From contig JAFTGD010000006.1 in assembly GCA_017458065.1 (NCBI GenBank), positions 45,748 through 109,747 of the forward strand: a DNA stretch of 64,000 nt. Direction: 5' to 3'. The notes under the pieces are model-generated. The model was not told the DNA's origin, searched no databases, and saw only the letters and a program-made list of their open reading frames with translations. Made by a program: the position numbers and the translations under genes. This DNA is from Oscillospiraceae bacterium. Its GTDB lineage: Bacteria; Bacillota; Clostridia; Oscillospirales; Oscillospiraceae. Positions 1 to 64,000 of this stretch are shown here, one piece after another; the first letter of the stretch is position 1, and each line of letters begins with the position of its first letter.

Positions 1-917
1 TTGCCGATCAGGTAGTCAAAAACAATGATGTCCCACAGCTTCAGCTGATCAGTGATAGGATCGGCAGAATGCTTTCTGAGGATTTCAAACATGCCTTTCA
101 GGTATCCCCGCGGTTCTTTCTCATACTTTGCCGTGGCCGGAATCCCCATAGCCTGGGCAAAATCCTCCTGATGGAGACGGTACGGCTTCGGCATCCCGTC
201 GATAACCGCGCCGCCTGGCTCAAACATCCTGTCGTACCGCTGCGTGGCAAAGAGCACCTCATGTTCCTTGCCCTTCCCGGTGTTGATAATGAAGCTGTCC
301 GGTGTGTCGAGTCCGCAGCGAGCGGCGGTCATCAGCGACAGTTTCTCATTGGTCACGATCGCCTCAAGCCGCACGTGGCTTTGCTTAACAATGTGAGTGC
401 TTGGCGCCGTTCCACGGGGCAGATACCACGTTCCTGTCCGGGCATCGTAATATAGACCGACCTTGCCGGATGCGCCAGTAAGCGACAGGTGCGACTTGGT
501 GACAAGCTCTGCGGACTTTGACGCTCCCTCAGCTGCAAGTTCCTGAACCTCCGCTTCTGTAATCCGCTCATAGGAAGCGCCTACCGAATCGCTGTCATCC
601 GTGATGCAGACAGCACCCAGGCACTCGCGGCCTAACCCATGAAGAATGGACAGATAGTCTCCCTCGTCGACGTGCATCCACTGGGCAACCGTACGCCGGG
701 TGAAGCCTTCCGGGAGAAGACCCTCAAAATAGCTGGCCGTCTGTTCTGCGGTAAAGTCGTCTTCCTGCATGGGCAGGCTGACGGAAACCGGCGTTCCGTT
801 TCCGTTCCGGTACTCGTCGAGGTACCGAAAACGGGCATCTGAAGCCGCCTCTCCTGTTATCGTGCCAACGGGGACAAGCTCTCCGTTCTTTTCTATGCTT
901 ACATGCAGCTCTTTCAT
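1..917 (-). CDS. hipA: HipA-family serine/threonine kinase toxin, partial (C-terminus off the window)
   Basis: The frame opens with ATG at 917 on the minus strand and stays open to base 1, so at least 305 codons are visible and the end is missing. The translation begins MKELHVSIEKNGELVPVGTI and carries HipA landmarks in order: an N-terminal domain with SLPMQ near residue 50, LLPEGFTRR near 70, LGRECLGAVC near 95, SLTGASGKVGLY near 143, GTAPSTHIVK near 164, then TQRYDR and HQEDFAQAMG. HipA kinases phosphorylate aminoacyl-tRNA synthetases, or related targets, and cause growth arrest. The catalytic Asp region lies beyond the last visible residues (IVFDYLIGN). The start follows the hipB stop by 3 bases, so the two genes form one operon. 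The N-terminal domain is present, so this is the one-piece HipA form rather than a split HipS/HipT. Confidence 0.87.
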   Translation of the reverse strand, partial: MKELHVSIEKNGELVPVGTITGEAASDARFRYLDEYRNGNGTPVSVSLPMQEDDFTAEQTASYFEGLLPEGFTRRTVAQWMHVDEGDYLSILHGLGRECLGAVCITDDSDSVGASYERITEAEVQELAAEGASKSAELVTKSHLSLTGASGKVGLYYDARTGTWYLPRGTAPSTHIVKQSHVRLEAIVTNEKLSLMTAARCGLDTPDSFIINTGKGKEHEVLFATQRYDRMFEPGGAVIDGMPKPYRLHQEDFAQAMGIPATAKYEKEPRGYLKGMFEILRKHSADPITDQLKLWDIIVFDYLIG

Positions 918-920
918 CGG

Positions 921-1130
921 TCAGCTCCTCGGTGTTAGCGAACAGTCCAGTCCGAGAAGGTTGGCAAGATAGATTGCTTTTCCCAGTTCCGCGGTGCTCT
1001 TTCCGTTTTCCAGATCAGAGATAAAAGTCACGCTGAACCCGCTGAATTCGGAAAGAAAAGCCTGCGTATATCCCAGTTCTTTGCGCCGCCGGCGCAGAGC
1101 TTCTCCGAAATCTTTTGCATCCGTGACCAT
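921..1130 (-). CDS. hipB: HipB-like XRE antitoxin and autorepressor
   Basis: This 69-residue protein is almost entirely one helix-turn-helix: DFGEALRRRRKELGYTQAFL, then FSGFSVTFISDLENGKSTAE, then a helical end IYLANLLGLDC. That is the XRE/Cro fold used by HipB antitoxins, which bind the HipA kinase and repress their own operon. An excellent ribosome site (TTGGAGG) precedes the ATG at 1130. hipA starts 3 bases after the stop, the usual antitoxin-first order. Three repeated palindromes lie upstream in the promoter, as expected for autoregulation. The assignment rests on the fold plus the hipA partner. The direct target of this particular protein is inferred. Confidence 0.88.
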   Translation of the reverse strand: MVTDAKDFGEALRRRRKELGYTQAFLSEFSGFSVTFISDLENGKSTAELGKAIYLANLLGLDCSLTPRS

Positions 1131-1148
1131 AAAATCGCCTCCAATTCA

Positions 1149-1244
1149 GCCGTTCGGCGAAATTGCCATCAATATCGATTGCATTTTGCCGTTCGGCTAA
1201 TTTCTTTTGCCGCCATTATACTCTATGCCGTTCGGCTAAGTCAA
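1149..1244 (-). promoter_or_regulatory. hipBA promoter with three evenly spaced operator palindromes
   Basis: On the minus strand, TTGACT (plus 1239-1244) and TATAAT (plus 1215-1220) are 18 bases apart and form a near-consensus sigma-A promoter. The ten-base GCCGAACGGC occurs at 1227-1236 (between the -35 and -10), 1188-1197 and 1149-1158, all in the same orientation and exactly 39 bases apart. The innermost copy lies next to the hipB ribosome site. Repressor binding at the first site would directly block RNA polymerase. That the binder is HipB is inferred from position. Confidence 0.75.
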
Positions 1245-1280
1245 GAAGAACAGGAGGAGAGTCAGAAATTCAGTTATTGA

Positions 1281-1466
1281 CACATCGCATCAAAATACAG
1301 CATCGTCCAGCAAAAAATCGATAATTCCGATGTTCAAGACTCCATTGTCGTCATACGGCATCTCCTGCTGCTACACTACGCCGCCTGCTGGGCGCCAAAG
1401 GCCGAGGAGATCTGGGAAGCCAGAAAAGAGCAGCAGGCCCGCGAAAAAGCGGCCATGGAGCAGTAA
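1281..1466 (+). pseudogene. Remnant reading frame without a start codon
   Basis: A frame of 61 codons runs from just after a TGA (1278-1280) to TAA at 1464-1466 with no ATG, GTG or TTG near its beginning. It encodes a hydrophobic middle (VVIRHLLLLHYAACW) and a charged helical tail (AEEIWEARKEQQAREKAAM). The tail reads like genuine protein sequence, so this may be the 3' end of a decayed gene. No family was recognised. A non-standard start cannot be ruled out. Confidence 0.3.
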
Positions 1467-1498
1467 TTTATTAACGAAACCGAGAGGAGGAAAATGAC

Positions 1499-1588
1499 GT
1501 GAACAAGAAAAAGCTCACCGCACTGTGCGCTCTTTGCATCACCGCCGCTGCGGCGCTGGTCTTTGCAAAGAAAAAGCTGAGCAACTGA
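1499..1588 (+). CDS. 29-residue single-span membrane peptide
   Basis: A GTG at 1499 follows a strong ribosome site (GAGGAGG, 1484-1490) with 8-base spacing and opens a 29-codon frame ending at TGA 1586-1588. The peptide has a basic start (MNKKKL), one hydrophobic stretch of about 14 residues rich in Ala, Leu and Cys, and a lysine-rich end. That fits one short membrane span or a toxin-like peptide. No family was recognised. The ATG at 1494 cannot be used because TGA follows one codon later. It lies 33 bases after the remnant frame and before a dyad at 1609-1638, so it may be the last gene of a decayed operon. Confidence 0.45.
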   Translation: MNKKKLTALCALCITAAAALVFAKKKLSN

Positions 1589-1608
1589 TGTTTCAGCTGA
1601 TAACGGTC

Positions 1609-1638
1609 ATGGCCGATCCCATCAAACGGATCGGCCAT
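1609..1638 (+). terminator. Hairpin after the small peptide gene
   Basis: Two complementary 11-base arms (1609-1619 and 1628-1638, containing GGCCGATCC and GGATCGGCC) are separated by 8 bases. The sequence downstream is pyrimidine-rich but has no real T run, so factor-independent termination is only moderately supported. Confidence 0.4.
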
Positions 1639-1754
1639 CACTCCATCTCTCTATACTTTCTCATTATAATGGGAAGTTAAGCATTAATTTCTGATTGTCC
1701 GTACTCATGTTTGCGTAATATTGGTAAAATGTCATCACGAGAAGAGGTGGTACT

Positions 1755-2486
1755 GTGGCCCTGCGTGAATTCGGGGAATCCAAACAACTGGAACAGTTTT
1801 TGCTCTCGCGCCTCGCCAAACGCGAGGTAACCGATATCGTACACAAATATGCCAGGCCATATAAAGAACTCATGGCCTACTATCGCTGTGCCATGATGGA
1901 GGTATCCGCAAAATTCAATGTACTCAATGAGGAGCTGTCTCTCCAATACGACCGCAATCCCATCGAAACCATCAAGACCCGGCTGAAATCCCCAGAGAGC
2001 ATCGTGGAAAAGCTGCAGCGCCGCGGCTATCCTCTGACCGTGGAAAGTATTGAGAGCAACCTCAACGACGTAGCAGGCGTACGGGTGATCTGCTCTTATA
2101 CTTCTGATATTTACATGCTGGCGGAGGCGTTTATCCGACAGGATGACATTTCGCTCCTGGAGCGGAAGGATTATATCGAAAATCCAAAGCCCAACGGTTA
2201 CCGGAGCCTCCATCTGATCGTGGAAATCCCCATCTTCCTGCACGATGAAAAGCGGATGATGAAGGTGGAGGTACAGTTCCGTACGATCTCCATGGATTTC
2301 TGGGCCAGCCTTGAGCACAAGATCCGCTATAAAAAAGATCTTCCCGTCAATGAGGAAGTGGAAAAAGAACTCTATGAATGCGCCATCGTGTCGGCGGAAT
2401 TGGAAAACCGGATGGAGAGGATCCAGAAAATGGCTGACCGGTACCGGACAAACGAGGCCGATCAGCAGGGCGGCCGCCCATGGTAA
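1755..2486 (+). CDS. relQ: Small alarmone synthetase, RelQ/YjbM-type GTP pyrophosphokinase
   Basis: The 243-residue protein has the RelA/SpoT synthetase domain and nothing else: IKTRLKSPESIVEKLQRRGY near 70-90, NLNDVAGVRVICSY near 108, PKPNGYRSLHLIVEIP near 146, then EVQFRTISMDFWASLEHKI. It transfers pyrophosphate from ATP to GDP or GTP to make (p)ppGpp. The hydrolase, TGS and ACT domains of long Rel are absent, and the length is typical of the RelQ/YjbM family. The GTG at 1755 is chosen because AGAGG lies just upstream and the N-terminus then matches family length. It stands alone, without an obvious operon partner. Confidence 0.9.
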   Translation: MALREFGESKQLEQFLLSRLAKREVTDIVHKYARPYKELMAYYRCAMMEVSAKFNVLNEELSLQYDRNPIETIKTRLKSPESIVEKLQRRGYPLTVESIESNLNDVAGVRVICSYTSDIYMLAEAFIRQDDISLLERKDYIENPKPNGYRSLHLIVEIPIFLHDEKRMMKVEVQFRTISMDFWASLEHKIRYKKDLPVNEEVEKELYECAIVSAELENRMERIQKMADRYRTNEADQQGGRPW

Positions 2487-2600
2487 CGGCCGTCCTGCCC
2501 CGCACATTTGCGGAATCCGTCGCACTTCTTACGGAAGTGTAAAATCATAGTACCATCAATCACCCGCAGCTTCAACGGATCAGACAAGATGGATATAGAA

Positions 2601-2628
2601 ACAGGTACGGCAGCTGTGCCATACCTGT
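2601..2628 (-). terminator. Dyad beyond the XRE regulator gene
   Basis: Two 12-base arms around a 4-base centre are complementary except for one position (2601-2612 with 2617-2628). On the minus strand the dyad follows the XRE gene stop by about 25 bases and is followed by TTTC. The T run is weak, so this is a possible terminator rather than a firm one. Confidence 0.4.
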
Positions 2629-2652
2629 TATCGTGGGGCGTTATCATGGATC

Positions 2653-2958
2653 TTACGCTTCTGACAGGGCCGATCGGTTTTTTTCTCTCAGGTGCTTCGC
2701 CAGAGCTTGCAGCATTGCAACATCCTTCTCGGATAGTCCTGCGGTGTCGATCGTCTCTCTCCGATCGAGGCCAAGAAGATAATCCGTTGAAACGTGAAAC
2801 ACACCTGACAGCTTTACCAACACAAGGGGTGAGGGCGAGCGATCCTGCAGTTCGTAGAAACTGATGACCGACTTTGTCACGCCGATCAGTTGTCCCAATT
2901 GTTTTTGGGATAAGCCTGCGTTCTTTCGCAGTTCCTTTAAGCGCTGGCCAAATTCCAC
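2653..2958 (-). CDS. XRE-family transcriptional regulator
   Basis: The core reads EFGQRLKELRKNAGLSQKQL, then IGVTKSVISFYELQDRSPSP, then the VFHVSTDYLLGLD ending typical of short XRE repressors. A predicted 20-residue helical tail follows. The GTG at 2958 puts the HTH at the very N-terminus and has a GGAG about 10 bases upstream. An in-frame ATG at 2985 would add nine residues but has no ribosome site. It is divergent from the TetR gene at 3092. Its target is unknown, and self-regulation or control of the divergent promoter is plausible from position only. Confidence 0.78.
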   Translation of the reverse strand: MEFGQRLKELRKNAGLSQKQLGQLIGVTKSVISFYELQDRSPSPLVLVKLSGVFHVSTDYLLGLDRRETIDTAGLSEKDVAMLQALAKHLREKNRSALSEA

Positions 2959-3032
2959 TAATATCACACTCCATTCCACATACATTATGCAACAAAGAGG
3001 TGCAATATTGGTAGATTTAGAAACTAAAATTG

Positions 3033-3062
3033 TTGACTGATTAGCCTGAAATCTGCTATAAT
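3033..3062 (+). promoter_or_regulatory. Promoter of the TetR-family gene
   Basis: TTGACT (3033-3038) and TATAAT (3057-3062) are separated by 18 bases and sit 30 bases before the TetR ATG. A GGGGGAG ribosome site follows. Confidence 0.7.
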
Positions 3063-3091
3063 AAAAAAAAGCAAATCGGGGGAGACAGTCC

Positions 3092-3658
3092 ATGGCGAAT
3101 ACCAGTATTACAAAAAAGGTGATTCGGGAAGCTTTTGTTGAACTCCTGAATGAGCGCGCTCTGAGCAAAATAACGGTCAAGGATATTACGGATCGCTGCG
3201 GCATCAACCGCAACACGTTTTATTATCATTATCAGGACGTGCCGGCGCTGGTAGAAGAGATTTGCTCCTTGCAAGTTGACCGTATCGTACAGGATTATCC
3301 GACGCTTAACTCCCTTGATGGCTGCATCCAGGCTGCGATGAAGTTCGCGATGGAGAACAAGCGTGCGATCTACCATCTTTATTATTCTGACAATCGCAGC
3401 ACCTATGTCAGTGCCCTGTGGCGCATCTGTGAGCAGGCCGTCCGAACTTATATTGATACGGTCTTCTCAGAGAACGAGCTCTCCGGTCGTGATCGGGAGA
3501 TCATCATCCGTTACCATAAATGTGAATGCTTTGGTCTGATTATCGACTGGATCAGCAATGGGATGCGGGAAGATCTTCTTGAGGATATGCACCGGCTCCT
3601 CCAGCTCCGCAAGGGCTCGACAGAGGAATTGATCCGAAGAAGCAAGAAAAAATCATAA
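3092..3658 (+). CDS. TetR/AcrR-family transcriptional regulator
   Basis: The first 60 residues form a TetR DNA-binding domain: TKKVIREAFVELLNERALSK, then ITVKDITDRCGINRNTFYYH, then YQDVPALVEEI. The remaining 130 residues are helical and resemble the C-terminal domain found in DhaS/YcdC-like TetR proteins. The ligand is unknown. It lies divergent from the XRE regulator and is followed by a strong hairpin, so it is monocistronic. No efflux pump or enzyme gene is adjacent, so the target cannot be inferred from context. Confidence 0.85.
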   Translation: MANTSITKKVIREAFVELLNERALSKITVKDITDRCGINRNTFYYHYQDVPALVEEICSLQVDRIVQDYPTLNSLDGCIQAAMKFAMENKRAIYHLYYSDNRSTYVSALWRICEQAVRTYIDTVFSENELSGRDREIIIRYHKCECFGLIIDWISNGMREDLLEDMHRLLQLRKGSTEELIRRSKKKS

Positions 3659-3676
3659 AGTCAGAATTGCAGAAAA

Positions 3677-3708
3677 GGCAGCCGCCCGAGAGAGAACGGG
3701 CGGCTGCC
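3677..3708 (+). terminator. Terminator of the TetR gene
   Basis: Perfect 12-base GC-rich arms (3677-3688 and 3697-3708; GGCAGCCGCCCG with its complement) enclose an 8-base loop. Only two T follow on the plus strand, while AAAA precedes, so it could also act on minus-strand transcripts. Confidence 0.65.
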
Positions 3709-3950
3709 TTCCCGCATCGTTGGAACGGAGTGCGGTAACGCTCCGGGAGTGAAGCGCTGCAAACAGTATATAGGGATTTAGACTGGATTTCAATAATCAG
3801 GGAGCTTGAATCGGCGAAGAATTGTGCTGGCAGCCACCGGGTGTTCAATAATTCGGCATTGGAAGAATATTGAATAACTTTTTCTCAAATTTGCAGTCTT
3901 GCCAGTGGTCGTTTCCCTCCTTTAACATTACAATAATGCTGAAGTATGTA
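3709..3950. other. Intergenic stretch with no gene seen
   Basis: No frame with a ribosome site was found between the TetR terminator and the DUF308 gene. The left half matches the composition of the GC-rich region. The right half is more AT-rich and probably carries the DUF308 promoter, but no clear -35/-10 pair stands out. Confidence 0.4.
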
Positions 3951-3967
3951 ACAAGGAGGGCGGTCCC

Positions 3968-4579
3968 ATGCGCTCTGTGGCCCCCATGCGGGTAGCTAAA
4001 ATCGGATATATCGTAATATCTTTGGCTCTTTGCGGCTTAGGTATTATGCTTATCATTAATCCTGGCATTTCCATCACGGCTTTTGGTTTGTTCACCGGCG
4101 TCTGCCTGATCGTCTTTGGGGCGGTCAAAATCATTGGCTATCTCTCAAAGGATCTCTATCGTCTTGCGTTTCAGTACGACCTGGCTTTCGGGATCTTAAT
4201 GATCGCACTCGGCATTATGGTGATCCTGGAGCCGAATAACGTGATCGACACCATCTGCGTTGCCATCGGGATCGCGTTTTTAACCGATGGCCTTTTGAAG
4301 ATCCAGATCGCCATCGATGCAAGGAGCTTTGGCATCAAGCAGTGGTGGCTGGTTCTGTCCATGGCAGTTCTCGCTGTGGTTGTGGGTATTCTGCTGGTCT
4401 TCCGAACGGCAGAGAGCGTGCGCACGCTTATGGTGCTGCTTGGAATATCTCTGCTGGCGGACGGTATTCTGAATCTGACCACGGTGCTTACCACGGTGAA
4501 AATCATTCACCATCAGTTCCCCGATGAAATAACCGTTGAATACGGAGACGTGGTCCTGGATGATACGGACACTCCGTAA
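3968..4579 (+). CDS. DUF308/HdeD-like integral membrane protein
   Basis: This 203-residue protein has six hydrophobic segments arranged as three pairs (for example IGYIVISLALCGLGIMLII, FGLFTGVCLIVFGAVKIIGY, LAFGILMIALGIMVILEP and LVLSMAVLAVVVGILLVF), the repeated two-helix layout of the DUF308/HdeD family. An acidic C-terminal tail (GDVVLDDTDTP) would face the cytoplasm. The family is linked to acid resistance in enterobacteria, but its role in Firmicutes is not established. The ATG at 3968 is preceded by AAGGAGGG with 7-base spacing. It is a single gene followed by a terminator. Confidence 0.82.
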   Translation: MRSVAPMRVAKIGYIVISLALCGLGIMLIINPGISITAFGLFTGVCLIVFGAVKIIGYLSKDLYRLAFQYDLAFGILMIALGIMVILEPNNVIDTICVAIGIAFLTDGLLKIQIAIDARSFGIKQWWLVLSMAVLAVVVGILLVFRTAESVRTLMVLLGISLLADGILNLTTVLTTVKIIHHQFPDEITVEYGDVVLDDTDTP

Positions 4580-4608
4580 AGCATAATACCTTTCGCCCTC
4601 TCTTTTCT

Positions 4609-4654
4609 CGGCTCCTCCGTTATTCTCTCACGGGAATAATGAAGGAGCCGTTTT
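4609..4654 (+). terminator. Terminator of the DUF308 gene
   Basis: Arms CGGCTCCT (4609-4616) and AGGAGCCG (4643-4650) pair. A second inner stem (GTTATT with AATAAT) extends the hairpin, and TTTT follows. Confidence 0.75.
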
Positions 4655-4868
4655 CACTATAAAAAAGGAATACCACTCATGCGATCCGGGGGCATTGCTC
4701 GCTTTTTAAGCAAATCCACAGATTTGATCGTATTTCCCGGCCTTTGGTTTCCCAGGGTGAAAATGCGGGATTTCGGAGGTTTTGGTTGCTTTTTCAGGCC
4801 GCAGATGGTACATTGAGAACAGAAGAATCGAGACGACGGTTTTGAATCAGACAAAACGGAGGTATGAG

Positions 4869-5756
4869 ATGAAACAGACAATCGCGATCCTGATCACCGT
4901 CCTGCTGGTACTGAGTCTGCAGATCGGCTGCGTGAGCGCCTTCGCGGCGGAGCTTCCGGGCGCGGCTCCCGACGCCTTCGTGGTCCGGGATCCCGCTCCG
5001 GAGATGGACCCCGCCCTGACCTTTGACTGGGAACTGCTGCTGAAGCAGAACGACCTGAAGAACATCCTCAGCTGGTTCCCCGCGGTGAAGATCTACAGCA
5101 AGAGTTTTGACATGGATAACTGCACATGGCTCTTCCGCCACGGCGAGAACCCCGTCATGCTGACGGATGCCTATGGCTCGGTCTACGGCCAGTTCAGGGG
5201 CTGCTATTTCGAGCTGGCGGAGAGTACCGACGGCGTGGTGCGGCCGCAGATCAACGGCCTGGCTGACGCCGCCGGATCCCTGGAGAACCTCAACAGCTTC
5301 TTCCTGGGCTATATCGGGGAGCCGGTGCGCATGCAGCTTGACCGCATCGAAGGGGATCTGATCTGGGCGGATGCGTACTACCTGGGCGGTTACCGGGAGA
5401 AGATCGCCTTCGACCGAGGGATCCTGGTGATCCGCGAGATCATGGGAATCTCCGATACGGGAGAGGTGGTCAACGTGACGGCTTTCGACTATGACAAGCT
5501 GCCGACAAAGTACGCTTTCCTCGACAGCTGGGACGACGTGCTGCGGAGAGTGGACGTCCTGTGGGAGAGCTATTCCGGCATGGAGCGGCAGCTCCGCAGC
5601 GAGACGCTCTGGATCCCGATGGACTGGGAATACTATCCCGTTGAGTGCCGGTGGGGCGAGGTGACCCCGTATACCAACGACCGGTATATCGGGCCGTATC
5701 AGTATCCGGGAGACGGCGTGAACTACTCCCTGTACCTCACAACGGCAAAGGGCTGA
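4869..5756 (+). CDS. Secreted protein of unknown family
   Basis: The start is placed at ATG 4869 because it follows GGAGG directly and gives a classic signal peptide: MKQTIAIL, a hydrophobic core ITVLLVLSLQI, then GCVSAFAA before the mature acidic region. Signal peptidase I cleavage after AFAA fits. The cysteine in LQIGC could also be a weak lipobox. The mature part of about 270 residues is rich in Trp, Tyr and Asp (for example WDDVLRRVDVLWESYSG and WEYYPVECRWGEV) and has no motif that I recognise. It stands alone between terminators. Its GC-rich codon use matches the housekeeping block to the right. The function is unknown. Confidence 0.75.
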   Translation: MKQTIAILITVLLVLSLQIGCVSAFAAELPGAAPDAFVVRDPAPEMDPALTFDWELLLKQNDLKNILSWFPAVKIYSKSFDMDNCTWLFRHGENPVMLTDAYGSVYGQFRGCYFELAESTDGVVRPQINGLADAAGSLENLNSFFLGYIGEPVRMQLDRIEGDLIWADAYYLGGYREKIAFDRGILVIREIMGISDTGEVVNVTAFDYDKLPTKYAFLDSWDDVLRRVDVLWESYSGMERQLRSETLWIPMDWEYYPVECRWGEVTPYTNDRYIGPYQYPGDGVNYSLYLTTAKG

Positions 5757-5774
5757 GCAGAATACAGACCAAGA

Positions 5775-5804
5775 CAAGGGGCGGAGACGATCCGCCTCTT
5801 GTTT
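5775..5804 (+). terminator. Terminator of the secreted-protein gene
   Basis: Eleven-base arms (5775-5785 and 5791-5801) pair with a single G-T wobble around a 5-base loop, and TTT follows. It sits 19 bases after the stop codon. Confidence 0.7.
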
Positions 5805-5995
5805 ACATAATGATACCAAAATGTTAATCTTTGAATGAAAACAGAAACTTTATCGCCTTAAAACTGTGACTTTTTCACGGATTTTTTTGTAAAAAGGCGA
5901 CTTTTTTGGAAGATTTATATGGAAATACTTCTCGTCATGTGATATACTTATCATGCGCTTTTGTGCGGCAAAAAATGGAAAAGCACTGAAAAAAC

Positions 5996-6024
5996 TTGCC
6001 AACATGGCGATTCTGTGGTAGTAT
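5996..6024 (+). promoter_or_regulatory. Promoter for the murA operon
   Basis: TTGCCA (5996-6001) and TAGTAT (6019-6024) are 17 bases apart, 50 bases before murA. The rest of the 318-base gap is AT-rich, with a long-range dyad (TCGCCTT near 5853 and AAGGCGA near 5894) enclosing a small GTGA/TCAC hairpin followed by seven T. That part may be another terminator. No further gene is seen. Confidence 0.55.
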
Positions 6025-6074
6025 GTTTTGCTGGTGTTGCACGTGCGGCGCCATAGCAAACGGGAAGGTGTTCC

Positions 6075-7376
6075 ATGGATCAGTATATTATTCACGGCGG
6101 TACCACGCTGCAGGGCGAGGTTGAGATCAGCGGAGCGAAGAATGCGGCGGTTGCGATTATTCCGGCCGCGCTTCTGGTGCAGGGGGTCTGCCGCATTGAG
6201 AATATCCCTCAGATCAGCGACACGGACACGCTGCTGACGATTCTGACTCAGCTCGGCGCGCGGGTGAGCTATCTGAACAAGAGTACCATTGAGATTGACT
6301 GCACGGATACCCGCTATCAGGATGCACCCTACGACCTGATGCGAAAGATTCGCGCGTCCTACTACCTGATCGGCTCGATGCTGGGCCGTTTCGGCAGTGC
6401 CAAGACCACGATGCCCGGCGGATGCAACTTCGGCGTCCGTCCCATCGACCAGCATATCAAGGGCATGCGGGCCCTGGGCGCTGATATCAGCGTCAAGAAC
6501 GGCTTTGTCTACGCCGACGCCAAGGGCGGCAGGCTCCACGGCGCAAGAGTGTATCTGGACAAGGTCTCGGTCGGCGCAACGATGAACATCATGATTGCCG
6601 CGGTCCTCGCCGAGGGCAGAACGGTGATCGAGAATGCGGCGCGCGAGCCGCACATTGTCGACCTCGCCAACTTCCTCAACTCCATGGGTGCGGATGTCCG
6701 CGGCGCGGGTACCGACACCATCAAGATTAACGGCGTGGAGGCCCTGCACGGCGGGACCTACACCATTATCCCGGACCAGATCGAGGCGGGTACCTACATG
6801 GTCGCCGCCGCTGCGACGGGTGGGGAAGTCCTCATCAAGAACGTGATTCCCAAGCACCTTGAGGGCATCAGCGCGAAGCTACGCGAGACGGGCACCCTCG
6901 TCGAGGAATACGAAGAAGCCGTCCTGGTCAAGGGACCGGATACGCTGCGCCGCATCAACCTCAAGACCATGCCCTATCCCGGATTCCCGACGGACATGCA
7001 GCCTCAGTTCGGCGTGCTGCTGTGCCTTGCAAACGGCACCTCCGTCATCACCGAGGGGATTTACGACAACCGCTTCAAGTATGTCAACGAGCTGCGCAAG
7101 ATGGGTGCGGAGATCCAGGTGGACAGCCGCGTCGCGGTCATCGACGGCGGGCGGAGGCTCACCGGCGCACCGGTGCACGCCTGCGACCTGCGCGCCGGCG
7201 CCGCCATGGTGATTGCCGGCATGGTCGCCTCCGGCGTGACGGAGATCGACGATATCCACTATATTGAGCGCGGCTATGAGCGCTTTGTGGAGAAGCTGAA
7301 CGCCCTGGGGGCGAATATCCAGGTCCACTATGACGAGGAGGCCGGCGCTTCCTCGAGGATGTTCTCGGTCTGCTGA
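6075..7376 (+). CDS. murA: UDP-N-acetylglucosamine 1-carboxyvinyltransferase
   Basis: MurA adds the enolpyruvyl group of phosphoenolpyruvate to UDP-GlcNAc, the first committed step of peptidoglycan synthesis in the cytoplasm. The 433-residue protein has the paired EPSP-synthase-like domains, K22-N23 in GAKNAA, the PEP-binding cysteine at residue 117 in PGGCNFGVRP (the fosfomycin target), DKVSVGATMNIM near 160, and the catalytic Asp region YPGFPTDMQPQF near 300. Many Firmicutes have two MurA paralogues, and this window cannot show whether a second exists. The ATG at 6075 has AAGGTG upstream. It overlaps rlmH by one base and heads a long co-directional run. Confidence 0.95.
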   Translation: MDQYIIHGGTTLQGEVEISGAKNAAVAIIPAALLVQGVCRIENIPQISDTDTLLTILTQLGARVSYLNKSTIEIDCTDTRYQDAPYDLMRKIRASYYLIGSMLGRFGSAKTTMPGGCNFGVRPIDQHIKGMRALGADISVKNGFVYADAKGGRLHGARVYLDKVSVGATMNIMIAAVLAEGRTVIENAAREPHIVDLANFLNSMGADVRGAGTDTIKINGVEALHGGTYTIIPDQIEAGTYMVAAAATGGEVLIKNVIPKHLEGISAKLRETGTLVEEYEEAVLVKGPDTLRRINLKTMPYPGFPTDMQPQFGVLLCLANGTSVITEGIYDNRFKYVNELRKMGAEIQVDSRVAVIDGGRRLTGAPVHACDLRAGAAMVIAGMVASGVTEIDDIHYIERGYERFVEKLNALGANIQVHYDEEAGASSRMFSVC

Positions 7377-7858
7377 TGCTCGCCGTCAGGCTGATCTGCG
7401 TCGGGAAACTGAAGGAACGCTACTTTGCCGACGCGGTCGCGGAGTACGAAAAGCGCCTCGGCGCGTTCTGCCGGCTGGAGCTGATCGAGATCCCGGAAGA
7501 GCGGCTGCCGGAGCGGCCCGCCCCGTCCGAGATCGAAGCCGCCCTGGAACGGGAAGCCCGGCAGATCGAAAAGAAGCTTCTGAAAGACGGCTTGCTTGTC
7601 TGCCTCTGCGTGGAGGGGACCCAGCAGAGCAGCGAGGCCTTCGCCGGGCTGCTCTCCCGGGCGGAGAGCTCCGGGAGGCCGCGCATCTCCTTCGTGATCG
7701 GCGGTTCTTTCGGACTGTCGGAGGGACTGAAGGCGAAGGCGGACGTCCGCTTGAGTATGTCAAAGATGACCTTTCCTCATCATCTGGCCCGCGTAATGCT
7801 TGCAGAACAGCTTTATCGCGGGTTTCAGATTAAGGAAGGCACCAGATATCATAAATGA
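7376..7858 (+). CDS. rlmH: 23S rRNA pseudouridine-1915 N3-methyltransferase
   Basis: RlmH is a SPOUT-class methyltransferase that methylates pseudouridine 1915 of 23S rRNA on assembled ribosomes. The 160-residue length and the motifs fit: KLKERYFADAVAEYEKRL at the start, FVIGGSFGLSEG at 106-117 (the SAM-binding trefoil knot), and the C-terminal SMSKMTFPHHLARVMLAEQL with YRGFQIKEGTRYHK, which are nearly invariant in the family. Its ATG overlaps the murA stop (TGATG), implying translational coupling. The phosphohexomutase gene follows after 19 bases. Confidence 0.95.
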   Translation: MLAVRLICVGKLKERYFADAVAEYEKRLGAFCRLELIEIPEERLPERPAPSEIEAALEREARQIEKKLLKDGLLVCLCVEGTQQSSEAFAGLLSRAESSGRPRISFVIGGSFGLSEGLKAKADVRLSMSKMTFPHHLARVMLAEQLYRGFQIKEGTRYHK

Positions 7859-7877
7859 AGAAAGGGAAGAAGGAAAT

Positions 7878-9608
7878 ATGCATACGTACATGGATGAGTA
7901 TAAGCGCTGGCTGGACAGCCCCGCGCTCAGTGAAGCGGAGTGGGCCGAGCTCAACGCCATTGCCGACGACGAGAAGGAAATCCGGGAGCGCTTTTACGCC
8001 CCGCTGGAGTTCGGTACCGCCGGACTGCGCGGCACCATGAAGACCGGTCTGCACAACATGAACATCCATATTATCCGCCACGCAACCCAGGCATTCGCGG
8101 ATGTGATCTGTGCAGAGGGCGAGGCCGCAAAGAAGAAGGGCATCGTCATTGCCCACGACTGCCGCCTCAACGGCAGGCAGTACGCCGAGGAGGCTGCCGC
8201 AGTCATGGCCGCCAACGGCATCTATGTACGCATTTTTGACGCGCTGCGCCCCACGCCGGAACTGAGCTTTGCCGTGCGCTACTACGGCGCCACCGCCGGC
8301 CTGAACGTGACGGCCAGCCACAACCCCAAAGAGTACAACGGCTATAAAGTCTACTGGTCCGACGGCGCCCAGCTGCCCCCGCAGCATGCCGACGCCATCG
8401 CAAAGCGCATGGCCGAGACCGACCTCTTCACCTGCTTCAAGACCTGCGATTACGCAGAGGCCGTCAAGAACGGCCAGATCGCCGTGATCGGCGACGAGAC
8501 CGACGAAGCTTTCCTGGCGGAAGTTATGAAACAGGCCATCAACCCCGAGGCTGTCGAGGCGGTGGCGGACGAATTCCGCATTGTCTACACCCCGTTCCAC
8601 GGCTGCGGTCACAAGCTGGTCCCCGAAGCGCTCAAGCGCCTCGGCATGAAGCACATTTATCCGGTGCCCGAGCAGATGGTCATCGACGGCAGCTTCCCGA
8701 CGGTGGTGAGCCCGAACCCGGAGAACCCCGAGGGCTTCTATCTGGCGGTTGACCTGGCGAAGAAGGTCGACAGCGACCTCATCATCGGCACCGACCCGGA
8801 TTCCGACCGCGTCGGCACCATGGTCCGCAACGAGAACGGCGAGTACGTCACCATCACCGGCAACCAGATGGGTGTGCTGCTGCTGGACTACATCATCCAG
8901 GCCCGCAAGACCACCGGCTCCATGCCGCCCTCCCCGGGCACCCTCTGCAGCCTGGTCTCCACCACGATGGCCCGCACCGTCGCGGAGGCAAACGGCGTTC
9001 ATTTTGAAGACACCTTCACCGGCTTCAAGTTTATGGCCGAGAGAGTCGCCGCATGGGAAGCGGAGAAGAGCTACAACTACATCTTTGCCTTTGAAGAGAG
9101 CTACGGCTATATGGTCGGCGACTACGTCCGCGACAAGGACGCCGTCACCATCTCGATGCTGATCGCCGAGATGGCGGCCTGGTACCATGCCAAGGGTATG
9201 ACCCTGCTGGATGCGCTGCATGCGCTGTACGAAAAGTACGGCTGGTACATGGAGAAGACCCTGAACCTCGTGATGCCCGGCGTGGACGGCCTGGAGAAGA
9301 TGCGCGCTCTGATGAAGACGCTGCGCGGCAACCCGCCCACCAGCATCGGCGGCACCGAGGTGATCCGCCTGCGCGACTACCAGGACGGCAGCATCAACGT
9401 CATGGGCCTCGGCAAAGTCGATAAGACCCCGTACTATGGCTCGAATGTCCTGTATTTTGAGCTCGCCGACGGCAGCATCTTCATCGTCCGTCCGTCCGGC
9501 ACCGAGCCGAAGATCAAGGTCTACCTGATGGTGCGCGGCGGCAGCGCCGATGAATGCAGCGCGAAGCTGGACAAGCTTGTCGCATACGCCCAGGAACTTG
9601 GAAAATGA
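7878..9608 (+). CDS. Alpha-D-phosphohexomutase (phosphoglucomutase/phosphomannomutase)
   Basis: This enzyme interconverts hexose 1- and 6-phosphates and could supply glucose 1-phosphate to the dTDP-rhamnose pathway encoded later in the window. The 576-residue protein has the four-domain layout: LEFGTAGLRG near 43-52, the phosphoserine loop TASHNP with Ser147, the metal loop DPDSDR at 306-311, the sugar loop FEESYGY, and the phosphate-binding RPSGTEPKIKVYL near the end. The length matches the PgcA/YbbT subgroup of Firmicutes. The start at 7878 is chosen because GAAGGAAAT lies just upstream. The gene ends with ATGA, overlapping the next start. Confidence 0.93.
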   Translation: MHTYMDEYKRWLDSPALSEAEWAELNAIADDEKEIRERFYAPLEFGTAGLRGTMKTGLHNMNIHIIRHATQAFADVICAEGEAAKKKGIVIAHDCRLNGRQYAEEAAAVMAANGIYVRIFDALRPTPELSFAVRYYGATAGLNVTASHNPKEYNGYKVYWSDGAQLPPQHADAIAKRMAETDLFTCFKTCDYAEAVKNGQIAVIGDETDEAFLAEVMKQAINPEAVEAVADEFRIVYTPFHGCGHKLVPEALKRLGMKHIYPVPEQMVIDGSFPTVVSPNPENPEGFYLAVDLAKKVDSDLIIGTDPDSDRVGTMVRNENGEYVTITGNQMGVLLLDYIIQARKTTGSMPPSPGTLCSLVSTTMARTVAEANGVHFEDTFTGFKFMAERVAAWEAEKSYNYIFAFEESYGYMVGDYVRDKDAVTISMLIAEMAAWYHAKGMTLLDALHALYEKYGWYMEKTLNLVMPGVDGLEKMRALMKTLRGNPPTSIGGTEVIRLRDYQDGSINVMGLGKVDKTPYYGSNVLYFELADGSIFIVRPSGTEPKIKVYLMVRGGSADECSAKLDKLVAYAQELGK

Positions 9609-10144
9609 AACTGCTTACACTGTTTCTCAGCTTTGCCAAGGTCGGAGTGATGACCTTCGGCGGCGGTTACGCGATGATTCCGATCCTGGAGCGCGAGATC
9701 GTTGATAAGCACGGATGGGCGAGCAGTGAAGAATTGATGGACTATTACGCCGTGGGTCAATGTACCCCCGGCGTAATTGCCGTCAATACAGCCACGTTCA
9801 TCGGATACAAGGTCGGCGGGGGTGTCGGCGGTGTCGTCGCGACCATGGGCGTCATTTTCCCGTCGCTGATCATCATCATGCTGATCGCCGGGATCCTGAC
9901 CAACTTTGCCGAAATCCCCGCGGTGAAGAGCGCCTTCTCCGCGATCCGCGTCTGCGTCTGCGTGCTGATCTTCAACTCGGTCCTGAAGCTCTGGAAGGGC
10001 GCCATCAAGGACAAGGCGGCGGTCGTGCTGTTTGCAATCGTATTTGGCATCTCGCTGTTTTTTGACGTGTCGCCGATCGTGTTTGTGGTCTTCTGCGCGG
10101 CAGCGGGCATCATCCTCACCAGAACGGGGGTGCGGGGGAAATGA
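9605..10144 (+). CDS. Chromate transporter half, first subunit
   Basis: This 179-residue membrane protein is one CHR domain: FAKVGVMTFGGGYAMIPILE near 10-30, then YYAVGQCTPGVIAVNTATFIGY near 50, followed by hydrophobic spans. In the short-chain CHR family two homologous halves, made as separate proteins, pair to form a transporter. Export of chromate has been shown for some members. The natural substrate in gut Clostridia is unknown. The ATG overlaps the stop of the mutase gene (ATGA), and the second half starts inside its own stop, so all three are coupled. Confidence 0.88.
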   Translation: MKLLTLFLSFAKVGVMTFGGGYAMIPILEREIVDKHGWASSEELMDYYAVGQCTPGVIAVNTATFIGYKVGGGVGGVVATMGVIFPSLIIIMLIAGILTNFAEIPAVKSAFSAIRVCVCVLIFNSVLKLWKGAIKDKAAVVLFAIVFGISLFFDVSPIVFVVFCAAAGIILTRTGVRGK

Positions 10145-10725
10145 TTTTTCTTCGGCTGTTTTGGGAGTTTTTCAAGACCGGACTCTTCGCGGTCGGCGGC
10201 GGGCTCGCGACGCTTCCGTTCCTCTATGACATCAGTACGAGGACGGGCTGGTATACACAGGCGCAGCTGGCCGACATGATCGCGGTCTCCGAATCCACAC
10301 CAGGCGCCATCGGCGTCAATATGGCGACCTATGTCGGGTTTACGACGGCAGGGATCCCCGGCGCGGTTGTGGCAACGCTGGGGTTGGTCTGCCCGTCGAT
10401 CATCATCATTATCCTGATTGCCCGGGTGCTGAAGCAGTTCCGGAACAACAAGACGGTGGACGCGGCCTTCTACGGACTGCGTGCCTGCTCGATCGCGTTG
10501 ATCGCGTCTGCGGGCCTGCTGGTGGCCAGGATCACCTTCCTGAATCCCGGCGCCCTGCAGCTGGAAGGCGCGGCGGCCGTGCTGAAGGGCCTTCTCAACT
10601 GGAAGGCGGTGGCGCTGGCGGCCGTGCTGTTGGCGGCGACGCGGGGCATCAAGCCGCTGAAGAAGCTGCATCCCATCGTGTTTATCGCCGCGTCTGCGGT
10701 GATCGGTATTTTGTTTTCCTTCTGA
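10141..10725 (+). CDS. Chromate transporter half, second subunit
   Basis: The second CHR-domain protein, 194 residues, shows the same layout: WEFFKTGLFAVGGGLATLPF near 10, then ADMIAVSESTPGAIGVNMATYVGF near 50, several membrane spans and a C-terminal IVFIAASAVIGILFSF. It overlaps the first half by 4 bases. The sequences are related but clearly not recent copies, as expected for a heterodimeric pair with opposite membrane topology. Confidence 0.88.
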   Translation: MIFLRLFWEFFKTGLFAVGGGLATLPFLYDISTRTGWYTQAQLADMIAVSESTPGAIGVNMATYVGFTTAGIPGAVVATLGLVCPSIIIIILIARVLKQFRNNKTVDAAFYGLRACSIALIASAGLLVARITFLNPGALQLEGAAAVLKGLLNWKAVALAAVLLAATRGIKPLKKLHPIVFIAASAVIGILFSF

Positions 10726-10742
10726 GGAGTTGATCAAACCCC

Positions 10743-11846
10743 ATGATAGACAGAAGCATCGAAGTGGAGAGAATGGAGCACGTCATCAGCGTGTTCGGCT
10801 CCTTCGACCAGAACCTCCGCCTTATTGAGACGGAGCTCAATGTAAAGATCCTGGACCGGGATAACCTGATCCACATCACCGGCGAGGAAGAGAACGTCAT
10901 GCTCGCCGAGAAGGCCATCAACGGTCTGTTGGCCCTGGCGGCCCGCGGCGAGAACATCGATGCGCAGAACGTGCGCTATATTCTCGGTCTTGTCCGCAGC
11001 GGCAAGGAGAGCGAGATCCAGAAGCTGGCCGGGGACGTGGTCTGCATTACGGCCAAGGGCAAGCCCATCAAGCCTAAGACCCTTGGACAGAAAGAATACT
11101 GCGACGCCATCGCCAAGAACACCGTCACCCTGGGCATCGGCCCCGCGGGCACCGGCAAGACCTATCTCGCCGTGGCGGCCGCGGTGGCCGCCTTCCGCGC
11201 CGAGAAGGTCAACCGCATCATCCTGACCAGACCTGCCGTGGAGGCGGGGGAGCGGCTGGGCTTCCTGCCGGGCGACCTGCAGAGCAAGGTGGACCCCTAC
11301 CTGCGGCCCCTGTACGACGCCCTTTTTGACATGCTGGGCGCCGATACCTACCAGAAGTATCTGGAGCGGGGGAACATCGAGGTCGCGCCGTTGGCCTATA
11401 TGCGCGGCCGCACGCTGGACGACAGCTTCATCATCCTCGACGAGGCGCAGAACACCTCCCGCGAACAGATGAAGATGTTCCTGACCCGCATCGGCTTCGG
11501 TTCCAAGGTCGTCATCACCGGCGACATCACCCAGATCGACCTGCCGGAGGACAAGGTAAGCGGCCTGAAGGTCGCGATGCGCGTTCTGGAGGGCATCGAC
11601 GACATTGCCATCTGCACCCTGACCGGGGCCGACGTGGTCCGTCACCGGCTGGTGCAGAAGATCATCGAGGCCTACGAGGACTACGAGAAGCAGAACCCGG
11701 TGGAAGAGCCCCGGCGGGACGGGCGGTCCGGCGGAAGGAACGCGGGACAAAAGCGCGGCAGCACGGGAACCGCCTCGACCGGCGCGGAGAGAAGCGCCGC
11801 CCCGAGAGGCAGAGTGCCCGCCGGAAGGAGAAAAGGCCATGCATGA
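10743..11846 (+). CDS. phoH: PhoH-family ATPase with N-terminal KH-like region
   Basis: The protein is 367 residues. A region of about 80 residues resembling the KH-like start of PhoH/PhoL proteins (ELNVKILDRDNLIHITGEEE) comes first. A P-loop ATPase domain follows, with GPAGTGKT at 133-140, TRPAVEAGERLGFLPGD at 162-178, LDEAQNTS at 232-239 and TGDITQIDLP. PhoH-like proteins are linked to RNA handling and ribosome quality. The last 45 residues are a low-complexity, Arg/Gly-rich tail, which may bind nucleic acid. The gene overlaps ybeY by 8 bases, the conserved pairing in bacteria. Confidence 0.92.
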   Translation: MIDRSIEVERMEHVISVFGSFDQNLRLIETELNVKILDRDNLIHITGEEENVMLAEKAINGLLALAARGENIDAQNVRYILGLVRSGKESEIQKLAGDVVCITAKGKPIKPKTLGQKEYCDAIAKNTVTLGIGPAGTGKTYLAVAAAVAAFRAEKVNRIILTRPAVEAGERLGFLPGDLQSKVDPYLRPLYDALFDMLGADTYQKYLERGNIEVAPLAYMRGRTLDDSFIILDEAQNTSREQMKMFLTRIGFGSKVVITGDITQIDLPEDKVSGLKVAMRVLEGIDDIAICTLTGADVVRHRLVQKIIEAYEDYEKQNPVEEPRRDGRSGGRNAGQKRGSTGTASTGAERSAAPRGRVPAGRRKGHA

Positions 11847-12315
11847 GATCGCAGTCAGCAGAGAAGTGGCAAATCTCGGCCACCGCAACGCGGCGGCGCT
11901 GATCCGGAAGGCTGTGAACCGGGCGCTGGACGCGGAGAACGTGCAGGTGCCCTGCCTGATCAGCGTGATGCTGACAGACGCCGAGGGCATCCGGCAGGTG
12001 AACAGGGAGTTCCGCGGCATCGACCGGGAGACGGACGTGCTGTCCTTCCCGCTGAACGAGCTCACGCCCGGCAGCTTTGATCCCGAGGCATGCGAGCGCG
12101 ACTGGGACACCGGCGCCGTGATGCTGGGGGACATGATGATCTCGCTTCCCGCCTGTGAGAGGCAGGGGGAGGAGTTCGGCCACGGCTTTGAGCGCGAGAT
12201 CCAGTATCTCGCCGTGCACTCGGTACTGCATCTGCTGGGTTATGACCACGTGGACGAGGGAGAGCAGAAGCGCCTCATGCGGGCCCGGGAAAAGGCCATC
12301 ATGGGCGACGACTGA
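11839..12315 (+). CDS. ybeY: Endoribonuclease YbeY, rRNA maturation factor
   Basis: YbeY is a metal-dependent RNase needed for 16S rRNA 3'-end maturation and ribosome quality control. The 158-residue protein carries the family signature HSVLHLLGYDH, with the three metal-binding histidines at 127, 131 and 137, and the upstream FRGIDRETDVLSFP motif at 58-71. A strong AAGGAGAAAAGG site precedes the ATG inside the phoH end. Clustering with phoH and era is conserved and supports the call. Confidence 0.95.
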   Translation: MHEIAVSREVANLGHRNAAALIRKAVNRALDAENVQVPCLISVMLTDAEGIRQVNREFRGIDRETDVLSFPLNELTPGSFDPEACERDWDTGAVMLGDMMISLPACERQGEEFGHGFEREIQYLAVHSVLHLLGYDHVDEGEQKRLMRAREKAIMGDD

Positions 12316-12367
12316 ACAGGGAGATAAAAAAGAGCGATCAGCTGATCGGATGAATAAGGAGCAAAGA

Positions 12368-13264
12368 GTGAACAACGAGATGACAAGAAGCGCCATGATC
12401 ACCATCTGCGGACGGCCGAACGTGGGCAAATCCACCCTCACCAACGCCCTTGTGGGTGAGAAGATCGCCATCGTTTCCAGCAAGCCGCAGACGACCCGCA
12501 ACCGCATCACGGCCATTGTGAGCCGCGGTGAGACCCAGTTTGTCCTGATGGACACACCGGGCTTCCACAAGCCCCGCACGCGACTGGGCGATTACATGGT
12601 GAACGTCGTACGGGAAAGCGTGGCGGACGTGGACGGCGTGCTGCTGGTGGTGGAGCCGATCCCCGCCATCGGACCTCAGGAGGAGGCCCTGATTGCCCGG
12701 ATTGAGGAGCAGAAGCTGCCGGCTGTTCTGGTGATCAACAAGATCGACACGGTCGAGAAGGAGAAGCTGCTGGAGGTCATGGCGGTCTATGCGGCACGGC
12801 ATAACTTCGACGCGATCCTGCCGATCTCGGCGAAAACGGGCGAAGGCCTGGACGAGCTGATGACCGAGCTGGAGCGCTATGCCGAGGAGGGTCCGCATCT
12901 CTTCCCGGAGGACATGATCACCGATCAGCCTGAGCGCCAGATCTGCGCCGAGCTCATCCGCGAGAAGCTGCTTCTCTGCCTGGAGAAGGAGATCCCCCAC
13001 GGAACAGCGGTGGAGATCACGGGCTTCTCTGAGCGCGAGAACGGCATCGTGGATATCGAGGCCACGATCTACTGTGAGAAGGAAAGCCACAAGGGCATCA
13101 TCATCGGCAAGAAGGGCGCCATGCTCAAGAAGATCGGGGCGCTGGCCCGCGAGGACATGGAGGACTTCCTTGGGACAAAGGTCAACCTCCAGACCTGGGT
13201 CAAGGTGAAGGACAGCTGGCGGGACTCCCTTGCGCAGCTCCGCAACTTCGGCTACACGGAGTAA
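12368..13264 (+). CDS. era: GTPase Era
   Basis: Era is a membrane-associated GTPase that binds the 3' end of 16S rRNA during 30S assembly. The protein shows G1 GRPNVGKS, the switch SSKPQTTRNRI, G3 DTPGFHKP, G4 NKID and G5 SAKTGEG. A C-terminal KH domain follows, with IIIGKKGAMLKKIG. The GTG at 12368 is preferred because AAGGAG lies 6 bases upstream. An in-frame ATG at 12350 would add six residues but lacks a ribosome site. From the GTG the protein is 298 residues, the usual length. It lies between ybeY and recO, the standard order. Confidence 0.93.
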   Translation: MNNEMTRSAMITICGRPNVGKSTLTNALVGEKIAIVSSKPQTTRNRITAIVSRGETQFVLMDTPGFHKPRTRLGDYMVNVVRESVADVDGVLLVVEPIPAIGPQEEALIARIEEQKLPAVLVINKIDTVEKEKLLEVMAVYAARHNFDAILPISAKTGEGLDELMTELERYAEEGPHLFPEDMITDQPERQICAELIREKLLLCLEKEIPHGTAVEITGFSERENGIVDIEATIYCEKESHKGIIIGKKGAMLKKIGALAREDMEDFLGTKVNLQTWVKVKDSWRDSLAQLRNFGYTE

Positions 13265-13267
13265 GGC

Positions 13268-14008
13268 ATGTTCCGCACGGAGAACGCGCTCATCCTGCGG
13301 GAGGTGCGCTTCAAAGAGTCGGACCGGATCCTCACCGCGCTGACGGCCGACGCCGGCAAGATGACCCTGGCGGCCCACGGCGCCCTCAGCAAGCACAGCC
13401 GCATCGCGGCCGCCACCCAGCAGCTGACCTATGCCGAGCTCACGCTTTTCGAGAAGAACGGACGCTATACGGTCCGGGAGGGCGTCACAAAAGAGGGCTT
13501 CCCCGGCCTGCGTCAGGACCTCGGGAAGCTGGCTCTGGGCAGCTATTTTGCCGAGTGTCTGGAGCAGTACGCGGGGGAGGACCAGCCGGAGCCGGAGCTC
13601 ATGCAGCTCGGGCTCAACAGCCTCTATGCCCTGAGCGAGGGGCTCGGCAGCTGTGAGAAGATCAAGGCCGCATTCGAGCTGCGGCTTATGACGCTGGAGG
13701 GCTACGCCCCCGCGGAGGAGAGCTGCCCGGTCTGCGGACGCGGGGACATCAGGGAACCGGTCTTTCTCCCGGAGGAGGGCCAGACCGTGTGCCGCGCCTG
13801 CCGGAAGGCGGGGCGCTCGCTGCCCCTGACGGAGAACGCCCTTGCCGCCATGCGGCATATTCTGCACGCGCCGGCAAAGAAGCTGCTGGCTTTCCGCCTA
13901 ACGGAGGAGGAGCAGAGTCTGCTCTCGGCGGTGGCGGAGAGCTGGCTGCTGCACTGCTCGGACAGGAACTTCCCGACGCTGGCGTATTACAGGAACCTGA
14001 AGCTCTGA
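13268..14008 (+). CDS. recO: DNA repair protein RecO
   Basis: RecO works with RecR, or with RecF and RecR, to load RecA on single-stranded DNA. The 246-residue protein has an N-terminal OB-fold (ALILREVRFKESDRILTALT, then GKMTLAAHGALSKHSR), a helical middle, and a zinc site formed by CPVCG at about 157-161 and CRACR at about 177-181. The ATG lies 3 bases after the era stop, and the era-recO pair is conserved in Firmicutes. Confidence 0.92.
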   Translation: MFRTENALILREVRFKESDRILTALTADAGKMTLAAHGALSKHSRIAAATQQLTYAELTLFEKNGRYTVREGVTKEGFPGLRQDLGKLALGSYFAECLEQYAGEDQPEPELMQLGLNSLYALSEGLGSCEKIKAAFELRLMTLEGYAPAEESCPVCGRGDIREPVFLPEEGQTVCRACRKAGRSLPLTENALAAMRHILHAPAKKLLAFRLTEEEQSLLSAVAESWLLHCSDRNFPTLAYYRNLKL

Positions 14009-14086
14009 CGGGGCTGCCCCCGAACGGGAGCGGAACGCTCCGGACAGAGCAGGACGATACAAGACCTGCGAAGACAGGAGAACAAC

Positions 14087-16456
14087 ATGCTGGAGAAATC
14101 TTATCAGATACTGGAGCTGCCCGCCGTGCTGGAGATGCTGGCGGCGCAGGCGGAGTCGGAACTGGGGAAGGCGGCGGCGCTGTCGCTGCAGCCCTCCGCA
14201 AACGCGGAAGAGGTACGCCGGCGCCTGCTGGAGACCACGGATGCCGCGCGGCTGATGACGCTACGGGGCAGCCCGTCGTTTTCCGGGGCGAAGGACATCC
14301 GCCCCGCGCTGGAGCGCGCCCGGCTGGGCGGCGCGCTGAACACGAGGGAGCTGCTGGACATTGCCGGGCTTGCCCGCTGCGCCAGACTCTGCAAGGCCTA
14401 CCTCGCCGACGAGAAAAACGAGAAGACCAGCATTGACAGCCTTTTCCACGCCCTGCGGGCCAACAAGTACCTGGAGGAGCGGATTTACACCGCCATCCCG
14501 GGCGAGGACGAGATCGCCGACAGCGCGTCCTCGGACCTGGCGGATATCCGCCGCAAGATGCGCGCCGCGGCGGCCCGGGCGCGAGAGGCCCTGAACAAGA
14601 TCCTCTCTTCCCCGTCCTATGCCAAGGCGCTGCAGGAGCCGATCATCACCATGCGCTCGGACCGCTATGTCCTGCCGGTAAGGGCGGACCACAAAAGCGC
14701 GGTGCCCGGCCTGGTGCACGATATCTCCTCCTCGGGGATGACGCTGTTTATCGAGCCGATGGCCGCCGTCAAGGCCAACAACGAGCTGCGCGAGCTTGCC
14801 GCGAAGGAGAAGCTGGAGATCGAGCGCATCCTGGCGGAGCTCTCGGCCGAGTGCGCGGACCACGCGGACGACTTTGCCGAGGACTGCGTGCTGCTGGTGC
14901 GGATGGATCTGATCTTTGCCAAAGCGCGGCTGGCCTACAAGATGGAGGCCGCCCCCGCTGAGACCTCCGAGCGCGGCATCACGCTGCACCGGGCGCGGCA
15001 CCCGCTACTGGACCCGGCGAAGGCGGTGCCCATTGACCTGACCCTCGGGGAGGAGTTTGACACGCTGGTGATCACCGGGCCCAACACCGGCGGCAAGACC
15101 GTAGCGCTGAAGACCATCGGCCTGCTCGCGGCAATGAATCAGTGCGGCCTGCACATCCCCGCCGCCGACGGCAGCGCCCTGCCGGTGTTCTTCCATATCC
15201 TGGCGGACATCGGCGACGAACAGAGCATCGAGCAGAACCTCTCCACCTTCTCGGCGCATATGAAGAACATCGTGGAGATCCTGGAGGTCTGTGAGGACCG
15301 GTCTCTGGTGCTGTTTGACGAGCTGGGTGCCGGCACCGACCCGACGGAGGGCGCGGCCCTCGCCATCGCCATCATCGAGCACGCCCGCAAGTGCGGCGCG
15401 GTCATTGCCGCCACCACGCACTATGCCGAGCTCAAGGTCTACGCCACCAATGAGCCGGGGGTCCAGAACGCCTCCTGCGAGTTCGACGTCGAGACGCTGC
15501 GTCCGACCTACCGCCTGCTGGTGGGCATCCCGGGCAAGTCCAACGCCTTTGCCATCTCCAAGCGGCTGGGCCTGGACGAGAACATCATCCGGGACGCGGG
15601 CACCCGCATCGGGACCGAGACACAGAGCTTTGAGGCGACGATCGAAAAGCTGGAACAGACGAGGCACGCTCTGGAGCGCGACCGCGAGACCGCCGCCGCG
15701 CACCTGAAGAAGGCCGCCGAGGAGGAGAAGAAGGCCTCGCAGCTGAGGGCGGAGCTTTCCGTCCGGCTGGAGAAGGCCGAGATCAAGGCGCGCCGGGACG
15801 CCCAGCGCATCCTGGACGAAGCCAGAGAGACCGCCGAGGGCGTGTATGCCGAGCTGGATGAGATGCGCCGTCACGCAAACGACGAGCAGCAGGCGGACGA
15901 GATCAACCGCGCCCGGACCGAGCTGCGCCGCCGCCTGAACGAGAAGGAAGCCTCCCTGAGGGAGCCGGAGAGCCTGGTGCCGCAGGAGGAGAAAAAGTCC
16001 TCCCGGGCGCTGCGCGTGGGGGACACGGTGCAAATCAGGAGCATGGGCGTCAAGGCAGAGGTGCTCTCCGTCTCCAGGGACGGCAGCGTGAACCTCAAAG
16101 CCGGGATCATGAACGTCACCGCGAAGGAGGACGAGCTGCTCCTCCTCGAGGGCGAGACAAACCGGAAACCGAAGCCTGTCCCGGCCGCCTCCGGCGGCAG
16201 CAGACTGATGCACGTCGCACCGGAGATCGACCTGCGCGGCATGGAGTCGCTGGAAGGGGTGCTGGCGGCCGAGCGCTATCTCGACAGCGCCGTGATGGCG
16301 AAGATGAAAACCGTCACCATCATTCACGGAAAGGGGACCGGAGCTCTGCGCGAGGCCGTCCAGCAGATGCTCAAGCGCAACAAACTGGTCAAAAGCTATC
16401 GCCTGGGCCGTTACGGAGAGGGCGAAGCAGGCGTCACCGTGGTCGAACTGAAATAA
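14087..16456 (+). CDS. mutS2: Endonuclease MutS2 (ribosome-collision factor)
   Basis: At 789 residues this is full-length MutS2: a MutS core without the mismatch-recognition domain, an ABC-type ATPase (Walker A GPNTGGKT at about 330, Walker B LVLFDELGAGTDP with the signature motif), a long charged coiled coil at about 510-630, a KOW-like linker (RVGDTVQIRSMG), and a C-terminal Smr nuclease domain with DLRG and HGKGTGALR. MutS2 has been linked to suppression of recombination and, in Bacillus, to rescue of collided ribosomes. It follows recO by 78 bases and ends the murA-to-mutS2 run. Confidence 0.95.
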   Translation: MLEKSYQILELPAVLEMLAAQAESELGKAAALSLQPSANAEEVRRRLLETTDAARLMTLRGSPSFSGAKDIRPALERARLGGALNTRELLDIAGLARCARLCKAYLADEKNEKTSIDSLFHALRANKYLEERIYTAIPGEDEIADSASSDLADIRRKMRAAAARAREALNKILSSPSYAKALQEPIITMRSDRYVLPVRADHKSAVPGLVHDISSSGMTLFIEPMAAVKANNELRELAAKEKLEIERILAELSAECADHADDFAEDCVLLVRMDLIFAKARLAYKMEAAPAETSERGITLHRARHPLLDPAKAVPIDLTLGEEFDTLVITGPNTGGKTVALKTIGLLAAMNQCGLHIPAADGSALPVFFHILADIGDEQSIEQNLSTFSAHMKNIVEILEVCEDRSLVLFDELGAGTDPTEGAALAIAIIEHARKCGAVIAATTHYAELKVYATNEPGVQNASCEFDVETLRPTYRLLVGIPGKSNAFAISKRLGLDENIIRDAGTRIGTETQSFEATIEKLEQTRHALERDRETAAAHLKKAAEEEKKASQLRAELSVRLEKAEIKARRDAQRILDEARETAEGVYAELDEMRRHANDEQQADEINRARTELRRRLNEKEASLREPESLVPQEEKKSSRALRVGDTVQIRSMGVKAEVLSVSRDGSVNLKAGIMNVTAKEDELLLLEGETNRKPKPVPAASGGSRLMHVAPEIDLRGMESLEGVLAAERYLDSAVMAKMKTVTIIHGKGTGALREAVQQMLKRNKLVKSYRLGRYGEGEAGVTVVELK

Positions 16457-16512
16457 ATTTCAGCCCGTCAGGGTGTCTAAAATAGGCAAAACAACGAAAG
16501 CACGAAAAGCAG

Positions 16513-16541
16513 TTGACGCGGGGCCCGAAATTTGATAAAGT
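16513..16541 (+). promoter_or_regulatory. Promoter of the HPr gene
   Basis: TTGACG (16513-16518) and TAAAGT (16536-16541) are spaced by 17 bases, 59 bases before the HPr start. Confidence 0.6.
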
Positions 16542-16599
16542 ATCACACAGCAAAGTCTCAGATTATGTTTATTCTTACTGCAAACAAGGAGTGGCAAGT

Positions 16600-16863
16600 A
16601 TGATCAGCAAAGAGGTAGTTATTGACAATCAGGTCGGCCTGCATGCCAGACCCGCGACTTTCTTTATTCAGAAGGCCAATGAGTTCAAGAGCAGTATCTG
16701 GGTGGAGAAGGAAGAGAGAAGAGTCAATGCGAAGAGCCTTCTCGGCGTGCTCTCCCTTGGCATTGTGAAGGGGACTGCTGTGAAGATCATTGCCGACGGT
16801 GTGGATGAGGAAGCCGCAATCGAGACGCTGTCCGCGTTGATTGACTCCGATTTTTCTGAGTGA
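16600..16863 (+). CDS. HPr-family phosphocarrier protein
   Basis: HPr passes phosphate from enzyme I to sugar-specific PTS enzymes and, when phosphorylated on Ser46, acts in catabolite repression. The 87-residue protein has the active-site His15 in VGLHARPAT and Ser46 in NAKSLLGVLSLG, so both functions are possible and it is not a Crh (which lacks His15). Helix residues around 47-53 differ slightly from the common KSIMGVMSL. The start is at ATG 16600, with AAGGAG 8 bases upstream. It is a single gene with its own promoter and terminator. No enzyme I gene is adjacent. Confidence 0.92.
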   Translation: MISKEVVIDNQVGLHARPATFFIQKANEFKSSIWVEKEERRVNAKSLLGVLSLGIVKGTAVKIIADGVDEEAAIETLSALIDSDFSE

Positions 16864-16890
16864 TTGCCGCCGTTTGGCAAAATAAAGTTC

Positions 16891-16932
16891 AGGACTGCCA
16901 TTGCGGGAGACGCAAGGGCAGTCCTGCTTTTT
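16891..16932 (+). terminator. Terminator of the HPr gene
   Basis: Nine-base arms (AGGACTGCC at 16891 and GGCAGTCCT ending at 16925) enclose an inner hairpin (TTGCG with CGCAA), and CTTTTT follows within 3 bases. Confidence 0.85.
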
Positions 16933-16943
16933 AGGACGGAACG

Positions 16944-18803
16944 ATGGAACGTTTGCAAACGCTGCTGAAAAAAGCAAATCAGCTTCCGCTGCTCCCCGGC
17001 GTATATATCATGCTGGACGGACAGGGGGAGGTCATCTATGTCGGCAAGGCGAAGAAGCTCAAGAACCGTGTCAGCAGCTACTTTCACGGGGAGCACCTGC
17101 CGAAGGTGGCCGCCATGGTGGACAAGGTGGCGGACTTTCAGGTCATTGTGGCCGGGAGCGAGTTTGAGGCGCTGGTGCTGGAAAACTCCCTCATCAAGCG
17201 CCACAAGCCCCATTACAACATCCTTCTGAAGGACGACAAGGGCTACCCCTTTATCCGGATGGACAACAGGCAGGAATACCCGAGGCTGGAGATCTCCTCC
17301 CGGGCGGAGAAGGACGGCGCGGACTACTATGGCCCCTTCGGAGGCCGTTACCAGAGCCGTGAGATCATCGACGCCATCTCCAAGGCCCTGCTGCTGCCGG
17401 ACTGCTCCAGAAGCTTCCCGCGGGACATCGGGAAGGAGCGGCCCTGTCTGAACTATCATATGGAAAAGTGCGCGGGCTGGTGCCTGCGCGACGCGAGCGC
17501 CGAGGACTACCGCACGCGCTGCCGCCAGGCCGCCCTGATTCTGGAGGGCAAGAGCGGCGAACTCATCGACAGCCTCCGGCAGGAGATGGAGAAGGCGGCG
17601 GAGGAACTGCGCTTTGAGCGCGCGGCCGAGATCCGCGACCGGATCCGCGCCATCGAGGGCCTGCAGAACCACCAGCGCGTGATCGCCACCGCCTTCAACG
17701 ACACCGACGCCGTCGGCTTCCGCCGGGGGGCGAAAAGCTGCTTCACCGTGCTCCATTTTGTCAGCGGCGACCTCGCCGGCAAGGACGTGGAGATGATGGA
17801 CGAACCGCTGGAGGAGGACGGCGAGGCGGTGGCGGAGCTGGTCCGCCAGTACTATACCGCGTCCGGTGCCGGCCAGCCGAAGACCATCCTTCTGCCCTGC
17901 GATATCGACGGGGCGGAGGATCTGGAAAAGCTGATCGGGGAACCGTCCGGCAGGAGAGTGCACATCGAAGTGCCGAAGCGCGGCGAGCGTCTGCGCCTGG
18001 TGGAGAGCGCCCAGCTCAACGCCCAGGAGGAGATCCTGCGCCGTACCACGGTCGAGCAGCGCCGCAGCAAAACGCTGGAGTGGCTGCAGAAGGCGCTGGA
18101 GCTGGAGAGCTTTCCGCACCGGATCGAGGCCTTCGATATCTCGAACCTCGGCAGCATGGGCATCGTCGCCGCGATGACGGTGTTCCAGGACGGCAAACCC
18201 CGCAAGTCCGACTACCGCAAGTTCCGCATCCGGGACCTGGAGGGACCGGACGACTACGCCAGCATGTACCAGGCGGTGAGCCGCCGTTTCCGGCATTATC
18301 TGGACGGGGATGAAAAGTTTGCCCCGCTGCCGGATCTGCTGCTCATCGACGGCGGCGATGTCCACACCGCCACCGCCGAGCGGGCGCTGGCGGATCTGGG
18401 GCTGCGGGTGCCCTGTTTCGGCATGGTCAAGGACGACCGGCACCGCACCCGGGCGCTGATGACCGCCGACGGCAGAGAGATCGGCATCAGCGGCAACCAG
18501 GCGGTTTTCTCCCTGATCGGTAACATCCAGGAGGAGACGCACAACAGCGCCATCTCGTATCAGCGCTCGCTTCGCAAGGAGGGCTTCGCCTCAGAGCTGG
18601 ACAAAGTGGAGGGCATCGGCCCGAAGCGGAAGAATGACCTGCTGCGCCGCTTCCGCTCGCTGAAAGCCATCCGCGAGGCAAGCATGGAGGAACTGAGAGA
18701 AGCAGTGCCGCAGAACGCGGCGGAGGCCGTGTACAGGCATTTTCACGAGGAGGAAGCAGAGAAATGCGAGTCATCACCGGCATCGCCGGAGGGCGGAAAC
18801 TGA
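16944..18803 (+). CDS. uvrC: Excinuclease ABC subunit C
   Basis: UvrC makes both incisions in nucleotide excision repair. The 619-residue protein has an N-terminal GIY-YIG nuclease (LPGVYIMLDGQGEVIYVGKA near 16-36), a CAGWC cysteine region near 172, a UvrB-binding UVR motif (EMEKAAEELRFERAAEIRDRI near 215), an RNase H-like C-terminal nuclease (AFDISNLGSMGIVAAM near 395, then LLIDGGDVH), and a final helix-hairpin-helix (LDKVEGIGPKRKNDLLRRF). All are intact. It overlaps rsmD by 40 bases, an unusually long overlap that implies coupling. Confidence 0.95.
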   Translation: MERLQTLLKKANQLPLLPGVYIMLDGQGEVIYVGKAKKLKNRVSSYFHGEHLPKVAAMVDKVADFQVIVAGSEFEALVLENSLIKRHKPHYNILLKDDKGYPFIRMDNRQEYPRLEISSRAEKDGADYYGPFGGRYQSREIIDAISKALLLPDCSRSFPRDIGKERPCLNYHMEKCAGWCLRDASAEDYRTRCRQAALILEGKSGELIDSLRQEMEKAAEELRFERAAEIRDRIRAIEGLQNHQRVIATAFNDTDAVGFRRGAKSCFTVLHFVSGDLAGKDVEMMDEPLEEDGEAVAELVRQYYTASGAGQPKTILLPCDIDGAEDLEKLIGEPSGRRVHIEVPKRGERLRLVESAQLNAQEEILRRTTVEQRRSKTLEWLQKALELESFPHRIEAFDISNLGSMGIVAAMTVFQDGKPRKSDYRKFRIRDLEGPDDYASMYQAVSRRFRHYLDGDEKFAPLPDLLLIDGGDVHTATAERALADLGLRVPCFGMVKDDRHRTRALMTADGREIGISGNQAVFSLIGNIQEETHNSAISYQRSLRKEGFASELDKVEGIGPKRKNDLLRRFRSLKAIREASMEELREAVPQNAAEAVYRHFHEEEAEKCESSPASPEGGN

Positions 18804-19315
18804 AGAGCCCCGACGGCGAGGCGGTCCGCCCCACCGCGGACCATGTGAAGCAGGCCATGTTCAACATCCTGCAGTTTGACCTGGAGGGCAGAAGAGTGCT
18901 GGACCTCTTCGGCGGCAGCGGCCAGCTGGGCATTGAGGCCCTGAGCCGCGGCGCAAGGGAGACGGTCTTTGTCGACAGCAGCCGGACCTCGGCCGCGCTC
19001 ATCCGGGAGAACCTGAAGCGCTGCGGCCTGAACGGAAGGGTGCTGCAGACGGATGCGCTGAGCTTCCTTGCGCGGGGAGAGAAATTCGACGTGATTTTTA
19101 TCGACCCGCCCTATGACAGCGGGCTGTACGCCGCCGTGCTGGAGCGCATAAATGCCGTTGACAACTTGACCGAAGGTGGTATAATAGTGTGCGAAGCACG
19201 TGCCGGGACGGAACTGCCTGAGATGACGGGGCCCTATCGAAAGCTCCGCGAGCGGCGTTACGGCAGCGTGAAAATCTGCTTGTATACGAAGGCGGCTTAT
19301 GAACAGCGACAGTAA
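18764..19315 (+). CDS. rsmD: 16S rRNA guanine-966 N2-methyltransferase
   Basis: RsmD methylates G966 of 16S rRNA. The 183-residue protein shows MRVITGIAGGRKLKSP, the guiding RPTADHVKQAMFNIL, the SAM motif LDLFGGSGQLGIEALSRG, and the catalytic FDVIFIDPPYDSG. The start lies inside the uvrC 3' end with AGGAGGAAG upstream. It overlaps coaD by 17 bases, the standard rsmD-coaD pairing. Confidence 0.94.
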   Translation: MRVITGIAGGRKLKSPDGEAVRPTADHVKQAMFNILQFDLEGRRVLDLFGGSGQLGIEALSRGARETVFVDSSRTSAALIRENLKRCGLNGRVLQTDALSFLARGEKFDVIFIDPPYDSGLYAAVLERINAVDNLTEGGIIVCEARAGTELPEMTGPYRKLRERRYGSVKICLYTKAAYEQRQ

Positions 19316-19808
19316 ACGCATTGCCATCTGCCCCGGGAGCTTCGATCCTATTACGCTCGGGCATCTGAACATCATCCGCCGCAGTGCGCAGATTTTTGAC
19401 GAGGTGGTTGTCTGCATCATGCAGAACTCCACCAAGACCTCGCCGATGTTCAGCATCGACGAGCGCGTGGAGATGGTGCGGCGCGCCATTGTGCGCTATC
19501 CCAACGTCCGGGTCGATACGGCGTCGATCCTGCTGGCGGAATACGCCAGGCAGTTCAAGCACGCGGTGATCGTAAAGGGCCTTCGGGCCGCGTCGGATTT
19601 TGAGTATGAGTTCCAGATGAACCTGATCAACAAGAAGATCAATCCGGAGCTCGAGACCATGTTCCTCACCTCGAGTGAAAAGTACACGTTTTTGTCCTCT
19701 TCCGTGGTACGTGAGATGGCAATGTACGGAGCGGACCTGACCGGTCTTGTCCCGGTCGAGCTGATCCCCGATATTGAGAAAAAAGCCAAGTTATGGAGGA
19801 AAACCTGA
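19299..19808 (+). CDS. coaD: Phosphopantetheine adenylyltransferase
   Basis: CoaD transfers AMP from ATP to 4'-phosphopantetheine, the penultimate step of coenzyme A synthesis. The 169-residue protein has CPGSFDPITLGHLNIIRR (the nucleotidyltransferase T/HxGH motif), KGLRAASDFEYEFQM near 90, and the SSSVVREMAMYGAD motif near 130 that closes over ATP. Its ATG lies inside rsmD, and the stop overlaps the next start (TGATG). Confidence 0.95.
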   Translation: MNSDSKRIAICPGSFDPITLGHLNIIRRSAQIFDEVVVCIMQNSTKTSPMFSIDERVEMVRRAIVRYPNVRVDTASILLAEYARQFKHAVIVKGLRAASDFEYEFQMNLINKKINPELETMFLTSSEKYTFLSSSVVREMAMYGADLTGLVPVELIPDIEKKAKLWRKT

Positions 19809-20338
19809 TGGAGAACGGAGACGTCATAGAACTGCTGGACACCCTGTACAGCATGATTTCGGAAGCGTGGGGCGTCCCCCTGGGTAACGACAAGTGCATC
19901 ATCGAGCGCGAGAAGGCCCTGGATATCATCAACGAGATCAAGGCCGCCATGCCCTCCGCACTGGCCGAGGCCAAGCGTCTTGTCGCCGCCAGGGACGAGT
20001 TCATCGGCAACGCCAAGAAGGAAGCGGAGGCGCTGCGCAAGAGCTCGGAGGAGAAGGCGCGCTCCATGATCGAGGAGCAGGAGATCATCCGCGTGGCACG
20101 GGCCAGAAGCGCCGAAATGATTTCGTCCGCCGAGGCCAAGAGCGCCGAGCTCAGGAGAGTCGCGGGGGACTATGTGGACGATGTGATGCGCCAGGCGGAG
20201 GAGAGCCTGCGCAACTCCCTCGAGACCATCCAGTCCGCCCACACCGCCGTGCGCACCGCAAACGGCGGCAGGACCGCATCCGTGAGTTCCAGACGCGACC
20301 GCGAGCCGGAAGAGAAGGACTTTATCTCCTTCCAGTAA
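19808..20338 (+). CDS. Coiled-coil protein encoded after coaD
   Basis: This 176-residue soluble protein is mostly one long charged helix (residues about 45-150: EAKRLVAARDEF, then AKKEAEALRKSSEEKARSMI, then repeated Ala/Glu/Arg heptads). It superficially resembles ATP synthase subunit b but lacks a membrane segment. Similar proteins follow coaD in other Clostridia, but the function is unknown. Resemblance to DivIVA-like or septum-associated coiled coils is possible, since the division cluster follows. ATG 19808 is chosen over the in-frame ATG at 19793 because GGAGG lies 8 bases upstream. Confidence 0.75.
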   Translation: MENGDVIELLDTLYSMISEAWGVPLGNDKCIIEREKALDIINEIKAAMPSALAEAKRLVAARDEFIGNAKKEAEALRKSSEEKARSMIEEQEIIRVARARSAEMISSAEAKSAELRRVAGDYVDDVMRQAEESLRNSLETIQSAHTAVRTANGGRTASVSSRRDREPEEKDFISFQ

Positions 20339-20375
20339 GCCCTCAGGACAAGTCCATATCGATACGCATATCGGC

Positions 20376-20405
20376 AGACCGCCTCATTTTGAGGCGGTCT
20401 TTTTG
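20376..20405 (+). terminator. Terminator before the division cluster
   Basis: Perfect 10-base arms (AGACCGCCTC and GAGGCGGTCT) enclose a 5-base loop, and five T follow directly. It separates the uvrC-coaD run from mraZ. Confidence 0.92.
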
Positions 20406-20442
20406 CGCAAAATGACGAAAATAAAAAAAGCGAAAGAAGCCC

Positions 20443-20516
20443 TTGATTTTTCCTGCTGTCTAACCTATAATAGTGGAGCATAGTGGTGCAAAGTGGTGAA
20501 TTGTGGGAAAAAGGGG
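20443..20516 (+). promoter_or_regulatory. mraZ promoter with 10-bp-periodic GTGG repeats
   Basis: TTGATT (20443-20448) and TATAAT (20466-20471) are 17 bases apart. Immediately after the -10, GTGG occurs at 20473, 20483, 20493 and 20503, with an imperfect GGGG at 20513, each exactly 10 bases from the last. MraZ proteins are known to repress their own operon by binding direct GTGG- or TGGG-type repeats spaced one helical turn apart, so this array is the likely MraZ operator. Confidence 0.82.
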
Positions 20517-20524
20517 TGGACACC

Positions 20525-20941
20525 GTGACTGGCGAATATCAGCACGCGCTCGACAACAAGGGAAGGATTTTTATCCCGGCCCGGCTTCGTGAAGAGCTGG
20601 GTCAGACGGTCTATGTCACGCTGTCGATGGACCGCTGCCTGAGCGTCTACAGCACGGAGAGCTGGGACGGTCTGACCGAGAAGGTCAACGCCCTGCCCTA
20701 TGTCCGCCAACGCAAGATGCGCCCGCTTTTCGCCTATGCCGTACGCTGCGATCTGGACGCGCAGGGGCGCGTGCTCCTGCCGCAAAACCTGCGGGACTGG
20801 GCCGGCCTTGTGAAGAACGTCACGGTCGTCGGCTGCAACAACCACGCGGAGCTCTGGGACAGCGACAGCTGGCATGCCGTCTTTGAGGCGGAGACCACGC
20901 CGGAGAACATCGCGTCGGTCCTGGAGGAGCTGGAGTTCTGA
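20525..20941 (+). CDS. mraZ: Transcriptional regulator MraZ
   Basis: MraZ is an AbrB-like, ring-forming DNA-binding protein that controls the division and cell-wall operon. The 138-residue protein has two SpoVT-AbrB half-repeats: GEYQHALDNKGRIFIPARLR at the start and RCDLDAQGRVLLPQNLRDWA near 80, each with its DxxGR signature. The GTG at 20525 is chosen because it places the first motif at the N-terminus and follows AGGGGTGG. It overlaps rsmH (TGATG). Confidence 0.94.
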   Translation: MTGEYQHALDNKGRIFIPARLREELGQTVYVTLSMDRCLSVYSTESWDGLTEKVNALPYVRQRKMRPLFAYAVRCDLDAQGRVLLPQNLRDWAGLVKNVTVVGCNNHAELWDSDSWHAVFEAETTPENIASVLEELEF

Positions 20942-21870
20942 TGGCGGAGCATGTCTCGGTCCTGCTGGACGAGTGCATCGAAGGGCTGAAGATCCGTCCG
21001 GACGGTATCTATCTGGACGGGACGCTCGGCCTGGGCGGCCATTCCGCGGCCATCGCCTCCCGGCTGGAGACCGGCAGGCTGATCGGAATTGACCGGGACG
21101 AGACAGCCATCGCGAGGGCGGGAGAGCGCCTGAAGGAATACGGCTCCCGCGTGACCCTGGTCCACGGCAGCTTCGGCGCCCTTGGTGAGATCCTGGACGG
21201 GCTCGGTATCCGGGCGGTGGACGGCATGCTTTTTGACCTCGGCGTCTCCTCGCCGCAGCTGGACGAGGCCGAGAGAGGCTTTTCCTACCGGCTGGATGCA
21301 CCGCTGGACATGCGGATGGACCGGACGCAGGGAAAGAGCGCCTGGGATGTGGTAAACCGCTATGACGAGGCCGAGCTCAGCCGGATCTTCTTCGTATACG
21401 GGGAAGAGCGGCATGCCCGCAGAGTCAGCGCCGCCATCGTACACAGACGGCAGGAGAGCCCCATTGAGACCACCCTGCAGCTTGCGGAGATTATCCGAAG
21501 CGCCATGCCGGCAGCGGCGCTGAGAGAGAAGCAGCATCCCGCGAAGCGCTGCTTCCAGGCGATCCGGATCGAAGTGAACAACGAGCTGGGCGAGGTCGAG
21601 CAGATGATGCGCACCGCGCCGGACCGCCTGAACACGGGCGGGAGGCTCTGCGTCATCTCTTTCCACTCGCTGGAAGACCGCATTGTGAAGCAGGCTGTCG
21701 CCGCGAGAGAACACGGCTGCACCTGCCCCAGGGAGGCGCCGGTCTGCACCTGCGGCTTCCGCCAGACCCTCAAAACGATTACAAGAAAGCCGATTCTGCC
21801 CACACCGGAGGAGTGTGCCGCCAATCCGCGCGCACGCAGTGCAAAGCTTCGGGTGGCGGAAAGAATATAG
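20941..21870 (+). CDS. rsmH: 16S rRNA cytosine-1402 N4-methyltransferase
   Basis: RsmH (MraW) methylates N4 of C1402 in the decoding centre. The 309-residue protein has HVSVLLDECIEGL, the SAM loop DGTLGLGGHSAAI, LFDLGVSSPQLDEAERGFSY near 98-118, PLDMRMD, and the late CVISFHSLEDRIVK. All are family hallmarks. A cysteine cluster (CTCPREAPVCTC) near 260 is common in the family. Its start overlaps mraZ. In most Firmicutes ftsL and the division transpeptidase gene follow, but here murE follows directly. Confidence 0.95.
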   Translation: MAEHVSVLLDECIEGLKIRPDGIYLDGTLGLGGHSAAIASRLETGRLIGIDRDETAIARAGERLKEYGSRVTLVHGSFGALGEILDGLGIRAVDGMLFDLGVSSPQLDEAERGFSYRLDAPLDMRMDRTQGKSAWDVVNRYDEAELSRIFFVYGEERHARRVSAAIVHRRQESPIETTLQLAEIIRSAMPAAALREKQHPAKRCFQAIRIEVNNELGEVEQMMRTAPDRLNTGGRLCVISFHSLEDRIVKQAVAAREHGCTCPREAPVCTCGFRQTLKTITRKPILPTPEECAANPRARSAKLRVAERI

Positions 21871-21872
21871 AC

Positions 21873-23330
21873 ATGAAACTGAAAGATCTGATTGCGCCGC
21901 TGGAGATCGTATCCATGACGGCGGACCCGGAGACGGAGATCCGCGGTCTGAGCTACGACTCGCGGAGAACGGAAGAGGGGGACCTCTTTGTGGCCATCCG
22001 GGGCTTTGAGACGGACGGCCATCGCTTTATCCCGCGCGCGATCGAAAAGCGCGCCGCCGTGATCCTCTGCGAGGTCGCGCCGGAACAGGATATCCCCTAT
22101 GTGCAGGTGAAGGACAGCCGCCATGCGCTGGCGCTCTGCAGCTGTGCGTTCTACGGCAATCCCTCGGCGAAGATGCGCGTCATCGGTATCACCGGCACCA
22201 GCGGCAAGACCAGCGTCAGCACCCTGCTGAAGCACGTCCTGGAAGAGACCCGCGGCCCGAAGGTGGGGATGATCGGGACCACCGGCATCCAGATCGGGCA
22301 GGAGGAGATCCCGTCCGAGTACACCACGCCGGAGAGCCTGGAGCTGCAGAAGCTCTTTGCCCACATGGCCAAGGAGAACTGCAGCCACGCGGTGATGGAG
22401 GTCTCGTCCCACGCCCTGGCGCTCAGCCGGGTGGCCGGGATCAAGTTTGACACGGCCCTTTTCACCAATCTGAGCCAGGACCATCTGGACTTCCACGGGA
22501 CGATGGAAGACTACGCCCTCGCTAAGAAAAAGATCTTTTCCCAGTGCCGCAGTGCCTGGGTCAACGCCGACGACAGCTGGACCCCTTTCATGACGGAAGG
22601 CGTCATCTGCCCGGTCAGGCGCTTCGGCACCGCCGAAGAGGCCGCCCTTCGGGCGGAGAACGTCCGCTTCTATCCGGACCGGGTCGTCTTCGACGCGGTG
22701 TATGAAGGCGGACGGACGGAGACCGTGCTCCACATCCCGGGGACCTTTTCGGTGGCCAATGCTCTCGCCGTCATGGCGGCGGCACTCTCGGAGGGGATCA
22801 GCCCCGAGGAGAGCGCCCGGGCCCTTGCCACCGCCCACGGCGTGAAGGGGCGGCTCGAGTCCGTCCCGACCGACGGGAACTATCACATCCTGATTGACTA
22901 CTCCCATAAACCGGATGCCCTGGAGAAGGTGCTCCGCAGCCTCAGACCCACCACCGCCGGACGGCTGATCTGCCTGTTCGGCTGCGGCGGGGATCGGGAC
23001 CGTCTGAAGCGGCCGCTGATGGGGAAGATTGCGGCGGAGCTGTCCGACCTGGTGATCCTGACCAGCGACAACCCCAGAACCGAGGAGCCGGAGCGCATCA
23101 TCGACGAGATCCAGGCCGGTCTGGAGGGGACTTCTACCCCGTGGATCCGCATCTGCGACCGGGTGGAGGCCATCCACAGGGCCATCGACCTGGCGCAGGA
23201 CGGCGATGTGATTCTGCTGGCGGGAAAGGGACACGAAGATTACCAGATTGTCGGCCATGAGAAGCGCCACATGGATGAGCGGGAGCTTGTAGCCGGATAC
23301 CTGAGAGAAAGAGAGACGAAAGCCCTATGA
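21873..23330 (+). CDS. murE: UDP-MurNAc-tripeptide synthetase (diaminopimelate-adding type)
   Basis: MurE adds the third residue of the peptidoglycan stem peptide. The 485-residue protein has the Mur ligase layout: an N-terminal UDP-binding domain (LSYDSRRTEEGDLFVAI), the ATP loop TGTSGKT at 107-113, EVSSHALALSR at 176-186, the metal-ligand region NLSQDHLDFHG, and the C-terminal DNPR motif at 399-402. DNPR is the signature of enzymes that add meso-diaminopimelate rather than lysine. The start lies 2 bases after the rsmH stop, and the stop overlaps mraY. Confidence 0.95.
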   Translation: MKLKDLIAPLEIVSMTADPETEIRGLSYDSRRTEEGDLFVAIRGFETDGHRFIPRAIEKRAAVILCEVAPEQDIPYVQVKDSRHALALCSCAFYGNPSAKMRVIGITGTSGKTSVSTLLKHVLEETRGPKVGMIGTTGIQIGQEEIPSEYTTPESLELQKLFAHMAKENCSHAVMEVSSHALALSRVAGIKFDTALFTNLSQDHLDFHGTMEDYALAKKKIFSQCRSAWVNADDSWTPFMTEGVICPVRRFGTAEEAALRAENVRFYPDRVVFDAVYEGGRTETVLHIPGTFSVANALAVMAAALSEGISPEESARALATAHGVKGRLESVPTDGNYHILIDYSHKPDALEKVLRSLRPTTAGRLICLFGCGGDRDRLKRPLMGKIAAELSDLVILTSDNPRTEEPERIIDEIQAGLEGTSTPWIRICDRVEAIHRAIDLAQDGDVILLAGKGHEDYQIVGHEKRHMDERELVAGYLRERETKAL

Positions 23331-24337
23331 CGATGCAGATGCTCTGTGCGTTTACGATCGCGTTTTTGTTCGTAACTGCTTTCGGAAAATGGTATATTCC
23401 CTGGCTGGAGAAGGAAAAGGCGAGGCAGCTGATCAAAGAGAACGGCCCCACCTGGCACGCCTCCAAGAGCGGTACCCCCACCATGGGCGGCGTCATGTTC
23501 ATCCTCGGTACCATGCTGGTCTGTTTGACAGTCGGGTTTCCGGGCATGCTGCAGGGACGCTATGAGCACATTTTTGTGCTGCTGTTCGCGCTTGTCTTCG
23601 GCGCCATCGGCCTGCTGGACGACTGGCAGAAGATCCGCAAAAAACAGAACCTCGGTCTCTCCACCAAAGCCAAGTTCCTTCTGCAGCTGGTTGCGGCGCT
23701 GCTCTTCCTCCTGCTGATGACCAAGATGGGCTTCCTCCACACGGTGCTGTACCTGCCTCTCTCCGGTAAGACGGTCAAAGTACCGCCGGTGCTCTTCTAT
23801 ATTTTCGCAATATTCGTGATTGTCGGTACGGTCAATGCCGTGAACATCACCGACGGCGTCGACGGCCTTGCGACGGGGACCTCGATCCCGGTGTTTCTGT
23901 TCTTCGTGCTGGTGACTTTCGCCTGGGGGAGGGAATACCTGCAGCTCGGGCTCTTCGCTTCTGCCATGGTCGGCGGGCTGATGGGCTTCCTGGTCTATAA
24001 CTTTAACCCCGCCAAGGTGTTCATGGGTGACACGGGCAGTCTGTTCCTCGGCGGCGCCATCGCGGCGATGGCCTTCGCCTACGACATCCCGCTCATTCTG
24101 ATCCCGCTCTGCGTCATGTTCATCATCGAGACCCTCTCGGATATCATCCAGGTCGGCTATTTCAAGCTGACCCACGGCAAGAGAGTCTTCCGCATGGCGC
24201 CCTTCCACCACCATCTGGAGATGGGCGGCTGGACCGGAAGAAAATGGAAGGAAAAGGAGATCTTTGTCCTCTACACCGGCGTTGCACTGCTGTGCATGGT
24301 GTTCTCCTTCCTGATCGTGTTTGAAAGATTTCAGTAA
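23327..24337 (+). CDS. mraY: Phospho-MurNAc-pentapeptide transferase
   Basis: MraY makes lipid I by moving phospho-MurNAc-pentapeptide to undecaprenyl phosphate at the membrane. The 336-residue protein has about ten membrane spans and the family motifs GTPTMGGVMF, the catalytic GLLDDWQK at about 98, NAVNITDGVDGLATG at about 170, FMGDTGSLFLGG, and the histidine motif MAPFHHHLEMGG near 285. Its ATG overlaps the murE stop by four bases. Confidence 0.95.
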   Translation: MTMQMLCAFTIAFLFVTAFGKWYIPWLEKEKARQLIKENGPTWHASKSGTPTMGGVMFILGTMLVCLTVGFPGMLQGRYEHIFVLLFALVFGAIGLLDDWQKIRKKQNLGLSTKAKFLLQLVAALLFLLLMTKMGFLHTVLYLPLSGKTVKVPPVLFYIFAIFVIVGTVNAVNITDGVDGLATGTSIPVFLFFVLVTFAWGREYLQLGLFASAMVGGLMGFLVYNFNPAKVFMGDTGSLFLGGAIAAMAFAYDIPLILIPLCVMFIIETLSDIIQVGYFKLTHGKRVFRMAPFHHHLEMGGWTGRKWKEKEIFVLYTGVALLCMVFSFLIVFERFQ

Positions 24338-24347
24338 GGACCTGATT

Positions 24348-25484
24348 ATGAAATTTGTACTTACCTGCGGCGGGACCGCAGGTCACATCAATCCCGCGAT
24401 CGCTGTGGCACAGCGGTTGCGGGAAATTGTTCCCGAGTGTGAGATCCTCTTCATCGGGGCGGAAGGCAAAATGGAGATGGACCTGGTTCCTCGCGAGGGC
24501 TTCGAGATTGTGCCGCTGCGGGTCACCAACCTGAGCCGCGGCATCCATCTGGCGGACATCGGGCACAACATCCACTCGCTCAAGAATGTGATCGAATCCG
24601 GCCACGAGGCAAAACGGATCCTGAAGGAGTTCCGGCCCGATGCGGTGCTGGGGACCGGCGGATACGTCTGTTATCCCGTGCTGCACGAGGCGGCAAAGCT
24701 CGGCATCCCCACGCTGGTCCATGAGAGCAACGCAGTCCCCGGCCTCACCACCAGGATGCTGGCCGACCACGTGAGCTGCGTCCTGCTCGGCTATGAGGAG
24801 AGCCGCCAGCATTATCCCGCCGCGGCCGATGTGCGCGTTACCGGGACGCCGGTGCGCGGCAAATTCAGCATATACACGAAGGAGCTTGCGAAGGAAGAGC
24901 TGGGCATCGCGCCGGATATGCCGCTGGTGGTCTCCATGTGGGGGTCGCTGGGCTCCGGCCATATGAACGAGACCCTTGTCAAAATGCTGCCCCTGATGAA
25001 AAACCAGAAAGACTTCCGCATGATCCACGCGACGGGAAGCTATTACTATCAGGATGTGACGAAGAAGCTGCAGGACGCGGGCGTCGACACCGTCGACTGC
25101 AACACCGATGTCCGGGAGTATATCTACGACGCGGCGCGGGTCCTCTGCGCTGCGGACCTGGTGCTCTGCCGGGCAGGGGCGTCTACGCTCTCCGAGCTCA
25201 GCAGCATCGGAAAGCCGGCGCTGATCGTCCCGTCCCCCAACGTCACCAACCACCATCAGGAGAAAAACGCCCGTCTGGTGGAACGCGCAGGCGGCGCCAA
25301 AGTCCTGCTGGAAGGGGAGTTTGACGAGGCGAGCTTCCTCGCCGAGATCCGGAAGCTGGTCTCCGACAGCGAGACGCTCTCCGCCATGTCCCGGTCGATG
25401 CTGGACCTCGCGGTCCCCGACGCGCTGGATCAGATCGTGGACACGGTGCTGGAATACGCCAGAAAAGGCCGGACAAAAAAATAA
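24348..25484 (+). CDS. murG: Lipid II synthase (GlcNAc transferase MurG)
   Basis: MurG adds GlcNAc to lipid I, giving lipid II, on the inner membrane face. The 378-residue GT-B protein has the N-terminal glycine loop TCGGTAGHINPA, VLGTGGYVCYPVL near 102, HESNAVPG near 126, GSLGSGHMNE near 205 and the C-terminal AGASTLSELSSIGKPALIVPSP. The usual GGSxG second glycine loop is replaced by WGSLGSG. The start at 24348 is set by homology at the N-terminus. It follows mraY by 10 bases. Confidence 0.94.
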   Translation: MKFVLTCGGTAGHINPAIAVAQRLREIVPECEILFIGAEGKMEMDLVPREGFEIVPLRVTNLSRGIHLADIGHNIHSLKNVIESGHEAKRILKEFRPDAVLGTGGYVCYPVLHEAAKLGIPTLVHESNAVPGLTTRMLADHVSCVLLGYEESRQHYPAAADVRVTGTPVRGKFSIYTKELAKEELGIAPDMPLVVSMWGSLGSGHMNETLVKMLPLMKNQKDFRMIHATGSYYYQDVTKKLQDAGVDTVDCNTDVREYIYDAARVLCAADLVLCRAGASTLSELSSIGKPALIVPSPNVTNHHQEKNARLVERAGGAKVLLEGEFDEASFLAEIRKLVSDSETLSAMSRSMLDLAVPDALDQIVDTVLEYARKGRTKK

Positions 25485-25517
25485 GCTTTTCCTCACAGGA
25501 AAAACATGCTATAATCA

Positions 25518-25545
25518 ACAGACCGTATTCTGCGGTCTGTTTTGC
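25518..25545 (+). terminator. Hairpin after murG
   Basis: Eight-base arms ACAGACCG and CGGTCTGT enclose a 7-base loop and are followed by TTTGC. They lie 34 bases after murG. A TATAAT just upstream (25510-25515) could belong to a promoter, though no clear -35 is seen. Confidence 0.6.
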
Positions 25546-25565
25546 GTAACGCCTTGGATGATACT

Positions 25566-25713
25566 AGTTCCCCATTAAAAGTAGAAAAAACTACTTTTAA
25601 TAGCGCGTTAGCGCGTCGGGAACTGCATGAGACGACTTCTGCGCCTTTCGCGCAGAAGGGCGATGCGTCAAGCAGCGCCTTTTCAATAAAAAGTGTCTGC
25701 TTTTTATTGAAAA
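25566..25713. repeat. Chain of perfect hairpins between murG and ftsQ
   Basis: Within 148 bases there are four inverted repeats. An outer stem AGTTCCC (25566-25572) pairs with GGGAACT (25618-25624). It encloses an 11-base perfect hairpin (25574-25584 with 25591-25601) and a GCGC/GCGC hairpin. A 9-base perfect hairpin CTTCTGCGC / GCGCAGAAG follows (25636-25658), then a 13-base perfect AT-rich hairpin (25680-25692 with 25701-25713). The density and perfection look like a non-autonomous palindromic mobile element or structured leader. Only copies elsewhere in the genome would tell which. Confidence 0.6.
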
Positions 25714-25737
25714 ACAGTATGAGATGGGAGAGCCCGA

Positions 25738-26535
25738 ATGGCATCGAAGAACTGGAGAGAACGCCTGAACCTGAACGCCTTCACCGACGAGGCCCAGGAG
25801 GAGTATCTGCGCGCCAGGCGCCGCAGAGGCTTCAGCCGGCCGCTGATTTTCGTCGTTGTGGTCGTCGCGTCCATTTTTGTCCTGAGTCTTTTCTTCCGTG
25901 TGGAGGATATCCAAGTGGAGGGGAACACCCACTACACCGATGAGGAGATCATCCGCGCCATCGATATCGAGGAAGGGGACAACCTCTTCTTCTTCGACCG
26001 CTTCGCCGCCATCAGCCGCGTATTCTCCAAGCTTCCGTATATCGAAGAAGTCGCCCTGAAGCGCGCGCTGCCAAACCGCATCACCATCTCCGTACAGGAG
26101 AGCACGGCCCTGGCATACCTGATCCTCGGCGACGAGGAGTGGACCATGGACCATAACTGCAAGATCCTCGGCAAGGCGGCCGAGGGCGAGACGGTGCAGC
26201 TTGTCCCGATCGAGAACTTCAACCCCGGCACCCTCTTCATCGGCGAGCGCCTCACCGCGGCAAACGGCGATGAAAACCCCGTGGAGTACCTCAACGAGAT
26301 CCTCATCCAGATCGAGGGACGCAACATGATCGACCAGGTGGACCGGGTCGACTTTGAAAACGTCAACAGTCCCGAGGTCGTGATCAACGGCCGCTTCACC
26401 TTCGTGCTCGGCCGCTATGCCCAGACGAGCCAGAAGTTCGCCATGCTGGCGGGTGTCCTGCAGACACTGAAGGCCGGCGACGCCGGCGTCGTGGATCTGT
26501 CCGACGGGGTCAGGGCGGTGTTCAGCCCGAACTGA
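25738..26535 (+). CDS. ftsQ: Cell division protein FtsQ/DivIB
   Basis: FtsQ/DivIB is a bitopic divisome protein. The 265-residue chain has a basic cytoplasmic start of about 35 residues (LRARRRRGFSRP), one membrane span (LIFVVVVVASIFVLSLFF), a POTRA domain beginning FRVEDIQVEGNTHYTDEEII, and the FtsQ beta domain (LPNRITISVQESTALAYLI and onward). GGGAGAG precedes the ATG. It follows the hairpin chain, and no ftsL or division transpeptidase gene is nearby. Confidence 0.9.
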   Translation: MASKNWRERLNLNAFTDEAQEEYLRARRRRGFSRPLIFVVVVVASIFVLSLFFRVEDIQVEGNTHYTDEEIIRAIDIEEGDNLFFFDRFAAISRVFSKLPYIEEVALKRALPNRITISVQESTALAYLILGDEEWTMDHNCKILGKAAEGETVQLVPIENFNPGTLFIGERLTAANGDENPVEYLNEILIQIEGRNMIDQVDRVDFENVNSPEVVINGRFTFVLGRYAQTSQKFAMLAGVLQTLKAGDAGVVDLSDGVRAVFSPN

Positions 26536-26631
26536 CGGGATAGTCCGGAGCGGGGGAGCGCCCGCAGCACCGGAAACCGCCCGGGAGAGCGCCCTGTTCG
26601 GGACAGGCGGAAAATGGAACAGAGACAGAGT

Positions 26632-26671
26632 CTGCCGATTCGGTTTTTAACGCCGGACCGGCAGAATTTTG
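26632..26671 (+). terminator. Possible terminator of ftsQ
   Basis: Arms TCTGCCG and CGGCAGA (26632-26638 and 26660-26666) are followed by ATTTT. The loop of 21 bases is long. Just upstream are further GC-rich dyads (around 26553-26568). Confidence 0.45.
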
Positions 26672-26745
26672 ATTTAAAAAAGCGTTCTAAACAGAAAAAA
26701 TTACAAAGCGTTTACAAAAAAGTTGCCCGAAAATGAAAAAAACTA

Positions 26746-26774
26746 TTGACCTCTGAGGAAAAATGTAATATTAT
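26746..26774 (+). promoter_or_regulatory. ftsZ promoter
   Basis: TTGACC (26746-26751) and TATTAT (26769-26774) are 17 bases apart and lie 78 bases before the ftsZ ATG in a markedly AT-rich stretch. The 316-base gap between ftsQ and ftsZ thus holds a possible terminator and this promoter, and no gene. Confidence 0.6.
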
Positions 26775-26851
26775 AGGGGACACGAAGACAGAATTGTTAC
26801 ACGCTGTTTGCGTTATTGATTCAGCTTTGATACAGACAGGAGGCACAGGAT

Positions 26852-28060
26852 ATGGATTTCAAGGCCGAAGCTGGTCCCGAAAATGTCGTTACAATAAAAG
26901 TCGTTGGTGTCGGCGGCGCCGGCAACAATGTTGTCAACCGGATGGTGAAGGACGGCACTCAAGGGGTCGAGTTTATCGCGATCAACACCGATAAGCAGGC
27001 GCTTGCAATTTCCAATGCCGATCAGAAGATCCAGATCGGTGAAAAGATTACGAAAGGCCAGGGGGCCGGTTCCGATCCGGAGGTAGGCAGACGTGCCGCG
27101 GAAGAGAGCCGCAACGCTATCACCGCTGTACTGGAAGACACGGACATGGTCTTTATTACCGCCGGTATGGGCGGCGGCACCGGAACGGGTGCAGCCCCGA
27201 CTGTCGCGGATATCGCCAAGGAAGCCGGCATTCTGACGGTCGGCGTCGTTACCAAGCCCTTCAAGTTTGAAGGCAACCGCCGCATGGTTCAGGCCAACGC
27301 CGGTATTAAGGAACTGCTCGGCAAGGTGGATTCGCTCCTCATTATCCCGAACGACCGCCTGAAATATGCCACCGACCAGAAGGTCACCCTCGCAAACGCT
27401 TTTGAGATTGCCGATGACGTCCTCCGTCAGGCTGTGACCAGCATCTCTGACCTCATTAAGAACACCGGCTTTATTAACCTCGACTTTGCCGATGTCACCT
27501 GCATTATGAAGAATGCCGGCTACGCCCACATGGGCGTCGGCCATGCCGCCGGCAAGGGCAAGGCGGAAGAGGCCGCCCGCATCGCTGTTGCGAGCCCCCT
27601 GATGGAGACCTCCATCAACGGCGCCCACGGCGTGCTCATCAACATCACGGGTTCCTCCGACATGGGTCTGGAGGACGTGGAAGCGGCTGCGGATCTGGTC
27701 CAGGAGGCTGCCCATCCCGACGCCAACATCATCTTCGGCGCCAGCTTCGATGAGAGCATGCAGGATGAAATCCGCGTGACGGTGATCGCCACCGGCTTCG
27801 AAGAGGGCGCGGCCCAGGCCGCTGCCGCGGAGAGGGCCCGCAGGGCAGCCGCCGTGGAGCCCGTCAGCGTGGAGCCTGCGGCTCCGGCAGCGCCCGCCGC
27901 ATCCGGCGGCCCGTCTGTCCCGCCGGTCTTCAAGGTCAGCACCGGGATGAAGCCCGTGGTACCGGCGCCCGCGCCCGAGACGAAGGAAGAGGCTGTCGCC
28001 GATGAGGAGCCCGCAGAGGATCCCTTCGACAACATCTTCAAGATCTTCAACACCAAGTAA
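26852..28060 (+). CDS. ftsZ: Cell division GTPase FtsZ
   Basis: FtsZ polymerises into the cytokinetic ring. The 402-residue protein has the tubulin-like GTPase signature GGGTGTG at 107-113, [15 protein letters not shown] at 17-31, the T7 loop region [11 protein letters not shown], then a Pro/Ala/Glu-rich linker at about 325-385. It ends in [13 protein letters not shown], which stands where the C-terminal peptide that binds partners such as FtsA or SepF is expected. AGGAGG precedes the ATG. No ftsA is adjacent. Confidence 0.97.
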
Positions 28061-28104
28061 ATCCAGTGCAACCTCTTGGATGAGAGGCTGATACTTGCAA
28101 CATA

Positions 28105-28136
28105 TCAAAAGCTCCTCCCGTCGGAGGAGCTTTTGA
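28105..28136 (+). terminator. Terminator of ftsZ
   Basis: Perfect 14-base arms (28105-28118 and 28123-28136) enclose the tetraloop CGTC. The distal arm ends in TTTTGA, so the T run forms part of the stem. Confidence 0.88.
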
Positions 28137-28156
28137 TTACACCACACCTGATCCTG

Positions 28157-28996
28157 ATGGGAGAAACGGTTTTGAGACGTTTTTTTGCGCTGATCAAGCG
28201 CATCGTGTATTACTATAACGAAAAGCAGATTCCCATCGCGTCGGCGGCGCTGTGCTATTACATGATGATGTCGGTGTTCCCGCTGATTATCTGCCTGTAC
28301 ACGCTGCTCGGCAGCAAGTACGACGATGCGATGCGGATCCTTGCGTTTGTGGAGAGCTTCATCAGAAACGAGACCTCCGAAAGCATCCACGGCTTCCTCG
28401 CCTATGTGGAACGGAACCACAGCTCCGCCATGTTCTACGCGGGGATCACCGTTCTGCTGACTTCCGCCTCCGCCGCGATCCGCAGCATGGAAGTGACCAT
28501 CGGCCGGATGCAGGGGGGAGACCGCTATCCCGGCTTCGGCAGAATCGTCTTCAGCCTGGTCTTCGCTGTGGTCTTTCTGCTTGCAACCTGGTTTGCGATC
28601 TTTGTCATGTTCACAAGCCGGGACCTGATCGAGCTTGTCAACGCCTATATCCCCTTTGTGGATATCCGGGGCAGCTGGCTCTGGATCAAGTATCTGATGC
28701 TGGCCGGGATTCTGTTTCTGTTCCAGTGGGGGATCTACCGCTTCTGCCGCAAGAAGCGGGCCCGTTATCCCACCTGGCCCGGCGCCATCCTGGCGACTGT
28801 CGGTACGGTCGTGATGAGCCTGATCTTTTCCGCGTTTATCGCCGCGTCTGCGCGCTATTCTCTGGTCTACGGGTCGCTTGCCTCGGTGATCCTGCTGATG
28901 CTGTGGCTCTACTTCAGCTGTCAGGTGATCTACATCGGGGCTGCCTTTAACCTCGCGATCAGAGATGTCAGAAGAATGGAGTACAGTACAGTATGA
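28157..28996 (+). CDS. YihY/UPF0761-family inner membrane protein
   Basis: The protein has about 279 residues and six membrane spans: IPIASAALCYYMMMSVFPLII, the ITVLLTSASAAIRSME region, IVFSLVFAVVFLLATWF, YLMLAGILFLFQWGIYRF, and the conserved C-terminal SLVYGSLASVILLMLWLYFSCQVIYIGAAFN. This is the YihY family, once called RNase BN, although the nuclease activity was later assigned to another protein. The ATG at 28157 lacks a good ribosome site. A TTG at 28172 has GGGAG 8 bases upstream and may be the true start. It overlaps the next gene (ATGA). Confidence 0.85.
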   Translation: MGETVLRRFFALIKRIVYYYNEKQIPIASAALCYYMMMSVFPLIICLYTLLGSKYDDAMRILAFVESFIRNETSESIHGFLAYVERNHSSAMFYAGITVLLTSASAAIRSMEVTIGRMQGGDRYPGFGRIVFSLVFAVVFLLATWFAIFVMFTSRDLIELVNAYIPFVDIRGSWLWIKYLMLAGILFLFQWGIYRFCRKKRARYPTWPGAILATVGTVVMSLIFSAFIAASARYSLVYGSLASVILLMLWLYFSCQVIYIGAAFNLAIRDVRRMEYSTV

Positions 28997-29871
28997 AGAC
29001 GGACAACTGCATGTGGATCGCCGACGGATGGCGTGACTACGAGCTGATCGACTGCTCCCGAGGGGAAAAGCTGGAGCGCTGGGGGGATGTCTATCTGGTG
29101 AGACCGGACCCCCAGGCCATCTGGGACACCCCGAGGACCAACCCTCACTGGAAGACCCGCAACGCCCGCTACATCCGCAGCGAAAGCGGCGGCGGGAGCT
29201 GGGAGAAGGGCAGCATCCCCGAAGTATGGGAGATGCGCTATCAGGAGCTGCGCTTCCGCGTCAAGCCGATGAACTTCAAGCATACAGGGCTCTTCCCCGA
29301 GCAGGCGGCCAACTGGGACTGGGCCATGGAGAAGATCCGCTCCGCCGGACGGCCCGTCCGGGTGCTGAACCTCTTTGCCTATACCGGCGCCGCGACCGTC
29401 GCCTGCCTGAAGGCGGGGGCCGAGGTCTGCCACGTGGACGCCGCGAAGGGCATGGTCGCCTGGGCCAAGGAAAACGCCGCGGCGAGCGGCGTCAGCGCCG
29501 CGCCCGTGCGCTGGATCGTGGACGACTGCGCCAAGTTTGTCGAGCGGGAGATCCGCCGCGGCAGACGCTACGACGCCATCATCATGGACCCGCCCTCCTA
29601 CGGCCGCGGCCCGGGAGGGGAGATCTGGAAGCTGGAGCAGAACCTCTGGCCCTTTGTGTCGCTCTGCGCGGGTGTCCTGTCGGACACGCCGCTCTTCCTG
29701 CTGGTGAATTCCTACACCACAGGGCTCTCCGCGTCGGTCCTGAGCTATGTGACCGAGAGCGTCTTTCAAAAGCGCTATGGCGGCGAGGCCGAGTCCAGAG
29801 AGCTCTGCCTCCCGGTGACGGAGAGCGGACTCTGTTTGCCCTGCGGCGCCAGCTGCCGTTACGAATTCTGA
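28993..29871 (+). CDS. Class I SAM-dependent methyltransferase, RlmI/RlmK-like
   Basis: The 292-residue protein belongs to the family of 23S rRNA methyltransferases that includes RlmI and the RlmK half of RlmKL. It lacks a PUA domain but has a beta-rich N-terminal part, followed by FRVKPMNFKHTGLFPEQAAN, the SAM motif VLNLFAYTGAATVACLKAGA, VDAAKGMVAWAKENA, and the catalytic IIMDPPSYGRG near 200. The exact rRNA target is not shown by the sequence. It is coupled to the yihY-like gene by a 4-base overlap and ends at a bidirectional terminator. Confidence 0.85.
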   Translation: MKTDNCMWIADGWRDYELIDCSRGEKLERWGDVYLVRPDPQAIWDTPRTNPHWKTRNARYIRSESGGGSWEKGSIPEVWEMRYQELRFRVKPMNFKHTGLFPEQAANWDWAMEKIRSAGRPVRVLNLFAYTGAATVACLKAGAEVCHVDAAKGMVAWAKENAAASGVSAAPVRWIVDDCAKFVEREIRRGRRYDAIIMDPPSYGRGPGGEIWKLEQNLWPFVSLCAGVLSDTPLFLLVNSYTTGLSASVLSYVTESVFQKRYGGEAESRELCLPVTESGLCLPCGASCRYEF

Positions 29872-29932
29872 TCCGGGTATCTCATAAGCGCCCCGACTGC
29901 CGGACGGGAAGATCAATACCCGCAGTCAGCAA

Positions 29933-29960
29933 AGCACCCCGCCGAATCCGGCGGGGTGCT
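29933..29960. terminator. Bidirectional terminator between convergent methyltransferase genes
   Basis: Perfect 12-base arms (AGCACCCCGCCG and CGGCGGGGTGCT, sharing a short AATC loop) stand between the convergent stops at 29871 and 29995. Only weak T runs flank it on either side. Confidence 0.75.
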
Positions 29961-29994
29961 GCCATATTTTGTGGTGTTGTGTGGGTGCTGCCGG

Positions 29995-30711
29995 TCAGCC
30001 CAGGCCGCGCCGGCAACTGAGAAAAAGCCGGTTCTCGCGCTCCGTGACGGTAAAATCGGTAAAGCCGCGCTCTGTCAGCTGCGCGGAGAGCACCGCCGGG
30101 TCATGGGCGTATTCGATATGCTCCTCGCGGCTGCGCCGCCAGAGCCGCCCCTCCCGCGCAAAGAGGTCCATCCCGTAGACCAGCGCCGGCATCTCCGGGT
30201 CAAAGTCCGCCCGCCAGAGACAGAAGACCTCGTCGTCCTCGTCGACAAAGGTCTCGCCGTCCAGCGAGGCCAGGTAGTCCGGCGCGCGGAGGTCGAAGAG
30301 AAAGAGGCCGCCCGGCCGGATGAACAGGTGCAGCCGGCGGAACAGCTCGTCCAGCTTCTCCGGCGGGAGATAGTTGATCCCCTCCAGCGAGCAGAAAGCC
30401 GCATCCACCGTCCCGTAGAGGTCCAGTTCCGCAGCGTCCTGCAGCAGGAACAGGGGCGGCACCGGGAGGGCGGAGCATTTCTCCCTGGCTTCCATCAGCA
30501 TCTGTTCTGACGCGTCCACCGCGATCAGCTCGTAACCCCGCTTCGACATCTCAAGGCTCAGGCTCCCCGTCCCGCAGCAGAGGTCCAGCAGCAGACGGAA
30601 CTCCCCGGCGTCGGCGGTGAAGGCCTGCTCGTACCAGTCGGCAAAGCGGCTGTAGTCCACGTCGGCGGTCAGCCGGTCATAGAAGCCCGCAAGGGATTCG
30701 TAACAGCTCAT
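29995..30711 (-). CDS. Class I SAM-dependent methyltransferase
   Basis: The 238-residue protein is a standalone Rossmann methyltransferase: YESLAGFYDRLTADVDYSRF at the start, motif I LLLDLCCGTGSLSLEMSKRG near 40, VDASEQMLMEAREK, DAAFCSLEGINYL, and LHLFIRPGGLFLFDLR near 140. It resembles small-molecule or protein methyltransferases found in many Clostridia. The substrate cannot be told. It is the second gene of a minus-strand pair and overlaps the YerC-like regulator gene upstream by 4 bases. Confidence 0.85.
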   Translation of the reverse strand: MSCYESLAGFYDRLTADVDYSRFADWYEQAFTADAGEFRLLLDLCCGTGSLSLEMSKRGYELIAVDASEQMLMEAREKCSALPVPPLFLLQDAAELDLYGTVDAAFCSLEGINYLPPEKLDELFRRLHLFIRPGGLFLFDLRAPDYLASLDGETFVDEDDEVFCLWRADFDPEMPALVYGMDLFAREGRLWRRSREEHIEYAHDPAVLSAQLTERGFTDFTVTERENRLFLSCRRGLG

Positions 30712-31004
30712 TGATCTCCGTTCTCAAGGCGGGAGAAGATCAGGTCGTAGCCGCCGGCGCCGTACTGCAGCGTGCGGTTGACCCGGCTGATGGTGGCGCT
30801 GGAGGCGCCGGTCTCGGCCAGAATCTCGTTATAGATCTTCCCGTCATGCAGCCCCTTCGCAACCTGAAAACGCTGCTCCATGGCGGCCAGCTCGCTCATC
30901 GTGCAGAGATCCTCAAAAAAATCCAGGCATTCCTCGACCGAGCGGAGGGAGAGAATGGCCTCATAAAGTGCAGGATTGTGCTCGCGCTTGGAACGTGTAT
31001 TCAT
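30708..31004 (-). CDS. yerC: YerC/YecD-family TrpR-like regulator
   Basis: The 98-residue protein matches the YerC/YecD family, relatives of the Trp repressor: SVEECLDFFEDLCTMSELAA, then MEQRFQVAKGL, then IYNEILAETGASSATISRVN with the helix-turn-helix. The family's ligand and regulon are unknown. CGGAGG lies 5 bases before the ATG. It is the first gene of a coupled pair with the methyltransferase gene. Confidence 0.9.
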   Translation of the reverse strand: MNTRSKREHNPALYEAILSLRSVEECLDFFEDLCTMSELAAMEQRFQVAKGLHDGKIYNEILAETGASSATISRVNRTLQYGAGGYDLIFSRLENGDQ

Positions 31005-31034
31005 GTTTACCTCCGAAGTGAGTTCTTCCGTTGC

Positions 31035-31063
31035 ATTTTACTTCATTTCACTAAAAAAGTAAA
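31035..31063 (-). promoter_or_regulatory. Promoter of the yerC-methyltransferase pair
   Basis: On the minus strand TTTACT (plus 31058-31063) and TAAAAT (plus 31035-31040) are 17 bases apart, 31 bases upstream of the yerC start. Confidence 0.65.
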
Positions 31064-31084
31064 GAGCGGGAACGCTCCTTTTTG
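31064..31084 (+). terminator. Small hairpin with T run in the divergent gap
   Basis: GAGCG and CGCTC (31064-31068 and 31073-31077) form a short stem followed by CCTTTTT. It lies between divergent genes and upstream of the plus-strand promoter, so its role is unclear. The short stem keeps confidence low. Confidence 0.35.
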
Positions 31085-31116
31085 AAAGAATCGGTGCGAA
31101 GAAATGCCTGTGTTTG

Positions 31117-31145
31117 TTGACATGGGAAAGGCGATATGGTAAGAT
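31117..31145 (+). promoter_or_regulatory. Promoter of the alpha-galactosidase gene
   Basis: TTGACA (31117-31122) and TAAGAT (31140-31145) are spaced by 17 bases, 46 bases before the ATG. No clear operator dyad overlaps it. Confidence 0.68.
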
Positions 31146-31191
31146 GCGCTTTGCAAAAAATCCCAATGAAACATGAGAGGGAAATGACGCT

Positions 31192-33426
31192 ATGAGCATC
31201 CGTTTTGAACAGAAACAGGGGATCCTTACGCTCCTGACCGATCAGACCGCTTATCAGATGCAGATCGGCCCGCTGGGCTATCTGCTGCATACATATTACG
31301 GACGCCGCTGCGAGGGAAGCTTCGCCTATCTCCATCTGGAGCGCGACTGCGGCTTTTCACCGAATCCCTATGAGCTCTCCTACGCGAGGAGCTTCTCCAT
31401 GGACAACATGCCTCAGGAGTACAGCGGCTCCAACGCCGGCGATTTCCGCCTGGCCTCGGTGCTGGCGGAGACAGAGGATGGGATCCGCGGCGCGGACTTG
31501 CGTTATGTTAACCATGAGATCCGGAGAGGCAAGTACAGCCTGCAGGGCCTCCCGGCTGCTTTCGCCGCTGCCGGAGACGAGGACGCGGTCGAGACGCTCT
31601 CCGTCACGCTCCGCGATGCCGCAAGCGGGCTCGAGGCGGAGCTTCTCTACGGTGTGTATGAGAAACAGAACGTGATCACCCGCGCTGTCCGCTTCCGGAA
31701 TGCCGGGCAGAAGAAGGTCAAGCTTCGCAAGGCGGCTTCCGCCTGCCTGGATCTGCCCTTCGGCGAGTGGGACAGCATCAGCTTCCACGGGCGGCACGCC
31801 ATGGAGCGCATGCCGGACCGCGGGCCGGTCCGGAACGGCATTCAGACCGTCTCCTCCGGGCGCGGCGCCTCCAGCCACCAGCATAACCCCTTTGTGATCC
31901 TCTGCGAGCACGACGCGACGGAGGACCACGGTGAGTGCTACGGCCTGATGCTCTGCTATTCCGGCAATCACCGGATCGAGATCGAGCGGGATCAGACCGA
32001 CTCTGTCCGCGCGGTCGCCGGCATCGGCGGGGACGGCTTCTGCTGGAAGCTGGAGCCGGGCGAGAGCCTCGACACCCCCGAACTGCTGATGTGCTTCACC
32101 GCGGAGGGACTGGACGCCCTCTCCGGGACATATCACCGTTTTATCCGCCGCAGCCTCTGCCGCAGCCCCTGGAGCGGGAAAAAGCGCCCCGTTCTGCTCA
32201 ACAGCTGGGAAGCGGCGTATATGGACATCAATGAGGACCGTATTCTGCAGCTGGCCCGCGACGCGAAGAAGCTGGGGGTCGAGATGCTGGTGCTGGACGA
32301 CGGCTGGTTCGGCTCGCGTAATGACGACCACCGCGCCCTCGGCGACTGGACGCCCAACCTTGAGAAGCTTCCGCACGGCCTGGACGGACTGATCCGCCGG
32401 GTGAATGACGAGGGGCTGAAGTTCGGCCTCTGGATCGAGCCCGAGATGGTGAGCGAGAACTCGGATCTTTATCGGGCGCATCCGGACTGGGTCCTGGCGG
32501 TGCCTGGACGGAAGCCCGCCATCGGCCGAAGCCAGATGGTGCTGGACCTCTCCCGGGATGAGGTCGCCGACTGGATGTACGAGACCGTGGCCAGGCTCCT
32601 GCGGGAAAATCACATCGAGTATATCAAGTGGGATATGAACCGCAGTATCACCGATGTCTACAGCGCTTTGCTGCCTGCCGACCGGCAGGGCGAGGTCTCA
32701 CACCGCTATATGCTGGGGCTCTACCGTGTGATGGACCGGCTGGTCAGCGAGTTCCCGCAGGTGCTCTTTGAGGGCTGCGCCGGAGGCGGCGGGCGCTTCG
32801 ACGCAGGGATCCTGGCCTACTTCCCGCAGATCTGGTGCAGTGACAACACCGACGCCGTTGCCCGGCTTCTCATCCAGCAGGGGACGTCCTACGGCTATCC
32901 CGCCTCCGCGTTGGGGGCGCATGTCTCCGCCAGTCCCAACCACCAGACCGGGCGCTCTACGCCCTTCGGAACCAGGGCGGCGGTGGCCATGGCAGGGACC
33001 TTCGGCTACGAGCTGGACCCCGCAAAGCTCTCCCCGGAGGAACAGGCGGAGGTCACCCAGCAGATCGGCCGCTTCCACGAGGTCGAGGAGCTGGTACGGG
33101 AAGGGGACTACCACCGGCTGACCGGCGCGGAGAATAACCGATACACGGCCTGGCAGTTTGTGAGCGAAGACAGGAACGAGAGCCTCTTCACCCTGGTCCT
33201 GACCGAGCCGGAAGGAAACCCACGCCCGCTGCATCTGCGCCTGAAGGGACTGGATCCCGAGCGGGCGTACCGCGTGGTGTGGGCCGAGTACGCAGGATGC
33301 CGCTACCGCGAGGAGATGAAGCTGCCGGCGCCCATCTCCGGCGCAGCGCTGATGTACGGCGGAATCACCGTACCGCGCATCTATGGCGATTACCCCTCGG
33401 TGCAGGCGCTGTTCCGAGCGGTCTGA
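31192..33426 (+). CDS. GH36 alpha-galactosidase
   Basis: The enzyme removes terminal alpha-1,6-galactose from raffinose-type sugars and galactomannan fragments. At 744 residues it has the GH36 layout: a beta-sandwich N-terminal domain, then a TIM barrel with MLVLDDGWFGSRNDDHRALGD at 365-385 and GLWIEPEMV at 412-420. The nucleophile is Asp481 in KWDMNRS, and the acid/base is in CSDNTDA (Asp551). A C-terminal beta domain completes it. There is no signal peptide, so it acts in the cytoplasm on imported oligosaccharides. It is a single gene without an adjacent sugar transporter. Confidence 0.93.
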   Translation: MSIRFEQKQGILTLLTDQTAYQMQIGPLGYLLHTYYGRRCEGSFAYLHLERDCGFSPNPYELSYARSFSMDNMPQEYSGSNAGDFRLASVLAETEDGIRGADLRYVNHEIRRGKYSLQGLPAAFAAAGDEDAVETLSVTLRDAASGLEAELLYGVYEKQNVITRAVRFRNAGQKKVKLRKAASACLDLPFGEWDSISFHGRHAMERMPDRGPVRNGIQTVSSGRGASSHQHNPFVILCEHDATEDHGECYGLMLCYSGNHRIEIERDQTDSVRAVAGIGGDGFCWKLEPGESLDTPELLMCFTAEGLDALSGTYHRFIRRSLCRSPWSGKKRPVLLNSWEAAYMDINEDRILQLARDAKKLGVEMLVLDDGWFGSRNDDHRALGDWTPNLEKLPHGLDGLIRRVNDEGLKFGLWIEPEMVSENSDLYRAHPDWVLAVPGRKPAIGRSQMVLDLSRDEVADWMYETVARLLRENHIEYIKWDMNRSITDVYSALLPADRQGEVSHRYMLGLYRVMDRLVSEFPQVLFEGCAGGGGRFDAGILAYFPQIWCSDNTDAVARLLIQQGTSYGYPASALGAHVSASPNHQTGRSTPFGTRAAVAMAGTFGYELDPAKLSPEEQAEVTQQIGRFHEVEELVREGDYHRLTGAENNRYTAWQFVSEDRNESLFTLVLTEPEGNPRPLHLRLKGLDPERAYRVVWAEYAGCRYREEMKLPAPISGAALMYGGITVPRIYGDYPSVQALFRAV

Positions 33427-33460
33427 AAGCGGAAAACAGCGGAAACGGAGAAAGAAATTC

Positions 33461-33489
33461 TTTACTTCTCTGCCGTGTGAATGTATAAT
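33461..33489 (+). promoter_or_regulatory. Promoter of the CofE-like gene
   Basis: TTTACT (33461-33466) and a perfect TATAAT (33484-33489) are 17 bases apart, 47 bases before the gene. Confidence 0.68.
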
Positions 33490-33536
33490 ACCAGCGTAAA
33501 ATTCGAGCCATCTGGCTAAAGGAGCAATATAGAAGT

Positions 33537-34730
33537 ATGAGAACTGTTGGAACTGTTGTGCGCGGCGTGCGCGCACCTATTATCCGTCAGGGTGATGATA
33601 TCGCGAAGATCGTGTCCGATTCCGTACAGGCTGCCTGGCAGGAAGCCGGCTTCCTGCCCTGCGACCGCGATGTCGTCGCGGTGACGGAGTCCGTGGTGGC
33701 CCGCGCTCAGGGAAACTATGCCTCTGTCGGGCAGATCGCCAAGGATGTCCGCTTAAAGACCGGCGGCGGTACGGTGGGCGTGGCGTTCCCCATTCTCAGC
33801 CGCAACCGCTTCTCGCTGTTGCTGCGCGGCATGGCCGCCGGCTGTGAGAAGATCGTCCTGCTCCTCTCCTATCCCTCCGATGAGGTGGGCAACCACCTGG
33901 TCGACTGGGATCTGCTGGACGAGGCGGGGGTCGATCCCTACGCGGACGTGCTGACGCTGGAGCAGTTCCGGCAGAACTTTGGCCATATTGTCCATCCCTT
34001 TACCGGCGTGGATTATATCGACTTCTATTCCGATCTGATCCACGGCGAGGGCTGCGAGGTCGAGGTCCTCTTCGGCAACAAGGTCACGACCCTGCTGGAT
34101 TACACCGACACCGTCATCACCTGCGATATCCACACCCGCGAGCGCTCCAAGCGCCTGCTCCGGAACGCCGGTGCAAAGACCGTCCTGGGTCTGGATGATA
34201 TCCTGAACGCCCCTGTGGACGGCAGCGGCTGCAATGAGACCTACGGTCTGCTGGGCTCCAACAAGGCGACGGAAGACACCGTCAAGCTCTTCCCCCGGGA
34301 CTGCACTGCGGTTGCCGAAGCGATCAGCCGCTATCTCAGTGAAGCCTCCGGCAAGCGCATCGAGGCGATGGTCTACGGCGACGGCGCATTCAAGGATCCT
34401 GTCGGCAAGATCTGGGAGCTGGCCGACCCGGTAGTCTCTCCGGGCTACACTGCGGGTCTCGTCGGCACCCCGAACGAGCTCAAGCTCAAGTATCTCGCGG
34501 ACAACGAATTCGGCAGCCTCTCCGGCGACGAGCTGCGCTCCGCCATCGAGGCCAAGATCCGCGCCAAGACCGGCGACAGCCTCGTGGGCAACATGGTCTC
34601 CGAAGGGACCACGCCCCGCCGCCTCACCGACCTGATCGGCTCGCTCTGCGATCTGACCTCCGGTTCCGGCGACAAGGGCACGCCCATTGTTTACATCCAG
34701 GGTTATTTCGACAACTATACCAACGAATAA
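33537..34730 (+). CDS. CofE-like (coenzyme F420-0:L-glutamate ligase family) protein
   Basis: The 397-residue protein belongs to the family of F420-0:gamma-glutamyl ligases, which add glutamate to F420-0 in methanogens and actinobacteria. Visible motifs include VVAVTESVVARAQGNY near 46, NRFSLLLRGMAAGCEKIVLL near 88, PFTGVDYIDFY, and TSGSGDKGTPIVYIQGYFDN at the end. It is longer than archaeal CofE (about 250 residues). No other F420 biosynthesis gene is present, and Clostridia of this type are not known to make F420, so the real substrate is probably another glutamyl or amino-acid acceptor. It has its own promoter and ends at the hairpin at 34768. Confidence 0.8.
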   Translation: MRTVGTVVRGVRAPIIRQGDDIAKIVSDSVQAAWQEAGFLPCDRDVVAVTESVVARAQGNYASVGQIAKDVRLKTGGGTVGVAFPILSRNRFSLLLRGMAAGCEKIVLLLSYPSDEVGNHLVDWDLLDEAGVDPYADVLTLEQFRQNFGHIVHPFTGVDYIDFYSDLIHGEGCEVEVLFGNKVTTLLDYTDTVITCDIHTRERSKRLLRNAGAKTVLGLDDILNAPVDGSGCNETYGLLGSNKATEDTVKLFPRDCTAVAEAISRYLSEASGKRIEAMVYGDGAFKDPVGKIWELADPVVSPGYTAGLVGTPNELKLKYLADNEFGSLSGDELRSAIEAKIRAKTGDSLVGNMVSEGTTPRRLTDLIGSLCDLTSGSGDKGTPIVYIQGYFDNYTNE

Positions 34731-34767
34731 TCTGAGGGAAAATAAAACGAACCTGCGCTTTTCACTC

Positions 34768-34834
34768 AAAAATCCTCTATCATGGGCTCTGTCCGGGACC
34801 ATCCGGAACAGAATGACATGATGGAGGATTTTTT
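34768..34834 (+). terminator. Terminator hairpin carrying the recombinase ribosome site
   Basis: Seventeen-base arms (34768-34784 and 34817-34833) pair almost perfectly. An inner stem (TCTGT.CGG with CCG.ACAGA) extends the hairpin, and the distal arm runs into six T. It terminates the CofE-like gene. The same distal arm contains GGAGG at 34823-34827, 8 bases before the recombinase ATG at 34836, so the hairpin also sequesters that ribosome site. Confidence 0.8.
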
Positions 34835-34835
34835 G

Positions 34836-35444
34836 ATGGAAATTACGAAAGAGAGCGGAAAAATCTACGGATATGCCCGCGTATCGACAAAAGAACAGAA
34901 AACCGATCGGCAGCTGGATGCGCTTTTGGAATATGGAATTCCGCGCAAGCAAATCCTGACGGATCAGATATCGGGCAAGACCTTTGAACGCCCTGCCTGG
35001 CAGAAGCTGTTAAGAACGATTCGTCCGGGCGACACACTGGTTGTCGTCAGCATTGATCGCATCGGCCGTGATTATGACGAGATCCAGGTCCAGTGGAAGC
35101 ATATCACGCGGGACCTCAAGGCCAATATTGCGGTACTGGATATGCCGCTGCTGGACACGCGACAGGGGCGAGATCTCACCGGGACGCTGATCGCCGATCT
35201 GGTGCTACAGATTCTCAGCTATGTAGCGCAGACCGAGCGAGAGATGATCCGCAAGCGACAGCGGGAGGGGATTGACGCGGCACTCTCCAGAGGAGTCCGG
35301 TTTGGACGCAGACCGAAAGCGCCGCCGGAGCACTTCTCCGAAATCTGCAGGCAGTGGCATGACGGCGCATTTAACTCCGTCGAAGCGGCCAGACGCACCG
35401 GTGTCTGTCAGAAGACCTTTCTCCGTTGGGCGAGGGAAGTGTGA
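34836..35444 (+). CDS. Small serine recombinase (resolvase/invertase type)
   Basis: The 202-residue protein has the resolvase catalytic domain: IYGYARVSTKEQKTDRQLDA with the nucleophile Ser17, then GDTLVVVSIDRIGRDYDEI near 70, DLVLQILSYVAQTEREMIRKR near 125-145, and a C-terminal helix-turn-helix (FNSVEAARRTGVCQKTFLRW). It cuts and rejoins DNA at short crossover sites, either inverting or resolving. It is too short to be a large integrase. No transposase is nearby and no inverted crossover-site pair is obvious. It lies at the junction between the housekeeping block and the helicase-capsule region. Confidence 0.92.
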   Translation: MEITKESGKIYGYARVSTKEQKTDRQLDALLEYGIPRKQILTDQISGKTFERPAWQKLLRTIRPGDTLVVVSIDRIGRDYDEIQVQWKHITRDLKANIAVLDMPLLDTRQGRDLTGTLIADLVLQILSYVAQTEREMIRKRQREGIDAALSRGVRFGRRPKAPPEHFSEICRQWHDGAFNSVEAARRTGVCQKTFLRWAREV

Positions 35445-35525
35445 CTGGCATGGTGTAGGAGTTCTTGAAAAAAGATGAAAAAGAACGCCATGCAAATGCG
35501 ATAAAACAGAATAAACGAATAACGC

Positions 35526-35571
35526 AAAAGCGCCTGAACAAGGGGACAAAGCCCGTGTTCAGGCGCTTTTT
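35526..35571 (+). terminator. Terminator of the recombinase gene
   Basis: Fourteen-base perfect arms (AAAGCGCCTGAAC with GTTCAGGCGCTTT) enclose a 17-base loop, and the T run continues beyond the stem. Confidence 0.92.
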
Positions 35572-35595
35572 GCGTTTGGTAACGTTCAGCAGCAG

Positions 35596-35735
35596 AAAAG
35601 TATACTTTTTTTATGCTCAAACAACTTGTATTTTTTATACCGTTCTGGTATACTAACTTAGTTGTAACTGGTAATTTTGGTCACTTTTTTAGAGTGTCTT
35701 TTCGCGTGTCAAAAAGTATACCTTATGACAGCACG
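35596..35735 (+). promoter_or_regulatory. Helicase promoter region with GTATAC-containing repeats
   Basis: TTGTAT (35626-35631) and TATACT (35649-35654) are spaced by 17 bases. The self-complementary AAAGTATAC occurs upstream (35597-35605) and again just before the gene (about 35713-35722). The second copy is flanked by TGTCA and TGACA, forming a symmetric site near the start. These may be operator sites. The 305-base gap holds no other gene besides the terminator at 35526. Confidence 0.5.
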
Positions 35736-35749
35736 ATCGGAGGTGGAGC

Positions 35750-37831
35750 ATGAACAGCATCCTGTTTCCGCATAACGCGGAGGCCTACAGCGCCGTGACC
35801 GAGATGCTGTCTTCCTGCGGCAAGGCCGCTGTCATCCACCCCACCGGAACCGGCAAGAGCTTCATTGCGCTCCAGCTGGCAGCGGACCACCCGGACGGGC
35901 AGTTCCTGTGGCTGGCTCCGTCGGAGTATATCTTCCGCACTCAGCTTGAGAACTGGCGGGAAGCAGGCGGCCCGGAACCGGGCAACATCGTCTTCCTCAC
36001 CTACGCCAAGCTCATGCTCCTGTCCCGTGATGAAATGCAGTCCCTGGGAGACTTCGAGACCCTCATCCTCGACGAGTTCCACCGTTGCGGCGCCGAGCAA
36101 TGGGGCGCCGGGGTCCAGCGTCTGCTGGCGCTCTGCCCGGAGACACCCCTTCTGGGCCTCTCCGCCACCAACATCCGCTATCTGGACAACCGGCGGGACA
36201 TGGCGGACGAGCTCTTCGACGGGCATGTCGCCTCCCAGATGAACCTGGGCGAGGCCATCGTCCGGGGCATCCTGAACCCGCCCAGGTATATCCTCTCCGT
36301 CTTCCGCTATGCCGACAGCCTGGAGAAGTACGAGGCACGGATACGGAAAGCCAGAAGCAAGGCCACCCGGGATGCCGCCGAGGCGGTCCTGGAGAAGCTG
36401 CGCCGCGCGCTGGACAAAGCCGACGGCATGGACAGGCTCTTCGAGAAGCACATGACTGACAGGACAGGGAAGTACCTGGTCTTCTGCGCCAATGCCGAGC
36501 ATATGAGCGAGATGATGAGCCATGTGCCGGAGTGGTTCGGGAAGATCGACAGCCATCCCCATGTCTATTCCGCCTACTCCGCCGACCCGGAGACGGAGCA
36601 GTCTTTCGCCGATTTCAAGGCGGACGACTCCGAACACCTGAAGCTGCTCTTCTGTATCGATATGCTGAACGAGGGGATCCATGTCGCGGATGTGAGCGGG
36701 GTGATCCTCCTCCGCCCGACGGTCTCGCCCATCGTGTATAAGCAGCAGATCGGCCGCGCTCTCTCCGCCAACAAGACGACGGAACCCGTCATCTTCGACA
36801 TCGTCATGAATATCCAGAACCTGACCTCCATCGGCGCCATCGAGGACGAGATGGAAATCGCCATGACCTACTACCGCGAGCTGGGCCTGGAGGACAGCAT
36901 CATCCATGACAGCTTTGAGGTCATCGACGAGGTGCATGACTGCCTGGCCCTCTTCGACCGGCTGAACGAGACCCTCTCCGCCTCCTGGGACCTGATGGTT
37001 GAGCAGGCGAAGCAGTATTCGGAAGAGAACGGCGACCTGGACGTGCCGCGCCGGTATGTGACCCCGGAGGGTTATTCTCTCGGCTCCTGGCTGGACACTC
37101 AGCGTCGGGTGCGGAAGGGCAGTGTCAAAGGCATCCTGACACCTTCCCAGATCCGCCAGCTGGATGCCCTCGGCATGCGCTGGGAGAGCGCAGCGGACCA
37201 GAGCTGGGAGCGCTACTACGCCGCTGCAAAAGAATATGTCGAACAATATGGCGCGCTCACGCCGAAGGCCAGATATGTCTCGCCGAACGGCGTGCCGCTC
37301 GGTACATGGCTGGCCCAGCTTCGCACCGCCCGCAAAAGCAGTATCCGTAGCGGATACCTGACGCCGGAGCGTGTCGCGGCCTTGGACGAGCTGGGCATGA
37401 CCTGGGATATCCCGGATTACATCTTTGAGCGCAACTATGCCGCGGCTGTGGATTATCACAAGAAGAATGGAGATCTGGATGTTCCCGCGGAGTATGTGAG
37501 CCCGGACGGAATCCGTCTGGGCGACTGGCTGACCAATCTCCGTCAGCGTCGAAAGCAGGGCAGTCTCTGCCTGACCGGACAGCAGATCGCCCGCCTGGAT
37601 GAGCTGGGCATGCGCTGGGGCAGCAAGTACGACAACGACTGGGAGAACGCCTTTGAGGAGGCCAAACAGTATATGGCCGCACACGGCGACCTCAATATCC
37701 CTGTGGCCTATACCTCGGCCAACGGAATGCGCCTTGGCCGATGGATTCGCCGCCAACGGGAAGCAAAGCAGAAGGGAACCCTCAGCGCTCTGAGAAAAGA
37801 AAAGCTGAGTACCCTGTCCGAAGCATGGTGA
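35750..37831 (+). CDS. DEAD/DEAH-type helicase with four helicase-associated repeats
   Basis: The 693-residue protein starts with a superfamily 2 helicase core: Walker A PTGTGKS at 31-37, DEFH at 108-111, a motif III-like GLSATN near 136, and motif VI QQIGRALSA at 332-340. Four copies of the helicase-associated domain follow at about 413-479, 486-552, 559-623 and 631-692. Each reads like 'W..A..Y....G.L.VP..YVSP.G..LG.WL..LR..RK' and ends LD.LGM.W. These domains are thought to bind nucleic acid. Such proteins are often found in accessory DNA, and the function is unknown. A role in defence, element maintenance or RNA handling is only inference. Its GC-rich codon use matches the housekeeping side of the junction. 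It has its own promoter. Confidence 0.82.
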   Translation: MNSILFPHNAEAYSAVTEMLSSCGKAAVIHPTGTGKSFIALQLAADHPDGQFLWLAPSEYIFRTQLENWREAGGPEPGNIVFLTYAKLMLLSRDEMQSLGDFETLILDEFHRCGAEQWGAGVQRLLALCPETPLLGLSATNIRYLDNRRDMADELFDGHVASQMNLGEAIVRGILNPPRYILSVFRYADSLEKYEARIRKARSKATRDAAEAVLEKLRRALDKADGMDRLFEKHMTDRTGKYLVFCANAEHMSEMMSHVPEWFGKIDSHPHVYSAYSADPETEQSFADFKADDSEHLKLLFCIDMLNEGIHVADVSGVILLRPTVSPIVYKQQIGRALSANKTTEPVIFDIVMNIQNLTSIGAIEDEMEIAMTYYRELGLEDSIIHDSFEVIDEVHDCLALFDRLNETLSASWDLMVEQAKQYSEENGDLDVPRRYVTPEGYSLGSWLDTQRRVRKGSVKGILTPSQIRQLDALGMRWESAADQSWERYYAAAKEYVEQYGALTPKARYVSPNGVPLGTWLAQLRTARKSSIRSGYLTPERVAALDELGMTWDIPDYIFERNYAAAVDYHKKNGDLDVPAEYVSPDGIRLGDWLTNLRQRRKQGSLCLTGQQIARLDELGMRWGSKYDNDWENAFEEAKQYMAAHGDLNIPVAYTSANGMRLGRWIRRQREAKQKGTLSALRKEKLSTLSEAW

Positions 37832-37850
37832 AATTGAAAAAGCATTCCGG

Positions 37851-37880
37851 AGAATTGGCAACAAAGTTTTCCCCAATTCT
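37851..37880 (+). terminator. Weak hairpin after the helicase gene
   Basis: Arms AGAATTGG (37851-37858) and CCAATTCT (37873-37880) pair around a 14-base loop. Only one T follows. It could be a terminator or part of a leader for the polysaccharide operon. Confidence 0.35.
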
Positions 37881-37985
37881 TCAACATCCTTATGGGGGAG
37901 ATACCCGCCATAGAAGAATGACCGGCGTGGCCGTTGTGTTTAAAAGAGAGACGAGAGCGTCGTCAGCAGAAAGAAGGAACACATA

Positions 37986-39431
37986 ATGTATAAGAGAAAT
38001 GCACAGGGCTGGTCGAAGCATTTCGATTTCATGATAGTTGATGAAATCAGCCTTCAGATCGCATTTATCCTGGCGGCTGTTATCCGCAACCATATTTGGG
38101 CATATGCAGTCCCTCTTTATCGAACAATGGGAATCACACTCATTTTAGTGGATGCTGTTGTTCTTGTACTGCATAACTCTTTGCATGATGTAGTGAAACG
38201 CGGGGTTTACGCTGAAACAATAGAGACCTTCAAGCATTGCTTTTATGTATTGGCCATCGCAGCGATCTACATGTTTGCCACGCAAACGGGTGATGCCTAT
38301 TCCAGGATTATTCTTTTCGTTACCTTCCTTCTCCATCTCCTGTTTGGCCATTGCACTCGCATTGTTTGGAAAACTTTTATCAAGAAACATGGCGCTGCAA
38401 AAGAAAAGAAAAACAGTATGCTCGTTGTTGCAGCTTCGGATACAGCAGAAGACATCCTGAAGCGCCTGAGCAGCGATGATCTTGCTGATTTTAAGATCAC
38501 CGGCGTTGTCCTTACAGAACAGACTGAAAATAAAACGATTGGCGGTTATCCCATTGTTGCGGACATGGATGGTGCGGCTGACTACATCGTCCGTGAATGG
38601 GTCGACTCTGTGTATATCGATGCGCCGTTAACCGATGAGAAGGTCATCAAACTGATGGACGACTGCTCAATCATGGCAGTTCCAACTCATTATCACGTCC
38701 CGAACATGAGCCGCAACGGAGTAAAGAGGTTCTCCGAGAAGATCGGTGGGACGACCGTACTTACGACCTCGATCAACTATGCTACGCCGATTCAGATGCT
38801 GATGAAACGCTGCTTCGATATTGTCGCAGGGCTGATTGGAAGCCTTATTGCGCTTATCATTATGGCCATCGTTGGACCGATCATTAAGAAACAATCGCCG
38901 GGCCCGATCTTGTTTTCACAGGAGAGAATCGGGCAGAACGGCAAGCGATTCAAAATGTACAAGATCCGCTCGATGTATATGGATGCGGAAGAGCGCAAGA
39001 AGGACTTGATGGATCAGAACCGCGTGAAGGACGGCATGATGTTCAAACTCGACTTTGATCCTCGCATTATCGGCAACGAGATCCTGCCAGACGGAACCAA
39101 GAAAACCGGCATCGGAGACTTCATCAGGCGTACGTCACTGGACGAATTCCCGCAATTCTTCCTGGTCCTAAAAGGGACGCTCAGTACCGTAGGAACACGG
39201 CCTCCCACAATCGACGAGTACATCCGGTATCAGTATCACCACCGTGCAAGAATGGCTACAAAACCGGGCATCACAGGGATGTGGCAGGTCAACGGACGCA
39301 GTGAAATCACCGATTTTGAAGAGGTTGTGCGGCTTGATACGGAATACATCACCAACTGGAGTATCGGCTTGGACTTAAAAATCCTGTTTAAAACAATTGG
39401 AGTGCTCTTCTCTCACGAGGGTGCAATGTAG
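37986..39431 (+). CDS. Polyprenyl-phosphate sugar-1-phosphate transferase (priming enzyme)
   Basis: This enzyme starts repeat-unit synthesis by moving a sugar phosphate to undecaprenyl phosphate. The 481-residue protein has four to five N-terminal membrane spans (residues about 25-130), a cytoplasmic NAD-fold-like domain, then the catalytic Bac_transf domain from about residue 268: MKRCFDIVAGLIGSLIALII, then KKQSPGPILFSQERIGQNGK, FKMYKIRSMYMDAE, RRTSLDEFPQFFLVLKGTLS, and KPGITGMWQVNGRSEI. It resembles WbaP/EpsL-type enzymes. The sugar (galactose, glucose or N-acetyl-hexosamine) cannot be told. It is the first gene of the polysaccharide locus, and base composition drops clearly from the helicase gene to here. 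Confidence 0.93.
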   Translation: MYKRNAQGWSKHFDFMIVDEISLQIAFILAAVIRNHIWAYAVPLYRTMGITLILVDAVVLVLHNSLHDVVKRGVYAETIETFKHCFYVLAIAAIYMFATQTGDAYSRIILFVTFLLHLLFGHCTRIVWKTFIKKHGAAKEKKNSMLVVAASDTAEDILKRLSSDDLADFKITGVVLTEQTENKTIGGYPIVADMDGAADYIVREWVDSVYIDAPLTDEKVIKLMDDCSIMAVPTHYHVPNMSRNGVKRFSEKIGGTTVLTTSINYATPIQMLMKRCFDIVAGLIGSLIALIIMAIVGPIIKKQSPGPILFSQERIGQNGKRFKMYKIRSMYMDAEERKKDLMDQNRVKDGMMFKLDFDPRIIGNEILPDGTKKTGIGDFIRRTSLDEFPQFFLVLKGTLSTVGTRPPTIDEYIRYQYHHRARMATKPGITGMWQVNGRSEITDFEEVVRLDTEYITNWSIGLDLKILFKTIGVLFSHEGAM

Positions 39432-39456
39432 AGGTCATGTCCTGACGAGCTAACTG

Positions 39457-39775
39457 TTACTTCTAATGTGCAATTTACATAGAAGAGATACAAAATATGG
39501 TATTTAGAACGTCGGAAAGCACAATATGTAGTCTTATCAGAGCCCATATTGCATCATAAATCGCTCATATTGCGTCGAAAAGGGCTTGTACGAACGTGAG
39601 CAAGCCGAGAGAAAACTATTACTTCTAATAGGCAATTGTCGTGGCAGGGCCATATATAGCGTTTGCGGAGCGGAAAACCACAAGATATAGGCGAGCAAAA
39701 GTCCATATTGCGTCAGAAAGGGCTTCTGCGAACATGAGCAAGCCGAGAGAAAACTATTACTTCTAATAGGCAATT
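39457..39775. repeat. 72-bp direct repeats with a third partial copy
   Basis: Two 72-base direct repeats (39566-39637 and 39704-39775) are offset by 138 bases and share most positions. Both begin CATATTGCGTC, carry a hairpin (GGCTT... with ...AAGCC) and end CTTCTAATAGGCAATT. A partial copy of the end (TTACTTCTAATGTGCAATT) lies at 39457-39475, and CATATTGC occurs a third time at about 39544. The 373-base gap between the priming enzyme and the first truncated cassette is filled by these repeats, and no gene is seen. They may be a dispersed repeat or recombination sites. Confidence 0.7.
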
Positions 39776-39804
39776 TTTGAAATAAGAACTAGGAGGCCAG
39801 ATGA

Positions 39805-40326
39805 ATGGCTGATAACACAAAACAGAATATGGCCTCTGTGCAACATGTTTTCGTCATTGGAAGCAAGTCCATTGGACAGTACGGAGGCTATGAGACCTTC
39901 GTAGATAAACTGACTGAACAGCATCAAAACGATCCGACAATCAAATACCACATCGCCTGCAAAGCCAACGGCGACGGATTTATGGACGAGTCAAAGCTTG
40001 AGGGCGTGGAAATCACCAAGAAGAACAGCGATGGGAGCGTGGCAGAGTTCACATACCACAACGCTCATGTGTTCAAGATCCCCTGCCCGAATATTGGACC
40101 CGCTGTGGCGATCTATTATGATCGGGCAGCTGTGAAGTATAGCATTCAATATTGCAAAGATAACAAGATAGAGAATCCTATTTTCTATATCCTCACCTGT
40201 CGTATTGGTCTGTTTATAGATGGACTGGTGAAGCAGATCAAAGCAATTGGTGGTTCATATGCCCTAAACCCCGACGGGGATGCACAGATAATAAGCCGAA
40301 AAAATATAGGGCTGATGGCGGCGTAA
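39805..40326 (+). CDS. Truncated rhamnosyltransferase N-terminal domain, cassette 1
   Basis: The 173-residue product matches the first 150 residues of the full-length DUF1972 glycosyltransferase at 41052: VFVIGSKSIGQYGGYETFVD, then KYHIACKANGDGFMDESKL, then AHVFKIPCPNIGPAVAIYYD. After the shared NPDG it diverges into a short tail, DGDAQIISRKNIGLMAA, and stops. The sugar-nucleotide-binding C-terminal GT-B domain is missing, so it is probably inactive alone. It has its own GGAGG ribosome site. The segment 40102-40199 is identical to cassette 2. Confidence 0.82.
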   Translation: MADNTKQNMASVQHVFVIGSKSIGQYGGYETFVDKLTEQHQNDPTIKYHIACKANGDGFMDESKLEGVEITKKNSDGSVAEFTYHNAHVFKIPCPNIGPAVAIYYDRAAVKYSIQYCKDNKIENPIFYILTCRIGLFIDGLVKQIKAIGGSYALNPDGDAQIISRKNIGLMAA

Positions 40327-40340
40327 GGAGGCCAAAGGAA

Positions 40341-40856
40341 ATGGAGAAAAAACAGAATAAGGCCTCAGTACAGCATATTTTCATCATAGGGTCTAAGTCC
40401 ATTGGACAGTATGGAGGCTATGAGACCTTCGTAGATAAGCTGACTGAACAGCATCAAAACGATCCAACCATCAAATACCATATCGCCTGCAAAGCCAACG
40501 GCGACGGGTTCATGGATGAGAGTAAGTTGGATCACATTTCTGATGTAGCGAAAGATAAGGATGGAAATGTAAGAGAATTTACATACCACAACGCCCATGT
40601 ATTCAAGATTCCCTGTCCAAATATTGGGCCTGCTGTGGCGATCTATTATGATCGGGCAGCTGTGAAGTATAGCATTCAATATTGCAAAGATAACAAGATA
40701 GAGAATCCTATTTTCTATATCCTCACCTGCCGTATTGGGCTGTTCATTGATGGTCTGGTGAAGCAGATCAAGGCAATCGGAGGAAGGTACTATCTGAATC
40801 CGGACGGGGATACACAGATAATAAGCCGAAAAAATATAGGGCTGATGGCGGCGTAG
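40341..40856 (+). CDS. Truncated rhamnosyltransferase N-terminal domain, cassette 2
   Basis: The 171-residue product is a second partial copy of the same N-terminal domain with its own GGAGG site. Its first 30 codons are nearly identical to the full gene at 41052. A middle segment (LDHISDVAKDKDGNVREF) is private to this copy. Its 98-base stretch 40632-40729 is identical to cassette 1, as is the tail sequence from 40803 apart from one base. The truncation point and tail are the same as in cassette 1. The mosaic pattern points to gene conversion among the three copies. Confidence 0.82.
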   Translation: MEKKQNKASVQHIFIIGSKSIGQYGGYETFVDKLTEQHQNDPTIKYHIACKANGDGFMDESKLDHISDVAKDKDGNVREFTYHNAHVFKIPCPNIGPAVAIYYDRAAVKYSIQYCKDNKIENPIFYILTCRIGLFIDGLVKQIKAIGGRYYLNPDGDTQIISRKNIGLMAA

Positions 40857-40901
40857 AAGGGCCGCAATAAGGGTAGAACAGAAGAAATTTTGTCTCAGGC
40901 A

Positions 40902-41006
40902 TTGACAATCTGTTCAGCTGAATGTATTATTAGACATGTTCAGCTGACTGTAGTTGTATTTGCCTATGAGTTTTGAGAGGAGCACAGGCATGGATGGTCA
41001 GCTGAA
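40902..41006 (+). promoter_or_regulatory. Promoter with three TTCAGCTGAA-type palindromes
   Basis: TTGACA (40902-40907) and TATTAT (40925-40930) are 17 bases apart. The perfect palindrome TTCAGCTGAA (40913-40922) fills the spacer. TTCAGCTGA recurs at 40939-40947, over the likely transcription start, and TCAGCTGAA at 40998-41006, inside the leader reading frame. This looks like a regulated promoter reading into the full-length rhamnosyltransferase gene. The regulator is unknown. Confidence 0.72.
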
Positions 41007-41055
41007 CTTTTCTGTTTGTGGTTCTGAAAATGATATTGAGGAGCTGCAACGATGA
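40990..41055 (+). CDS. 21-residue leader peptide coupled to the rhamnosyltransferase gene
   Basis: ATG 40990 follows GAGAGGAGC and opens 21 codons (MDGQLNFSVCGSENDIEELQ plus Arg), whose TGA overlaps the ATG of the next gene (ATGA at 41052-41055). The next gene has only a modest ribosome site inside this leader, so coupled translation is likely. The peptide matches nothing I recognise. It may exist only to carry the third palindrome and deliver ribosomes. Confidence 0.5.
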   Translation: MDGQLNFSVCGSENDIEELQR

Positions 41056-42269
41056 GTACACAGCATATTTTCATCATAGGGTCTAAGTCCATTGGACAAT
41101 ATGGAGGCTATGAGACCTTCGTAGACAAGCTGACTGAACAGCATCAGAATGACTACTCCATTAAGTATCACATTGCCTGCAAAGCCAACGGCGACGGGTT
41201 CATGGACGAGAGTAAGTTGGATGGAATTGAGGTGCTAAAGAAAAACAGCGATGGAAGTGTGGCTGAGTTCACATACCACAACGCCCATGTCTTCAAGATC
41301 CCCTGCCCGAATATTGGACCCGCTGTTGCTATCTATTATGATCGAGCGGCAGTGAAGTATAGCATTCAGTATTGTAAAGATCACAAGATAGAGAATCCGA
41401 TATTCTATATCCTCACCTGTCGTATTGGACTGTTTATAAATGGGTTGGTCAAGCAGATTAAGGCAATCGGAGGTAAATATTACCTGAATCCCGACGGACA
41501 TGAATGGAAACGCCAAAAATGGAATTTTTTGGTTCGTAAATACTGGAAATGGTCTGAGAAGAAGATGGTCAACGCAGCCGATGTGGTTGTCTGCGACTCA
41601 GTGAATATAGAGAAGTATATACAGCAAACGTATCACCATCCTCAAACGACTTTTATAGCTTACGGATCTGATACGGTTCCTTCCACTCTCTCTGATACCG
41701 ATCCAAAGTTTACGGGTTGGCTCAAGGAGAAAGGACTGAAGGCTGATGGGTACTATCTTGTAGTTGGCCGGTTCGTTCCAGAGAATAACTACGAGACGAT
41801 GATCCGTGAGTTTATAAAGTCCCATTCCACACGGGACTTTGCTCTGATCACGAACACAAATGAGAAATTCTTAGATGAGCTGGATCAGAAGCTCAGGTGG
41901 AGGAGTGATCTTCGGATCAAATTCGTCGGCACGGTGTATGACAAAGAACTGCTGAAGAAGATCAGAGAGAATGCATATGCGTACTTCCATGGCCACGAGG
42001 TCGGTGGTACAAATCCGAGCCTGTTGGAGGCGCTGGGAAGTACTGAACTGAATCTGCTTCTTGATGTTGGTTTTAACCGAGAAGTTGGAGCAGATGCTGC
42101 TCTGTACTGGAAGAAAGAGGACGGAGACTTGGCGAAGCTCATTGATAAAGCTGATGGAATGTCCACAGAAGAACGAACGGGGTATGGAGTTGCTGCTAAG
42201 GCAAGGATAACGAACGCATATAGTTGGGAGCATATTGGAAACAAGTATATGAGTTTGTGGAATTTGTGA
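41052..42269 (+). CDS. DUF1972-family rhamnosyltransferase (full length)
   Basis: This 405-residue GT-B glycosyltransferase has the DUF1972 N-terminal domain (FIIGSKSIGQYGGYETFVDK, ending NPDGHEWKRQKW) and a C-terminal GT4 domain with YYLVVGRFVPENNYETMIREF near 235-255, KFVGTVYDKELLKKIRENAYAYFHGHEVGGTNPSLLEALGS around 290-335, and a closing helical region. Relatives such as Cps2T are beta-1,4-rhamnosyltransferases that add rhamnose early in repeat-unit assembly, which agrees with the rfb genes downstream. It is preceded by two truncated copies of its own 5' part. It is the last gene before the strongly AT-rich block. Confidence 0.9.
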   Translation: MSTQHIFIIGSKSIGQYGGYETFVDKLTEQHQNDYSIKYHIACKANGDGFMDESKLDGIEVLKKNSDGSVAEFTYHNAHVFKIPCPNIGPAVAIYYDRAAVKYSIQYCKDHKIENPIFYILTCRIGLFINGLVKQIKAIGGKYYLNPDGHEWKRQKWNFLVRKYWKWSEKKMVNAADVVVCDSVNIEKYIQQTYHHPQTTFIAYGSDTVPSTLSDTDPKFTGWLKEKGLKADGYYLVVGRFVPENNYETMIREFIKSHSTRDFALITNTNEKFLDELDQKLRWRSDLRIKFVGTVYDKELLKKIRENAYAYFHGHEVGGTNPSLLEALGSTELNLLLDVGFNREVGADAALYWKKEDGDLAKLIDKADGMSTEERTGYGVAAKARITNAYSWEHIGNKYMSLWNL

Positions 42270-42291
42270 TTTTTTAGGAGGCAAGCTTGCT

Positions 42292-43644
42292 TTGAGGATT
42301 GCACATTATTTTTTAGGATTTCCTCCATATAGAACAGGCGGCTTGACAAAATACGCCTATGACTTGATGATTTCACAACGAGAGGAGGGAAATGAATTAT
42401 TCGCATTTTGGCCAGGAAGAATAAGTCCTATTAATAGAAGAATTTACTTTAAAGAAACGATAAAACCTGAAGGTATTATAAGCATAGAGATTATTAATTC
42501 GCTACCTGTTTCCTTAGATGAGGGTATAAAAGCTGTAGATGCATATACCAAGGGCACGAATAAAAATGAGATTTTGGAGTATTTGAGAAGGATTAATCCA
42601 GATGTTATACATATACATACATTAATGGGATTGCATAAGGAGTTTGTTGATGCCGCTAAATCTTTAAATATTAAAACGATATATACAACACATGATTATT
42701 TTGGGATATGCCCTAAAGTGACTTTATATCGTAACGGAGAAACATGTGATAATGATCAGGGTTGTCAAGTGTGCATTATGTGTAATATTAAGGCCTTATC
42801 ATTAAGAAAAATAGAACTCCTGCAATCTCCACTATATAGAAACTTAAAGAATTCAAATACTATAAGAGCACTTCGAAAGAGGCATCGACAGCACTTTTTT
42901 GAAGAAGATGAGACTTGGAGTGGCCCAAAGGGGTTTCAGGTGACTCAGCATGATGCTGCCAAATACCGCGAACTACGAGCATACTATAAGACGATATTAG
43001 AAACGATAGACTTAATTCATTTTAATTCTTCACTTACCAAAGAAGTATTCGAGCGATATATAAGCCCGAATAGATCAACTGTTATTTCAATAACGCATAA
43101 GAATGTTAAAGATAATCGTCAAAATCGAAGCAAAAAATGGAATGGTAAGCTGTCTATAACATGTCTTGCTCCGGCAAGGCCTTACAAGGGGTTTGACGTT
43201 TTACGTAGCGCATTGGACGAACTTTGGGAAGAAGGAAAGCGATTTTTCGAATTAAGAGTTTATAGCCCTGTAAAGAATCCGGCACCGTATATGATAATAA
43301 ATGAAGATGGATTTAATCAGAGTGAGTTACAAACTATTTTTGGAATGTCTGATGTACTTATCGCACCAAGTATTTGGTATGAGACATTTGGTTTTACGGT
43401 TTTAGAAGCATTGAGTTATGGTGTACCTGTGATTGTAAGTGATCATATGGGGTCAAAAGATATTATCGGCTCAGCTGGGATTGTAATATCCGCAGGAAAT
43501 GTATGTGAACTTAAAGATTCGATTATCTCAATGTATGAATCAAAATGTGCTCCATATGCACATTGTGTAAACGATAATAACATAGTGATTAAGTCTTGGG
43601 ATACACATGTAAAAGAGCTTACAGGTCTTTACCAATGGAAATAA
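42292..43644 (+). CDS. Glycosyltransferase family 4
   Basis: The 450-residue protein is a GT-B glycosyltransferase: IAHYFLGFPPYRTGGLTKYA at the start, NPDVIHIHTLMGLHKEF near 102, LAPARPYKGFDVLRSALDEL near 305, and the nucleotide-sugar pocket APSIWYETFGFTVLEALSYG near 365-385. A cysteine-rich loop (CDNDQGCQVCIMC) near 160 may bind metal. It starts with TTG at 42292 after AGGAGG. The acceptor and donor sugars are unknown. This gene begins the AT-rich block. Confidence 0.87.
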   Translation: MRIAHYFLGFPPYRTGGLTKYAYDLMISQREEGNELFAFWPGRISPINRRIYFKETIKPEGIISIEIINSLPVSLDEGIKAVDAYTKGTNKNEILEYLRRINPDVIHIHTLMGLHKEFVDAAKSLNIKTIYTTHDYFGICPKVTLYRNGETCDNDQGCQVCIMCNIKALSLRKIELLQSPLYRNLKNSNTIRALRKRHRQHFFEEDETWSGPKGFQVTQHDAAKYRELRAYYKTILETIDLIHFNSSLTKEVFERYISPNRSTVISITHKNVKDNRQNRSKKWNGKLSITCLAPARPYKGFDVLRSALDELWEEGKRFFELRVYSPVKNPAPYMIINEDGFNQSELQTIFGMSDVLIAPSIWYETFGFTVLEALSYGVPVIVSDHMGSKDIIGSAGIVISAGNVCELKDSIISMYESKCAPYAHCVNDNNIVIKSWDTHVKELTGLYQWK

Positions 43645-43659
43645 TGAATGGATGCATGA

Positions 43660-44514
43660 ATGATGATTACAGCCTTTGTGATATTGAATTATAATTCTGC
43701 CAATTTGACTATTAGGTTAGCGAAGATGGTTGAAAAATACTCAGCAATTGACTATGTTGTTTTAGTTGATAATTGTTCAACAGATAACTCATATGAGGAA
43801 CTGAAAAAGATAAAGAGCAAGAAAATAAATATATATGAGACCGATAGGAATGGGGGATACTCGTTCGGAAATAATTATGGGGCTAAAGTATGTAAGAACC
43901 TTGGCGTAGATATAATGTTTATAGCAAATCCTGATGTTGTAGTTAAAGAGGAGGATATCAATACATTATTAGGTGCATTTGAAAACTCTGATTATTCATT
44001 GCTTACTGGTTTACAGTATGAAATAGACGGATCACTTGGACAGCCTCCAATTCAAGTTAGATATTCCTATATGGATGATCTTAAAGATTGCTTTATTATA
44101 GGCCGAAAAATATTTGCCTCAAACCATGGGAAGAATGTTGATACAGGTTTAAGTATTCAAGATATGAATATGTTTAGAGGTTCCTTTTTCGGAGTTAGAT
44201 TGGACGATTTTGTTTCCGTTGAGGGATTTGATGAAGAGTTTTTTCTATATTGCGAAGAAAGGGTGCTGTCTAAGCGATTTGAAGAACGGCATAAAAAAAT
44301 AGGCATAGTACCAGATGCAAGATATGATCATATGCACTCTGTAAGCATTAGCAAAGCGTATAAACAAAGATATTCAAGAATGAAATTGTTATATGATTCT
44401 CGATATTTATATAACGTAAAGTATAACAAAATAGGAATAGGTAAACGCCTACTTATGTTATTTGCAATGAAGCTATCTTTATTTGAATATTTTATCTTCG
44501 ATGGGGTTATGTGA
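43660..44514 (+). CDS. Glycosyltransferase family 2
   Basis: The 284-residue GT-A protein has AFVILNYNSANLTIRLAKMV at the start, VLVDNCSTDNSYEEL near 33, the metal-binding region IMFIANPDVVV near 90, and a loop FDEEFFLYCEERVLSKRFEE near 190 that holds the likely catalytic acidic residues. It resembles rhamnosyl- or galactofuranosyl-type GT2 enzymes of the WcaE/RfbN kind. It lies 15 bases after the GT4 gene. Confidence 0.87.
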   Translation: MMITAFVILNYNSANLTIRLAKMVEKYSAIDYVVLVDNCSTDNSYEELKKIKSKKINIYETDRNGGYSFGNNYGAKVCKNLGVDIMFIANPDVVVKEEDINTLLGAFENSDYSLLTGLQYEIDGSLGQPPIQVRYSYMDDLKDCFIIGRKIFASNHGKNVDTGLSIQDMNMFRGSFFGVRLDDFVSVEGFDEEFFLYCEERVLSKRFEERHKKIGIVPDARYDHMHSVSISKAYKQRYSRMKLLYDSRYLYNVKYNKIGIGKRLLMLFAMKLSLFEYFIFDGVM

Positions 44515-44539
44515 TTACTAAAGTGGGTAGGATGAAGCT

Positions 44540-45388
44540 ATGATATCAGTAGTGATGACTACATATAATGGAGAACAATATGTAGGAGAGCAAATACAAT
44601 CCATTTTTCGTCAGACTCTACTGCCTGATGAATTGATTGTTGTGGATGACGGGTCGACAGATAATACCGTTAACGTAATATCTGAATTAGTGAAGTGCGC
44701 TCCTCCTTCTATAAATGTCAGTGTGACAGTTAACTGTAATAATATTGGATATATTAGGAATTTTTATGTTGCAATAAGCAAGGCAAAAGGTGACTTCATT
44801 TTTCTTTCGGATCAAGATGATATTTGGGAGGAGAATAAAATTGAAACGATGATAGATGTTATGACCCAAGAAAAATGTATGCTCTTATGTTCCAATTTCC
44901 ATATTATTGACAAAAATGGAAGCATAGTTACAAATAGAAATAAATATAACATCAATAGTTTTGTTGAAAAAGCTAAGACTAACTATAAAACAATTTCACT
45001 TCATCGCCTGATATATGGGAATGTAGCCCAAGGATGTACATATTGCTTTAACAAAGAAATTCAAAATAAGTATATAGAGCTTAATTGCAACTATATAATT
45101 CATGATAAACAATTGATGTTTATTGCAGCAACTATGGGAAATGTTGGTTTTTTAAATCGAAAGCTCATAAGATATCGGATTCATGATATGAATTCCATTG
45201 GTATTTCCACAAAGAAAACAGTACTCAATACAGGACACAAAAAAATCAAAAAAACACCAGTAATGGTTCGATTTTTAAGCGATTTGAATGATGTGATACA
45301 TGTTCCAAGGAACTCTTATTATAAAGTTTTATATTATCTTCGAGTTCCCTATATTGTGTTTGTCTTGAAAAGGATGCTAAAACGATGA
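44540..45388 (+). CDS. Glycosyltransferase family 2, RfbF/rhamnosyltransferase-like
   Basis: The 282-residue GT-A enzyme shows ISVVMTTYNGEQYVGEQIQS, VVDDGSTDNTVNVI near 35, NIGYIRNFYVAISKAKGDFI, and the metal site FLSDQDDIWEENKIE near 92-106, all typical of rhamnosyltransferases of this family. The C-terminal third is basic and may touch the membrane. It is one of three transferases that probably complete the repeat unit after the DUF1972 enzyme. Confidence 0.87.
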   Translation: MISVVMTTYNGEQYVGEQIQSIFRQTLLPDELIVVDDGSTDNTVNVISELVKCAPPSINVSVTVNCNNIGYIRNFYVAISKAKGDFIFLSDQDDIWEENKIETMIDVMTQEKCMLLCSNFHIIDKNGSIVTNRNKYNINSFVEKAKTNYKTISLHRLIYGNVAQGCTYCFNKEIQNKYIELNCNYIIHDKQLMFIAATMGNVGFLNRKLIRYRIHDMNSIGISTKKTVLNTGHKKIKKTPVMVRFLSDLNDVIHVPRNSYYKVLYYLRVPYIVFVLKRMLKR

Positions 45389-45408
45389 CAGCTGTTGGAG
45401 GGTGTTAG

Positions 45409-46623
45409 TTGAATACGAAGAAAATAACTTTGCGTCAATTATATATGTTTCTTTTGGGATTAACATCAACTCTGTATATTGTACGTGTTTTTGGAATCCC
45501 ATTGTTCTATTTCTTGGCGTTAATTGGAATCTTTGTTTTTAGAAAGTTTTCAATAAAGATTGACCGTGCATATGGAGCATATATTGTAGTAATCTTAATT
45601 TCACTAGCGGTTAATATAGATAATGGATACGTATATACAATGGTTTTATCGGCTGCTCTAAGCTCAATTATTTGCTTATTTTACATGGGTCTATTGAGAC
45701 AAAATGTGAAAATAATAGAGTATTTGCTTGCAGGTATCAAGGCTTCTTGCGCTTTACAACTTATTTGGTGCTTGTTGCAGTATGTTTCATATCATGCATT
45801 TAGATTAGATATAAATCAGGTTGTATTTAGTCAAATGTTTCACATGATCGATAACGCAAGTAGATATGTTAATGGGAATTTAGTGCTAACTGGTTTTTGC
45901 TGGCATCCAAGTAATATGGTTCCGGTACTTGTGCTGTCAATTGTAATGTTTAACACATGGTATATTTGGCTAATCTGCATTTTTATTGCTGTTGGAATGA
46001 ATAGTTCTACAGCTATATTAGCTTTGCTAACTTTAGGAATTATAAAGATCTTACGTTTACTGATTAGAAAAGAAATATTTAAGCATCTTACTATGACTAA
46101 AATAGTTGGTGCTGGACTTGCAATAGTGTTTGTTGTTGTAGCGATAACAACAACTAACTTAGGTATTCAAATTGCTGGTGGGATTACCAGACTAGTTGAA
46201 AGAATAAATGGTACTAATGTTACATTAAGTACGACAGTGCATAGAAGCTATTATACACTTCTACCACTGGTTATAAGAAATACTAGCATTGGCAAGATTC
46301 TTTTTGGGTATGGACCTGGTTGTTCGGGTCTGGCAATTACAAGGATAAATGGTCAATATTCTCTATTGGGATCATGGGTAGTAGAGTCCGATTATATGAA
46401 TATTCTGTATGGTTATGGCATTATTGGTTTCATTATATATTTCTTTTGGATTATTAGAACAATTATGAAGAAAAGTCCTCAAAAGATCTTTTTTATCGAA
46501 TTCCTAATGCCATTACTTGTCGCAGGAATAACATATAATGTGCAATATTACTGGGTTGTGTTTACAATACTAGTTATGAGTGTTCATTATAATAAAGAAG
46601 TCCAAGTTCGAGCAGGGAAGTGA
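45409..46623 (+). CDS. wzy: Wzy-type repeat-unit polymerase (O-antigen ligase family)
   Basis: The 404-residue protein has about ten to twelve membrane spans and one large external loop around residues 270-325 (RLVERINGTNVTLSTTVHRS, then GYGPGCSGLAI), the layout of Wzy polymerases and O-antigen ligases. Sequence conservation in this family is low, so the call rests on topology, the loop and the position beside a flippase. The TTG at 45409 follows TTGGAGGG. It would join exported repeat units on the outer membrane face. Confidence 0.8.
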   Translation: MNTKKITLRQLYMFLLGLTSTLYIVRVFGIPLFYFLALIGIFVFRKFSIKIDRAYGAYIVVILISLAVNIDNGYVYTMVLSAALSSIICLFYMGLLRQNVKIIEYLLAGIKASCALQLIWCLLQYVSYHAFRLDINQVVFSQMFHMIDNASRYVNGNLVLTGFCWHPSNMVPVLVLSIVMFNTWYIWLICIFIAVGMNSSTAILALLTLGIIKILRLLIRKEIFKHLTMTKIVGAGLAIVFVVVAITTTNLGIQIAGGITRLVERINGTNVTLSTTVHRSYYTLLPLVIRNTSIGKILFGYGPGCSGLAITRINGQYSLLGSWVVESDYMNILYGYGIIGFIIYFFWIIRTIMKKSPQKIFFIEFLMPLLVAGITYNVQYYWVVFTILVMSVHYNKEVQVRAGK

Positions 46624-46627
46624 TGAA

Positions 46628-47554
46628 ATGGAAAAATATGGAACATATAAATTGCCTGACGGTTTTATGAACGAAGAAGTTAGAGATGAATTTGTTGTAA
46701 CATCGGACCGAAAAAAAATCTGGGCAGTGGAACTTCAGCTGTTGAATGAGTTATTGAGGGTATGTGATAAACATAATATTCGAGTGTATGTATATGCTGG
46801 AACATTGCTCGGAGCAGTAAGGCATGGAGGTTTCATTCCTTGGGATGATGATGCAGATGTTTGTTTGTTGCACGATGATTATGTTAAGTTATGCGAGGTT
46901 GCTACTACAGAATTCAAAGATCCATACTTCTTTCAAAATGCACTTACAGATAGGAAATACTTTTTTAGATATGCCAGATTAAGAAAGAGTGACACAACAG
47001 GATTAATTATTGGTCAGGAATCACCCGACTATAATAACGGAATATTTCTGGATGTTTTTATATTAAATGGTTTGACAGACAATAAGTTCCTGCTAAAAAA
47101 GCAGCTGTTTGAAATGAAAATTACTTGGAAACTTTGCAGGGCATACATTGCAGATTTGAGTCAAAAGTCTTTCTATAAGAGGCCGTTTATTTGGTTTGCT
47201 CAATTTGTAGAAAAGATACTTTTTAAATATGAGTGGCTCGTAGAATTGAATAGTAAAGTTCAGGGTAGATATGATTATAGTGCGAAAAAAGTTGCATTAA
47301 TGACACATGGAAAAAAAATGATGTCGAAATATTGGTGTGCAAAGGAGGATTTTGGTGAGCCAGATTACATGCAATTTGAGAATCTGATGGTGCCAGTCCC
47401 TAGTAACTATAAGACGTTTTTGAACAATGCATATGGAGACTACATGGAGTTCCCTCCTTTGGAAGAAAGAGGAAAATGGCATGATAATGTAATAGTATTT
47501 GCTCCGGATATACCTTATAAGGAGTATTTGCTTAAAAATCGAAAGGGCAACTAA
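46628..47554 (+). CDS. licD: LicD-family phosphotransferase
   Basis: LicD proteins move phosphocholine, or another phosphodiester-linked group, from a CDP carrier onto surface sugars. The 308-residue protein has the full signature LLNELLRVCDKHNIRVYVYA, then GTLLGAVRHGGFIPWDDDADV with the metal-binding aspartates, then FLDVFILNGL near 145. The start at 46628 lies 5 bases after the polymerase stop. With LicC-, LicA- and BCCT-like genes in the same locus, phosphocholine decoration is a consistent reading. Confidence 0.92.
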   Translation: MEKYGTYKLPDGFMNEEVRDEFVVTSDRKKIWAVELQLLNELLRVCDKHNIRVYVYAGTLLGAVRHGGFIPWDDDADVCLLHDDYVKLCEVATTEFKDPYFFQNALTDRKYFFRYARLRKSDTTGLIIGQESPDYNNGIFLDVFILNGLTDNKFLLKKQLFEMKITWKLCRAYIADLSQKSFYKRPFIWFAQFVEKILFKYEWLVELNSKVQGRYDYSAKKVALMTHGKKMMSKYWCAKEDFGEPDYMQFENLMVPVPSNYKTFLNNAYGDYMEFPPLEERGKWHDNVIVFAPDIPYKEYLLKNRKGN

Positions 47555-47557
47555 TAG

Positions 47558-48985
47558 ATGCTTGAAAAAATAAAGAACAAATATAAATCTATATCGGTTC
47601 CGGCTAAGGCATCGTTGTGGTTTATGTTTTGTAGTGTAGTTAATAAAGGCATTTCGTTTATTACTACCCCAATATTCACAAGGTTCCTTACACAAGAAGA
47701 GTATGGAACAGTAAATATATATAATACGTGGATGGGAATAATTACGATATTCGCGACATTAGAATTAGCCACAGGTGTATTTAACAAAGCGATGATTAAA
47801 TTCTCTGATGATAGGGATGGATATACATCGTCATCGCTATTTTTAACAACCTGCACAACATTAACATCGTTTCTAATATACTTGATTATTTCAAGTCTAT
47901 ATCCTGGTATATTGGGACTTCCTTTTTTAATTGTAGTGATGATGTTTTTGGATATTTTCTTCACTACAATTTGGTCTTTTTATACGATTAGAAACCGATT
48001 TGATTTTAAATACAGAATAATTGTTGTTGTCACGATTGTTGCCAATACTGCCGGAAGTTTTTTAAGTGTGCTATTAGTATGGTTGCTTCCTAATTATCAT
48101 GTAGAGGCAAGAATTGGAGGGTTATTAATCGTAAAAATCCTTACGTATGGTTATTTTTACTTCCTCCTTATCAAGAAAGGACATACATTAGTTAATATAG
48201 AGTATTGGAAATATTCTTTACTATATAATTTACCCCTTATTCCGCATTATTTGTCGCAACAAATACTTAACCAATCAGATCGTATTATGATTGATGAAAT
48301 GTGCGGAAGAGCTGACGCTGGGATTTATTCACTTGCTTACCAACTTGCTGTTGTAGTTCAAATTGTCACTAATGCTATTCACGCTTCATTTATGCCGTGG
48401 TGCTTTCAGAAGCTCGAGAGTGGTGATGGAAAGAGCATTGGGAAAAGAGCATTTCAAATAGAAATGCTAATAGGTATCATTTGCACATTGTTTTCTCTGT
48501 TTGCACCAGAATTAATACTTATTCTTGGTGGGCATAAATACTATTCTGCAATTTATATCGTTCCACCCGTGTCAATGAGTGTTCTATTTGTAACCATATA
48601 TAGTTTTTTCGGAAACATTGAATTTTACTTTGAAAAAACAAAATTTGTTATGATAGCCTCATGTGCTGTTGCTGCATTAAATATTATCCTTAACTGGGTA
48701 TTTATTAAAATATACGGTTTTATCGCCGCTGGATACACTACATTGGTGTGCTATGTAGTGTATAGCATAGTGCATTATATTTTTATGGTAAATATATGTA
48801 AAAACAATGGAATAGAGAATCCTTTCCCTGGGATTAAAATGTGGACTTTTGGCTTAGTAATGGCATTTGTATCGGTAGGAATCTCGTTTGTCTACTCATT
48901 TACATTAGTAAGATATATTGTCATAGCCATCATTTCTGTAATTGGAATAACATTTTTTAAAAGAAACAGAGAATCCTTCTTTTGA
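47558..48985 (+). CDS. wzx: Wzx-type polysaccharide flippase
   Basis: The 475-residue protein has about fourteen membrane spans in the MOP-superfamily arrangement: LWFMFCSVVNKGISFITTPIFTRF-like start, RFLTQEEYGTVNIYNTW near 43, NLPLIPHYLSQQILNQSDRI near 224, and MIDEMCGRADAGIYSLAYQL near 245, which is the classic flippase motif. It would turn undecaprenyl-linked repeat units across the membrane for the Wzy enzyme. The licD stop is 3 bases upstream. Confidence 0.92.
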   Translation: MLEKIKNKYKSISVPAKASLWFMFCSVVNKGISFITTPIFTRFLTQEEYGTVNIYNTWMGIITIFATLELATGVFNKAMIKFSDDRDGYTSSSLFLTTCTTLTSFLIYLIISSLYPGILGLPFLIVVMMFLDIFFTTIWSFYTIRNRFDFKYRIIVVVTIVANTAGSFLSVLLVWLLPNYHVEARIGGLLIVKILTYGYFYFLLIKKGHTLVNIEYWKYSLLYNLPLIPHYLSQQILNQSDRIMIDEMCGRADAGIYSLAYQLAVVVQIVTNAIHASFMPWCFQKLESGDGKSIGKRAFQIEMLIGIICTLFSLFAPELILILGGHKYYSAIYIVPPVSMSVLFVTIYSFFGNIEFYFEKTKFVMIASCAVAALNIILNWVFIKIYGFIAAGYTTLVCYVVYSIVHYIFMVNICKNNGIENPFPGIKMWTFGLVMAFVSVGISFVYSFTLVRYIVIAIISVIGITFFKRNRESFF

Positions 48986-49019
48986 TAGAACAGAATAAGC
49001 AGAGGGTGTTAGTGATAAA

Positions 49020-50207
49020 ATGAAAGACTTCAAAAGTATTATCAGACAAGGATTGTTGTTGGTTAATAAAATATTTGTCTTTAAGGATTATGTTTCATTC
49101 TGTTCTCTCCCGGACTTTAGCGATAATCCACAAGCTTTATTTGATTATATGTACAACAATTATGAGTTGTCTGGGCTTAAGATATGCTGGCATTTAATGG
49201 ACAAAGATAACACTAGTATGGTTAGGGAATGGATTAAAGAGAAATACTCTAATCAAAATATTAAGGTTAGAATTGTACCTAAATATTCTTTGCTATCTGT
49301 TATTTATTTTTTTCGCTCCAGGGTTATTATCGATTCACATGGGATGTATGAATTCAAGACAAATAAACAGCTGGACTTATACTTGTTTCACGCAATGCCA
49401 GTAAAAAAAGTTGGATACTTGTTGCATACTGATTTAAAGCCAATAAAATTAGAAGGGTTTCATTATTCGGTTACATCTGCATTTTTTAAGAAGGTATTCA
49501 TGGAGGCTTTCTATACGGATGCTAATTCAATTTCAATTTCTGGAATGCCAAGAAATGATTATTTATTCTTCCCTTTAAGCCAATTTGAAGGAGTAAAGGA
49601 TTATATACTATTTATGCCTACATTTAGAAAAACAAATGGAAAGTATAATTTCAACAGGACAGATATTATTGAGCCACTTAATACCTTGTTTAATATTTCT
49701 GAGATTGGATGGAAGAGAATAGATAATATTCTGACTGGGAAAAAGATCATTATGTATATTAAGCCACATCCGTCAGATAAGCTCCAAAACATACATTTCT
49801 TAGATGAGTGTAAAAACATTAAAATAATTAGTGATAAGCTTCTTCTTGAAAAAAAGGTTCCTCTATATCAGTTTATTGCAGGGAGTTTATGCTTAATCAC
49901 AGATTATTCCTCAACATATATAGACTACTTGCTCACAAATAAGCCGATTTGTTTTTTTATCCCCGATTATGATTCTTATAAGAAAAACCGTGGATTTGTA
50001 TTTGATGATTTTGAAAGCATGTTAACCGGCAGGGTTTGTAGAAACGAAGAGGAGCTCGAAGAGTTTTTAAGTGGCCAGTATAAAGTATCCAATAATTATC
50101 AAGAAGTAAAAGAGTTTATTCATGAAATTAGAGGCCCGTACTCTAGTGAATTATTGATGAAAGAATTTGAAGAAATAATACTAAAAAAACGAGGAACTAA
50201 AAAATGA
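49020..50207 (+). CDS. TagF/TagB-like CDP-polyol phosphotransferase
   Basis: The 395-residue protein belongs to the teichoic-acid glycerophosphotransferase family, which adds glycerol-phosphate or ribitol-phosphate from CDP-polyols. The key region is IMYIKPHPSDKL near 240, then LITDYSSTYIDYLLTNKPIC, then FFIPDYDSYKKNRGFVFDD near 295-330. It lacks the long N-terminal extension of TagF, so it may add a single unit or a side group. A TarI/IspD-like cytidylyltransferase is encoded at 54606, but no glycerol-3-phosphate cytidylyltransferase is seen here. Confidence 0.88.
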   Translation: MKDFKSIIRQGLLLVNKIFVFKDYVSFCSLPDFSDNPQALFDYMYNNYELSGLKICWHLMDKDNTSMVREWIKEKYSNQNIKVRIVPKYSLLSVIYFFRSRVIIDSHGMYEFKTNKQLDLYLFHAMPVKKVGYLLHTDLKPIKLEGFHYSVTSAFFKKVFMEAFYTDANSISISGMPRNDYLFFPLSQFEGVKDYILFMPTFRKTNGKYNFNRTDIIEPLNTLFNISEIGWKRIDNILTGKKIIMYIKPHPSDKLQNIHFLDECKNIKIISDKLLLEKKVPLYQFIAGSLCLITDYSSTYIDYLLTNKPICFFIPDYDSYKKNRGFVFDDFESMLTGRVCRNEEELEEFLSGQYKVSNNYQEVKEFIHEIRGPYSSELLMKEFEEIILKKRGTKK

Positions 50208-51238
50208 GAGTTATTACTTGTGCGAGCTACTATGGAACGGGATCGAGCGCTGTTACTGATCTTTTTTCAGAGTGTGGAAATATATATTCTTTAGGAGATT
50301 ACGAGTATAGATTTTTGCAAGAACCGGATGGCATAGCAGATTTAGAATACAATATTGTTGAGAATAATCATCGACATAATACAAGTGATGCTATAAAACG
50401 TTTTCAACGATATATGAGTAATAACTGGAAAATGGGGTACGGAGGTTACAAAGTTTTTGGAACAGAATATAAAGCATTAGTAGAACAATACATCGATAGC
50501 TTGTGCGAACTGAAGACTCACACCTGGTGGAATAAAGATCGAACAGATAAAGGATGGTTGTTTTGCCAAGCTGACAGGGCATATTCGTTATTACGTCGAT
50601 TAACTTCTGGAGGCCTAAAAAGTGAAGAAAAGTATTCTTTGTTGCAAGACAGAGAATATGGATATTATACCGCTATTTCTGAAGAGATTTTTTTGGATAG
50701 AACAAGAGTGTTTGTAGATTCTCTGTTGCGGACTGTGTTACCTGAAGAATATTCAATGATTATGGTAGATCAAATGATACCGCCAACAAATACCGATAGA
50801 TATGTTCGTTATTTTAATGATGTACGAGCAATTGTTGTTGATAGAGATCCGAGAGACTTATACTTGCTCGAAAAGCTTAAATGGAAATGGGGAATTATTC
50901 CAACTAGTAATGTTGAGGAATTTGTTAAATGGTTTTTAATTACAAGAAAATACAGTGCCCCCTCATTCGATTCTTCAGGTGATGTATTGCGCTTGAAATT
51001 TGAGGACTTGATATATCGTTATGAACCTACTGTTGATTTATTGTTTAATTTTGTAGGAGTAAAAAAGGAAGATCATATTTATCCTCGCAAGTATTTCAAT
51101 CCACAAGTGTCGAGTCATAACACGAGATTATTTGAAAATCATATCGAATACAAAAAGGATATTGATTATATAGAACATTACTTGAATGAATATATTTATG
51201 ACTATACTAAATTGGAATTAGCAGAGGAAACAAAATGA
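50204..51238 (+). CDS. Sulfotransferase-like P-loop protein
   Basis: The 344-residue protein has two signs of the PAPS-dependent sulfotransferase fold: a P-loop-like YYGTGSSAVTDLFSE at residues 9-23 (the 5'-phosphosulfate loop position) and VVDRDPRDLYLLEKLKW near 222 (the 3'-phosphate-binding Arg/Ser region, although the usual Ser is not obvious). A late LRLKFEDLIYRYEPTVDLLF segment matches the family's C-terminal helix. The substrate would be the surface polymer. It overlaps the TagF-like gene by 4 bases and the next gene by 4 bases. It is the last strongly AT-rich gene. Confidence 0.65.
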   Translation: MRVITCASYYGTGSSAVTDLFSECGNIYSLGDYEYRFLQEPDGIADLEYNIVENNHRHNTSDAIKRFQRYMSNNWKMGYGGYKVFGTEYKALVEQYIDSLCELKTHTWWNKDRTDKGWLFCQADRAYSLLRRLTSGGLKSEEKYSLLQDREYGYYTAISEEIFLDRTRVFVDSLLRTVLPEEYSMIMVDQMIPPTNTDRYVRYFNDVRAIVVDRDPRDLYLLEKLKWKWGIIPTSNVEEFVKWFLITRKYSAPSFDSSGDVLRLKFEDLIYRYEPTVDLLFNFVGVKKEDHIYPRKYFNPQVSSHNTRLFENHIEYKKDIDYIEHYLNEYIYDYTKLELAEETK

Positions 51239-52839
51239 AAAATGCCATCATCTTAGCAGCGGGGAAATCCTCCCGGTTCGCGCCATTTACATATGAAAAA
51301 CCGAAGGGACTTTTCCGCGTTAAGAGCGAGGTTCTGATTGAAAGACAGATTGAGCAGCTAAGAGAAGCAGGCGTAGAAGAGATTATAGTCGTTGTCGGCT
51401 ACATGAAAGAGAAGTTCTTCTATCTGGAACAGAAGTTTCCAGGGTTAAAACTTATCGTCAATAACGAGTTTGGTAAGAAGGGAAACCTTTTTACTCTATA
51501 TAAAGCCAGGGAGTATATGAGAAACACATTCATTTGTTGTGCGGATCATTACTTTACCTCTAACCCTTTTACATATGAAAACCTCGATAACCACAGTTGG
51601 CGTGCTTGCACATATGAGGCTGGGAAGTTCCGTGAGTTTGCAGTTACTGTATCTGACGCTGGGGTGATTACGGAAACCTCTATTGGAGGCTCCGATTCTC
51701 TTGCTCAAGTAGGCTGTGCATATGTAAATGAGAAGTTCTCATCCCGTTTCTGCTCTTATATGGAAGCAGAGATTAATGACTTTGGTGTAGCGTCCATGTT
51801 TTGGGAGGAGTTTTACGGCAAACATATCCACCAACTTACATTCTATTGCCGAGAGTTTGAGCCGGGAACTATTCTGGAATTTGAGTCTGTGGATGACCTT
51901 CGTTCCTTTGATTCTGAGTTCCTTCTGAATGTGGACTCCGAGATTATTGAGAACATAATAACCACACTCCACTGTACGCCGAACGATATATCCAATATTG
52001 CGGTTATAAACGCTGGCCTTACCAATGTTAGCTTCGGTTTTGATGTAGGGGAGACGCGTTACGTTTATCGTCATCCAGGTGGAACAGCGGGGAACCTGAT
52101 AAATCGTCAAGCAGAGCTTTTCGCACAACTCGCAGCGAGGGATATCGGTATTGATAAGTCTGTGATCGACATGAAACTCGAAGGCTGGAAGATCAGCTAC
52201 TTTGTGCGAAATGCAAAGAATTGCGACTTTGAGGCGAATGAGAGCCAGTTGATTCGCGGTATGGAGATGCTCCATCAACTCCATGCAGTTCCTGTTCCAG
52301 AAGAAGCCAACGTCAAAATCTTTGACGATGTGGAAGAAGCTAAGAAACTCATGGAGATTGCCTCTGCCACAAAGGGGCATCTGAAGAAGGAATTTGCACA
52401 CCTGATAGAAAAGATCGACCGTCTCTATCCAGCTATTAAGGTTGACGCTGAACGCCTCGGTTATGGACTTGTCCTCTGCCATAATGATACATATGAGCCG
52501 AACTATCTCTATGATGATAAGGGTGAGATGTTCCTAATCGACTGGGAGTATGCAGGCATGAACTATGCGGCTAATGACATCGGCTGTATCCTGTGCAGGT
52601 ACGATTGGACAGATGAGCAGATCGCAAGGTATTTGAGATATTACGTTGGCCGGGAACTGACGGAAGATGAGAAGAGGTTCTACTATGGCTTTATTCCCAT
52701 TTCGGCTTTCTACTGGTTTGGATGGGGGCTGTATAAGGGCTCCGTGGGTGATGATGACAGTTTTTTCTTCCTGCCGGCTTATAGGAATCTTGTAAGATTC
52801 ATAGATCAGGCTTTGGAGAGTTATGGGTTAAAAGTGTGA
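51235..52839 (+). CDS. Bifunctional LicC-LicA-like protein (nucleotidyltransferase plus choline-type kinase)
   Basis: The 534-residue protein joins two functions. Residues 1 to about 245 form a sugar-nucleotidyltransferase fold: AIILAAGKSSRFAPFTYEKP at 4-23 and VVGYMKEKFFYLEQKF. Residues about 250-534 form a choline/ethanolamine kinase-like domain: INAGLTNVSFGFDVGETRYV, HPGGTAGNLINRQAE, the catalytic VLCHNDTYEPNYL near 420, and FLIDWEYAGMNYAANDIG. It could phosphorylate choline or a similar amino-alcohol and activate it to the CDP form. Base composition changes from very AT-rich to intermediate at its first codons. It overlaps the upstream gene by 4 bases. Confidence 0.85.
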   Translation: MKNAIILAAGKSSRFAPFTYEKPKGLFRVKSEVLIERQIEQLREAGVEEIIVVVGYMKEKFFYLEQKFPGLKLIVNNEFGKKGNLFTLYKAREYMRNTFICCADHYFTSNPFTYENLDNHSWRACTYEAGKFREFAVTVSDAGVITETSIGGSDSLAQVGCAYVNEKFSSRFCSYMEAEINDFGVASMFWEEFYGKHIHQLTFYCREFEPGTILEFESVDDLRSFDSEFLLNVDSEIIENIITTLHCTPNDISNIAVINAGLTNVSFGFDVGETRYVYRHPGGTAGNLINRQAELFAQLAARDIGIDKSVIDMKLEGWKISYFVRNAKNCDFEANESQLIRGMEMLHQLHAVPVPEEANVKIFDDVEEAKKLMEIASATKGHLKKEFAHLIEKIDRLYPAIKVDAERLGYGLVLCHNDTYEPNYLYDDKGEMFLIDWEYAGMNYAANDIGCILCRYDWTDEQIARYLRYYVGRELTEDEKRFYYGFIPISAFYWFGWGLYKGSVGDDDSFFFLPAYRNLVRFIDQALESYGLKV

Positions 52840-52848
52840 GGTGCAAAG

Positions 52849-53871
52849 ATGGCTGATATACAAACTACAGGTGGTCTTTTCACCGACGAGAGTAGGAAGA
52901 TAATAGAGCGGAATATTTGTACCGTGTTTGGGTGTGAGGTTAAGGATATCGAAGATCTTGTTCCTGTTCAGGCTGGCATGACGAATGTTGTCTTGTCCTT
53001 TAAACTCAACGGTGGAAAGTATGTATACCGTCATCCTGGACTTGGCTCAGAAGCTCTGGTAGAGCGTGGCCGTGAGACCATCATGCAGAAGGTAGTCGAA
53101 GATGCAGGAATAGACACAACGCTCATTGCCATGGATGTGGACGAGGGCTGGCGTATCGGCCGCTTCATCGAGCATTACGACTTTGACTACAAGAACCTCA
53201 ATGACATGGTTCGTGCCGTTATGCTCTTTCGCAGACTTCACGCTGCGCCTTGCCATGTCCGTTGGAACTTCGATGTGATCAAGAAGGCTGAGGGGATCAG
53301 GGATCAGATTGAACATGAGAAGTACGGGCGTTTTCCTGAGTTTGAAGTGGTAAGGGATCGGATTTATAAATTAGCAGAACTGGCCGAGACCGATGGCATC
53401 AAAAAGTGTAATATCCACGGTGACGCACGTGACGTGAACTTCCTCATCAACAAAGAAGAAATCTACCTGATTGACTGGGAATATGGCGGGTACGGGGATC
53501 CGGGTTTTGACATCGGTTCCTATGTCTGCGGCGGACAGCATACTTTAGCGGACATTGACCGTATCCTTTTCACCTATTATCGCCATATACCAACAGATGT
53601 TCAACGCCGCCACTTTTACGCTTATATTGCCATTACTGGTTGGTTCTTCATGCATTGGACAATGTTGAAGCAGAGCAAGGGTCAAGTTGTGGGCATCCAC
53701 AAAGAGCAGTGGTATCACTTCGCTAGGAACTTCAGCCTCATTTCGCTCCCTCTTTACGGAGTAGAAGTTGATAAGGATGAGTATGAAAAGGCAATGAAAG
53801 CTGCTGTTGAGTGCAAGCTGGAAGACCTGAGCTTTATGAATGACGGTATCGGTGAGGAGGTGCTGCCATGA
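52849..53871 (+). CDS. LicA-like choline/ethanolamine kinase
   Basis: The 340-residue kinase has PVQAGMTNVVLSFKLNGGKY near 40, VYRHPGLGSEALVERGRE near 60, the catalytic loop NIHGDARDVNFLI near 183 (HGDxxxxN, where the family more often has HNDxxxxN) and YLIDWEYGGYGDPGFDIGSY near 202, with the metal-binding Asp. It would make phosphocholine or a related phosphoester in the cytoplasm. It is related to the C-terminal half of the gene before it but well diverged. It overlaps the next gene by 4 bases. Confidence 0.87.
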   Translation: MADIQTTGGLFTDESRKIIERNICTVFGCEVKDIEDLVPVQAGMTNVVLSFKLNGGKYVYRHPGLGSEALVERGRETIMQKVVEDAGIDTTLIAMDVDEGWRIGRFIEHYDFDYKNLNDMVRAVMLFRRLHAAPCHVRWNFDVIKKAEGIRDQIEHEKYGRFPEFEVVRDRIYKLAELAETDGIKKCNIHGDARDVNFLINKEEIYLIDWEYGGYGDPGFDIGSYVCGGQHTLADIDRILFTYYRHIPTDVQRRHFYAYIAITGWFFMHWTMLKQSKGQVVGIHKEQWYHFARNFSLISLPLYGVEVDKDEYEKAMKAAVECKLEDLSFMNDGIGEEVLP

Positions 53872-54587
53872 TGACATATATCATACTTGCAGCCGGCAAA
53901 GGAAACAATTTGCAGCCTCTGACGCTGAAGTATGCCAAGACAAGCTATAAGTTGGACGAGGAAACTACTGTTCTTCAGCGGATGGTTAGGAGCATCAGGA
54001 AGGCAGACAAGAATGCGGAGATTGTGGTAGTTGTAGGTTATAAAGCCGAAGAGATCAAGAAGGAACTGGACGGGGAAAACGTCCACTTTGTCATGAATCC
54101 GTTTTACGAGGTTACCAACTCCATCTCATCTGTCTGGTTCGCCAGAGATTATCTGGAACGGGAGAATGTCGCTATTGTCCACGGTGATGCGGTGTTCTCG
54201 GATGAGATTGTTTCTTCATATCTCACAGTTTCTACGGATCATCCCTACGTCCTCATTGACAGTTCCTATGTTAAGCCTGGTACCTACAATGCCGTGACGC
54301 AGGGGGATCAGGTGCTGGTAATGAGCAAGAAACTGGAGAACTTTACAGCGAAGTATTGCTGCATGACAAAGCTCGATCCGGTATCTTCCCGCCTCCTGAA
54401 GCAGGAAGTGGATTCTATGATCAACGGTAATATGTACGATCAGTATTTTGAGGACAGTCTGGTACAGATGATTCTGTTCCACGACTTTCAGCTTTCCTGC
54501 GTAGACATTGCCGGAGAGAAATGGGTTGAGGTTGACGGAGTGGATGATCTGCTGACGGCGCAGGAGATACACAGAGGATCGGAGTAA
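53868..54587 (+). CDS. LicC-like nucleotidyltransferase with altered signature
   Basis: The 239-residue protein has the nucleotidyltransferase fold (MTYIILAAGKGNNLQPLTLK at the start, IVVVVGYKAEEIKKEL near 50, VHFVMNPFYEVTNSISSVWF near 72, VAIVHGDAVFSDEI near 100, EKWVEVDGVDDLLTAQEI at the end), as in LicC cytidylyltransferases. The nucleotide-binding signature is unusual: the TR of G.GTR is replaced by NN, and the lysine motif is YAKTSYKL rather than PKxL. It may have a different substrate or be regulatory. It is coupled to the kinase gene upstream. Confidence 0.8.
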   Translation: MMTYIILAAGKGNNLQPLTLKYAKTSYKLDEETTVLQRMVRSIRKADKNAEIVVVVGYKAEEIKKELDGENVHFVMNPFYEVTNSISSVWFARDYLERENVAIVHGDAVFSDEIVSSYLTVSTDHPYVLIDSSYVKPGTYNAVTQGDQVLVMSKKLENFTAKYCCMTKLDPVSSRLLKQEVDSMINGNMYDQYFEDSLVQMILFHDFQLSCVDIAGEKWVEVDGVDDLLTAQEIHRGSE

Positions 54588-54605
54588 TAGTTTTGGAGTT
54601 ACGGT

Positions 54606-55337
54606 ATGAACACAGTTATTATCCTTGCCGGGGGTACTGGCACAAGAGTCGGAGCAGGACGGCCAAAGCAGTTTATTGAGGTGCTTGACAAACCTGTCCT
54701 GGCGTACACAATTGATATTTTTCAGCAGAACGAACATATCGATGCCATTGAAGTGGTCTGTCATCATGACTGGGTGGATTACTGCAAACAGATGTGTGAG
54801 CAGTATAGGTTGAGCAAGGTCAAGTGGATTGTGCTTGGCGGAGAAACCTTTCAGGAATCTGTTATCAACGGTGTGAAACATTTAGAGGGTCTGCTGGGAA
54901 CAGAGACGAGTCTTGATGATAATGTATTCATCCAATACGGTGGTGCCCCGTTCACTTCTCAGAAGATTGTAAACGCTGTGGTTGAAATGACCGAGGAGAG
55001 AGAATCTGCGGTCACAGCCACACCTTGCTATCAATTGTTGTCTGAGAGAAGTACGGAGAGTACGAGTACTGTCTGGTGCGACCGAGATAAGTATATTCAG
55101 ATCGCTTGTCCATACGGTTTTAAATTTTCTTATCTGTTGGACATCTATAAGAGGTCAGCTGAGAAAGGACTGCTCGAAACTATCGAACCGCACACGACCA
55201 GCTTGATGTATGCCCTTGGTGAGACTATCAACTATACCTACGGCGATCAGACTAACATTAAGATTACCACAGCTGAAGATATTGATATGTTCGAGGGCTA
55301 TGTTCTCATGAAGCAAAAACACGGAGAATGGCAATGA
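54606..55337 (+). CDS. IspD/TarI-family cytidylyltransferase
   Basis: The 243-residue protein matches the IspD/TarI family: TVIILAGGTGTRVGAGRPKQ at the start, IDAIEVVCHHDWVDYC near 40, and NIKITTAEDIDMFEGYVLM at the end. TarI makes CDP-ribitol for teichoic acid, and IspD makes CDP-methylerythritol for isoprenoids. The usual D-[GAS]-x-R-P-F motif reads QYGGAPF here, losing the Asp and Arg. No TarJ reductase is nearby. Genome context favours a CDP-polyol role, perhaps feeding the TagF-like enzyme, but the altered motif leaves the substrate open. It overlaps the DJ-1 gene by 4 bases. Confidence 0.8.
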   Translation: MNTVIILAGGTGTRVGAGRPKQFIEVLDKPVLAYTIDIFQQNEHIDAIEVVCHHDWVDYCKQMCEQYRLSKVKWIVLGGETFQESVINGVKHLEGLLGTETSLDDNVFIQYGGAPFTSQKIVNAVVEMTEERESAVTATPCYQLLSERSTESTSTVWCDRDKYIQIACPYGFKFSYLLDIYKRSAEKGLLETIEPHTTSLMYALGETINYTYGDQTNIKITTAEDIDMFEGYVLMKQKHGEWQ

Positions 55338-55876
55338 AAGCAGTAGTGTTCTTTGCAACTGGATTCGAAGAATGTGAAGCTCTAATCGTTGTAGATATAC
55401 TACGCAGAGCGGGAATAGAAACTGTGATGGTTTCAGTGACAGAGCTGTTGGAGGTTGAATCCTCAAGACATATCGTTTTACGAGCAGATGCAATGGCTGC
55501 AGATGTGGACTATGCTTCTGCTGATTTGATTGTCCTTCCCGGTGGGCGTCTCGGGACGGAGAATTTGAAGGATTCGAGAGCTATACAGGATATAGTAAAA
55601 GACTTTGCGGCAGATAAAATGATTGCCGCGATCTGTGCCGCTCCGAGCATTTTGGCAAGTCTTGGCTTGTTGGATGGGAGGCAAGCAACATGCCATCCTG
55701 ATTATGAGAATCAGATGGCTGGCGCAATCCTTACGCATGAAAGCGTTACTGTAGATGGGAATATCATCACTGGTCAGGGACTTGGAACTACATTCGACTT
55801 TGCTTTTGAAATAGTAAAAAGACTGATTGGGAATAGGAAAGTGCAGCAGATAAAGACTGCTATATGCTATAAATAA
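55334..55876 (+). CDS. DJ-1/PfpI-family protein
   Basis: The 180-residue protein has the DJ-1 layout: VVFFATGFEECEALIVVDIL with the conserved Glu near 14-15, VLPGGRLGTENLK near 70, the nucleophilic cysteine in AAICAAPSILASLGLL near 99, and ILTHESVTVDGNIITGQG. Relatives include YajL/ThiJ, proposed glyoxalase, deglycase or chaperone enzymes. Its coupling to the cytidylyltransferase gene is curious, since DJ-1 proteins are not usual polysaccharide genes. ATG 55334 is chosen for its overlap with the upstream stop. Confidence 0.87.
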   Translation: MKAVVFFATGFEECEALIVVDILRRAGIETVMVSVTELLEVESSRHIVLRADAMAADVDYASADLIVLPGGRLGTENLKDSRAIQDIVKDFAADKMIAAICAAPSILASLGLLDGRQATCHPDYENQMAGAILTHESVTVDGNIITGQGLGTTFDFAFEIVKRLIGNRKVQQIKTAICYK

Positions 55877-55970
55877 TGAGCGAACGGTTGATGTGTCAGT
55901 TTAACACACCTTTCTATGTAACTTATCTCCTACACAGAACAAATACTCAAATGAAAGGAAAAGAAACAAA

Positions 55971-56990
55971 ATGAACATTATAGTCACAGGCGGGGCCGGT
56001 TTTATCGGCGGGAATTTTATTCATTATTATTTGAAAGAGCATCCGGAAGACAGGGTGATTTGCGTTGATAAACTCACATATGCTGGGAATCTGTCAACAC
56101 TTGCGCCTGTCATGGATAATCCAAACTTCCGCTTCTGCAGGCTTGATATCTGTGATAGAGAGAATGTTTTTTCCTTATTCGAGGAAGAGAAGCCGGATGC
56201 GGTGATCAACTTTGCAGCAGAAAGTCATGTAGATAGGTCTATTGAAAATCCGGGAATCTTCCTTCAGACCAACATCATTGGCACGGCCACAATGATGGAT
56301 GCATGTAGGGCCTTTGGGAACATTCGTTACCATCAGGTGAGTACCGATGAGGTGTACGGAGATCTGCCTTTAGACCGCCCTGATTTGTTCTTCACAGAGA
56401 CCACGCCGATTCATACCTCAAGCCCTTACAGTAGTAGTAAGGCTGGGGCTGATCTGTTGGTGCAGGCTTATCAGAGGACTTATGGCTTGCCGATCACTAT
56501 TAGCCGGTGCTCCAACAACTATGGACCGTATCATTTCCCAGAGAAGCTCATCCCGCTGATGATTGCGAACTGCCTGAATGATAAGCCACTTCCAGTTTAC
56601 GGTGAAGGCCTGAACGTTCGTGATTGGCTCTATGTTGAAGATCACTGTAAGGCGATTGATCTGATCCTTCATAAGGGACGCATTGGCGAGGTTTACAATG
56701 TTGGCGGTCACAATGAGATGCGGAACATTGACATCGTGAAGCTGATAATTGAAGCTCTCGGTAAGGATGAATCTCTTATCACTTATGTGACAGATCGTAA
56801 AGGCCACGATCTTCGCTATGCGATTGATCCTACTAAGATCCATGAAGAATTGGGGTGGCTCCCGGAGACAAAGTTCCAGGATGGCATTAAGAAGACAATA
56901 AAGTGGTATCTGGAAAACCGCCAGTGGTGGGAAGAAATCATCAGTGGCGAGTATCAGAACTACTATGAAAAAATGTATGGGAACAGGTAA
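55971..56990 (+). CDS. rfbB: dTDP-glucose 4,6-dehydratase
   Basis: RfbB is the second enzyme of dTDP-L-rhamnose synthesis and makes dTDP-4-keto-6-deoxyglucose. The 339-residue SDR protein has NIIVTGGAGFIGGNFIHYYL at the start, LTYAGNLSTL near 39, NFAAESHVDRSIENP near 81, the YxxxK pair in TSSPYSSSKAGADLL near 150, NNYGPYHFPEKLIPL near 182, and VYGEGLNVRDWLYVEDHC near 208. All catalytic residues are in place. It is the first gene of the rhamnose set. Confidence 0.96.
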   Translation: MNIIVTGGAGFIGGNFIHYYLKEHPEDRVICVDKLTYAGNLSTLAPVMDNPNFRFCRLDICDRENVFSLFEEEKPDAVINFAAESHVDRSIENPGIFLQTNIIGTATMMDACRAFGNIRYHQVSTDEVYGDLPLDRPDLFFTETTPIHTSSPYSSSKAGADLLVQAYQRTYGLPITISRCSNNYGPYHFPEKLIPLMIANCLNDKPLPVYGEGLNVRDWLYVEDHCKAIDLILHKGRIGEVYNVGGHNEMRNIDIVKLIIEALGKDESLITYVTDRKGHDLRYAIDPTKIHEELGWLPETKFQDGIKKTIKWYLENRQWWEEIISGEYQNYYEKMYGNR

Positions 56991-57060
56991 CTGCACCACC
57001 TGAGAAGAGTGACAACGGTGTGGAAAGATGGATATAGGAGCCGATAAGGTCTAGGAATAG

Positions 57061-57183
57061 TTGACTGTTTTTGTAACTGGTGTGAATGGACAACTTGGTC
57101 ATGATGTTGTCAAGGAGTTATTGAAGCGAAGACATGTCGCTGTTTGCAGCGGTAGTGGTCAGAGTTATAAAGGAGCAGACGAT
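57061..57183 (+). repeat. Diverged in-frame duplicate of the rfbD 5' end
   Basis: From TTG 57061, codons for VFVTGVNGQLGHDVVKELL repeat the first Rossmann strand-loop-helix of rfbD, which appears again 123 bases (41 codons) later as VFVTGVGGQLGHDVVNNL. The two copies differ at many synonymous sites, so this is not a fresh slippage duplication. The frame continues without a stop into rfbD, so a longer fusion protein is possible if 57061 is used. A ribosome site (AAAGGAG) just before 57184 suggests the proper gene begins there. Confidence 0.7.
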
Positions 57184-58098
57184 TTGAAGGTATTTGTAAC
57201 GGGAGTTGGTGGGCAGCTTGGACACGATGTGGTCAATAATCTAACTGCTCGTTGGCATGAAGCTGTTGGGTCTGATATACAGGCCATCTATGCTGGGATA
57301 CAGGATAATAGCGCAGTTGTGAGCGCACCGTATGTTCAGCTGAATATTACGGATAGAGAAGCGGTGGAGAAGGTAATCGAGGAGCTTCGTCCAGACGCCA
57401 TCATCCACTGCGCTGCATGGACAAATGTGGATGGAGCAGAAGATCCAGAGAAGAAGGATACCGTCCAAAAAATCAACGCAGAAGGGACGCAGAATATTGC
57501 AGATGCAGCAAAGGCAATCGGTGCGAAGATGCTGTACCTGTCTACAGATTATGTCTTTGATGGGCAGGGAGATCGTCCCTGGGAACCAGACGATAAATGC
57601 TATGCACCGTTAAATATCTACGGTCAGAGTAAGCTGGATGGCGAGTTGGCAGTAGCCAATACACTGGAAAAATACTTCATCGTTCGAATTGCCTGGGTTT
57701 TCGGACTGAATGGAAAGAACTTTATCAAGACGATGATTAATGTGGGAAAGACCCACGATACGGTACGGGTGGTCAACGATCAGATTGGCACGCCGACCTA
57801 TACGCTGGATCTTGCACGCCTGCTGGTTGATATGATTGAGACAGAGAAGTACGGCTACTATCATGCGACCAACGAGGGTGGCTATATCTCCTGGTACGAT
57901 TTCTGCTGCGAGTTCTATAAGCAGTATGGTCTGGAAACCAAAGTCATCCCGGTAACTACAGCAGAGTATGGTTTGTCGGTTGCAGCTCGTCCATTTAATT
58001 CTCGTCTGGAAAAGCGGAAGTTAGTAGAGGCTGGCTTCGAACCTCTTCCCACATGGCAAGATGCAGTAAGCAGATATTTGAAGGAGGCGAAGCTGTGA
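57184..58098 (+). CDS. rfbD: dTDP-4-dehydrorhamnose reductase
   Basis: RfbD performs the last step to dTDP-L-rhamnose. With TTG 57184 (AAAGGAG at 57169-57175, 8-base spacing) the protein is 304 residues, close to family length. Starting at 57061 it would be 345 and contain a doubled N-terminus. Motifs are VFVTGVGGQLGHDVVNNL, HCAAWTNVDGAEDP near 85, the catalytic LSTDYVFDGQGDRPW near 119, YGQSKLDGE near 145, and RIAWVFGLNGKNF. The order rfbB-D-C-A differs from the common rfbA-C-B-D order. It ends 1 base before rfbC. Confidence 0.94.
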   Translation: MKVFVTGVGGQLGHDVVNNLTARWHEAVGSDIQAIYAGIQDNSAVVSAPYVQLNITDREAVEKVIEELRPDAIIHCAAWTNVDGAEDPEKKDTVQKINAEGTQNIADAAKAIGAKMLYLSTDYVFDGQGDRPWEPDDKCYAPLNIYGQSKLDGELAVANTLEKYFIVRIAWVFGLNGKNFIKTMINVGKTHDTVRVVNDQIGTPTYTLDLARLLVDMIETEKYGYYHATNEGGYISWYDFCCEFYKQYGLETKVIPVTTAEYGLSVAARPFNSRLEKRKLVEAGFEPLPTWQDAVSRYLKEAKL

Positions 58099-58099
58099 C

Positions 58100-58705
58100 A
58101 TGGGTCAGATAACAGTACAAAGAGACATTGATGGAATTAAAGGGCTTTGCGTGATCATCCCTGCAGTTCATGGCGATAGTCGTGGATACTTCATGGAGAC
58201 GTACTCAGCCCGTGATATGGCGGAAGCCGGTATTGACATTGTGTTCGTTCAAGACAACCAAAGCATGAGCACCAAGGGTGTTCTTCGTGGTCTGCACTTC
58301 CAGAAGCAGTACCCTCAGACGAAACTTGTTAGAGTTATAAAGGGTGAAGTCTTTGATGTAGCTGTGGATCTGCGAGCAGAAAGCCCTACATATGGAAAAT
58401 ATCACGGGGAACTTCTTACAGAGGACAATAAAAAGCAATTTCTAATTCCTCGCGGTTTTGCACATGGTTTCCTGGTTCTTTCTGATACGGCTGAGTTCTG
58501 CTATAAGTGTGATGATTTCTATCATCCCAACGATGAAGGAGGCATGGCATGGAACGATCCGGAAATTGGAATTCAGTGGCCGAAGCTGGAGGGAGAATAT
58601 CACGGTACAGCGAGTGCTGAAGGATACACTGTAGATGGAGTGGCGCTGAATCTCTCAGATAAAGACCAGAACTGGCTCGGCATCAAAGATACGTTCAAGT
58701 TTTAA
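58100..58705 (+). CDS. rfbC: dTDP-4-dehydrorhamnose 3,5-epimerase
   Basis: RfbC epimerises C3 and C5 of the 4-keto sugar. The 201-residue cupin protein has the family marks VHGDSRGYFMETYSARDM near 27, VQDNQSMSTKGVLRGLHFQK near 50-70 with the catalytic His, VRVIKGEVFDVAVDLR near 80, and IPRGFAHGFLVLSD near 118. It lies 1 base after rfbD. Its length and motifs are standard. Confidence 0.96.
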   Translation: MGQITVQRDIDGIKGLCVIIPAVHGDSRGYFMETYSARDMAEAGIDIVFVQDNQSMSTKGVLRGLHFQKQYPQTKLVRVIKGEVFDVAVDLRAESPTYGKYHGELLTEDNKKQFLIPRGFAHGFLVLSDTAEFCYKCDDFYHPNDEGGMAWNDPEIGIQWPKLEGEYHGTASAEGYTVDGVALNLSDKDQNWLGIKDTFKF

Positions 58706-58716
58706 GGAGGTAGGAG

Positions 58717-59604
58717 ATGAAAGGAATTGTATTAGCTGGTGGGAGCGGAACCAGACTCTATCCGCTTACCAAAGTTACAAGTAAGCAGCTCCTCCCAATA
58801 TATGATAAACCCATGATCTATTATCCTCTCAGCACACTCATGCTTGCGGGGATTAGGGATATCCTGATTATCAGTACTCCGGATGACACACCTCGGTTTG
58901 AAGTACTGCTCGGTGATGGTAGCCAGTTCGGTATCAGCCTGAGGTATAAGGTACAGCCTTCACCCGACGGGCTTGCACAGGCATTCATCCTTGGCGAAGA
59001 GTTTTTAGATGGTGAAGCCGGAGCCATGGTTCTGGGTGATAACATCTTCTACGGGAACGGCTTCCGGACACTGCTGAAGGCTGCCGTGAAAGATGCTGAG
59101 GAAAATGGCAGGGCAACCGTCTTTGGTTACTATGTTCCCGATCCGGAGCGGTTTGGGGTGGTCGAGTTTGATGAGAATGGGAAAGCTCTGTCAATCGAAG
59201 AGAAGCCGAAAGAGCCGAAGAGTAACTATGCCGTGACTGGTTTGTACTTCTACCCGGCTGGAGTAGCCGAGAGAGCCAATCAAGTGAAACCGTCAGCACG
59301 TGGTGAACTTGAAATTACAACACTGAACGAGATGTATCTCGAAGACAGCTTGCTGGATGTTCAGCTTCTGGGTCGTGGCTTTGCATGGCTCGATACAGGG
59401 ACGATGCAGAGCTTGCTACAGGCGGCTGAGTTTGTGGAAATGATTCAGTCCCGTCAGGGAATTACCATTTCAGCACCAGAAGAGATCGCCTACATAAATG
59501 GTTTCATAGGGAAAGAAAAGTTGTTGGAGAGCGCCAAGGCTTATGGTAAATCACCCTATGGTGAACATCTGAAAGCTGTGGCAGAAGGACGAGTTAAATA
59601 CTGA
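58717..59604 (+). CDS. rfbA: Glucose-1-phosphate thymidylyltransferase
   Basis: RfbA starts the pathway by making dTDP-glucose. The 295-residue protein has [20 protein letters not shown] with the GTRL loop, [20 protein letters not shown] near 23, [15 protein letters not shown] near 85, [10 protein letters not shown] near 108, and [20 protein letters not shown] near 198. It is intact and full length. GGAGG lies 6 bases before the ATG. It ends the rfb set and is followed by a terminator. Confidence 0.97.
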
Positions 59605-59610
59605 CACCCC

Positions 59611-59635
59611 AAAGGGGATTAACTATCCCCTTTTC
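59611..59635 (+). terminator. Terminator of the rfb operon
   Basis: Nine-base arms AAAGGGGAT and ATCCCCTTT enclose a 5-base loop and run into TTTTC, 7 bases after rfbA. Confidence 0.78.
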
Positions 59636-59676
59636 ATTTGCATCATTGTTCACGAAATGGGAAAGGAGATAAGTTC

Positions 59677-61443
59677 ATGAATTTACAAGAGTCAGACATC
59701 TTGCGAACATTACTATACGAACCGTTCATCAACCAGAGGATTTTGGCGGAGATTTCCGGCCACAGTCTTGGGGTGGTGAACAGAAGCCTTCGTATCCTTA
59801 TAGATGAAGGGTATTTGACTGACCAGGCTCAGTTGACTGCTAAAGCAAAAGAAACGGTGAAGAGCTGCGCACCTCGTAACGCCATCATCCTCGCAGCCGG
59901 TTTCGGTATGCGTATGGTTCCGATCAATCTGTCCACACCGAAGGCACTGTTGGAGGTGAACGGAGAAAGGCTGATTGACAGGATCATTGAGCAGCTAAAG
60001 GCTGTCGGTGTCAACGACATTACCGTTGTGGTCGGCTTCATGAAGGATCATTTTGAGTACCTGATCGACGAGTATGGCGTGGAGCTTGTGGTTAACCCAG
60101 ACTATTCCTCATTGAACAACCTCCACAGTCTATCCCTCGTTGCTGACCGCATCCACAACACCTATATCATCCCTTGCGACATCTGGTGCGACAGCAATCC
60201 GTTCAACAGTACGGAGTTGTACAGCTGGTATATGGTCAGTGACCTGATTGATGAGGAGTCCACTGTCCGCGTCAACCGGAAGATGGAACTTGTGACCATC
60301 CCGGAGAAGGATGCAGGAAATGCGATGATCGGTATATCTTACCTTCTTGAGCCAGAAGCAGAGATAATCCGGGAGAAGTTGAAGAAATACGATACGGATG
60401 ATAAGCACACAGAAGCCTTCTGGGAAGAAACCTTGTACAAGAAAGATCGCATGATTCTGCAGGCACGAGTGGTCAGAAGCTCCGACGTTGTGGAGATCAA
60501 TACCTATGAGCAACTCCGTGATCTCGACTCCGATTCCAACCATCTGAAGTCTGATGCTATCCACACCATTGCCACAGCTCTTGGGTGCCGGGAAGATGAT
60601 GTGAAGGATATCAGTGTGCTGAAAAAGGGAATGACAAATCGTTCCTTCCTCTTCTCAGTTAACGGAACTAAGTACATCATGCGTATCCCAGGTGAGGGAA
60701 CGGATCAGCTAATAAACCGAAAAAATGAAGCGGCGGTGTTCAAAGCGATAAGTGGCCTTGGCCTCTGTGATGACCCTGTGTACATCAATCCGGAGAACGG
60801 CTACAAGATTACGAAGTTCCTGGATGGCGTAAGAACCGCTGATCCTGCGGATGTGGGTGATTTAAAACTATGCATGGATAAGCTTTGCAATTTCCATCAG
60901 CTCCATCTGACTGTTCCTCACACTTTCGATGTCTTCGGTCAGATTGAGTTCTACGAGAGCCTGTGGGATGGTAGTCCATCAATCTACCGGGATTATGCTA
61001 AGACGAAGGAAAATGTTTTAAGCTTAAAATCTTTCATCGATGGCATAGATAAAGAATGGTGCCTGACTCACATTGATGCAGTCTGTGATAATTTCCTGTT
61101 CTATCAAACCGGACATGGGGAAGCCCTTCAGCTCACGGACTGGGAGTATTCCGGGATGCAAGACCCTCATGTGGACATTGCCATGTTCTGCATCTATAGT
61201 CTCTATAACAAGCGGCAGACGGACAGGCTGATTGATATCTACTTTAACAGCTCCTGTGATCAGCCTACCCGCACGAAAATCTACTGCTACATCGCCGCTT
61301 GCGGCCTGCTCTGGTCGAACTGGTGTGAGTATAAGAGAAAGCTTGGTGTGGAGTTCGGTGAGTACAGTCTTCGTCAGTATCGCTATGCGAAGGACTATTA
61401 TAGATACGCTAAAGAGCTGATGGAACAGAGTGAGGAGGAGTAG
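59677..61443 (+). CDS. Three-domain fusion: winged helix, LicC-like nucleotidyltransferase, LicA-like kinase
   Basis: The 588-residue protein begins with a MarR-like winged helix (residues 1-60: FINQRILAEISGHSLGVVNR, then LRILIDEGYLT). A nucleotidyltransferase follows from about 67, with AIILAAGFGMRMVPINLSTP at 69-88 and VVVGFMKDHFEYLI. A choline-type kinase follows from about 300, with LKKGMTNRSFLFSVNGTKYI, CLTHIDAVCDNFLFY and LTDWEYSGMQDPHVDIAMF. It could make CDP-choline from choline in one protein and also bind DNA. ATG 59677 has AGGAGAT upstream. It begins a new operon with the licC-like and BCCT genes. Confidence 0.85.
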   Translation: MNLQESDILRTLLYEPFINQRILAEISGHSLGVVNRSLRILIDEGYLTDQAQLTAKAKETVKSCAPRNAIILAAGFGMRMVPINLSTPKALLEVNGERLIDRIIEQLKAVGVNDITVVVGFMKDHFEYLIDEYGVELVVNPDYSSLNNLHSLSLVADRIHNTYIIPCDIWCDSNPFNSTELYSWYMVSDLIDEESTVRVNRKMELVTIPEKDAGNAMIGISYLLEPEAEIIREKLKKYDTDDKHTEAFWEETLYKKDRMILQARVVRSSDVVEINTYEQLRDLDSDSNHLKSDAIHTIATALGCREDDVKDISVLKKGMTNRSFLFSVNGTKYIMRIPGEGTDQLINRKNEAAVFKAISGLGLCDDPVYINPENGYKITKFLDGVRTADPADVGDLKLCMDKLCNFHQLHLTVPHTFDVFGQIEFYESLWDGSPSIYRDYAKTKENVLSLKSFIDGIDKEWCLTHIDAVCDNFLFYQTGHGEALQLTDWEYSGMQDPHVDIAMFCIYSLYNKRQTDRLIDIYFNSSCDQPTRTKIYCYIAACGLLWSNWCEYKRKLGVEFGEYSLRQYRYAKDYYRYAKELMEQSEEE

Positions 61444-61446
61444 GAA

Positions 61447-62223
61447 GTGGCAGAAGACACGCATATTGTAAAACGCGCCATTATTATGGCAGCAGGTATC
61501 GGTAAAAGAATGCAGCCGTTGACATTCACGACCCCAAAGCCTCTAGTGAAGGTGAAGGGTGTGAGAATGATTGATACAGTTGTAGATGGGCTGCGCCAGA
61601 ATAGCATAAACGAAATCTATGTTGTAGTAGGACATCTCAAGGAACAGTTCTATGAGTGGGGGAAGGAAAAAGGAATAAAGATCATTGAAAACCCCTACTA
61701 CGACACATGCAACAACATCAGCTCCCTATATGTAGCCCGTGAGCATCTGGGAGATTGTATCATTCTTGATGGCGACCAGATCATCTACAACCCGTACATT
61801 CTCGATCCACACTTCACTCTCTCCGGCTATAACGCTGTATGGTGTGAGGGCAAAACAGATGAATGGTTGATGGATGTGGAAGACGGAGCGGTGAAGTCCT
61901 GTTCCAGAACTGGTGGCTCACACGGCTGGCAGCTCTATTCGATTTCTCGGTGGAGTGCAGAAGATGGAAAGAAGCTACGAAAGCATCTGGAGTATGAGTT
62001 CGAGCGTGGAAATCGACAAATATACTGGGACGATGTAGCAATGTTCTGTCACTTCCAGGATTACAAGCTGGGAATCCGAGAGATGAAGAGCGATGACATC
62101 ATCGAAATTGACGGCTTGGATGAGTTGGTCGCCATCGATCATAGTTATGATTCTCTCCTTAAGCAGGAGAAGACAGCATCAGAAGAAATAGAGAACACGG
62201 AGGTAAAAGACAATGGGCAATAA
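61447..62223 (+). CDS. licC: LicC-like CTP:phosphocholine cytidylyltransferase
   Basis: The 258-residue protein has the complete signature AIIMAAGIGKRMQPLTFTTP followed by KPLVKVKGVRMIDTV, EIYVVVGHLKEQFYEW, NPYYDTCNNISSLYVAREHL near 80, and CIILDGDQIIYNP near 98, which match LicC of streptococci and related bacteria. It activates phosphocholine with CTP for LicD. Of the four nucleotidyltransferase domains here, this is the most orthodox. It starts with GTG after GGAGGAGTAGG, 3 bases after the fusion gene, and overlaps the transporter gene by 11 bases. Confidence 0.85.
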   Translation: MAEDTHIVKRAIIMAAGIGKRMQPLTFTTPKPLVKVKGVRMIDTVVDGLRQNSINEIYVVVGHLKEQFYEWGKEKGIKIIENPYYDTCNNISSLYVAREHLGDCIILDGDQIIYNPYILDPHFTLSGYNAVWCEGKTDEWLMDVEDGAVKSCSRTGGSHGWQLYSISRWSAEDGKKLRKHLEYEFERGNRQIYWDDVAMFCHFQDYKLGIREMKSDDIIEIDGLDELVAIDHSYDSLLKQEKTASEEIENTEVKDNGQ

Positions 62224-63754
62224 GACAGCAGAGAAAAGCAGAATCGATTGGATGATCACACTGGTGCCATTCATTCTGATCATGGCACTTGCGGTGTATC
62301 TGTTTATCTTCCCGGAGAACGCTAACGGAGTTATCTCCCAGGTGCGTTTCTTCTTTGGTGATACCTTAGGCTCCTACTACCTGATTATCGGTCTTGGAGT
62401 TCTCATTGTCTCCGTCTTTCTATCCGTCTCTAAATACGGTGACATAGTTCTGGGTGAACCGGGAGAGAAGCCAAAGTACAATTTTTTCACTTGGGGCTCT
62501 ATGATGTTCACTTGCGGTCTGGCAGCCGACATTCTGTTCTACAGTTTTGCAGAGTGGGTCATGTATGCTACGAACCCTCACATTGCTGAAATGGGTGGCA
62601 GCATTACCGAATGGGCTGGCGTATTCCCGCTGTTCCACTGGAGCTTTATTCCATGGGCGTTTTATCTGGTTCTCGCTGTTGCGTTCGGTTTCATGCTTCA
62701 TTGCCGGAAGAGGGACAGGCAGCGGTATTCCGAAGCCTGCCGACCTGTTATCGGTAAGCATGCTGACGGTATCCTGGGGCGTATTATCGACCTGTTCGCG
62801 CTGTTCGCGCTGCTGGCTGGTACGGCGACAACGTTTAGTGTTGCCACTCCTCTGATGGCTGAGATCATCGTGACACTGTTTGGAATTACAATATCTCGTA
62901 CAGCCGTTACGATCACAATATTGTTAATCACTTGTGCTGTTTACACCTATGCAGTTCTTCACGGTTTCAAAGGGATTTCATTTCTCGCTAAGCTCTGCAT
63001 TTATCTGTTCTTCGGACTGCTGATCCTCGTTCTCCTCATTGGTGGACAGGGCCGTTTCATCATTGAGAATGGCGTGCAGAGCCTTGGCAAGATGATTCAG
63101 CACTTTGTTGAATTGAGTACATATGCAGATCCGGGACGGACGAACAACTTTCCACAGGATTGGACGATTTACTATTGGGCTTACTGGATGGTATGGTGCA
63201 TCGCCGCTCCGTTCTTCATCGGAAATATCTCAAGAGGCCGTACAGTCAAGCAGACCATCCTCGGTGGTTATGTATTTGGTGTAGGAAGTACAATCGTTTC
63301 CTTCGTAGTTCTTGGCAACTACAGCCTGGGCTTACAGACAGCAGGAGCAGCAGACTTCATCGCTCAGTATAATGCAAGCGGTGATCTGTATGAGCTGATT
63401 ATGAACATTGTCCACACGATGCCGGGCAGCGGATTGTTCCTTGTATGGATTCTTCTCTGCATGATCGCCTTTTATGCGACGAGTTTTGATAGTATAGCAT
63501 ACACAGCGGCGTGCTACAGTTATAAGAAGCTGGGGGAGAACGAGAAACCGCACACAGCGATAACGCTGCTTTGGTGTCTGTTGCTGATCGTGTTGCCGAT
63601 TGCGTTGGTGTTCTCAGAGAGCTCTATGAATAACATCCAGAGTGTGAGCATCATCAGTGCATTTCCGATTGGCATTATTATGATCATCATGATCTGGAGC
63701 TTTATCAAGGATGCTAAGAAGTACATGAAGGAGAAGGGGATTGAGAAAGATTGA
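62213..63754 (+). CDS. BCCT-family choline/betaine/carnitine transporter
   Basis: The 513-residue protein has twelve membrane spans and the BCCT signature DWTIYYWAYWMVWCIAAPFF near 322-341, whose tryptophans and aromatic residues line the quaternary-ammonium site, followed by GNISRGRTVKQTILGG. Family members import choline, glycine betaine or carnitine using ion gradients. Coupling to licC suggests choline uptake for the decoration pathway, a role filled in streptococci by the unrelated LicB. The substrate is inferred from context. Confidence 0.92.
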   Translation: MGNKTAEKSRIDWMITLVPFILIMALAVYLFIFPENANGVISQVRFFFGDTLGSYYLIIGLGVLIVSVFLSVSKYGDIVLGEPGEKPKYNFFTWGSMMFTCGLAADILFYSFAEWVMYATNPHIAEMGGSITEWAGVFPLFHWSFIPWAFYLVLAVAFGFMLHCRKRDRQRYSEACRPVIGKHADGILGRIIDLFALFALLAGTATTFSVATPLMAEIIVTLFGITISRTAVTITILLITCAVYTYAVLHGFKGISFLAKLCIYLFFGLLILVLLIGGQGRFIIENGVQSLGKMIQHFVELSTYADPGRTNNFPQDWTIYYWAYWMVWCIAAPFFIGNISRGRTVKQTILGGYVFGVGSTIVSFVVLGNYSLGLQTAGAADFIAQYNASGDLYELIMNIVHTMPGSGLFLVWILLCMIAFYATSFDSIAYTAACYSYKKLGENEKPHTAITLLWCLLLIVLPIALVFSESSMNNIQSVSIISAFPIGIIMIIMIWSFIKDAKKYMKEKGIEKD

Positions 63755-63769
63755 GATCCCCTGAGAGAG

Positions 63770-63795
63770 CCGGAGGGCGACTTCCGGTTTTTTCT
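63770..63795 (+). terminator. Terminator of the licC-BCCT operon
   Basis: CCGGAG and CTTCCGG form a short stem with a bulge around a 5-base loop, followed by six T, with outer GAGAG/CTCTC pairing. It begins 16 bases after the BCCT stop. Confidence 0.7.
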
Positions 63796-63859
63796 CTCGT
63801 GGATATGTTGTTTTGTGATGGTTATTGTGGTAGATTTATACGAAAGGAAGGTGCAGAGT

Positions 63860-64000
63860 ATGGGCAGAAAACCGAAATACGAAAATCCCCAACTCATAAT
63901 CGATTCCTTCTTCAACGCGATCTCCGATTCTTACCACCATCCGGGGAGCGGTGATGAGGTCGGAGATGTACCAGGGCGGAGAAAGCAGGAACTCCTGGCG
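63860..64000 (+). CDS. Start of an unrecognised gene, cut by the window end
   Basis: ATG 63860 follows AAGGAAGG and opens 47 codons with no stop before the window ends. The visible protein begins MGRKPKYENPQLIIDSFFNA, continues with a polar Gly/Asp segment, and ends RRKQELLA, which may lead into a helix-turn-helix. No family is recognised from this much. It lies after the BCCT terminator and so outside that operon. Confidence 0.5.
   Translation, partial: MGRKPKYENPQLIIDSFFNAISDSYHHPGSGDEVGDVPGRRKQELLA

Follow-up and report, generated by a model that had tools for sequence, protein, structure and literature searches.

The polysaccharide locus of an Oscillospiraceae bacterium raises the question of why two truncated rhamnosyltransferase genes (hereafter, cassettes 1 and 2) stand in tandem in front of a full-length homolog (hereafter, the full gene). 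The locus belongs to the window, that is, the whole stretch of 64,000 nucleotides that was analyzed, which comes from contig 49 of a 3.6-Mb assembly in 83 contigs. A preliminary description of this DNA proposed that the cassettes might be silent donors that vary the acceptor-binding half of the enzyme through gene conversion, and named relics of repeated locus replacement as the simpler alternative.

Organization of the locus

The order of genes in the locus is a priming transferase, a gap with repeats, cassette 1, cassette 2, a 195-bp leader and the full gene (Table 1). On the 3' side of the full gene, there are more glycosyltransferases and LicD, followed at the right by the dTDP-rhamnose genes, among which rmlD is named by a profile match (TIGR01214) and three further frames are taken by us, from their sequences, to be rmlB, rmlC and rmlA. 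Another gene, located between LicD and the dTDP-rhamnose genes, presumably encodes a flippase-like protein. A similar arrangement, namely a priming transferase, then a WchF/Cps2T-type rhamnosyltransferase, more transferases, a presumed flippase gene and dTDP-rhamnose genes, is found in the streptococcal cps loci, which contain WchA, WchF, other transferases, Wzx and rmlA-D according to the available sections of PMC5111408. However, the host in this case belongs to another class, Clostridia, and no tandem WchF halves are seen in those sections of the streptococcal literature.

Table 1. Features of the locus in the coordinates of the window
Feature	Position	Strand	Basis or detail
Priming sugar transferase, head of the locus	37986..39431	+	Bac_transf and CoA_binding_3 domains
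Two 72-bp direct repeats in the gap before cassette 1	39566..39775	+	39566-39637 and 39704-39775, 93% identical
AGGAGG, ribosome site of cassette 1; left end of the homology between the cassettes	39791..39796	+	sequence
Cassette 1 (173 aa): tail-capped N-terminal half of a Cps2T/WchF-type rhamnosyltransferase	39805..40326	+	ORF, profiles
98-bp tract identical to 40632-40729	40102..40199	+	exact match
Tail of cassette 1; first 40 bp identical in genome G030 (L012:7258-7297)	40276..40325	+	alignment
Ribosome site (AGGAGG) before cassette 2, in overlap with the cassette 1 stop	40326..40331	+	sequence
Cassette 2 (171 aa): tail-capped N-terminal half with a middle segment of its own	40341..40856	+	ORF, profiles
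Tail of cassette 2; 49/50 bases as in cassette 1	40806..40855	+	alignment
Leader of the full gene, absent in front of the cassettes	40857..41051	+	sequence
Promoter-like TTGACA-17-TATTAT, 11/12 to consensus	40902..40930	+	motif scan
Three TCAGCTGA palindromes in 92 bp (40914, 40940, 40998), possible operator	40914..41005	+	pattern count
21-codon leader frame, its stop overlapping the start of the full gene (ATGA)	40990..41055	+	sequence
Full gene, intact beta-1,4-rhamnosyltransferase, Cps2T/WchF equivalog, 405 aa	41052..42269	+	NCBIfam NF046071
dTDP-rhamnose genes rmlB, rmlD, rmlC, rmlA (all but rmlD presumed), right side of the locus	55971..59604	+	frames
Diverged rmlD 5' relic of 42 codons, in fusion with the complete rmlD that follows	57061..57186	+	TIGR01214 match starts at residue 43

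The full gene belongs to the Cps2T/WchF family (542 bits against the NF046071 cut-off of 500) and spans positions 2-186 of the 186 in the Pfam DUF1972 profile. Both cassettes copy only the N-terminal half of this gene, as originally described: they match DUF1972 at profile positions 1-129 of 186 only and NF046071 at positions 2-128 of 384 only, with 137 and 141 bits, below the cut-off of 500. The alignment likewise bears out the common stop of the similarity at NPDG, where both cassettes depart from the full gene at the same Gly codon and continue into a common extra tail, and each cassette does have its own ribosome site, with AGGAGG located 8 and 9 bases before the starts of cassettes 1 and 2, respectively. 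No orphan Cps2T back half, that is, one without a front, was found in the genome, and a search of plasmids with the region 39805-41051 returned one weak match only, to an annotated cps2T. The N-domain of the cassette 1 product is modeled with fair confidence (mean pLDDT 72.4) and its tail is disordered in the model (residues 157-173 below pLDDT 50). A fold search with this model gave weak matches only, MshA among them, and a sequence search among solved structures gave one. The predicted structure of the full enzyme is poor (mean pLDDT 59.5), and a search of viral contigs with its sequence gave no match.

The leader contains a promoter-like site and putative operator palindromes. With one mismatch allowed, the TTGACA-17-TATTAT string occurs three times in the window compared to 0.25 in shuffles, and the TCAGCTGA palindrome occurs eight times compared to a mean of 1.3, both patterns having been picked after they were seen at the leader; a broader promoter scan shows no excess (3 vs 3.8 expected). 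The promoter-like site is predicted to be functional, and the full gene may be read from its own promoter, needing no relic. No terminator-like site was found between the cassettes and the full gene.

Tests for sequence exchange among the three copies

Over the common 438 bp, the two cassettes differ at 76 sites, cassette 2 and the full gene at 69, and cassette 1 and the full gene at 73. The dS values among the copies are 0.80-0.98, with dN/dS of 0.07-0.12 (0.90-0.98 and about 0.07, respectively, for the cassettes against the full gene), and changes derived in a single copy are limited to 4, 4 and 2 of the 145 residues in cassette 1, cassette 2 and the full gene. This pattern of divergence fits alleles that would have diverged as working genes and been cut later.

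The identity among the copies is a mosaic, and the individual elements noticed at the outset are all real. The two cassettes have an exact 98-base tract in common, which exceeds chance expectation (none of 2000 permutations of the variable sites), and the maximum chi-square for this pair is significant (P 0.0005). The 5' ends of cassette 2 and the full gene are nearly identical (62/63 bases, compared to 53/63 between cassette 1 and the full gene and 54/63 between the cassettes). In the middle segment of 96 bp, cassette 2 alone is different, with 71/96 bases identical to the full gene and 63/96 to cassette 1, compared to 82/96 between cassette 1 and the full gene. The three-way pattern over 96 sites (the 8 sites at which all three copies differ were left out) is non-random, with 43 runs against 64.8 expected and none of 20,000 shuffles as low, a signal driven at least in part by the tract common to the cassettes.

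Silent-cassette systems of antigenic variation, such as pilS/pilE and vls, feature conversion tracts in the expressed gene, silent copies without starts, homologous donors and change of alleles within a clone. The present locus resembles such systems in that partial copies lie near a complete one and identity is mosaic. Unlike those systems, both cassettes here have their own ATG and AGGAGG, and the truncated half in a sister species is not homologous to the gene behind it (see below). The hypothesis that truncated copies convert segments of the intact gene, thereby varying its acceptor-binding half, draws on the three-way mosaic, on the near-identity of cassette 2 with the 5' end of the full gene, and on the scan windows over variable sites, two of six of which have P <0.05 for a cassette being equal to the full gene (P 0.02-0.15 for cassette 2 and 0.014-0.17 for cassette 1). 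The alternation of these two patterns alone has a P of 0.07. However, both tests for tracts between a cassette and the full gene are at chance: the longest identical tracts are 38 bp for cassette 2 (P 0.37) and 35 bp for cassette 1 (P 0.42), and the maximum chi-square gives P of 0.67 and 0.47, respectively. Beyond the first 63 bp, moreover, every block of the full gene is distinct from its counterpart in either cassette, and dS is near 1. Base-by-base alignment and breakpoint tests uphold one part of the proposed gene conversion, exchange between the two cassettes, which is supported by the tract and the maximum chi-square; donation from the cassettes into the working gene does not appear to be supported, the corresponding P values being 0.37-0.67.

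According to the available sections of PMC6802508, replacement of GacB residues 1-178 with WchF residues 1-186 moved the activity to another lipid acceptor, and GacB residues 40-80 are proposed to be involved in acceptor recognition or protein contacts. The assumption that the N-terminal half chooses the acceptor therefore has published support in a relative, and because a swap of this half changes the acceptor, exchange in it could matter. The divergent segment of cassette 2 would fall roughly at the stretch of GacB residues 40-80.

The constant tail and the sister locus

The same tail is found in a sister species (genome G030), where the order of genes is a priming transferase (75% identical to that in the window), a VanZ-like gene, a truncated GT4 gene that ends in the tail, and an intact Cps2T gene (534 bits on NF046071, cut-off 500). 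The truncated frame is 145 aa long and matches Pfam Glyco_transf_4 at positions 2-107 of 170. In the alignment, the GT4 half and the Cps2T halves are cut at the same homologous Gly, in a G-x-[D/E]-W motif. The tail is not specific to the Cps2T-type gene given that it also caps the GT4 half, a new observation.

Relatives of this GT4 half (E up to 1e-15) are present in 8 of 102 genomes of the genus, and 7 of the 8 are full-length frames (364-404 aa), the truncated one being that of G030. In one genome (G005, L080), the intact GT4 gene is located directly 3' of the priming transferase, which puts the GT4 half of G030 at the position of the first glycosyltransferase. A search for GT4 back halves on 120,000 of the 121,877 bases of the G030 contig matched only the intact Cps2T, at 26-30% identity. 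The Cps2T-type relative in G079 (L056) is full-length (413 aa), as are two other matches among 400 genomes of the family (517 and 416 aa). In both species, an earlier first transferase thus appears to have been truncated at this position and to be followed by a complete new one.

These findings bear directly on the silent-donor hypothesis. Because the GT4 half comes from another family, it cannot be a conversion donor for the Cps2T gene behind it, so a donor homologous to the expressed gene is not present in all carriers of the tail. The tail itself is found in just 2 of the 102 genomes of the genus, including the one studied here (32 bases, up to 3 mismatches). Together with the start signals of the cassettes and the near-chance tracts shared with the full gene, the half of another family in G030 makes a silent-donor system for the gene at 41052 improbable.

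The tail is more strongly conserved than its surroundings. Cassette 1 and G030 are identical at 47 of the 50 bases, including the 40-bp core. In the frame of the tail, third positions agree at 16/16 codons between the cassettes, compared to 97/145 in the halves (one-sided P 0.0025), and at 15/16 between cassette 1 and G030, compared to 67/145 in the full genes (P 0.00018). The tail differences all change residues and none is silent (A to T between the cassettes, MA to KV between cassette 1 and G030), so that any constraint would act at the nucleotide level. Exact matches of at least 20 bp between the locus in the window (4.35 kb) and that of G030 (3.7 kb) are confined to the tail (40 and 33 bp), and the shared neighbor genes are 70.5 and 71.6% identical. 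The identity of the 40-bp core against this background counts against a passive scar, which is expected to drift.

The distribution of the tail is narrow. In its own assembly, only the two known copies were detected (41-base pattern, up to 3 mismatches), and among 394 genomes of the order, only this genome has it, G030 being outside that draw. A degenerate pattern run across genome contigs, a collection from which our record is possibly absent, retrieved the G030 record and only one other match, in Victivallis, which looks like chance. The exact 22-base pattern was not found in viral contigs, nor was the tail found in phages. The available sections of PMC6802508, PMC5850285, PMC5111408 and PMC5349592 contain no description of such a tail, which leaves its absence from the literature unproven.

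Several candidate identities of the tail were rejected. No Rfam family matches 39400-42400 at E up to 1, which speaks against a known RNA; taken by itself, the tail has a folding score equivalent to that of shuffles (z -0.12), and longer stretches, with z of -1.5 to -1.9, are unconvincing. Alignment with four glycosyltransferase back halves is equivalent to that with shuffles (P 0.10, 0.38, 0.40 and 1.0), so the tail does not appear to be a decayed back half. As the 3' end of another gene, read in frame +2, it has no relative in plasmids or phages. In related loci, the frame +2 pattern yields only a weak stretch in a second polysaccharide locus (L057:9533-9598, minus strand), which scores 25.4 bits with model R1, compared to at most 15.4 for a reversed decoy model over these 40 sources and 21.3 for the best other non-tail match in the 102 genus genomes; a sequence-only model no longer retrieves this stretch, and the top plain alignments do not include it. 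Finally, in a search for paired transposon ends that covered 94 of the 109.7 kb of contig C49 and, in G030, 120 kb of a 121.9-kb contig, no convincing partner of the tail was found in direct or inverted orientation. The best candidate second copy, on the opposite strand in G030 (L012:11757-11782), agrees at 16/40 positions, with controls reaching 13, and has an E of 1.4 with a sequence model; several other candidates are only 1-3 above their own controls.

Probable replacement events at the left border of the locus

Given the GT4 half in G030 and the near-chance tracts between the cassettes and the full gene, the alternative that was considered simpler from the start, relics of locus replacement, is the better fit. 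We estimate at roughly 0.6 the probability that repeated replacement at the left border of the locus left the cassettes behind as 5' relics of earlier alleles of its first glycosyltransferase gene, which were later mixed by recombination. Under this scenario, incoming locus content with a complete first glycosyltransferase would have come to lie behind the old front half; the old back half would have been lost, and the constant tail, about 50 bp long, would have capped the cut front half; the unit of ribosome site, front half and tail, about 530 bp, would then have doubled head to tail; and sequence exchange would have taken place between the two copies and perhaps, to a weak extent, also with full-length alleles. 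We infer this order of events, along with the lack of a present role for the relics. The cases behind this history are few, the tail being present in two genomes only.

Replacement scars as the process at work here are favored by a further 5' relic within this locus: the extra first 42 codons of rmlD are identical to its true start at 49 of 75 bases. The background of such arrangements was assessed over 509,901 bases from the locus and its relatives: for each gene of at least 200 aa, the preceding 2.5 kb were searched for copies with an identity of at least 45%. Five pairs were found in all, two of which are the cassettes (91 and 90%); the others are a front-part copy (47%; G030, L087), a back-part copy (47%; L056) and a full-length tandem (59%; L073). 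This search misses relics fused into a frame, such as that of rmlD.

A known parallel is the meningococcal galE2, a truncated remnant proposed to result from illegitimate recombination of the capsule island into galE; galE1 and galE2 belong to regions D and D' of that island, and galE1, tex and galE2 are reported to have its highest recombination rates (PMC5349592, available sections). As with galE1 and galE2, the window combines a truncated sugar-gene remnant at the edge of an exchanged locus with an intact homolog inside the same locus, whereas in G030, the remnant and the intact gene come from different families. Unlike galE2, the remnants here are doubled, stand in tandem before the intact gene, and carry a constant tail that is common across species and gene families.

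The relic interpretation does not account for everything. Decay is not evident, given the intact frames, good ribosome sites and few derived changes. The preserved tail and the common cut codon do not fit a plain scar, and it is unlikely that random joints would cut two families at the same Gly. These features lend some appeal to a dedicated replacement module, in which a recombinase or homing-type enzyme would cut at the G-x-[D/E]-W codons and the tail would be the left end of the module: the cut falls at the same homologous codon in two families and is joined to the same 40-bp sequence, and the distance to the next ribosome site is nearly equal from cassette 1 to cassette 2 and in G030. The incoming module in this case would consist of the tail, a ribosome site and a new glycosyltransferase; it would join at the conserved Gly codon of any resident GT-B transferase in the first, acceptor-choosing position, cap the front half of the latter and bring in a complete enzyme. 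However, the second copy of the tail on the 94 kb of C49 and 120 kb of the G030 contig is not convincing, the interrupted back half was not found, and the tail occurs nowhere else in the order genomes, genus genomes, viral or other contigs searched. At E 1e-3, no relative of the serine recombinase encoded at 34782 is present in the 33 stretches compared, of which 6 are from G030, 1 is from contig 45 of the same assembly and 26 are from other genomes of the genus. We therefore regard such a module as improbable.

Slightly less probable still is that the short frames are working N-terminal acceptor-binding domains that would modulate the intact enzyme or the pool of lipid-linked acceptors. The open frames, the ribosome sites, the low dN/dS and the model of the N-domain all agree with this possibility, but the tail is disordered in that model, its differences give no sign of selection on the tail peptide, and the low dN/dS may predate truncation. 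An assembly or binning artefact, for which one could invoke the title of the sister record (MAG), the fragmentation of the assembly studied here and the repetitive copies, is very unlikely because no identical tract between copies exceeds 98 bp and a tail-capped half precedes an intact Cps2T gene in two separate assemblies.

Returning to the relics of replacement, truncated glycosyltransferase genes are easily dismissed as debris, but in this case, one short junction recurs in the debris of two species and two families, at the same position of the protein, and it does so in a gene whose front half determines acceptor choice in a streptococcal relative. Were this junction a preferred point of joining, it would account for swaps of the committed-step enzyme in polysaccharide loci and serve as a marker by which they could be found. 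Even as nothing more than a scar, it would still be a record of repeated replacement at a fixed place.

Flanking features and repeats

Features upstream of the intact Cps2T/WchF-type gene (window coordinates)
Feature	Coordinates	Description
Small serine recombinase gene	34782-35444	upstream of the locus
Direct repeats	39447-39776	two copies of 72 bp (93% identical) plus a further, incomplete copy of 30 bp; in the gap that separates the priming transferase from cassette 1
Leader of the intact gene	40857-41055	promoter-like site with three TCAGCTGA palindromes around it

The leader additionally holds a 21-codon leader frame with an ATGA overlap. An exact pattern search for the repeat in the compared loci yielded no match besides copies of this same place, and the serine recombinase has no relative across the 33 stretches compared.

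Tail-like stretches elsewhere

A weak likeness to the tail that caps both cassettes is observed on the minus strand of the second polysaccharide locus of the same genome (contig 45, L057:9533-9598), where a small frame lies on one side of it and a Nudix-like gene on the other, 1.8 kb past the priming transferase of that locus; one model backs this likeness and two other methods do not. On the opposite strand of the sister-genome G030 locus, L012:11757-11782 matches part of the tail (16/40 vs at most 13 in controls), probably by chance.

Duplications at other genes

In genome G460, the head of the corresponding locus (L073:193-3119) encodes two full-length priming transferases in tandem that are 59% identical.

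In the window, the first ~42 codons of rmlD (57061-58098) are present twice, in frame, the duplicate having diverged. This duplicated start is another 5' relic in the same locus as the cassettes.
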